Of a stretch of DNA of 27,655 nucleotides, positions 1 to 27,655 are shown one piece after another. Below the pieces are notes generated by a model. The model had not been told where the DNA came from and ran no database searches. It saw nothing but the letters and a program-made list of their open reading frames with translations. This DNA is from a virus: positions 1-27,655 of the IMG/VR virus record IMGVR_UViG_3300042402_003870; one strand, given 5' to 3'. The position numbers and the translations under genes are program-made. The stretch's first letter is position 1, and each line of letters starts with the position of its first letter.

Positions 1-10
1 GGGTCGCCGT

Positions 11-256
11 ATGTTCTTTGATGAACTTGAGTGGGTATTGTTTGGGTTGCAATTGCAAATGGTGCCTGTACTTGAGAAGTATGGATTTGTAATTCCAAAT
101 GAAAACAATATTGTTGACTATATGTTGAGGTATGCTGAAGGTAAGAGTGTATTGAACATGGAAGTTGATAGGGAAGGTGTGGTTGTACGTGGACTTGAGA
201 GGGAGTTTAGTTTCAAGGCTATTAGCAATACGTATCTTCTAGGAAGCAAGGATTGA
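11..256 (+). CDS. Small acidic protein of unknown function, possibly 5'-truncated
   Basis: The ATG at 11 gives 81 residues ending in TGA. The frame is open to the left edge (two Arg codons precede the ATG), so this may be the C-terminal part of a longer protein. The sequence is mixed alpha/beta in character, with a hydrophobic start (FFDELEWVLFGLQLQ) and a charged middle. I see no signal peptide, membrane segment or metal-binding cysteines, and I do not recognise the family. A strong intrinsic terminator begins 8 bases after the stop, so this is the last gene of its transcription unit. That supports it being a real coding region. Function unknown. Confidence 0.6.
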   Translation: MFFDELEWVLFGLQLQMVPVLEKYGFVIPNENNIVDYMLRYAEGKSVLNMEVDREGVVVRGLEREFSFKAISNTYLLGSKD

Positions 257-263
257 ACAAAGG

Positions 264-295
264 GGGAGGTATGTAACAGTACCTCCCTTATTTTT
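264..295 (+). terminator. Rho-independent terminator
   Basis: A perfect 8-bp stem (GGGAGGTA at 264-271, TACCTCCC at 280-287) closes an 8-base loop and is followed at once by TTATTTTT (288-295). It lies just after the stop at 256 and ends one base before the ATG at 296, so the U-tract is directly against the next start codon. The GGAGGT inside the 5' arm is too far from that ATG to act as a Shine-Dalgarno and would be paired. Confidence 0.9.
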
Positions 296-532
296 ATGAA
301 AAAGTATAGTATCAAGACAAATGATATTGGTATGTGTATGAGTGTAGGTTGTGATTTTTATCAAACTTGCAGTCATAATAGTGTAAATATGTTTTATAAA
401 ACCCAACGTAAATTTGAACCTGTACTTGACGAAGGTGTATGTTTAAGTTATGATAGTGGAAAGAACACAACTGATTATCCGGATAATTGTTATCCAAACC
501 TATTGAAGAAAATTTATGAATCTGGATATTAA
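296..532 (+). CDS. Small cysteine-containing protein, unknown function
   Basis: A 78-residue ORF starts at the ATG immediately after the terminator U-tract. It has five cysteines (two near residues 14 and 19, then 26, 49 and 65) that do not form a recognisable zinc-finger pattern. No membrane segment is visible. Internal ATGs at about 332 and 338 are alternative starts; neither has a Shine-Dalgarno. The 3' end overlaps the next gene by 17 bases in another frame, a packing typical of the left arm of this window. Because a terminator precedes it, expression must come from read-through or from a promoter I could not identify. Family not recognised. Confidence 0.55.
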   Translation: MKKYSIKTNDIGMCMSVGCDFYQTCSHNSVNMFYKTQRKFEPVLDEGVCLSYDSGKNTTDYPDNCYPNLLKKIYESGY

Positions 533-1238
533 ATTTGTGGAACTACCACAAGAACCATATAAAGTTCCAATGAAACTAGAAAAGACCACGTTAAATTTGT
601 TTCTAAAGCATTTACCCACATCAAGTGTATTGGAATACTTGATTGAGTTATTGCCTAAGTGTACTGAAAATGGTCCGTGGATTGCGGGCGGGTGTTTACA
701 TAGAACATATCGTAAGTTGCCGTTAACAAACGCCGACGTAGATGTATTCTTTAAAAACAAAGAACAATTTGAACAATTTGTATCTGCAATCAGTTTAAGC
801 AGTCTTACTGCTGGATATAAGATTGAATCTACTGTTTTCAGTGAATGGCATTGTACACTTACAATCAAGTATATGGATGTTGACTGGAAGATTCAGTGTG
901 TAACATTCAAATACTTTGATACTATTGAAGCGTTGTTTAAGTCATTTGATATCAATGTATGTCGTATTGCATATGATGGTACTAATGTTGTTTATGAAAG
1001 TAACGTATTAAATGAAATCAACAACAACAAGTTGAAGTTTAATGAAGGTAGTATATACTATCCTAGCGTTACACTGAAAAGATTGGTTAAGTATGTTAAA
1101 ATGGGATATGATGTTGAAGACGCTGATCTTAAATTATTGACCCACGCTTTTTATAAGTCTAAAAAGAAAGCAATTGATATTCTTGATCAAGATTTAGCTA
1201 CCAAAAAGCCAATTGAAACTTATACTGGCTTAAAATAA
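516..1238 (+). CDS. Nucleotidyltransferase-fold (Pol beta superfamily-like) protein
   Basis: This 240-residue protein carries the signature of the nucleotidyltransferase fold. Gly-Gly is at residues 58-59 (PWIAGGCLHR), Asp-x-Asp at 74-76 (NADVDVFF), and a likely third acidic residue is D145 in SFDINVCR. This GG...DxD arrangement binds Mg-NTP in tRNA nucleotidyltransferases, poly(A) polymerases and small phage or toxin-like NTases. There is no clear RNA-binding C-terminal domain; the last 60 residues are helical and basic, with a KSKKK run near 215. The substrate cannot be told from sequence. It overlaps the preceding ORF by 17 bases and is followed by a promoter-like sequence, so it may end a transcript. 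Fold call fairly good, function unknown. Confidence 0.65.
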   Translation: MNLDIKFVELPQEPYKVPMKLEKTTLNLFLKHLPTSSVLEYLIELLPKCTENGPWIAGGCLHRTYRKLPLTNADVDVFFKNKEQFEQFVSAISLSSLTAGYKIESTVFSEWHCTLTIKYMDVDWKIQCVTFKYFDTIEALFKSFDINVCRIAYDGTNVVYESNVLNEINNNKLKFNEGSIYYPSVTLKRLVKYVKMGYDVEDADLKLLTHAFYKSKKKAIDILDQDLATKKPIETYTGLK

Positions 1239-1242
1239 GCTG

Positions 1243-1271
1243 TTGACTTTTTATAAAGTCACTGGTAGTAT
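1243..1271 (+). promoter_or_regulatory. Sigma70-like promoter for the deaminase-fold gene
   Basis: TTGACT (1243-1248), a 17-base spacer and TAGTAT (1266-1271) lie between the stop at 1238 and the ATG at 1282. The TTG of the -35 box is in frame with the downstream gene and could be mistaken for its start. The implied leader is very short. Similar boxes precede the ligase and helicase genes. Confidence 0.6.
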
Positions 1272-1281
1272 AAGTCTAGTA

Positions 1282-1668
1282 ATGAACAGCAAGATTCTGA
1301 AGCGTACTATTGACATTGCAAAGGTTATGTGTCCGCTTAACCTAGAACATAGGTGCAGTCACATAGCTTTTCTTATTCGTTGCGGTAAGATTGTTCATAT
1401 TGGTACAAATAGCTGTAAGAGTCATCCCAAGACTTTGGAATATGATTATAAAAACCATCAGCTTGTTGGACTTCATGCTGAGTTGAGTGTGTGTATGAAG
1501 AGCGGCAAAGAGGATCTTAGGGATTTTAAAATGGTTGTGATTAGATTTAATAGAAATAATAAGATGGCAAATAGCAAGCCATGTTGTGGATGTCAAAGTG
1601 TAATCAAACAATTTAATGTTGGAGAGGTTTGGTACAGTAATTCCCACGGAGAAATCGTGAAGAATTGA
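1282..1668 (+). CDS. Cytidine/dCMP deaminase-fold zinc protein
   Basis: With the ATG at 1282 the protein has 128 residues. It shows the two zinc-binding signatures of the cytidine deaminase superfamily: His-Ala-Glu at 65-67 (GLHAELSV), where His binds zinc and Glu is the proton shuttle, and Pro-Cys-x-x-Cys at 100-104 (KPCCGC). The order, spacing and length suit a free nucleoside/nucleotide or dCMP-type deaminase; the exact substrate is not predictable. I prefer 1282 to the in-frame TTG at 1243 because that TTG is part of a -35 box. The ligase follows behind its own similar promoter. A role in pyrimidine pools or base modification during phage replication is an inference. Confidence 0.75.
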   Translation: MNSKILKRTIDIAKVMCPLNLEHRCSHIAFLIRCGKIVHIGTNSCKSHPKTLEYDYKNHQLVGLHAELSVCMKSGKEDLRDFKMVVIRFNRNNKMANSKPCCGCQSVIKQFNVGEVWYSNSHGEIVKN

Positions 1669-1669
1669 G

Positions 1670-1698
1670 TTGACTTTTGATGGATTTGATGTTAATCT
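1670..1698 (+). promoter_or_regulatory. Sigma70-like promoter for the DNA ligase
   Basis: TTGACT (1670-1675), a 17-base spacer and TAATCT (1693-1698) lie directly after the stop at 1668. The bases from the -10 box onward (TAATCT, three variable bases, TAAAGATA, one base, G) match the helicase promoter near 6157 almost exactly. The ligase ATG at 1709 lies within this conserved stretch, so the transcript would be nearly leaderless. Confidence 0.55.
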
Positions 1699-1708
1699 AT
1701 ATAAAGAT

Positions 1709-2809
1709 ATGAAACTACCTATGTTATTCGCTCGTACAAATACGGGTGCTATTCAAACTTGGACCATTGAAGTTGACGGTAACAAGTACCGTACTCACTA
1801 TGGTCAACTCGACAGTGACAAAATTCAAATCACTGAGTGGACTCTTTGTGAGGGTAAAAATACCGGCAAGAAGAATGCTACTTCTGCTGAAGATCAAGCT
1901 GTAAAAGAAGCTAAAGCCACTTGGAAAAAGAAGAAAGAAAGTGGTTATTTTGAAAAGATCAATGACATTGATGGTCTGAGCTTTACTGAACCAATGTTGG
2001 CTAAGAACTATGATGATTATAAGAATGATTTGAAGTATCCTGTTTATAGTCAACCCAAGTTGGATGGCATTCGTTGTGTTGTAAAAAAGGATGGTATGTG
2101 GAGTCGTAATGGTAAACCCATTGTTTCAGCTCCTCATGTATTGGTTGCATTGGAGGATTTCTTCATTAAGTTCCCAGATGCAATTCTTGATGGTGAATTG
2201 TATGCTGACAAGTTTGCCAATGACTTTAATGCTATTTGTAGTTTGGTAAAGAAGACCAAGCCTACACCAGAAGATTTGACTGAGAGTGCAAAGAATATTC
2301 AATATTGGGTATATGACTGGATTGTATCGAAGACTTTTAGTGATCGTAATGATGACATTACTACTTATCTTACTAATAACCATGTGGTTCGTCGTGTACC
2401 GACTCACCTTGTGGACACGATTACACATTTAAATGAGTTGTATGAAAAGTATGTTGACGAAGGTTATGAAGGTCAGATGGTACGTACCGATGGCGTATAT
2501 GAAAACAAACGAAGCAAACATTTGCTTAAACGTAAGGAGTTTCAGGATTCTGAATTCAAGATTCTTGACATCGTTGAGGGGATAGGTAACAAGAGTGGTA
2601 TGGCTGGATATATGGTATTTAAGAATCATAAGGGAATTGAATTTCATAGTAATATCAAAGGCACTCGGGAATATTTGAAGGAACTATTAAAGAATAAGAA
2701 TAAACTTATTGGAAAGAGTGCTACGGTGAAGTATTTTAATCTTACACCTGGAGATGAACTGCCCAGATTCCCGTATGTGACAAACATTGACCGTGAAAGT
2801 TATGAATAA
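1709..2809 (+). CDS. ATP-dependent DNA ligase
   Basis: This 366-residue ligase seals nicks through an enzyme-AMP intermediate. The adenylated lysine is K117 in motif I (QPKLDGIRC). Motif III is DGELY (161-165), motif IV EGQMVR (254-259) and motif V LLKRKE (272-277), followed by an OB-fold-like C-terminus. Residues 1-80 form the accessory N-terminal domain seen in many phage ligases (LFARTNTG, then a GKNTGKKN region), probably a DNA-binding WGR-like module. I chose the ATG at 1709 over the in-frame TTG at 1670 because that TTG belongs to a promoter-like -35 box. The 3' end overlaps the next ORF by 8 bases. It probably acts in phage DNA replication and repair. Family assignment is secure. Confidence 0.93.
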   Translation: MKLPMLFARTNTGAIQTWTIEVDGNKYRTHYGQLDSDKIQITEWTLCEGKNTGKKNATSAEDQAVKEAKATWKKKKESGYFEKINDIDGLSFTEPMLAKNYDDYKNDLKYPVYSQPKLDGIRCVVKKDGMWSRNGKPIVSAPHVLVALEDFFIKFPDAILDGELYADKFANDFNAICSLVKKTKPTPEDLTESAKNIQYWVYDWIVSKTFSDRNDDITTYLTNNHVVRRVPTHLVDTITHLNELYEKYVDEGYEGQMVRTDGVYENKRSKHLLKRKEFQDSEFKILDIVEGIGNKSGMAGYMVFKNHKGIEFHSNIKGTREYLKELLKNKNKLIGKSATVKYFNLTPGDELPRFPYVTNIDRESYE

Positions 2810-2999
2810 TATTAATAATAAAACTAAATCTGCTAGAATTATATTGGACATTGAATGGGAAGCTGTTGATGGTAGTGATCTACCATCCCTATGGGATTGG
2901 AAGCGTATCAAGATGCCTATGGATTTGACCAAGGTAAAGTATGTTGGTATTCAAACTCCAAACGGACCAGAGAATGTAAGCAATTGGATGGGTAATTAA
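2802..2999 (+). CDS. Small protein of unknown function
   Basis: A 65-residue ORF starts at an ATG overlapping the ligase stop by 8 bases, suggesting translational coupling. The in-frame TTG at 2787 is inside the ligase and less likely. The protein has an Asn/Lys-rich start, a WEAVDGSDLPSLWDW stretch with three tryptophans, and a hydrophilic tail. No signal peptide, membrane segment or metal site is visible, and I do not recognise the family. Coding is supported by the tight overlap upstream and the 5-base gap to the next start. Confidence 0.6.
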   Translation: MNNINNKTKSARIILDIEWEAVDGSDLPSLWDWKRIKMPMDLTKVKYVGIQTPNGPENVSNWMGN

Positions 3000-3004
3000 A
3001 TTAT

Positions 3005-3193
3005 ATGACTATTGTAAAGAAAACAGATATTGTTGACTGGCTTAAAAACGCAGTAGAAAAGAAGATGGTTAAAGAACTAGAAGTTCCTAATGCTAAAGTA
3101 TATCTTAGCTGTGATCGTCCTCACCCTGACGTAATTCTTGAAACCAAGAATGCTGATGGTGATCTACAGATTGTACGATTTCTTATTATATGA
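3005..3193 (+). CDS. Small protein of unknown function
   Basis: A 62-residue ORF starts with ATG 5 bases after the preceding stop and ends in TGA. Its N-terminal half is probably amphipathic helix rich in Lys/Glu (DWLKNAVEKKMVKELE), and the second half looks beta-stranded (VYLSC, DVILETK, LQIVRFLII). The stop overlaps the ATG of a 30-codon membrane microprotein by four bases. No known domain is recognised. Confidence 0.6.
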   Translation: MTIVKKTDIVDWLKNAVEKKMVKELEVPNAKVYLSCDRPHPDVILETKNADGDLQIVRFLII

Positions 3194-3282
3194 ATGATAA
3201 TGTATTGTATTACATATTGTGTGTTATTGGTTTATTATTAATGATAAGTGGATTTTTTATTATTACAAAAGATGACAACTAA
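3190..3282 (+). CDS. 30-residue single-span membrane microprotein
   Basis: The ATG at 3190 overlaps the previous stop (ATGA). The ORF encodes a short polar start (MNDNV), about 20 hydrophobic residues (residues 5-25, including VIGLLLMISGFF) and a charged tail (TKDDN). This is the pattern of a one-pass membrane peptide. The stop overlaps the next start by 11 bases, so it fills an otherwise unexplained gap and is coupled on both sides. Short single-span peptides in phages include holin-like, antiholin and host-inhibitory peptides; none is specifically indicated here. The continuous overlap with both neighbours is the main evidence that it is translated. Confidence 0.6.
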   Translation: MNDNVLYYILCVIGLLLMISGFFIITKDDN

Positions 3283-3469
3283 TAAGTTTTTTTTGACGTT
3301 AGCTAGAACTATTGACCACCGTGTAGGTCATACAGATGAATGCAAGCCTGATGTGCCTGTATTGCCTGTAAATTATGCTCTAGCTAGTTTTCTCTTGAGG
3401 TTCGCCATTGTTATGGTAAACTTTATTACATGCGCTTTCATTATCGCAAACATTATACATCACTGGTAA
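3272..3469 (+). CDS. Small protein with a C-terminal membrane segment
   Basis: A 65-residue protein starts at ATG 3272, within the end of the membrane microprotein (11-base overlap). An in-frame GTG at 3248 is possible but would lie deep inside that gene. Residues 1-38 are polar, with Arg/His and one Cys (RTIDHRVGHTDEC). Residues about 40-62 are strongly hydrophobic (FLLRFAIVMVNFITCAFIIA), giving a tail-anchored topology. Two consecutive small membrane proteins could act together, for example in membrane takeover or lysis timing, but nothing in the sequence proves this. Confidence 0.6.
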   Translation: MTTNKFFLTLARTIDHRVGHTDECKPDVPVLPVNYALASFLLRFAIVMVNFITCAFIIANIIHHW

Positions 3470-3475
3470 AAATTT

Positions 3476-4348
3476 ATGAGCAAACAAAATAAAAAGAATA
3501 AAAAAGCAAATAACATTGGTACAGGAATGCATACTACGACTTATTTGTCTCAACAATACGTAAAAAGTGACTACAAGAAACGATTAACTCTTCGAGAAAT
3601 TGTGGAGAATCAAGAAAAGCATATGATGTTGATCCCACGATCAGAAGAGGATCAATCATACATTGAAGAGCTTGAAGCTTCAATTGTCAAAGATATTCCG
3701 GATGAAGTTATATTAAAGAAATGTGAGGCGTATTTTACTCGGACGTATAGAGATGATATTAAATTAGATGAAGAAAAAATTAGTAAAATTTTTGAACAAA
3801 AGTATTGTGTTCGTAAGACAGATGAGAAAATAGATGTTAAAAAAGCGTATGATGCACTATTTGATAAAAATCACGTAGAGCCTGAACCTGAAATTGAACC
3901 TCATACTTCAGATCAAAAGTTAAATTTACGGTGTCATTGTCACAACTGTAACGGTAATTTTCCATTGAGAAATCTTAAATGGGTTGATATTGGTGTAAAA
4001 TCAATACCTTCATTTTTTGATGCAGAAACTCCCCAGGATTTATTAGATTGGTGTACTAAAGACAGAAGTAACTTTGATGCGGTTCGTAAATTGATGGAAG
4101 GAAAGAAAATTTCAGTTGAAATTTTTAATACTAAAAATACAGAATTAATTGAAATTATTAAGAAAGCAAAGTCTAATAAAGACGCAGAGGTTTACGATAC
4201 TTTATCAAAAAATGATAAGTATTATGGTATTCGACCAATGTGTGCTAAATATCCAATATGCCCTTCTTCTTGGTCAGTTTTTGATCTATTCTTAAAGAAA
4301 GAACAGTATAGTCTGGAAGATCATAAGAAAGGTAAATATGACTACTAA
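3476..4348 (+). CDS. Unknown protein with a CxCxxC cysteine cluster
   Basis: This 290-residue protein has a very basic start (KQNKKNKKANN), a helical Glu/Lys-rich middle (residues 35-130) and a short acidic Pro/Glu linker (EPEPEIEP, 135-142). A Cys/His cluster at 153-158 (RCHCHNC) and two further cysteines near 256 and 262 (CAKYPIC) could together bind zinc. It is the largest gene of this stretch without a recognisable domain. The start is ATG, 6 bases after the preceding stop, with no Shine-Dalgarno, and the end overlaps the next start by 11 bases. Nucleic-acid binding is plausible from the basic tail and cysteine cluster but is inference. Confidence 0.65.
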   Translation: MSKQNKKNKKANNIGTGMHTTTYLSQQYVKSDYKKRLTLREIVENQEKHMMLIPRSEEDQSYIEELEASIVKDIPDEVILKKCEAYFTRTYRDDIKLDEEKISKIFEQKYCVRKTDEKIDVKKAYDALFDKNHVEPEPEIEPHTSDQKLNLRCHCHNCNGNFPLRNLKWVDIGVKSIPSFFDAETPQDLLDWCTKDRSNFDAVRKLMEGKKISVEIFNTKNTELIEIIKKAKSNKDAEVYDTLSKNDKYYGIRPMCAKYPICPSSWSVFDLFLKKEQYSLEDHKKGKYDY

Positions 4349-4535
4349 CAAACCAAAGTATTATCTAACAGTTAATCTACCGCCAAATTTTGATGAGGTA
4401 GATGTAGATGCCATTAAAGCAGATTTAATGGCTTATATCAACAGCAAGAACCAATATGGGGCTATGTATGGTCCCAAGTCACATAAAAAAGGAATTACTG
4501 TTGATAAAGTAATTTACAGAACCAATGAAGACTAA
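4338..4535 (+). CDS. Small protein of unknown function
   Basis: A 65-residue ORF overlaps the previous gene by 11 bases and the next gene by 11 bases. An AAAGG lies a few bases upstream and could act as a weak ribosome site. The sequence suggests a beta-alpha-beta unit: KYYLTVNLP, an acidic helix (DEVDVDAIKADLMAYINS), a Gly-rich loop (NQYGAMYGPKSHKKG) and a final strand (ITVDKVIY). The family is not recognised. The MTTNK start is shared with the gene at 3272. Confidence 0.6.
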   Translation: MTTNKPKYYLTVNLPPNFDEVDVDAIKADLMAYINSKNQYGAMYGPKSHKKGITVDKVIYRTNED

Positions 4536-4764
4536 CAAAGAAGTAGTTAGTAGATTAAGAGAATTTACAAACAATAATTGTAACACTACACTTGATCCAA
4601 AGTTATGTGAAGATATTCGTTATCTATGTGATGAAGTGGAACGATTTAGCCGTGAAATTGTAAAAGCTAATGATCATATGGATGAAGATTTTATCACAAT
4701 TCAGAGATACAAAAACAAATTGGAACGCTGTCAAGCTAAACTAAGTAATTATGAACCTTTTTAA
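4525..4764 (+). CDS. Small helical protein of unknown function
   Basis: A 79-residue ORF coupled to its upstream neighbour by an 11-base overlap and to the downstream gene by 14 bases. It is mostly helical, with charged heptad-like stretches (EDIRYLCDEVERFSREIVKAND and a later RYKNKLERCQAKL) suggesting a short coiled coil. It has four cysteines and no metal motif. No signal or membrane segment is present, and the family is not recognised. Confidence 0.58.
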   Translation: MKTNKEVVSRLREFTNNNCNTTLDPKLCEDIRYLCDEVERFSREIVKANDHMDEDFITIQRYKNKLERCQAKLSNYEPF

Positions 4765-4993
4765 AAGTATTATCAAATGGTGTGGCGTAATTGTTTATGC
4801 TGCATTTCTCGCAACAGTTGCGTATGCGGCTACTTTGCCTGAACCAATTAAAGTATATTTAATTATTTCAAGCCGGGGTGGGGAGTATACAATTGAGAAG
4901 ATTTATTTAAAAAAAGAAAATGCTGAAAAATACCGTGATATGTTCAAAGACAGTCATAATTATACAGTAGAAGAACGTGAGTTAACAGAATGA
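4751..4993 (+). CDS. Exported or membrane-anchored small protein
   Basis: This 80-residue protein begins with a classical signal sequence: a basic n-region (MNLFKSIIKW), a hydrophobic core (CGVIVYAAFLATV) and AYA-A at about residues 25-28, a good signal peptidase I site. If uncleaved it would be a type II membrane anchor. The remaining ~50 residues are charged and probably one small alpha/beta domain (KVYLIISSRGG, then KKENAEKYRDMFKDS). Its stop overlaps the start of a lipoprotein gene (ATGA). An exported protein directly coupled to a lipoprotein recalls phage inner/outer spanin pairs, but the sequences are not diagnostic. Confidence 0.6.
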   Translation: MNLFKSIIKWCGVIVYAAFLATVAYAATLPEPIKVYLIISSRGGEYTIEKIYLKKENAEKYRDMFKDSHNYTVEERELTE

Positions 4994-5235
4994 AGAAACT
5001 ATTAATTATTGCATTATTATCTACTGGTTGTACTAGTGGCATGTATCTAAGATATAGTTATAACAGAGCATTAGAGACACTACCACCTTGTAGTAGAGTA
5101 CATGCTATCAATAATAACTATATTACTTATAGTATGATTGAAAACTCCACAAATACTGTATATACAGTACACACAAACTATTATAGAGCCTATTATAATT
5201 GTGACGGTAAAATCATTAAAACTACTAAAAATTGA
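4990..5235 (+). CDS. Small predicted lipoprotein
   Basis: An 81-residue ORF begins with MKKLLIIALLSTGCTSG, a short type II signal peptide with a lipobox (LSTGC, lipidated Cys at residue 14). The mature part has about 68 residues, rich in Tyr/Asn/Thr, with two more cysteines. Lipidation would place it in a cell membrane, in the outer membrane of a Gram-negative host if no Lol-avoidance signal is read. The ATG overlaps the stop of the exported protein by four bases. The pair could be spanin-like or a superinfection-exclusion lipoprotein. It lacks the proline-rich character of typical Rz1, so I do not assign a function. Confidence 0.62.
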   Translation: MKKLLIIALLSTGCTSGMYLRYSYNRALETLPPCSRVHAINNNYITYSMIENSTNTVYTVHTNYYRAYYNCDGKIIKTTKN

Positions 5236-5444
5236 TGAAAGAACAAATTGATTCTATCATCAAAAAGCATTGTTTAAAAATGCAAGAAGTAGACAAGACC
5301 AAAAGCATTCCAATGACAGTAAAAGATTTGGATCATATTGTATACGATATGTACCGAGAACTATATGGATTACGAGACATTCGTGCCAGTAACTATCACC
5401 TTAACAATTTTACCGCAGATGATAAGAAAGGTCATTGTTGTTAA
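5235..5444 (+). CDS. Small protein of unknown function
   Basis: A 69-residue ORF whose ATG shares its A with the preceding TGA (TGATG). The TTG three bases earlier is in frame but less likely as a start. It is largely helical and charged (KEQIDSIIKKHCLKMQEVDK, then DLDHIVYDMYRELYGLRD) and ends in KKGHCC. No membrane segment and no known domain are present. Confidence 0.55.
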   Translation: MKEQIDSIIKKHCLKMQEVDKTKSIPMTVKDLDHIVYDMYRELYGLRDIRASNYHLNNFTADDKKGHCC

Positions 5445-5446
5445 TT

Positions 5447-5728
5447 ATGAAAAAGAAACCAACTCCAGTGTGTCAGAAGGTTGAACTAGACAATTGTTTT
5501 AGTTGCAAAGTTGTTGCTGGTAAAATACACAAGAAAAAGTGTGATATTGAAAGATGTAGTGTGTGTGGTGGTCAAAAATTAAGCTGTGAATGTGAAGGAC
5601 ATGATAAGCAATTTGCCTCCTGGAAAGGATTTTGGCCGGGAGAACTTGAATGTAAAGCGTTGAATATGGATTTGAATACCTTTTATATGACAGGTATGCA
5701 CAAGATATTCTTTGTTAAACCTTCCTAA
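5447..5728 (+). CDS. Small cysteine-rich, probable zinc-binding protein
   Basis: A 93-residue protein from the ATG at 5447; the upstream in-frame TTG at 5435 would overlap the previous gene. Cysteines at 17, 20, 32, 37, 40, 47 and 49 (CFSC; CDIERCSVCGG; CEC) suggest one or two zinc ribbons or knuckles. The C-terminal part contains WKGFWPGELECKAL followed by NTFYMTG, a pattern I associate with small uncharacterised phage proteins. The 3' end overlaps the convergent acetyltransferase gene by 14 bases, and no clear terminator separates them. Molecular function unknown. Confidence 0.6.
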   Translation: MKKKPTPVCQKVELDNCFSCKVVAGKIHKKKCDIERCSVCGGQKLSCECEGHDKQFASWKGFWPGELECKALNMDLNTFYMTGMHKIFFVKPS

Positions 5729-6101
5729 CTTTTTCAAAAAATATAGAATTATAATTGGTAGTAATATACACTTTTATATCTTTATCATTTAAATCAAAAA
5801 ACCCCTTAGCTTTTTTATAGAGTTTAGTACCGATGCCTTGTCTTCGGTACTTTTTTCTTATATAAACCATAAATTCAAACTTAAATTTTGGCGATCTGGT
5901 TAATTTACGTTCTTTAATTATTGCCCATCCGACACATTTGCCACTATCTTTAACGATAAACACTCTATTTTTTATATTGTGTCGAATGTCACAACACTCG
6001 ACATACAATGTGTAGATTGAACCACTTGTAACAAGTTTGCTACAAGCCTTTTCCTCCTCTAAATTGACTTTTAAAGCATCTTTAGAATAGATTCTGATCA
6101 T
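5715..6101 (-). CDS. GNAT-family N-acetyltransferase
   Basis: A 128-residue leftward gene. The acetyl-CoA pyrophosphate-binding loop is clear: YRRQGIGTKLYKKA at about 90-103 (R/Q-x-x-G-x-G/A of motif A), preceded by a strand ending FMVYIRK and followed by YITTNYNSIFFEKV, the typical C-terminal strand/helix where GNAT proteins close the site. Length is slightly short for the family. The substrate (protein, small molecule or modified base) is not predictable. It is the only leftward gene among the first 12 kb and shares a 90-base divergent intergenic region with the helicase gene. It may be a moron-like insertion, given its isolated orientation. Confidence 0.72.
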   Translation of the reverse strand: MIRIYSKDALKVNLEEEKACSKLVTSGSIYTLYVECCDIRHNIKNRVFIVKDSGKCVGWAIIKERKLTRSPKFKFEFMVYIRKKYRRQGIGTKLYKKAKGFFDLNDKDIKVYITTNYNSIFFEKVRKV

Positions 6102-6112
6102 AATTGACCGAT

Positions 6113-6122
6113 TAATAAATAT
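6113..6122 (-). promoter_or_regulatory. Candidate upstream element ATATTTATTA
   Basis: Read on the minus strand, the 10-mer ATATTTATTA lies 11 bases before the ATG of the acetyltransferase gene. The identical 10-mer precedes two other leftward genes (14764-14773 and 16332-16341). It may be a phage promoter box or an A/T-rich initiation context. Confidence 0.25.
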
Positions 6123-6134
6123 AAAAGAAATCCG

Positions 6135-6162
6135 TTGACTTTTTTTAAAGTTGTGGTAATCT
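6135..6162 (+). promoter_or_regulatory. Sigma70-like promoter for the helicase/MTase/Mom operon
   Basis: TTGACT (6135-6140), a 16-base spacer and TAATCT (6157-6162) lie in the divergent intergenic region. The downstream bases (TAATCTTGTTAAAGATAAG) match those at the ligase promoter at 16 of 19 positions. The leader to the ATG at 6192 is about 25 bases and has no Shine-Dalgarno. Confidence 0.6.
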
Positions 6163-6191
6163 TGTTAAAGATAAGTTAACACATTTCATCT

Positions 6192-8402
6192 ATGACCAAC
6201 AAACATCAAATTTGGGATTATACTCAAGGTAAGCCGACTGTTTTCAAGCACTACGTTTACACATTCACCGAGTTGTTCGGCGAATTCAATGAGTGTAATA
6301 CATGGAAGATTGGCGATACTGTTTCAACCGTTGAGAAGCGTATCGGAAATCAAAAAGCTGCCATGCCTTACAAGGCTAAGATTGCCGCTGAAATTCTATT
6401 GCCTGAGAAGTTTTCGGACAATCAGATTCATCGTGTACTAAACGAAAAGTTTGGGGCTACCTATCGTAAGAAAAAGGAAGCTTCTGGCGACGATTGGATG
6501 GACAATTGTTCGTTGGAAAACATCCGTAAGGCTTACAATTACAAGATTCACGGAAAGGTTTTTAGCTATAATCACACTCTTCGTGATGAACAAATTAACG
6601 CAGCTAACAACATTACGTCATATCTTTCCAAGTCAACCAACGAAGTCTCTCGATTTTTGTTGGCAGCTAAGATGCGTTTTGGCAAAGTTCAAACTACCTA
6701 TCAGTCTATCAAGAATTTGAATTCCAAGCTTAATTTGGTACTTTCTTACAGGGTAGAGGTAAAGAACTCTTGGAAGGATGATGCTGATGACCAAAAGTTT
6801 GGTTATGTCTACATTGATGCTTTGAACATCAAGGATGAAATCAAGTTCGATGAAAACAAGACGTATATCATCTTTGCTTCGATGCAGGACATTTTGGGTA
6901 CAAATCTGGATGGTACTGTAAAGAAGAAGTGGAAGTATCTGTTGTCATTGAATTATGACATGGTTGTACTGGATGAAGTACATTATGGAATCAACAAGCC
7001 TCTTGCACGTGAGATTGTATCTAACATTAATCATACTAAGGAACTTTGGATTAGTGGTACTCCCATTGAAATTCTGATGTCTGGTATGTTTAGTGATGAA
7101 AACATGTATGTTTGGTCTTACTTCAATGAACAAGTAGAACGTAACAAGGAAAAGAGTACCAATTGGGCTACTGAAAATTATCGTTGGTTGGCTCCTCTCA
7201 CGTTCATGCGTCTTGAACCTACTCAAGAAGTAATGGATTATTATTTCAAGAATTATTCCAAAGAAGAAGGTTTCTCTTTTACTAAGTTTTTTACCGTTGA
7301 TGAAACCACTGGAGATTTTGTACATAAGTCTTCAGTTGTTCGATGGTTGGACAATCTAGCTTCTGAAGATGCTCGAGTTTGTCAATCTCCGTTTAACCAC
7401 AATTATTGGTGCAACAAGTTGAATCATACTTTTTGGTATATGCCTCGTTCTGTGGCTATTTGTAAGGCAATGAAGGTTGTTTTGGAATCACATTGGTATT
7501 TCAAGAACTTTAAAATTGTACCAGCATATGCTAACAACGAGGGTGAGGGTACAAATACCCTACAAAACGTAATTGATGCTTGTAAGACATATAATCGCAC
7601 GATTACGCTTAGTTGTGGCAAGTGTAATACAGGCGTAACAGTAAAGCCTTGGACTAGTGTGTTTATGTTGAGTGACACTCAAGAAATTGAAACATATCTT
7701 CAAGTTATTTTCCGCCCACAATCTCCTCATCCAGATGGTAAAAAGGAAGATGTATTGGTTGTAGAGTTTTCTCCCAATCGTGAAATTCGTTGTATGGTAG
7801 AATATGCTAAACTATGTTCTCCAGGCGTAAATGACACTACGGCTGTTAAGCAGGTGTTTGATACCTGTAAGTTTTTGTCCATGAGTCAGAACTCATTGAA
7901 GGAATTGTCGCATGATGAATTTGTACAGTTATATCGTAAGTCGTTTGATCCGGCGATTGTAACAGGCAAGTTCAATTCTGATTTTATTGTGGGAAATGAC
8001 ATTTACGGCAATGAAGACTACATTGTAGATTTGTTGTCTGATTTCAGCGGAACGTTTACAACTGGATTTAGTACTGGAATTAATGTTACCAATATTAAAA
8101 AGGGTAAAACTTTTATTCTTGGTCCCAAGGGAACTAAAACGTCAAGCAAAAAGATTGAGAAGATTATTAGCGAAAAGATCCGAGCGATTACATCACGTAT
8201 TCCTAACTTTTTGTATGCTAGTGATGTTGATTATGGATGCGTTCGTGATCTGGAAACAACCAAGGAAAAGAACTTGTTTGAAACCCAAGTTGGAGTTGAC
8301 TTTAATATTTTTAAAGATCTGCTTGACAAAAAGTTCATTTGTGATAAAGTCTTAGACAACGCAATTCGTGGTTTTATTTTCTACAAGAAGGAAGCTGAAT
8401 AA
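6192..8402 (+). CDS. SF2 helicase with N-terminal T5orf172/GIY-YIG-like domain
   Basis: This 736-residue protein has two parts. Residues about 20-115 resemble the T5orf172/GIY-YIG-like nuclease domain (YVYTFTEL, then WKIGDT and VEKRIGN, with a later IHRVLNEKF). From about 125 there is a superfamily 2 helicase of the kind found in restriction systems: Q-like region TLRDEQINAA (129-138), Walker A AKMRFGKV (159-166), Walker B/DEVH (261-264), SGTP motif III (288-291), motif V LSCGKCNTGVTV (473-484) and motif VI around R508 (ETYLQVIFRPQSP). The Thr/Ser that normally follows the Walker A lysine is Val166, although T168/T169 are near. The gene opens a rightward operon with a methyltransferase relative (1-base gap) and a Mom-like gene. 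DNA translocation linked to modification or cleavage is the likely role. Confidence 0.82.
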   Translation: MTNKHQIWDYTQGKPTVFKHYVYTFTELFGEFNECNTWKIGDTVSTVEKRIGNQKAAMPYKAKIAAEILLPEKFSDNQIHRVLNEKFGATYRKKKEASGDDWMDNCSLENIRKAYNYKIHGKVFSYNHTLRDEQINAANNITSYLSKSTNEVSRFLLAAKMRFGKVQTTYQSIKNLNSKLNLVLSYRVEVKNSWKDDADDQKFGYVYIDALNIKDEIKFDENKTYIIFASMQDILGTNLDGTVKKKWKYLLSLNYDMVVLDEVHYGINKPLAREIVSNINHTKELWISGTPIEILMSGMFSDENMYVWSYFNEQVERNKEKSTNWATENYRWLAPLTFMRLEPTQEVMDYYFKNYSKEEGFSFTKFFTVDETTGDFVHKSSVVRWLDNLASEDARVCQSPFNHNYWCNKLNHTFWYMPRSVAICKAMKVVLESHWYFKNFKIVPAYANNEGEGTNTLQNVIDACKTYNRTITLSCGKCNTGVTVKPWTSVFMLSDTQEIETYLQVIFRPQSPHPDGKKEDVLVVEFSPNREIRCMVEYAKLCSPGVNDTTAVKQVFDTCKFLSMSQNSLKELSHDEFVQLYRKSFDPAIVTGKFNSDFIVGNDIYGNEDYIVDLLSDFSGTFTTGFSTGINVTNIKKGKTFILGPKGTKTSSKKIEKIISEKIRAITSRIPNFLYASDVDYGCVRDLETTKEKNLFETQVGVDFNIFKDLLDKKFICDKVLDNAIRGFIFYKKEAE

Positions 8403-8403
8403 T

Positions 8404-9624
8404 ATGAATGTAGTTAGTTATCTTGAAAAGAATGTGAAGTTGATTCCGCATTTGAACTCTCCCAGCAAAAGTGAGTTGTTCATTTCGATGGAATTATCTA
8501 ACAAAATTCTAAATTGTTTTCCAGAACAAGATTGGTCTAATCCCGATCTAAAGTTTTTGGAGATTGCTAGCAATAATGGAATTGTATCCATGATGATTGC
8601 ACTTCGTCTTTTTAATAACGAAAAGATGAAGTTATGGCAACCAAATGACGAACTTCGATTGAATCATATTTTGAAAAATCAGGTATATGCGTTTACATAT
8701 ACTTCATCTGGGGCTAATATTACAAAGAAGGGATTGTACAATACCACAAATATTGATCTTAATGTAAAAGAAGTTGATTTGGATAAAATCAATTCAGCCA
8801 AGTCATCAATTAAATATGATCGTATTGTATGTGTACCCCCTAGAGGTACACGTAAGCGGTTTTGGCCTGTTTATGTAGAGTATGCAATGAATCTTTGCGT
8901 TAATGATGGTCATACGATTCATCTTATCAATCCTAACTGGCGTTTGAAGCCTGATGTTAAGATGAAGATCAAACGTACTGGTAATAATATGTTTACTTAT
9001 CTACGCAACTATAATATTAGTAGCATTGAAATGGATGGATGGGTAGATTTTGGTTTGCGTCATGATATTGTACATGTTATTAAAAATAAGCCTACCAATC
9101 GTACTTTTGTTAAAAACTGTAAGTTGGTCGAGGGTTCTTATAACTTGAAGAATATGTTTATTCTACCAAACTTTGATATTGACAAGATCAATAGTTTGTT
9201 TACTCATGATACTAATAGTAGGATTACACTTTATGCAAGTGATGATTGTGATCCTCGTAGAAATTATATGAGTATGAATAAGACTAAAACGCATGTATAT
9301 CCATGCATCAATTCTATTTCTAAGAATGATGTGGGATATTGTTATTCATCTGATCCAGATAAGGGTCATCGTTATAATAAAAAGGTAATCATCTCAAATG
9401 GTCAAAAAGTTTGGGATGCTATCAATGATATTAAAGGCGAATATGCTATTACAAATCATGCTTATGGTATTGGTATTGATGACGATACTGATATTAGTCT
9501 ATTGACATCCACACTAAATAGTGATAAATTTAATGAATTCTTGACTGCTATTAAGTGGGAACCCCGTGAAATTGAAGACTATACTCTTAAATTGTTAAAT
9601 AAGAATTTTTATAAAATGCTATGA
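8404..9624 (+). CDS. Eco57I/TaqI-like adenine methyltransferase relative with altered motif IV
   Basis: From the ATG at 8404 the protein has 406 residues. The layout follows type I/IIG N6-adenine methyltransferases: a motif I-like strand and turn at 50-60 (LKFLEIASNNGI), a motif IV position at 140-147 where the usual NPPY reads CVPPR, then the helix/strand WPVYVEYAMNLC...HTIHLINPNWR. A C-terminal TRD-like region contains KKVIISNGQKVW and EYAITNHAYGIG. Loss of the catalytic Asn/Asp and aromatic residue argues against ordinary adenine methylation; it may be a specificity or SAM-sensing subunit, or an enzyme with altered chemistry. It follows the helicase by one base and overlaps the Mom-like gene by ATGA, so all three are one operon. 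Confidence 0.68.
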   Translation: MNVVSYLEKNVKLIPHLNSPSKSELFISMELSNKILNCFPEQDWSNPDLKFLEIASNNGIVSMMIALRLFNNEKMKLWQPNDELRLNHILKNQVYAFTYTSSGANITKKGLYNTTNIDLNVKEVDLDKINSAKSSIKYDRIVCVPPRGTRKRFWPVYVEYAMNLCVNDGHTIHLINPNWRLKPDVKMKIKRTGNNMFTYLRNYNISSIEMDGWVDFGLRHDIVHVIKNKPTNRTFVKNCKLVEGSYNLKNMFILPNFDIDKINSLFTHDTNSRITLYASDDCDPRRNYMSMNKTKTHVYPCINSISKNDVGYCYSSDPDKGHRYNKKVIISNGQKVWDAINDIKGEYAITNHAYGIGIDDDTDISLLTSTLNSDKFNEFLTAIKWEPREIEDYTLKLLNKNFYKML

Positions 9625-10373
9625 CATCTGAATATGTAGATACAACACAGTACTTTATCCAACCTATTGATAAAGATGTAGCGAAGAAATTGATTGTAAC
9701 CAATCATTATACTCATCGGTGGACGATGTGTTACATTGCATTAGGTATTTTCAAAAAAGGCCCTGAATCTGCTTTTATGACTACCAACCAAGATGAATTG
9801 ATAGGCACATTGGTTTATGGTCATCCCACTGGAATGAATGTGGTTAAAAGTATTTCAGATGAATTGGAAACCAATAATGTGTTGGAACTAACTCGTTTGT
9901 GGATTGAAGATAACCACGGCAAAAATATTGAAAGTTGGGCTATTGCTCAAAGCTTTGATTGGTTCAAAAAGAATGAACCCGATTTAAAAGTATTGATCAG
10001 TTATGCGGATCCTGGCGCAGGACACACTGGTAGGATCTATCAAGCAACCAATTGGAAGTATCAGTTTATTAAATCCACAGGAGATGGTACTGATTACGTG
10101 TATGCTTTTGAAGAACCACCTAATTGTCAATGGAAACATGCTAGGTCAATCGGAGCAATGCTTGGGGGTAGTCGAGATCCAAAATATGTTGAGGAAACAT
10201 TAAAAAGACCGTTTTGGCGAAAAGAAATAAATCGACGTAAGTTTCGTTATATATATTTTCTGTGTGATAAACGTGAGAAAAAGCGTTTGATAAAAACATT
10301 GAAACATCCATTATCAGATAGTTATCCTAAAGATCTGGGAGAAGTTTCAGATACTATTGAAAAATTTTTATAA
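9621..10373 (+). CDS. Mom-like DNA adenine hypermodification protein
   Basis: A 250-residue protein resembling the phage Mu Mom family, a GNAT-like fold that converts adenine in phage DNA to a methylcarbamoyl derivative and so blocks restriction. Matching features are the N-terminal TNHYTHRW (27-34), ELTRLWIEDN (89-98), ESWAIAQSFDWF (104-115) and the core ISYADPGAGHTGRIYQATNWKY (from residue 126). Length is close to Mu Mom (about 230-240) plus a basic C-terminus. The ATG overlaps the methyltransferase-like stop by four bases, indicating co-translation and a shared role in DNA modification. No Com-like translational activator is visible nearby. I call the family from memory of its motifs; the exact modification is unknown. 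Confidence 0.75.
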   Translation: MTSEYVDTTQYFIQPIDKDVAKKLIVTNHYTHRWTMCYIALGIFKKGPESAFMTTNQDELIGTLVYGHPTGMNVVKSISDELETNNVLELTRLWIEDNHGKNIESWAIAQSFDWFKKNEPDLKVLISYADPGAGHTGRIYQATNWKYQFIKSTGDGTDYVYAFEEPPNCQWKHARSIGAMLGGSRDPKYVEETLKRPFWRKEINRRKFRYIYFLCDKREKKRLIKTLKHPLSDSYPKDLGEVSDTIEKFL

Positions 10374-10375
10374 TT

Positions 10376-10639
10376 ATGCCTACAAAAATTACAGAACAAA
10401 ATGAATTAATCGCTACAAGAATACCACCTGGTGACAGATGGAAACTTGTGAATGATAGTCGTAAAATTATACATAATAGTTTAACTGAAACGTTAGAGGC
10501 CTATTTCATGGAAACCAAACAAAAGTGTGAATATAGATTGGCTCCTATGGATAGTAAACTATATGTTATCAAAACAGTAGAAGAGGAAATTATTCCAGAA
10601 CCGATTCGTGAATATAACATATACGGCGAACCTTCTTAA
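10376..10639 (+). CDS. Small protein of unknown function
   Basis: An 87-residue ORF starts 2 bases after the Mom-like stop and is probably the last gene of that operon. It begins TKITEQNELIATRIPPGDRWKLV, has a helical middle (SLTETLEAYFMETKQ) and an acidic tail (VEEEIIPEPIREY). Only one cysteine is present, so it is not a Com-like zinc protein. The family is not recognised. The 54-base A/T-rich gap after it contains no clear terminator. Confidence 0.6.
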   Translation: MPTKITEQNELIATRIPPGDRWKLVNDSRKIIHNSLTETLEAYFMETKQKCEYRLAPMDSKLYVIKTVEEEIIPEPIREYNIYGEPS

Positions 10640-10693
10640 TAATATTGATAATTTCTCTACTTTTTTTCTACTTATATAGTATATATATATAAC

Positions 10694-11539
10694 ATGAATA
10701 ATAATATTATATGGGAAGAAAACAAAAATACATCACAGACGCAGATAAGTTGCAAGCCAGAAAAGATAGACAAATGCGATACTACAACCGAAATAAAAAA
10801 CGTTGTAGAAAAAAATCGCTTGAAAGATACTATAAAAATCGGCGGAATATATAAAATAATACATAAAGATACAGGTAAATATTATGTAGGAAGTACAGTT
10901 TCATTTAGAAAAAGGTGGATCACACATCGTTATAAGTTAAATAATAATTTCCATGAAAATGAACACCTACAAAATGCGTGGAATATATATGGAAAATCCG
11001 CATTTGAATTTATTGTAGTGGAATACATAAATGATAAAGATGAATTACTAATAGTAGAACAGACTTACTTAAATAAAATTAAATATGATTTTGAAAATAA
11101 AATAGATAGTCATTATAATCAAAGATATGATGTTTTTAAGGTGGAGATGACAGATGAAATTAAAGAAAAAATAAGTATAGCCAATAGAGGACGAAAACAT
11201 ACTGATGTAGCTAAATCAAAAATGAGTTTTTCACGTAAAGGTGAAAAACATTGGGGATATGGTAAACCAAGAAGTAAAGAAACTAAGAAATTATTATCTA
11301 ATAAATTAAAGGGAAGAAAATTAAATGCTGAAACGGTGCAAAAAATGTCTTTAAGATTAAAAGGTAGTAATAATCCAGCATATGACTCAAATATTTATCA
11401 TTTTTACAACAAATCTTTGAATTTACATAAAAATTGCACAAAGTATGAGTTAAAAACTGAGTTTAATATAAAAAGTAACCTTTCCGCTTTATTCTCAGGA
11501 AGAAGGAATATAGTCAAAGGTTGGATTTTAATAAAATAA
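10694..11539 (+). CDS. GIY-YIG homing endonuclease with NUMOD3 repeats
   Basis: A free-standing SegA/F-type homing endonuclease of 281 residues from the ATG at 10694. The catalytic domain starts at about residue 50: GGIYKIIHKDTGKYYVGST supplies the GIY...YVG pair, R68/R69 region follows (FRKRW), and the Glu is in the VEQTYL helix. Residues about 165-230 contain two or three NUMOD3-type DNA-binding units (GRKHTDVAKSKMS, GKPRSKETKKLLS, GRKLNAETVQKMS). The C-terminal 50 residues resemble a NUMOD1-like helix-turn-helix ending GWIL. Residues 1-49 look unlike protein and overlap a basic ORF in another frame, so the true start may be TTG 10820 or a frameshift. It acts by cutting an uninvaded allele to spread itself. 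Confidence 0.85.
   Translation: MNNNIIWEENKNTSQTQISCKPEKIDKCDTTTEIKNVVEKNRLKDTIKIGGIYKIIHKDTGKYYVGSTVSFRKRWITHRYKLNNNFHENEHLQNAWNIYGKSAFEFIVVEYINDKDELLIVEQTYLNKIKYDFENKIDSHYNQRYDVFKVEMTDEIKEKISIANRGRKHTDVAKSKMSFSRKGEKHWGYGKPRSKETKKLLSNKLKGRKLNAETVQKMSLRLKGSNNPAYDSNIYHFYNKSLNLHKNCTKYELKTEFNIKSNLSALFSGRRNIVKGWILIK
10711..10854 (+). CDS. Small basic ORF overlapping the homing endonuclease 5' end
   Basis: In the frame one base ahead of the endonuclease, an ATG at 10711 opens 47 codons: GRKQKYITDADKLQARK, then RYYNRNKK and KKSLERYYKNRRN. The composition (K/R plus Tyr and Asn) is like N-terminal DNA-binding extensions I associate with phage and giant-virus homing endonucleases, and reads as more protein-like than residues 1-49 of the endonuclease ORF. 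It stops (TAA, 10852-10854) just where the GIY-YIG domain starts. An A7 run at 10809-10815 could allow a +1 or -2 shift that joins the two. It may be a separate peptide, a fusion by frameshift, or a decayed remnant. Confidence 0.45.
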   Translation: MGRKQKYITDADKLQARKDRQMRYYNRNKKRCRKKSLERYYKNRRNI

Positions 11540-11546
11540 AATATAT

Positions 11547-12194
11547 ATGAAAATAAATGAACTTGATAACTACGCCTATGACTTTTATGAAGATACTTGT
11601 AAGTTATTAAAAAATAGTGGATTTTACCCAAAACGAATATTAGATATAGGTGCTAACACTTGTGAAACTGCCGATGTAATGCGGCAGTTTTGGCCTGCAT
11701 CTGATATGCTTTTAATCGAAGGCAATCGTGATTGTGAACCACTATTCAAACGTAAGAACTACAATTATCTAATAAAATTGTTAGGTAAAGAAAACGGCGT
11801 TGTATCTTTCTATAAAACCAAATGGAGTCCCATTTGTACTGGTAATAGTATCTATAAAGAAGTAAATCCTCTTTATGAAGGAGAACATTTAATCACAGAA
11901 ACTTTGCCTGTCTATAAACTAGATGATGTTGTAACGGGTACATACGATCTTATCAAAATAGATACTCAAGGCAGTGAACTAGACATTATCCGTGGCGGTA
12001 TAAATACTTTTAGTAAAGCCAAAGTTGTTGTATGTGAAGTTGCTTTGATTGATATTAACATTGGCGGATGCAAAAAAGAGGATGTAATGAATGTTCTAAC
12101 TAAAGAACTTAAATTCGATTACATCCGTTGTATTGAAAGTGTAACTAGTGGTCAACAAATCACTTACGAGAATTTGTTGTTTATTAAACCTTAA
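11547..12194 (+). CDS. FkbM-family SAM-dependent methyltransferase
   Basis: A 215-residue class I methyltransferase. The SAM-binding motif I is ILDIGANTCETAD (31-43), motif II includes LLIEGN (55-60), and the family hallmark is DLIKIDTQGSELDIIRGG (134-151). FkbM-type enzymes usually O-methylate sugars or small molecules and are common in glycan biosynthesis clusters. The gene is the last rightward one; its stop overlaps that of the convergent glycosyltransferase by 3 bases. With that GT4, the following GT2 and a nearby sulfotransferase, methylation of a glycan on the virion or host surface is a reasonable inference. The start has only an A/T-rich leader. Confidence 0.85.
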   Translation: MKINELDNYAYDFYEDTCKLLKNSGFYPKRILDIGANTCETADVMRQFWPASDMLLIEGNRDCEPLFKRKNYNYLIKLLGKENGVVSFYKTKWSPICTGNSIYKEVNPLYEGEHLITETLPVYKLDDVVTGTYDLIKIDTQGSELDIIRGGINTFSKAKVVVCEVALIDINIGGCKKEDVMNVLTKELKFDYIRCIESVTSGQQITYENLLFIKP

Positions 12195-13156
12195 ACAAGG
12201 TCCAATACTTTTTTCCATCGTTTCATAACCATTTCACTCTTGAATGTCCTAGCCTTAACTGGCTGGGACTTTTCATTTTTGAAATAATTGATGAAGGTTC
12301 TCATATCTGTAGTTAATGTCTTACTATGAAGCAGTTCTGGCAATGCTCCCAATCCGTTCAAACCCAATACGTATGGGGTAGACTGGAGAATTTCAGCTAA
12401 AACTACACTTATTCCAAACGTCTCAGGCATAATATTGACATAAAACATACCCTCACATTTAGCTATCACATCAACTACGTCCTTAAAAGGTAGCGTATTC
12501 AAATAATTTATATCATATATAGGCATACTAATGTCGGATGAAGGGTTGTCATAGCCTGGCAAACAAACATTTAACTGTTTACCATTAAACACGCCGTTAG
12601 TCTTTAGAAACTTCCAATATTCTAACGTACCACTATAACCTTTCATTAAACTACTAGCATATACATACCCAGATTTTTCTTGTGGTAATTTATAATCATA
12701 TACCCAATCTGGAATCATAAAGTAAATTACATGTTTTGTCCAATTGCCTGGAAATTGATTGGCTTGAAATTCACTCAAACAAATCAACTCCAATTTGTTT
12801 TGTTCAAATAAAGTATAGAACTTCAAATTGTGTGGTCCATTTAGATCAGTAACCCACACAAATGCTTTTTTATGTGCTATCTTGGGTATATCACTATAAC
12901 GATGTATAATTAGGTTCTTGCATTGAAACTGATATTGATTAACAGATGTATTTGGTAGATACATTACCCCATTAATTTTCTTTTGTTCAGTAACATTATT
13001 TAAACAAATTACACTCTTACCCAATTTAGCCAATTCTTCTAAAAGTAGAATAGCTTGAAACTCACTACCACCCATACCTTGAGTATGTAGTGTGTTACCG
13101 TCATAACTCATTCCGATACTGTCAAACAGTATCACATCAGCATAAATGGTGTTCAT
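12191..13156 (-). CDS. GT4-like glycosyltransferase
   Basis: A 321-residue GT-B-fold glycosyltransferase. The N-terminal half has the acceptor-side loop GMGGSEFQAILLLEELAKLG (27-46). The C-terminal half has the nucleotide-sugar region with PETFGISVVLAE (244-255), a variant of the retaining GT4 E-x7-E signature with slightly longer spacing between the glutamates, followed by GLNGLGALPEL. The start ATG overlaps the upstream GT2 stop by 4 bases (ATGA), so the two transferases are co-translated. Donor and acceptor are unknown. Its stop meets the convergent FkbM gene. Candidate targets are virion tail proteins or host surface polysaccharide. Confidence 0.82.
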   Translation of the reverse strand: MNTIYADVILFDSIGMSYDGNTLHTQGMGGSEFQAILLLEELAKLGKSVICLNNVTEQKKINGVMYLPNTSVNQYQFQCKNLIIHRYSDIPKIAHKKAFVWVTDLNGPHNLKFYTLFEQNKLELICLSEFQANQFPGNWTKHVIYFMIPDWVYDYKLPQEKSGYVYASSLMKGYSGTLEYWKFLKTNGVFNGKQLNVCLPGYDNPSSDISMPIYDINYLNTLPFKDVVDVIAKCEGMFYVNIMPETFGISVVLAEILQSTPYVLGLNGLGALPELLHSKTLTTDMRTFINYFKNEKSQPVKARTFKSEMVMKRWKKVLDLV

Positions 13157-13929
13157 ACAAGCACTTTAAAGTCATCGTCGCCACTAGGGGGGCTATTCTT
13201 GAAATAACTGCTGAGATCCCCTTGTACGGAGGGGGGCTTGGTACCTGATTGTTGTGATATAAATTTTTGTAACCAAGCATGTACATCTCCGACATATGTT
13301 TTAGCGCCGGTATGAGTACAAGTAATATGACTATCCAAATAAACCTTATTACCAGCATCTCTCCACTTCTTACACATATAGATGTCTTCACTGATTAGAT
13401 CACCATCTTCACAAACCACTTCAAATACCATTCTGCTATCGCCTTTTTCGCTGGTATACTTCTTACTGTTGTTCCACAGATAGTCAATTGCCTTTCTTGA
13501 AATCTTCACAAAACCACAACCCAATCCAGCCACTTCAAGCAAACCATCTTTATCAATATTTAGATTGAGACTTTTATCACTTTGATCAAGTGCTTTGACA
13601 ACGTAGAGTTCTTCGTTATCATTCTTTTTACGATAACTACCCCCAATTATATCTTTATCACTCTTAACAAGTTTGAAGAAGTTTTTAGGATCCCATCCAA
13701 CATCTCCATCAATGAAAATTAACATATCCATTTGAGCATCATAAGCTGCTTTGAATAGATCGTTACGAGCTCGTTGTACCAAACTATCATAACACATAAA
13801 CAATGGATATACTTCTACTCCATTTTGTTCACTTTGTGCTAGTGTATTTAATAGACTATCAATGTAGTAGATGTCTAGTTTACCATCATAGGATGGAGTT
13901 CCAATCAAAACCTTTAATTTCTTTTTCAT
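13153..13929 (-). CDS. GT2/GT-A-like glycosyltransferase
   Basis: A 258-residue GT-A-fold protein. It opens with a beta strand and PSYDG (KVLIGTPSYDG), and the metal/nucleotide-binding DxD is IFIDGDVGWDP (71-81, D74/D76). Further features are IGGSYRKK (95-102), the GCGFVKISR strand (137-145), a catalytic-type acidic pair SEDIYMCKKWRDAG (180-193) and a conserved HTGAK. This pattern occurs in many phage-encoded transferases. The ~35 C-terminal residues (SGTKPPSVQ to DDDFKVLV) look disordered. It precedes and overlaps the GT4 gene. No Shine-Dalgarno is present; the leader contains TATACT, but no -35 was found at a good distance. Confidence 0.82.
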   Translation of the reverse strand: MKKKLKVLIGTPSYDGKLDIYYIDSLLNTLAQSEQNGVEVYPLFMCYDSLVQRARNDLFKAAYDAQMDMLIFIDGDVGWDPKNFFKLVKSDKDIIGGSYRKKNDNEELYVVKALDQSDKSLNLNIDKDGLLEVAGLGCGFVKISRKAIDYLWNNSKKYTSEKGDSRMVFEVVCEDGDLISEDIYMCKKWRDAGNKVYLDSHITCTHTGAKTYVGDVHAWLQKFISQQSGTKPPSVQGDLSSYFKNSPPSGDDDFKVLV

Positions 13930-13964
13930 AATAATATAACGTTTCTACTTTAGTATAAAACAAA

Positions 13965-13993
13965 AGTCCCAAGAGCATCACACTCTTGGGATT
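13965..13993 (-). terminator. Intrinsic terminator ending the leftward tail operon
   Basis: CCCAAGAG (13968-13975) and CTCTTGGG (13983-13990) form a perfect 8-bp stem around a 7-base loop; three more pairs (one G-T) extend it outward to 13965/13993. On the minus strand it is followed by CTTTTGTTTTATAC, a broken T-tract. It lies 45 bases after the stop of the 92-residue gene and before the GT2 gene. Confidence 0.75.
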
Positions 13994-13994
13994 A

Positions 13995-14023
13995 AGTTTA
14001 TAACATAACCAACATTTTGTCAA
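13995..14023 (-). promoter_or_regulatory. Possible leftward promoter TTGACA-N17-TAAACT
   Basis: On the minus strand TTGACA (14023-14018), a 17-base spacer and TAAACT (14000-13995) are found just after the tail-operon stop. It could serve the glycosyltransferase pair, but initiation would fall inside the adjoining terminator stem, so it is uncertain. Confidence 0.3.
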
Positions 14024-14037
14024 ATGTATATTTACAA

Positions 14038-14316
14038 TTATGGGACTGGAGGATATTCAGCTGTCACAAGTGCTACTACTGCATCTTGCAAGTCTTGATC
14101 TGTCCAGTTACCAATTGCTACGTAACTAGCACCTGACCATACGGTGTACCAGTTATGAGCATATGGATTGGTACTAATTTTGACCAATGATTTTACAGTT
14201 TGACCAACAGGATCATCAACCGCTTGAAGAATTTCAATTTGGTTGGTTGTTGCTGCTGGTTGAATTAATAAACTACCTGTTAAGTTGATGACTGGGTAGC
14301 CTGATGTTGTTGTCAT
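14038..14316 (-). CDS. Small tail-region protein of unknown function
   Basis: A 92-residue acidic protein with a Thr/Ser-rich start (MTTTSGYPVINLTGSLLIQPAATTNQIEI is in part beta-stranded), a central NPYAHNWYTVWSGASYVAIGNWTDQDLQDAVVALVTAEYPP and no membrane segment. The aromatic-rich C-terminal half and position at the end of the tail operon suggest a small virion or tail-accessory protein. It is the last gene before the intrinsic terminator. Family not recognised. Confidence 0.6.
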   Translation of the reverse strand: MTTTSGYPVINLTGSLLIQPAATTNQIEILQAVDDPVGQTVKSLVKISTNPYAHNWYTVWSGASYVAIGNWTDQDLQDAVVALVTAEYPPVP

Positions 14317-14340
14317 ATGTTATGTTATAATGTTTTGTTG

Positions 14341-14547
14341 TTATACTGTTACTTCTGTACCGCTGTCATCAGCACTCACTGGCGCGGTAAAAGATCCTTG
14401 TTGAGTTTGTTGTGCTTGTTGAACACGATTACCAATTTCTTGATTTAGAATTCGTAGATTTGATTGAGCTTGTTCAACACGAGCAAGTTCATCATAAGCA
14501 AGACTCTTGAGTTCTACTACTGTTAGATCAGATAATTTCTTTTCCAT
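14341..14547 (-). CDS. Small helical protein, paralogue of the adjacent gene
   Basis: A 68-residue protein with a predicted helical hairpin: DLTVVELKSLAYDELARVEQ followed by a second helix (SNLRILNQEIGNRVQQAQQ) and a disordered Gln/Ser/Thr tail. It aligns without gaps to the protein encoded at 14557-14742, with 21 identities in a 38-residue core by my count. The pair therefore arose by tandem duplication. Similar short helical proteins occur beside phage tail fibres; a chaperone or adaptor role for the fibre is conceivable but unproven. Confidence 0.65.
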   Translation of the reverse strand: MEKKLSDLTVVELKSLAYDELARVEQAQSNLRILNQEIGNRVQQAQQTQQGSFTAPVSADDSGTEVTV

Positions 14548-14556
14548 AACTTTATT

Positions 14557-14742
14557 TTATTGTTGTGATTGTGTAACTGGAGATGCGCCTTCAACACCTT
14601 GTTGTTGGCGATTACTTAGTTCTTGATTAAGAACTCGTAAATTGTTTTGTGACACGTTCAACTTGACAATTTCATCATAAGCAATTGCTTTTAATTGAAC
14701 GATGTTTAAATCTGCTAATGTAATCTGTTTTTGTTCTTCCAT
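14557..14742 (-). CDS. Small helical protein, paralogue of the adjacent gene
   Basis: A 61-residue protein whose core (DLNIVQLKAIAYDEIVKL, then NNLRVLNQELSNRQQQ) matches the next gene downstream (14341-14547). The conserved residues are concentrated in AYDE, NLR, LNQE and NR, suggesting a shared helix-turn-helix packing or coiled-coil interface. It is first of the pair, 56 bases after the sulfotransferase stop, with a candidate upstream element in that gap. The function is unknown. Gln-rich tails occur in both copies but differ in sequence. Confidence 0.65.
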   Translation of the reverse strand: MEEQKQITLADLNIVQLKAIAYDEIVKLNVSQNNLRVLNQELSNRQQQGVEGASPVTQSQQ

Positions 14743-14763
14743 AAAAAATGTTTTAAATGTTAC

Positions 14764-14773
14764 TAATAAATAT
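14764..14773 (-). promoter_or_regulatory. Candidate upstream element ATATTTATTA
   Basis: The same 10-mer as at 6113-6122 and 16332-16341, on the minus strand, here 21 bases before the ATG of the first paralogous helical gene. Position in a short intergenic gap and identical orientation support a regulatory role, but the gap is A/T-rich. Confidence 0.25.
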
Positions 14774-14798
14774 TACTAAATGACCAAAAAATGTAATT

Positions 14799-15629
14799 TT
14801 AATACTCATAATTGAATGCTTTATAGAACCAAGCAAATCTATTATATATGTTATCACAATTGTGTTTGCCAAGCACTTCCAAATAATCATTTGGTACTGG
14901 TTTAATGACTCTTTGAATACTATGATCTCCAAATGGAATGTGCATTCTATCATCTTCAACCGTCTTTTGTTCTACATTATTAAAATCGTGTTGATAGAAT
15001 GGTAACCCCAAGTATTCATATACACGTTCCATTTCTCTTTGGGGATTGCTAGTAAAGTTTTCAAACTTGATAAACAAACATTTCTTGCTCAACTTTCTCA
15101 TGATTGTATCATACAATACATCCATACTCACAGCAAGTGGGGGGGCTTGTAGTAAAAAGTAATCTATACGTTTGTCTACAGTTGTGTTTCGTAATTCATT
15201 CCAATTTTGTAAACCCGCATCAATGTTTTGATGTTGTCTCCACTTCTTCTCCATACTAGCAACAACCGCTCTCAAATCTCTTACCATCACAATAACTTTA
15301 GGATCTGGATAATACCAATTCAAAAAGTCATAGGTTACACTCCAACCTCTACTCTTATCAATTACATACTTTTTGTCAGTAATTGCATTAAAGTAAGCAA
15401 ACATGCCCTCTTTGCATAGTGCTTTAAATGCGGGTTCTACAACATTAATATCTTGAGCTTTAAACTCAATATTAGTGGAATAGATATTTCTAGCATTGAG
15501 AAATATTTCAATGAGACCACTGGTTGGAGTAGCATAAAAATCAGGATTTTGTGCTAACACATTTTGCAGTAGTGTTGAACCGCAACGAGGCAATGAGCAT
15601 TGAAAAAAAATACGTTCTACCATATACAT
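14799..15629 (-). CDS. PAPS-dependent sulfotransferase
   Basis: A 276-residue sulfotransferase. The 5'-phosphosulfate loop is SLPRCGSTLLQNVL (12-25) right after the first strand, and the 3'-phosphate-binding segment is MVRDLRAVVASMEKKW (115-130), with R117 and S125 in the expected positions. The C-terminal PFYQHDF and the His/Arg-rich end resemble the aspartyl/tyrosyl and glycan sulfotransferases found in bacteria and some marine phages. It would transfer sulfate from PAPS to a hydroxyl of a glycan, protein or small molecule. The gene sits among tail genes. Its first codons lie in a terminator hairpin belonging to the upstream gene; ATG 15629 is in the loop and ATG 15623 at the stem edge. Confidence 0.87.
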   Translation of the reverse strand: MYMVERIFFQCSLPRCGSTLLQNVLAQNPDFYATPTSGLIEIFLNARNIYSTNIEFKAQDINVVEPAFKALCKEGMFAYFNAITDKKYVIDKSRGWSVTYDFLNWYYPDPKVIVMVRDLRAVVASMEKKWRQHQNIDAGLQNWNELRNTTVDKRIDYFLLQAPPLAVSMDVLYDTIMRKLSKKCLFIKFENFTSNPQREMERVYEYLGLPFYQHDFNNVEQKTVEDDRMHIPFGDHSIQRVIKPVPNDYLEVLGKHNCDNIYNRFAWFYKAFNYEY

Positions 15630-15648
15630 TTAACTAGGTAGAACGTAT
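15603..15648 (-). terminator. Intrinsic terminator overlapping the sulfotransferase start
   Basis: On the minus strand ATACGTTCTACC (15648-15637), a 15-base loop and GGTAGAACGTAT (15621-15610) form a perfect 12-bp stem followed by seven more T (15609-15603). It lies 27 bases after the stop of the Ig-domain gene. Both possible sulfotransferase starts are in the loop or stem, and the U-tract encodes Ile-Phe-Phe of its first beta strand. Confidence 0.85.
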
Positions 15649-15674
15649 CTATTTGGATTTATTTTATTTCAAAC

Positions 15675-16316
15675 TTATGGACCAGGAGGTAAACTGCCAG
15701 TTACATTTAATGTAACATTGTTGGTTGTAACAGTACCACCCGCATTATTTACACTAGCAAAGTAACTTGCTACATCACTAAATGAAGCACTTACGATTGT
15801 CAAAGTAGTAGAGGTAGCACCAGAAATTGCACTACTATTCTTGTACCATTGAGTACTCAATGGCAAACTACCAGTAGCTTCAAATGAGAATGTAGCGTCT
15901 TGACCTGTTCCAATAGTTACGCTAGTGGGTTGTAGAGTAATAGTTGGAGATATTGGAGCCCATGGTAGAGGAGGTTGAATTACTGGAGGATCAATTTGTG
16001 TATAAATTGAATTTGCAGCACCAGCTTCAATACTGGTCTTTTGTTGTACACCCATTGAATCAAATACCCAACTCAATACTTGAGGCTCAGTTAATTGATT
16101 GTATGGAGTGAAATTACTGCCACTGTGATAGGTAACGCCTGTGGTACCGTATAAACGGCTATTGTAGACACTACCACTTAAACTACCAGTAGCAACAGTC
16201 ATGTTGCCTAGACAGTCCCAGTGTACAGTAAATACTACATCAGTTTCAGCATCATATGTTGGATAACAGTCTAAGTTTGTGACTTTCCATGTAATTGTAG
16301 GTACGTTTTCGCTCAT
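15675..16316 (-). CDS. Tail protein: DUF7936-like N-terminus plus Ig-like domain
   Basis: A 213-residue virion-type protein. Residues 1-115 (TWKVTNLDCYP, then DVVFTVHWDC, later PYNQLTEPQVLSWV) match a small tail-associated domain common in large phages (DUF7936-like, from memory). A Pro-rich linker (DPPVIQPPLPWAP) leads to an Ig-like domain at about 122-207: TLQPTSVTIGTGQDATFSFEA, the tryptophan in STQWYKN and TTLTIVSASFSDVASYFASV, a standard I-set core without the disulfide. Ig-like domains on phage tails and capsids bind surface glycans weakly. It lies directly downstream of the giant fibre and ends at a strong terminator. Confidence 0.75.
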   Translation of the reverse strand: MSENVPTITWKVTNLDCYPTYDAETDVVFTVHWDCLGNMTVATGSLSGSVYNSRLYGTTGVTYHSGSNFTPYNQLTEPQVLSWVFDSMGVQQKTSIEAGAANSIYTQIDPPVIQPPLPWAPISPTITLQPTSVTIGTGQDATFSFEATGSLPLSTQWYKNSSAISGATSTTLTIVSASFSDVASYFASVNNAGGTVTTNNVTLNVTGSLPPGP

Positions 16317-16331
16317 AAATTATGTGTTTAA

Positions 16332-16341
16332 TAATAAATAT
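16332..16341 (-). promoter_or_regulatory. Candidate upstream element ATATTTATTA
   Basis: Third copy of this minus-strand 10-mer, 15 bases before the ATG of the DUF7936-like/Ig gene, in the 34-base gap after the giant fibre gene. Confidence 0.25.
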
Positions 16342-16350
16342 CTGATTGTT

Positions 16351-19300
16351 TTATTTGGATTCTAAAATTTGAACTTTGGCTTCAAGTGTTTTGACTTTGG
16401 TACTTAATTCTTGTACTGCTTTGATAAGTGGTATCATTAAATTGCCTGGGGTAGCTTCTAACTTATCTGGGTTATCCTCATATACTAATTTTAGAAATTC
16501 TACACCTTCTTCTTCTTGAAGTGCTTTTAATTCTTGTGCAATAAATCCAGCTTGTATGACACTATCTTTTTTGCTACCATCTCTATTACCGTCAGTATAC
16601 CATTCTCTACGATCCCATTTGAAGGTTACAGGTCTTAATTTCTCTACAAAACTTAGACCAAGTTGAATGTCAGTAATATCGGTTTTATCTCTAAAATCTG
16701 ATAAAGCAGTAATAGTAGTAACTTGACAACGTAATGAAGTTACACTTGAATTACCCAATGTTATTTGATTGGTAGCTGTAGCTGATGAAGGTTCGGCTGA
16801 AGCGCCGATTATAGTTAGATTTATACCACCTGTTACTGTGGTACCAGCATTAGCACCAAATGCACTATTGGTATAACCTGAAATATTATTTATTAATGCT
16901 TTATAACCAAATGCACTATTACTATTTGCAGTTCCGGTCGTCCGTTGATTTCTTAAAGTGTAAGCTCCAAATGCACTATTAGCATTGAAACCACTATATC
17001 TTAATGCTTCAAATCCAAAGGCACTATTACTTACACCGCCACCAGCCTCAGACGCCCTAGATCCCATTGCAGTATTTCTTTGGCTAAACTGACCATTTGA
17101 ACCACTTAGTAATGTTTTATAACCAAAAGCTGTATTATCACTAGCAGTAGTTAAATTTCTCAACGCCATATGACCAAATGCACTATTTCTCGAACCTGTA
17201 GTGCTAGTATATAATGCTTGGTAACCAAACGCGTTGTTATTGCTTGTAGTATTAGCAAATAAAGCTTTGTAACCGAAAGAATTATTGTTTGAACCAGTTG
17301 TATTAGAATATAAAGATCTATATCCAAATGCACTATTATTATTACCAATAGTATTTAATGTCAATGCTAAATAACCAAAAGCATTATTATGATAACCAAA
17401 TGTATTTGATTCTAACGCCCAATTACCAAATGCATTATTTTTAATACCAGTTGTGTTTTTTCTTAAAGCATAAGCGCCAAACGCAGAATTGTTTTCTCCA
17501 GTCGTGTTATATCTCATTGATTCATAACCGAAGGAATTATTATAATTACCAAGTGTATTATTTCGCAATACTTGAGCACCAAAAGCACAATTCAGATTGC
17601 CTTCTATATTTTCATACAAAGTACCATATCCAAATGCACTATTATTATTACCAATAGTATTACTATACATTGAATACATACCAAATGCACTGTTACTATA
17701 ACCAAATGTGTTACTATACAATGATTGAGCACCAAATGCATCGTTATTAATACCCTCTGTATTACTAAATAACGCTTGATAACCTACTGCTGTATTATAT
17801 TCCCCAAATGTGTTACTATACAATGCTTTATAACCAATAGCACTATTATAAAAACCTGTAGTATTAGATGATAAAGCGCCGTTACCTATAACAGTATTAG
17901 TAACAACATTGCCTGATCCTCTACCTATACTTAATCCATCTATGATACTTGTAGCGTTACTACCGCTTACATGTAATTTGCCTGATGGATTGTTTGTGCC
18001 TATGCCTACTTTATTATTTATAACAACAAAGTCATTAACACCATATTGACCGCCTACAATTCTATCGTTAGCGAATACTTCGAATACTGGTAAACCGGCA
18101 CTGTTATTTACACTCATCAAGCTATCACTTAGATCATCTACAACACTAAACAATGTACCACTTGTACCATCTGCTCTGATTACGGTTGAACCAGCAGTTG
18201 TTGTAACTGTATGTAATTTAGCAACAGGAGCAGTTGTTCCAATGCCTACATTGGTACCATAACCAACAGACATAATTACATCAGGAGTAACACCAGCAGA
18301 TCTGTTTATAGCAAAATCAATTCTTGTATCTGTATTACTATTCCAATATGGTCGTATCCAAGCATTATAATTTGTACTGGTATCAAACCTCATCACAATA
18401 CCATTTGCTTGTGTACTAGCTATGTCTAATTTAGCGCCTGGACTATCTAATCCTATACCTATATTTCCGCCAGCTCCAATAAATAATGGTACTGTACCAG
18501 CAGTAGTATTATTAAAACTAAAACCATATTGGTTTGATGGAAAATTGTTTCTTAACTGCCATGTAGGTACACCCGTTCTGGTTATAGTAATATAAGGAGC
18601 AGTTGCATCATCTAAGTGTAATTTACCGCTTGGACTTGTTGTACCTATACCTACGTTACCAACATCAGTAATTGTCATTTTTACTGTTGGATCTGTAAGA
18701 ACGCCTCTAGTGTATATATCTAAAATTCCCCCAGCACTTCCAGCACTAACCGGCCTATTTCTAAACACAACATGACTATATAGTCCTAATGCGAGAGATG
18801 TTGGGTTAGCATCAGCAGAACCATCTATCAAATTTAATGTATGAGTATAAACACTAGAATTTGTAGTAATATCAGCGTTTATAAACATTGCTCTGGTATT
18901 AACAGCGAGTGTTCCTGCGGAAACATATAATTTAGCAGTAGGACTAGTTGTACCTATACCTACACTACCTCCTGCTGGATTTAAAGCTAATGGATATTGT
19001 CCAGTGCCGTATAGTTGTGATTGAATTACACCAATATTGTTCGTGGTATCAATACCTAGCGCTAGACGTTTAGCTGTATTGGTTGCTCCACGAATAACAA
19101 GTTGTCCGATACCATTATCTGCAAATGATACACCTGTTGCATCTGCTTCTATTGTTGTTTTATTGGAAGGATTACTTGTACCAATACCTACTCTACTACC
19201 ACTGATAACAAAGTCATTGGCATTGTATTTACCCATCACAACTCTATTATTGCTAAATGCTTCCATGACGGGTAGACCAGCAATTGTATTTACACTAAAT

Positions 19301-22300
19301 AAACTACCACTCAATTGATCTGTTACTTCAAATAGAGTACCATTACCACCGTCAATCTTCAATACACTCAAATTACTACCACTAGCATAAGCATTTAGTT
19401 TGCTAATAGGACTTGATGTGCCTATACCAATATTGCCGGTACCAGTGACACGCATTCTTTCTGTGCCTGTGCCAATTGCACCTGTGCCTGTATAAAAACG
19501 AATTGCATTTTGAGCTCCACCTGAAGAATCAAAATCTATATAATAATTTGTGGTTCTTATTCCCGTCGAATAAGTTGGGTTGGTATTATCAATAAAGAAA
19601 TATGAACGAGTTGTACCACCACTATCTTGTAACGATATACCTCCTGTAGTTCCAGGATAAATTGATAGTTTTTGATTTTGAACAGTTGTGCCTATACCTA
19701 CATTACCATTTGTATCTATACGTAGTCTTTCAGTACCGCCTGTTTTGAATGTTAGTGTATCAGCGGCTGCCCAATCCATACCTGTATTGGTATCTTGATT
19801 GAAAGTATAATATGGATCGTGATTACCATAAATAACTGCGCCTGTAGTATCTCCAGCATACACAGTTCCAGAACTATTTATGGTAAATATTGCATTGGTT
19901 GAACCTCCTCTAATTCTAAACGGAGTATAATTGTTACCTACTGCAGCTGCGTATTGATAACCAACGCCAATTGCACCACCACCAAAACTTGCGTTGGTAG
20001 ATCTTACAAACAAGAATGAACCTGAAGCAGTATTTGTACCTTCAGTTTGTATTTGTAATCCAGATGTTGTAGTTGATGTGCCTATGCCTACATAACCACC
20101 ATTTGTAATTCTTACTCTTTCAGCATTATCCAAATCAAATCCACTTGTATGTAATGCCATTCCAACTGTTCTATTATAACCCGCTCCATCTTCACTTACA
20201 GCGTATATACAAGCAGCTTTACCTTTGGTATTTATGCCATCGATGGAACCATTCATCTTGATGCCCCACTTAGCACCAGCATTAGATACAGATGCTGGAT
20301 TATTACCAAACGGAGCGGTTAATACCATAAAGTCATTAACTTTATTAGCATCCATAAATGTACTAGTAGAAGCAGTACCAAGTTGAATTCTTGAACCAGT
20401 ATTGTTTGTTGCAATAACTGTTAATGTAGCACTTGGACTTGATGTACCTATACCAACATTACCACCTTGTTCATTTAACCAACTATTTTTTCCTGCTACA
20501 CCAAAACTATGATTTCTTGTCCATGTAGATCCATCTGATGTAGAGATTCCACCCATGTCTATAGCTTGACTAGAGAGGTTGGGGCAGAAAATTCTCATTC
20601 CTGCGGTTGATGAATCTAATCCAAATCCAGTTCTTACATTCGTTGAAGTTTCTCCGATCAATAAAACTTGACCAACGTTATTAGCTTTAGCCAAATCTAA
20701 CAATACTCTTGGACTGCTCGTACCTATACCCACATTACCATTTGTGTCTATACGTATTCTTTCGGATGTACCACCTAAAGTAAGAATATTACTGGAACTA
20801 CGAACATCTGATGCACCAATTGTAACGCCGTTAGCAGTAAGATTACTTGAAAAAAATCCAGTTCCAGTAACTTCTAACTTATATCCAGGACTTGTTGTAC
20901 CTATACCAACATTACCATCTGATAGAATACGCATTCTTTCAGTATTAGTTGTACTAAATACTATTGGTATATTACTTACATTACCAATTACTAAAGAAGT
21001 TGGATGTGGTGAACCAAGAGTACTTGTTCCAAAATATGCTTGACCAGCAGCAGTAACTCCAAAGTTTGTACTAGCAGCAGATCCGCCTAACATACCCATT
21101 ATTAACACCGCATCTGATGCAGCTTTTATCTGAAATTGAGATACACTGGTAGTAGTATCTGAATCAAGACGCATTATTGTTTGTCCAGATCCACTTATAT
21201 GTAACTTACTAGCAGGACTTGTTGTACCTATACCTACGTTACCGCCAAGAGGATTTAAAACTATTGGATATGTTAAACCGCCACCAACCGTAGCATGTTT
21301 TCCTTGAAACCAAACGCTAAACGGAGTAGTAACCATTCTGCCCACCGCCAATTGAACACCCAAACTATTAACTGAAAAAATTGATGGATCACCCGGAGTT
21401 AACGTTGGGTCCATTGATCCGCCATAAGCTTCTAGTTTTGCTATTGGACTGGTTGTGCCTATACCAACGTTACCATTATATTGAAGAATCATTCTTGGCG
21501 TATTACCTGTACCAGTACCATAATGATGTGTCCAAAATCTAACATTTTGACTATAATTACCACCATTTGGAGCAGGAGCGTTTACGCTCTGTATATCCAT
21601 ACCACTAAAACCATCGGTATTAACTGCTCCACTGTTACTACCATAACCAATTGCTCTAGTAGAGCCTTGTTCATACCCATTCTGTAAACCATCTAATAAA
21701 ATACTTCCATTTATGTGAAGTATTTGTCTAGGAGTACTAGTACCTATACCAACATTGCCAGATTTATTTATGACCATGTTCAAGTCCCAACCAGAACCAT
21801 TATAATCATAAAAAGCTATTCTACCAGCGTCAGCAGAAACATTGTCGGATCTACCAATTATATGAACTTGACCTGGGTATGTAGCATGATCCTTACCCCA
21901 CAGATACATACTTGGTTGTGTACTATCAGTAGTGTGAGTTATTGCTGTAACACCTGTGGTAGAAGCTTCACCAAATACACTATTTAATTTAACATTACCA
22001 GCAACATGTAGTAGTTGTGATGGAGTTGTTGTGCCTATGCCAATATTACCGCTGCTATCTACACGCATTCTTTCTGTTGACGTTGTTGAGATTGTAACAG
22101 AACCGGCTTCTGTTGAAAATAATTGTAGTTGACCAGTTCCTTTGTGTTCTAGTCTACTATTAGCATTTGCACCGGTATCATAACGAATTAATCTTAAACC
22201 AAAATCCGGATAAGTCGCGTCTCCAATTAAATCTACATAAGAATTACCATTACCACTTCTACCACTTCCAATTTCCAATCTCGCATCTGAAGTAGTGGCG

Positions 22301-23853
22301 GTTGTTATTAAAAATACATCACCAACTCTACCAGTACCACTTACATCCAATTTATAAGCAGGACTTGTAGTACCTATGCCAACATTACCATCAGCAGCAA
22401 TACGCATTCTTTCACCACAAGTTCCACCTGTTGTGGTAAAAAATTTCATATGACTTGGTGCGCCACTCGCAGTAGATGAACTTACAACTAAGAAAGCACT
22501 TCCTGTCAAATTATTTGGAGCTCCATTCAATGGCCCCAATGTACCAATATTACCAAATGCTATAGTATTGTTACCATTAGCAGCATTAGCAACGAATAAA
22601 TTACCCTTTAAATCTAATTTTGTAGCAGGACTTGTAGATCCTATACCAACATTACCACCGTTCGTTATATAAAATCTTGAAGTTCCACTCTTTTTAATGT
22701 TTACCAGATCAGCTGCACCAGTATTATCAAGATCCAACATGAAAGTACCACCATGATCTCCCACTGCTTGAAAAGAACCATTTGTTATCAATCCATAATT
22801 ACCAGCAGATGAAAAAGAACGCACACCACCAATTACATCCAATTTAACACCAGGACTACTTGTACCAATACCTAAGTTACCATTGGTATCAATACGCATT
22901 CTTTCACTACCATTGTTGTAAATAGAAATGAATCCTGAGTTAGTATTAACAATATAACAATCAACGCCTGGTTTATGTATATAAAAATTTGTACCTGCAC
23001 TTCTTAAAGCAAGCAAAGCATCAGTATTTCCATATAATTCTAAAAGACCTCTATTTGACGTTGGATATGAAAATGTTGATGTGCCTATACCCACGTTGCC
23101 GTAGAAAACAGCTGCCGGTACACTTGCTGAACCTGTAACATGTAATTTACCTACAGGATTGTTTGTACCAATACCCACTTTGTTATTAATTACTACAAAA
23201 TCATTCGTACCATATTGACCGCCTACAATTCTGTCATCAGCAAATACTTCCAATACAGGCAAACCAGCACTATTATTGACTGACATCAAACTATCACTTA
23301 AATCGTCAATTACACTAAATAATGTACCATTTGTACCATCAGCTCTTAATAATGTTGCACCAGATGTAGCAGAGGTAACATGTAATTTAGCAAGAGGATT
23401 GGTAAATCCACTACCAATACCTAAATTACCATTGCCTGTTAATATCATTTGCAATGTACTATTAGGTCTAAAGAACATGTCATAGTTACCTAATGTTTGA
23501 ATAAATGCTTGACCACTCCAATTTAATATATCACCCCCATTTATTCTTACATTACCAATTACATGAAACTTATCAGCAGGACTTGTTGTACCTACACCTA
23601 CATTTGTACCATTATCGTATATTAAGCTGTTTGCTATGGTACTATTTCCAGTAAATTTGCTTAAAAAATTGGAGGTTGGTTGTGCCGATGTTACAAATGC
23701 TCCACCGCCTCCGGTTGATATGGAACTTGCTGATAGTGGACCCGTGACAAGCAAGGTATTGCCTGTTAACTTTAAAGTATTAGTTACGTTATCACCTTTG
23801 ACTGAGAAAAAGTCTATTTTACCAATAGCTGGATTTATTACGATATCTGCCAT
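16351..23853 (-). CDS. Giant tail fibre with beta repeats and C-terminal S74 chaperone
   Basis: A 2500-residue fibre or adhesin. Residues about 1-80 form a short N-terminal attachment region. Residues 85-1965 carry some 23 repeats of the VGIGTTSP-x3-KL-x-V-x-G type separated by variable beta-rich segments. About 1985-2335 is an array of 17-residue NSAFGYxALxxNTTGxN units, like the YadA-type left-handed beta roll. The last 116 residues form a peptidase S74 intramolecular chaperone: S2385 and K2390 in LSDFRDKTDI are the self-cleavage dyad, followed by VEKLRPVTFKW, GFIAQEL and a final coiled coil. S74 domains trimerise the fibre and then cut themselves off. It probably forms a long homotrimeric receptor-binding fibre. 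It is co-oriented with the LamG genes upstream. Confidence 0.9.
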   Translation of the reverse strand: MADIVINPAIGKIDFFSVKGDNVTNTLKLTGNTLLVTGPLSASSISTGGGGAFVTSAQPTSNFLSKFTGNSTIANSLIYDNGTNVGVGTTSPADKFHVIGNVRINGGDILNWSGQAFIQTLGNYDMFFRPNSTLQMILTGNGNLGIGSGFTNPLAKLHVTSATSGATLLRADGTNGTLFSVIDDLSDSLMSVNNSAGLPVLEVFADDRIVGGQYGTNDFVVINNKVGIGTNNPVGKLHVTGSASVPAAVFYGNVGIGTSTFSYPTSNRGLLELYGNTDALLALRSAGTNFYIHKPGVDCYIVNTNSGFISIYNNGSERMRIDTNGNLGIGTSSPGVKLDVIGGVRSFSSAGNYGLITNGSFQAVGDHGGTFMLDLDNTGAADLVNIKKSGTSRFYITNGGNVGIGSTSPATKLDLKGNLFVANAANGNNTIAFGNIGTLGPLNGAPNNLTGSAFLVVSSSTASGAPSHMKFFTTTGGTCGERMRIAADGNVGIGTTSPAYKLDVSGTGRVGDVFLITTATTSDARLEIGSGRSGNGNSYVDLIGDATYPDFGLRLIRYDTGANANSRLEHKGTGQLQLFSTEAGSVTISTTSTERMRVDSSGNIGIGTTTPSQLLHVAGNVKLNSVFGEASTTGVTAITHTTDSTQPSMYLWGKDHATYPGQVHIIGRSDNVSADAGRIAFYDYNGSGWDLNMVINKSGNVGIGTSTPRQILHINGSILLDGLQNGYEQGSTRAIGYGSNSGAVNTDGFSGMDIQSVNAPAPNGGNYSQNVRFWTHHYGTGTGNTPRMILQYNGNVGIGTTSPIAKLEAYGGSMDPTLTPGDPSIFSVNSLGVQLAVGRMVTTPFSVWFQGKHATVGGGLTYPIVLNPLGGNVGIGTTSPASKLHISGSGQTIMRLDSDTTTSVSQFQIKAASDAVLIMGMLGGSAASTNFGVTAAGQAYFGTSTLGSPHPTSLVIGNVSNIPIVFSTTNTERMRILSDGNVGIGTTSPGYKLEVTGTGFFSSNLTANGVTIGASDVRSSSNILTLGGTSERIRIDTNGNVGIGTSSPRVLLDLAKANNVGQVLLIGETSTNVRTGFGLDSSTAGMRIFCPNLSSQAIDMGGISTSDGSTWTRNHSFGVAGKNSWLNEQGGNVGIGTSSPSATLTVIATNNTGSRIQLGTASTSTFMDANKVNDFMVLTAPFGNNPASVSNAGAKWGIKMNGSIDGINTKGKAACIYAVSEDGAGYNRTVGMALHTSGFDLDNAERVRITNGGYVGIGTSTTTSGLQIQTEGTNTASGSFLFVRSTNASFGGGAIGVGYQYAAAVGNNYTPFRIRGGSTNAIFTINSSGTVYAGDTTGAVIYGNHDPYYTFNQDTNTGMDWAAADTLTFKTGGTERLRIDTNGNVGIGTTVQNQKLSIYPGTTGGISLQDSGGTTRSYFFIDNTNPTYSTGIRTTNYYIDFDSSGGAQNAIRFYTGTGAIGTGTERMRVTGTGNIGIGTSSPISKLNAYASGSNLSVLKIDGGNGTLFEVTDQLSGSLFSVNTIAGLPVMEAFSNNRVVMGKYNANDFVISGSRVGIGTSNPSNKTTIEADATGVSFADNGIGQLVIRGATNTAKRLALGIDTTNNIGVIQSQLYGTGQYPLALNPAGGSVGIGTTSPTAKLYVSAGTLAVNTRAMFINADITTNSSVYTHTLNLIDGSADANPTSLALGLYSHVVFRNRPVSAGSAGGILDIYTRGVLTDPTVKMTITDVGNVGIGTTSPSGKLHLDDATAPYITITRTGVPTWQLRNNFPSNQYGFSFNNTTAGTVPLFIGAGGNIGIGLDSPGAKLDIASTQANGIVMRFDTSTNYNAWIRPYWNSNTDTRIDFAINRSAGVTPDVIMSVGYGTNVGIGTTAPVAKLHTVTTTAGSTVIRADGTSGTLFSVVDDLSDSLMSVNNSAGLPVFEVFANDRIVGGQYGVNDFVVINNKVGIGTNNPSGKLHVSGSNATSIIDGLSIGRGSGNVVTNTVIGNGALSSNTTGFYNSAIGYKALYSNTFGEYNTAVGYQALFSNTEGINNDAFGAQSLYSNTFGYSNSAFGMYSMYSNTIGNNNSAFGYGTLYENIEGNLNCAFGAQVLRNNTLGNYNNSFGYESMRYNTTGENNSAFGAYALRKNTTGIKNNAFGNWALESNTFGYHNNAFGYLALTLNTIGNNNSAFGYRSLYSNTTGSNNNSFGYKALFANTTSNNNAFGYQALYTSTTGSRNSAFGHMALRNLTTASDNTAFGYKTLLSGSNGQFSQRNTAMGSRASEAGGGVSNSAFGFEALRYSGFNANSAFGAYTLRNQRTTGTANSNSAFGYKALINNISGYTNSAFGANAGTTVTGGINLTIIGASAEPSSATATNQITLGNSSVTSLRCQVTTITALSDFRDKTDITDIQLGLSFVEKLRPVTFKWDRREWYTDGNRDGSKKDSVIQAGFIAQELKALQEEEGVEFLKLVYEDNPDKLEATPGNLMIPLIKAVQELSTKVKTLEAKVQILESK
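16354..16701 (-). other. Peptidase S74 autoproteolytic chaperone domain
   Basis: Codons 2385-2500 of the giant fibre. Cleavage before S2385 would release a peptide of 116 residues. The end (LIKAVQELSTKVKTLEAKV) is a trimeric coiled-coil candidate. Confidence 0.85.
16845..17905 (-). repeat. 51-bp tandem array encoding NSAFG (YadA-like) units
   Basis: About 20 units are present. The first 13 or so keep a period of 17 codons almost without change (e.g. NSAFGYRSLYSNTTGSN, NNAFGYQALYTSTTGSR). Units nearer the S74 domain vary between 16 and 20 residues. The DNA copies are diverged rather than identical, so the array is old and under protein-level selection. Confidence 0.85.
17983..18225 (-). repeat. 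Long internal duplication of the fibre, copy C-terminal
   Basis: Encodes RADGTSGTLFSVVDDLSDSL, an AGLPVFEVFANDRIVGGQYG stretch and FVVINNKVGIGTNNPSG. It is nearly identical in protein to the copy at 23159-23400; the DNA differs at many third positions. Confidence 0.85.
19171..19400 (-). repeat. Long internal duplication of the fibre, diverged middle copy
   Basis: Encodes GNGTLFEVTDQLSGSLFSV, AGLPVMEAFSNNRVVMGKYN and FVISGSRVGIGTSNPS. It is clearly related to, but more diverged than, the copies at 17983-18225 and 23159-23400. Confidence 0.75.
23159..23400 (-). repeat. Long internal duplication of the fibre, copy N-terminal
   Basis: Encodes RADGTNGTLFSVIDDLSDSL, AGLPVLEVFADDRIVGGQYG and FVVINNKVGIGTNNPVG. 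Two copies near opposite ends of a 2500-residue fibre being this similar suggests recent copying or strong structural constraint. Confidence 0.85.
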
Positions 23854-23895
23854 ATGTTATATAAATAGAATAAAATCCTTATAACCAAACACTAA

Positions 23896-25950
23896 TTATA
23901 AACCAAATCTACCTTTTGTAGCATTGTAATTTTGTAACACTTCAGCATCAGTTAGTTGTCTATTATATATTCTAGTTATTGCAACATTAGCCCCCAATAA
24001 ATTCGATGGGGATCCTGTAACCAATCCTGCTGCTATTGTAACATTAACATTTCCACTGGTAAATGTTGTATTACCTACAGTTGATTCCAATATTCCATTT
24101 AAATAAACTTTTTGTCCAGCACTTCCAATACTACCAACACATTGAACCCATGTATTATTTGGTAAACTTGTAGTAGTATAAGCAGTCCCAGCTCCACGCC
24201 ATCCTAACTTACCAACATAACCCACATCGTTTGATTTCCATAATATCCACTCAACATTTATTCCTTTAGCAACTATCATAGGATGTGTATATGTTGACCA
24301 ATTTGTACATAGTACCCAAGCTTCGACTGTGATATTATTTCCATTATTAAAATTACTATTACTAGAAATTGAAGCATAATCATTTGTACCGTCAAATATT
24401 ATAGCTCCGTTATTATCAGAAGTATATGTTGGGCCATTTATTAATGAACCACTATAGTTATTTCCACTTACATCATACCACGTTGTACCTGATCCAGCAT
24501 AACTAAATGAATTACCCGCATCAAGATTTAATGCGAGACCATTAGTTACAATATAACTTGCAAATCTAGCTTTTTGTGATTCATAATTCTGAGCAACTTC
24601 CGTAGCCGACAACGCTCTACTATACATTAAAAAATTGGCAATATCGCCACTAAACATATAATCTACACTACTTCCATTTTTTCCTAATTGCAAACCTACG
24701 TTAAAAACAGCAGCACCTGTAGTAGCTTGAGAATCTTCAAAAACACCATTTCTATAAATTTTTACCGTCGCTCCATCATAAGTTACACAATAATGTCCAT
24801 AAGATCCAAGTGGTATGCTTACAGTTTTATTGTAATATTTTTCACCAAAAACACCACCATGCGTATAAGCCCAACTATTGTCTCCAAACCAATAAAATGT
24901 AGAATTACCGTAAGATGAAAGAGCCATTTTACTTTCAGCATTTCTTCTAGCCCAAAACGAAAATGTATATGAAGCAAACGTTCCTAAAGCATTGGGGTAT
25001 GTAATAATGTCTGTGATGCCATCAAATGAAAAACTTTTATTATAAGAAGAATATTGAGGCATATCTACGGTTGTTCCATTTCCCAACAACCAAGGATTAG
25101 TAAATCCTCCTGCTAAATTGAGTGTACTTCTATCGGTATTAGATATACCCCACTTTTGTCCAAGATATGTGTTTACTTGTTTAACTTCTATTGCAGATAA
25201 CCCACGATTAAAAATAATAATTTCACACTGAATGCCATTAAAAAATCTACTAAAAGTGTCTGTATTTGATCCCCAAGAACCTATTAACCAACCTTTTGTA
25301 TCTTCTGTCCATGTAGAACTTGGAGATGGTACAGGAGTTACAGAAGTACCATTATATCCACCAGTTATAGTAGTAGAATCTTTAGTTATCCAATAACAAT
25401 ATGTTGTATTATTAGAGTATGCAGTTGACCCAATATTACCTGCTGGAGTAAATCCTGTGTCTTGAAATCCCCAATAATATTGATCAGTAACTCCATTTCT
25501 TTCTATTGAAAAACCAGCATATTGAACATTTGCTCCTCCGTGATAATTATCTAAAATTTGTGAATACGAATTAGTTTCTCCGGCAGTTCTCCAAACTACG
25601 AAAACAGAACCTCCAGTTCTATTATTAATTATTGTACTATTGTATCTTAAATACTGACCAGAAGAGGCAGTAAATTGAATTGCTTTTCTACTATTTACAA
25701 CTGCGCTTCTTGATGGTTGATTTCCAGCAGTGGCTTGGAAAAAATGTCTATTGTTTCCACTTTTATCTCTCCATTGACTAACACTTGTTCCAGAACTATA
25801 ACTAAATGTAGTGTCATCCGATGCATCTAACCATAAAGCCAATCCATCTTTTACTGGAAGATCCATTGCTGGATATGATTTATTTTGTGATGGATCTAAA
25901 CACATTACTAAACCGTCCTGAACTATTTTGGGGGAATATTGTAAAGCCAT
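23896..25950 (-). CDS. Multi-LamG (concanavalin-like) tail adhesin
   Basis: This 684-residue protein has three LamG/concanavalin-A-like lectin folds. One starts at GLVMCLDPSQNKSYP (13-27), appears interrupted, and resumes near 280 (LAGGFTNPWLLGNGT, SFSFDG), ending near 455. A complete module (LPVKDGLALWLDASD, with SVFVVWRT and GWLIGSWG) fills residues 31-270. A last module runs from about 468 (VTNGLALNLDAGNSFSY, IIFDGTNDY) to the C-terminus. The end LTDAEVLQNYNATKGRFGL is a shared family signature. These domains bind carbohydrate, consistent with a receptor-binding appendage. It sits between a related gene (3-base gap) and the giant fibre. Confidence 0.85.
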   Translation of the reverse strand: MALQYSPKIVQDGLVMCLDPSQNKSYPAMDLPVKDGLALWLDASDDTTFSYSSGTSVSQWRDKSGNNRHFFQATAGNQPSRSAVVNSRKAIQFTASSGQYLRYNSTIINNRTGGSVFVVWRTAGETNSYSQILDNYHGGANVQYAGFSIERNGVTDQYYWGFQDTGFTPAGNIGSTAYSNNTTYCYWITKDSTTITGGYNGTSVTPVPSPSSTWTEDTKGWLIGSWGSNTDTFSRFFNGIQCEIIIFNRGLSAIEVKQVNTYLGQKWGISNTDRSTLNLAGGFTNPWLLGNGTTVDMPQYSSYNKSFSFDGITDIITYPNALGTFASYTFSFWARRNAESKMALSSYGNSTFYWFGDNSWAYTHGGVFGEKYYNKTVSIPLGSYGHYCVTYDGATVKIYRNGVFEDSQATTGAAVFNVGLQLGKNGSSVDYMFSGDIANFLMYSRALSATEVAQNYESQKARFASYIVTNGLALNLDAGNSFSYAGSGTTWYDVSGNNYSGSLINGPTYTSDNNGAIIFDGTNDYASISSNSNFNNGNNITVEAWVLCTNWSTYTHPMIVAKGINVEWILWKSNDVGYVGKLGWRGAGTAYTTTSLPNNTWVQCVGSIGSAGQKVYLNGILESTVGNTTFTSGNVNVTIAAGLVTGSPSNLLGANVAITRIYNRQLTDAEVLQNYNATKGRFGL

Positions 25951-25953
25951 AAA

Positions 25954-27099
25954 TTATAATCCAAATCTTGTTTTATCCGTTTGAAAATTTTGAGATATTT
26001 CAGTTGCACTTAATACTCTATTATATAATTGAAATAAAGCTATATTACAATTTGCTAATAGATTAGTATATTGTGCTCCAATGTAAAAATTTCCTGACAA
26101 ATTTACATAAGGTATAGATGACGATCCATTTGTTAATGACCCATTAATGTATATGTACGCAATAGAAGATAATGTACTGACTGTAACTGCTACATGACAC
26201 CAAGTTCCTAATCCAACATTTACTCCGGAAGATATTGTAGTACTTGAACCAGCAGCTTGATTATAATGAAATCCTACATTAGAAGGAGTAAATATTGTAT
26301 AAGTACCAAATCCATCACATCCAAATATTCTACTGCCATTAGCAGTATCACTTATCCATTTGCAAAAAAACATAAAAGTATATTCTGAATAACTACCACC
26401 AGAAGGCGTTATAACATAATCGTCAACACCGTCAAATATAATATTACCGCCATTTGATGAATTAAATAGTGGTCCATTAGTTAAAGTAGCCGTTCTATTA
26501 TTTCCACTAACATCTTTCCATACTGTATTTCCAAAATAATATGGATTAAAATTTGTTGCGGCGGAAGCTCTTTCTACTTGAATACTATCAACCCATTGAG
26601 TGACTCCGTTATTATAATTGTCTATTCTAAACTGAACATAAGCTGCGCTTGCATTTGAAAATGTATAAGTTCCTGATACTCTAGTCCAACTAGTTGTTAC
26701 GTTATAATATGTTTGACCAAGAGCTATATATCCACCAGAAGAATTAGCTTCGAATATCATTGCTGAAGCCGTGTAATTAGAACTTCCTTTTGTCCAAAAA
26801 CTAAATGTCCATGTTTGTCCGCTAGCGGCAGGAGCTAAATTCCAATTGGAATTACCATATGTTTGTGTATAAGCTGATGTTCCGCTAGTTACTATTTTTA
26901 AAGGAATAGATCCATACTGTCTAGTAATTGTGGTATCTCTAGAAAGAGTCATCTGGTATCCACCGCCATTAACAGCCCAAGCATATGGATCTATAGGATT
27001 AGGCAATACATTTGGACTATAACTTCTCATATAAGAAGCATCCAAATCTAAAACCAATCCACTCCTAACTATTTGTGGTCCGTTATTTACTGTACTCAT
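25954..27099 (-). CDS. LamG adhesin with an inserted CBM-like domain
   Basis: A 381-residue paralogue of its neighbour. It begins PQIVRSGLVLDLDASYMRSY (9-28), then has a galactose-binding/CBM4_9-like beta sandwich at about 32-188 (typical parts: WTFSFWTKGSS, TSWTRVSGTYTFSNA, TQWVDSIQVER). It resumes the LamG fold with TVWKDVSGNNR (192-202), NIIFDGVDDYV and WCHVAVTV, and ends LSATEISQNFQTDKTRFGL. The CBM-like domain thus sits inside a LamG module at the place where the next gene carries a whole extra LamG module. It probably forms part of the same receptor-binding structure. The ATG lies 3 bases after the preceding stop. Confidence 0.82.
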   Translation of the reverse strand: MSTVNNGPQIVRSGLVLDLDASYMRSYSPNVLPNPIDPYAWAVNGGGYQMTLSRDTTITRQYGSIPLKIVTSGTSAYTQTYGNSNWNLAPAASGQTWTFSFWTKGSSNYTASAMIFEANSSGGYIALGQTYYNVTTSWTRVSGTYTFSNASAAYVQFRIDNYNNGVTQWVDSIQVERASAATNFNPYYFGNTVWKDVSGNNRTATLTNGPLFNSSNGGNIIFDGVDDYVITPSGGSYSEYTFMFFCKWISDTANGSRIFGCDGFGTYTIFTPSNVGFHYNQAAGSSTTISSGVNVGLGTWCHVAVTVSTLSSIAYIYINGSLTNGSSSIPYVNLSGNFYIGAQYTNLLANCNIALFQLYNRVLSATEISQNFQTDKTRFGL

Positions 27100-27102
27100 A
27101 TT

Positions 27103-27655
27103 TTATACTCCATAAGTTTTACGGGTTGCGGTAAAGTTTTGTAATACTTCAGCAGCAGATAATGCGGTTCTATTTACTGTAACTTGACCAATTTGTCCAT
27201 TCCAGGCATAACTTGCTTGTTCAAAAACTCTTCCTATGTACACCGGATGTGCAGAGTTTTGACAAATTCTTGTTCTAGCTGTCGGAGTTACAAATGACAC
27301 ACCATTTATATACAAATATAAATAAGAATTATCAAATACAAAAGTTATAAAATACCAAGTTCCTATTGTTGGATTCCATGTTTGAGTTACAGTATCTGCA
27401 CCAGAACTATCTCCAATTCCTCCTCTCAAAGCATTTCCACTAATCCAATCTATATACCATGTTTGTTGTCCAGTTGTTCCCCCATTCGTTTTTCCAATAA
27501 TTCCATGATATGTAGTGGCAGAAGATATGGCTGGATTAACCCAAGCACATATGGTACCATTTTGTAAATTTAATTCGGTACCTAAATATATACTATTACT
27601 TGATCCATTAAAATAATATCCGTTACCATTAAATAAAACATTAGTCAAATTTGCA
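27103..27655 (-). CDS. LamG adhesin, 5' end cut by the window edge
   Basis: At least 183 codons of a third LamG paralogue, running off the right edge. The frame is open to the edge, and the only in-window start (a TTG at 27648) is not convincing. The visible part contains LFNGNGYYFNGSSNSIYLG, TICAWVNPAI, GTWYFITFVFDN, YLYINGV and the C-terminal LSAAEVLQNFTATRKTYGV, so it is the C-terminal lectin fold. Three bases separate its stop from the next start, as between the other two LamG genes. It presumably starts with a GLVLxLD segment outside the window. Confidence 0.8.
   Translation of the reverse strand, partial: ANLTNVLFNGNGYYFNGSSNSIYLGTELNLQNGTICAWVNPAISSATTYHGIIGKTNGGTTGQQTWYIDWISGNALRGGIGDSSGADTVTQTWNPTIGTWYFITFVFDNSYLYLYINGVSFVTPTARTRICQNSAHPVYIGRVFEQASYAWNGQIGQVTVNRTALSAAEVLQNFTATRKTYGV

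Follow-up and report, generated by a model that had tools for sequence, protein, structure and literature searches.

The window analysed here is the whole 27,655-base virus record IMGVR_UViG_3300042402_003870, which is probably a fragment of a virus genome. Three genes follow one another on its plus strand, in the arrangement described by the initial annotation: gene 1 (6192..8402, 736 aa) encodes a restriction-type SF2 ATPase whose N-terminal domain is T5orf172/GIY-YIG-like, gene 2 (8404..9624, 406 aa) a relative of gamma-class adenine methyltransferases (MTases) that is predicted to be catalytically dead, and gene 3 (9621..10373, 250 aa) a DNA-modifying GNAT protein of the Mom family. The ORF calls confirm the single base between genes 1 and 2 and the four-base ATGA overlap (9621..9624, plus strand) at which, as the sequence suggests, translation of genes 2 and 3 is coupled. 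We took the ATG at 8404 as the start of gene 2, as in all family alignments, while the mechanical ORF list has an upstream GTG at 8368. The families that had been named for the three proteins were also correct, on the evidence of PF25680, PHROG and the structure 8bv8 for Mom, of ResIII and its relatives for gene 1, and of relatives, profile and fold for gene 2. The reading frames of genes 1 and 2 are unbroken over 736 and 406 codons, respectively, and no close relative of the whole trio was found in the phage record collection.

Upstream of the trio lies a divergent GNAT-type gene (5715-6101), separated from gene 1 by 90 bases. A single promoter for the trio would fit this gap and is plausible; the earlier assertion that the genes lie behind one promoter gained nothing from a promoter scan, which returned 27 sites versus 24.9 +/- 5.2 in shuffled sequence, that is, no excess. 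Two bases 3' of mom, a small plus-strand ORF of unknown function (10376..10639, 87 aa), which had no match in the Pfam, PHROG or PADLOC family searches, is perhaps on the same transcript. Several other genes of the window can be given provisional labels. A 97-aa cysteine-rich ORF (5435-5728), zinc-ribbon-like by eye, is separated from the trio by the divergent GNAT gene, and further upstream (516-2809) are nucleotidyltransferase-like, dCMP-deaminase-like and ATP-dependent DNA ligase genes. Shortly 3' of the trio there is a gene resembling GIY-YIG homing endonucleases, with NUMOD3 repeats (10694-11539), and the minus strand carries a gene for a 2500-aa protein that resembles tail-fibre or other virion structural proteins (16351-23853), with more structural-like genes behind it.

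Gene 3 is, by its sequence, a true member of the Mom family. It matches Pfam Mom PF25680 with an E-value of 6.4e-47 and 160 bits (cut-off 27) over profile positions 2-194 of 202, a match that had been named beforehand as a test of the 250-residue protein; it also matches PHROG 1384, 'Mom-like' (6e-48), and the solved structure of Mu Mom, 8bv8 (E 5.4e-14). The chemistry that we propose for gene 3 on this basis is that of Mom, an acyl-type mark on adenine. In phage Mu, mom is preceded by com, the gene of a small zinc-finger translation activator, and is subject to control by the host Dam. Gene 3 and Mu Mom belong to the same protein family, but the window gene lies behind an SF2 ATPase and a dead MTase. 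Directly 5' of mom in the window is the gene for the 406-aa MTase relative, and no Com-like ORF was recognised there.

The assignment of gene 1 draws on Pfam, PADLOC, its relatives and an AlphaFold model. The protein matches Pfam ResIII (E 7.6e-10) and PADLOC REase_MTase_IIG (E 6.6e-16), and the model (mean pLDDT 77) matches ATPases of the SNF2 type as well as SauUSI, a restriction ATPase. The N-terminus itself matches the T5orf172 clan marginally (MUG113, E 0.022), and in close relatives of gene 1 the T5orf172 domain is detected with E-values of 2e-8 to 4e-10; the front of gene 1 is probably a T5orf172 (GIY-YIG-like) nuclease domain. This domain, placed by its conserved positions and the MUG113 match at residues about 19-110 (6246..6521), keeps 11 of the 14 positions with a family-wide conservation of at least 85%, including Y21, Y23, K39, G41, T43, R50, D76 and W102, and has Asp at residue 101, where a Glu is near-invariant in the family. 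The family alignment places the Walker A region at 6666..6689 (AKMRFGKV), where the usual Thr is replaced by Val, turning GKT into GKV (94% of the family have Thr at position 166), and the DExH box, DEVH, at 6972..6983; the latter is intact and is among the 94 of 133 highly conserved positions that gene 1 retains. Given the GKV sequence and the E101 to D change, gene 1 may hydrolyse ATP and cut DNA only weakly or not at all, and the helicase translocation that the initial annotation invoked becomes doubtful with the loss of the Walker A Thr. Gene 1 probably represents a restriction arm.

Gene 2 alone had no Pfam match and no convincing family match in the PHROG and PADLOC searches. When it was combined with its relatives into a profile and compared with the PDB, CamA (3e-16), HsdM and BrxX were found, and the structural model of gene 2 (mean pLDDT 62, with the first 180 residues better) matches the same proteins by fold, CamA 7lni with an E-value of 7e-10; rows L009 and L011 were left out of the structure-prediction alignments. 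Gene 2 aligns with the intact MTases of its family and is homologous to their MTase domain. Both motifs at which we looked are, however, degenerate compared with the family. Motif IV, with the general form (D/N/S)PP(Y/F/W) and the family form NPPY/NPPF, is VPPR in the window (8833..8844), so that neither the Asn nor the aromatic residue is kept; position 144, Val in gene 2, is Asn in 99% of 80 family sequences, a sample from which known dead MTases had been left out. The AdoMet-binding motif I, DPACGxG and similar in the family, is EIASNNG (8560..8580). In LlaGI, a type ISP enzyme, the adenine N6 is bound by the catalytic Asn of this motif, and a Tyr located three residues further on stacks on the flipped base (PMC4872093). 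The MTase active site is lost in gene 2, which is predicted to be catalytically dead. The identification of gene 2 as an MTase relative was right from the start, but the lost catalytic motif, which is the key fact about this gene, had been missed.

Viral scans with the single helicase or MTase-like protein of the window as the query yielded no relatives, and alignments were needed as queries. With alignments, two overlapping sets of viral helicase loci (55 and 80) were recovered, and bacterial and archaeal genomes contributed 49 loci of the helicase family. Nearly all of these loci combine the helicase with an intact MTase (NPPY/NPPF), as separate genes or as a fusion, and PADLOC labels proteins of this kind as type IIG or type II restriction-modification. 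The helicase-MTase family of phages and bacteria is restriction-modification-like, and the window falls within it, with a homologous SF2 ATPase adjoining a homologous MTase-like gene. None of the 49 bacterial and archaeal genome loci has Mom beside the helicase-MTase system.

The location of motif I and motif IV on different chains is frequent in this family. At many loci with an intact MTase, the main MTase is adjoined by a second, small MTase-like ORF that contains motif I (e.g. DPACGDG) and no motif IV; examples are L058:9097-9543, L059:9190-9723, L009:5598-6380 and L011:5769-6473. No small motif-I partner of this kind was found in the window, where the MTase model matches gene 2 only. In a fused helicase-MTase (L066:5923-9985), NPPY is kept, the sequence DLTIEND aligns with motif I, and the ORF that follows has the motif I DIACGIG; the two proteins are possibly, to judge from these motifs, complementary parts of a single enzyme. 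The family is present in scattered form in a 484-kb phage (LR756508; L012:7150-14182), with a separate NPPY half and motif-I half, a 1255-aa helicase that has an NPPY region of its own, and, in between, a 256-aa ORF without an assigned family.

Among the fetched Mom loci, a helicase and an MTase-like region beside Mom were found, besides the window, only in the virus record IMGVR_UViG_3300032224_001922 (L070). The search for the same gene trio in other phages, which had been suggested as a check, thus produced a second trio, but all other fetched Mom loci are without one nearby, and the helicase is absent from 25 of the 26 Mom-bearing records searched. In L070, the helicase and the MTase are fused into a 1241-aa protein that overlaps Mom, and the MTase region has the degenerate motif IV FPPI along with the motif I DTSSGSG. 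At the N-terminus of this protein, no known nuclease was recognised by Pfam, ORF comparison or PDB search; a pattern resembling PD-(D/E)xK is visible by eye, and we make no claim on it. Another locus, L142, was considered as a third trio and rejected, its ORF overlapping the Mom start not looking like an MTase.

A further set of 12 distinct phage loci (L153, L180, L181, L199, L203, L204, L207, L208, L218, L221, L222 and L227) contains a helicase with the Walker A sequence GKC, a dead MTase and then an SSPPY-type DNA MTase. The dead MTases of this clade have lost motif IV (SIDF, NLDY, AIDF, GVQF and others), often with S/N and F/Y remaining at its ends, as in SIDF and NLDY, and motif I is kept in most of them. 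The modifier, which is about 383-394 aa long and contains the motif SSPPYFNLE(T/I)Y (phrog_12517), is encoded directly 3' of the dead MTase in all 12 loci, and in most of them the two genes overlap by about 20-30 bases. Relatives of the SSPPY-type protein occur in Bacteroides phages, among them DAC16, and in Vibrio phages, without an adjoining helicase-MTase system, those of Vibrio phages being annotated as N4-cytosine methylases. The place of this clade in the helicase-MTase family was found in the present analysis, and we know of no published description of L153-type loci.

In a tree of the helicase core (50 rows, no MTase columns), the MTase active site is lost on three branches, namely the window, virus L070 and the 12-member clade. 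A separate base modifier is encoded directly downstream in 14 of the 14 rows with a dead MTase versus 0 of the 36 rows with an active one; this modifier is Mom in the window and L070 and the SSPPY-type DNA MTase in the 12-member clade. L070 is the sister of the active L149 (support 100/100) and the SSPPY clade is the sister of the active L163/L168 (99/96), whereas the window is placed, weakly supported, close to the active L014 clade. Three changes are required for the dead state and three for the separate modifier, and these coincide in all three independent pairs, with p 0.25, three pairs alone being too few to reach significance. The helicase tree rejects a clade of the window and L070 (AU p 0.0005). 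When an MTase tree was built with the motif columns removed, the window grouped with the active L149/L150 (95/93), and the window-L070 clade was not rejected (p 0.10). Because the window and L070 form long branches, the safe statement is that the combination of a dead MTase with a separate modifier arose two or three times.

The dead MTases of the SSPPY clade are under purifying selection, with dN/dS values of 0.08-0.21 where measurable, next to about 0.05-0.13 for the helicase and the modifier. In deeper pairs, they vary more than their neighbours, as a specificity subunit might; because this variation is spread along the protein, the hint is only suggestive. For the same reason, we rejected the possibility that the extra variability is confined to a distinct recognition region.

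Several known systems resemble parts of the locus. The idea that Mom serves as a self-mark has a precedent: a survey of jumbo phages predicted Mom-nuclease fusions to be restriction-modification units (PMC7824862). The likeness consists in a Mom self-mark joined to a nuclease arm (PMC7824862), but the nuclease of the jumbo phages is a fused domain of the REase fold, whereas the window has a separate T5orf172-like/SF2 protein and a dead gamma-class MTase. Systems that combine a T5orf172/SF2 helicase with an Eco57I-like MTase (PADLOC PDLC03626-like; for example NatCom_35866, L014, L059 and L149) have homologous helicase and MTase-like genes, adjacent or fused, but these retain an intact NPPY/NPPF motif and have no separate modifier, unlike the window, where the MTase motifs are lost. 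The L153-type loci share with the window a dead gamma-class MTase followed by an overlapping gene for a separate base modifier, but this modifier is DNA-methylase-like rather than Mom, and motif I of the dead MTase is mostly kept. Finally, the type ISP enzymes LlaGI and LlaBIII present the same order of nuclease, SF2 ATPase and gamma-class N6-adenine MTase (PMC4872093); however, they are single chains with an Mrr-family nuclease and a working MTase, whereas the window has separate chains, another type of nuclease and a dead MTase. Set against the type ISP chain (Mrr nuclease, SF2 ATPase, coupler, MTase and TRD), the window has separate genes and a T5orf172-like front. Because gene 2 departs from both MTase motifs and the locus does not encode a single chain, we file it neither as an active gamma-class MTase nor as type ISP. 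In the open-licence papers searched, we found no report that links Mom with both an SF2 ATPase and a dead MTase, or that describes modifier exchange within the family. What is new here is the loss of the MTase active site on three branches with a separate modifier directly downstream of every dead MTase.

The explanation that we favour, and to which we give an even chance, is that the trio forms a restriction-modification-like system, carried by a phage, whose modification step has passed to Mom. Under this explanation, gene 2 would descend from the gamma-class adenine MTase of a helicase-MTase system and, having lost methyl transfer, would be kept as a subunit for DNA recognition and possibly for base presentation. 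Mom, coupled in translation through the ATGA overlap, would place an acyl-type mark on adenine, at the sites recognised by gene 2 or close to them. Gene 1, with its nuclease-like front and SF2 ATPase, would attack or probe DNA that lacks the mark, for example the host chromosome or a second phage in the cell, whereas the DNA of the phage itself would be protected. We infer complex formation, site-directed action of Mom and restriction by the trio from the identity of gene 3 as Mom, the restriction-modification-like family with its intact MTases, the motif loss in the window and the 11 of 14 nuclease positions kept, together with the L070 trio, the pattern of 14/14 versus 0/36, the purifying selection in the SSPPY clade and the prediction of restriction-modification units for the Mom-nuclease fusions of jumbo phages. 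The points against it are the GKV and E101 to D changes, the L070 front without a nuclease match, the partnerless Mom of nearly all other phages, the status of the window as a single sequence without a close relative, and the p values of 0.25 for the pairs and 0.10 for the MTase tree. The suggestion of the initial annotation that the MTase relative is a recognition partner for Mom is plausible in the light of the contrast between dead and active loci and the trio in L070. Its reading of the trio as a hypermodification or anti-restriction system has to be set beside a restriction arm, which had been overlooked and is at least as likely as hypermodification alone, given the restriction-modification-like family and the retention of most nuclease positions.

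The trio could also, as the initial annotation proposed, serve modification only, with gene 2 recognising DNA and gene 1 remodelling it or moving along it, so that Mom is guided to adenines and the virion DNA resists host nucleases in the absence of any restriction. The same gene association, seen in L070, in the SSPPY loci and in the contrast of 14/14 versus 0/36, fits this reading, and the changes of the Walker A Thr and the nuclease Glu, as well as the L070 front, would fit a loss of cutting. Nevertheless, we regard it as unlikely, if worth serious attention, in view of the restriction-modification-like family and the conserved nuclease-domain positions that remain in the window; the GKV change, moreover, weakens most the very part that relies on guiding by translocation. 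Another view, which we hold to be quite unlikely, takes the genes as neighbours without a joint function, with Mom by itself giving broad protection against restriction and with genes 1 and 2 as a remnant of restriction-modification that is decaying or separately used. That Mom stands alone in nearly all phages carrying mom, 25 of the 26 searched records being without the helicase, and that key residues are changed in both gene 1 and gene 2 would agree with such a remnant. However, the frames of these two genes are intact, the 1-base gap and the overlap couple the genes, L070 has the same order with a dead MTase of its own, and in the SSPPY clade the dead MTase is under purifying selection with the modifier always behind it. 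It is improbable, finally, that gene 2 is still an MTase, either with an unusual motif or completed by another chain of the host or the phage, and that Mom adds a second, unrelated mark. Split motifs are frequent in the family and the ends of motif IV often persist in the SSPPY clade, but in the window motif IV has neither its Asn nor its aromatic residue, motif I is broken as well, and the small motif-I partner ORF was not found.

Extended from the trio to the family, the reading in which modification is handed over would make the marking chemistry a plug-in: the dead MTase would persist as a recognition platform while a stand-alone modifier, Mom or the SSPPY-type DNA MTase, takes over, the self-mark of the window being an acylated adenine placed by Mom. 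We advance this view tentatively, at somewhat less than an even chance.

The usual classification of restriction-modification systems relies on a methylating subunit in which DNA recognition and marking are combined. Should a dead MTase serve purely as a recognition platform for an unrelated modifier, the recognition of sites and the chemistry of the mark would be modules that can be separated, and annotation pipelines that call such genes methyltransferases would predict the wrong mark. It would also show how Mom, mainly seen as a broad phage shield, could turn into a site-directed self-mark. The window, L070 and the 12 SSPPY loci make up a concrete set on which the idea of phage-encoded systems that may keep out rival phages is testable. 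The presence of a dead MTase together with a separate modifier in three viral lineages suggests that the DNA-marking chemistry of such systems is exchangeable.
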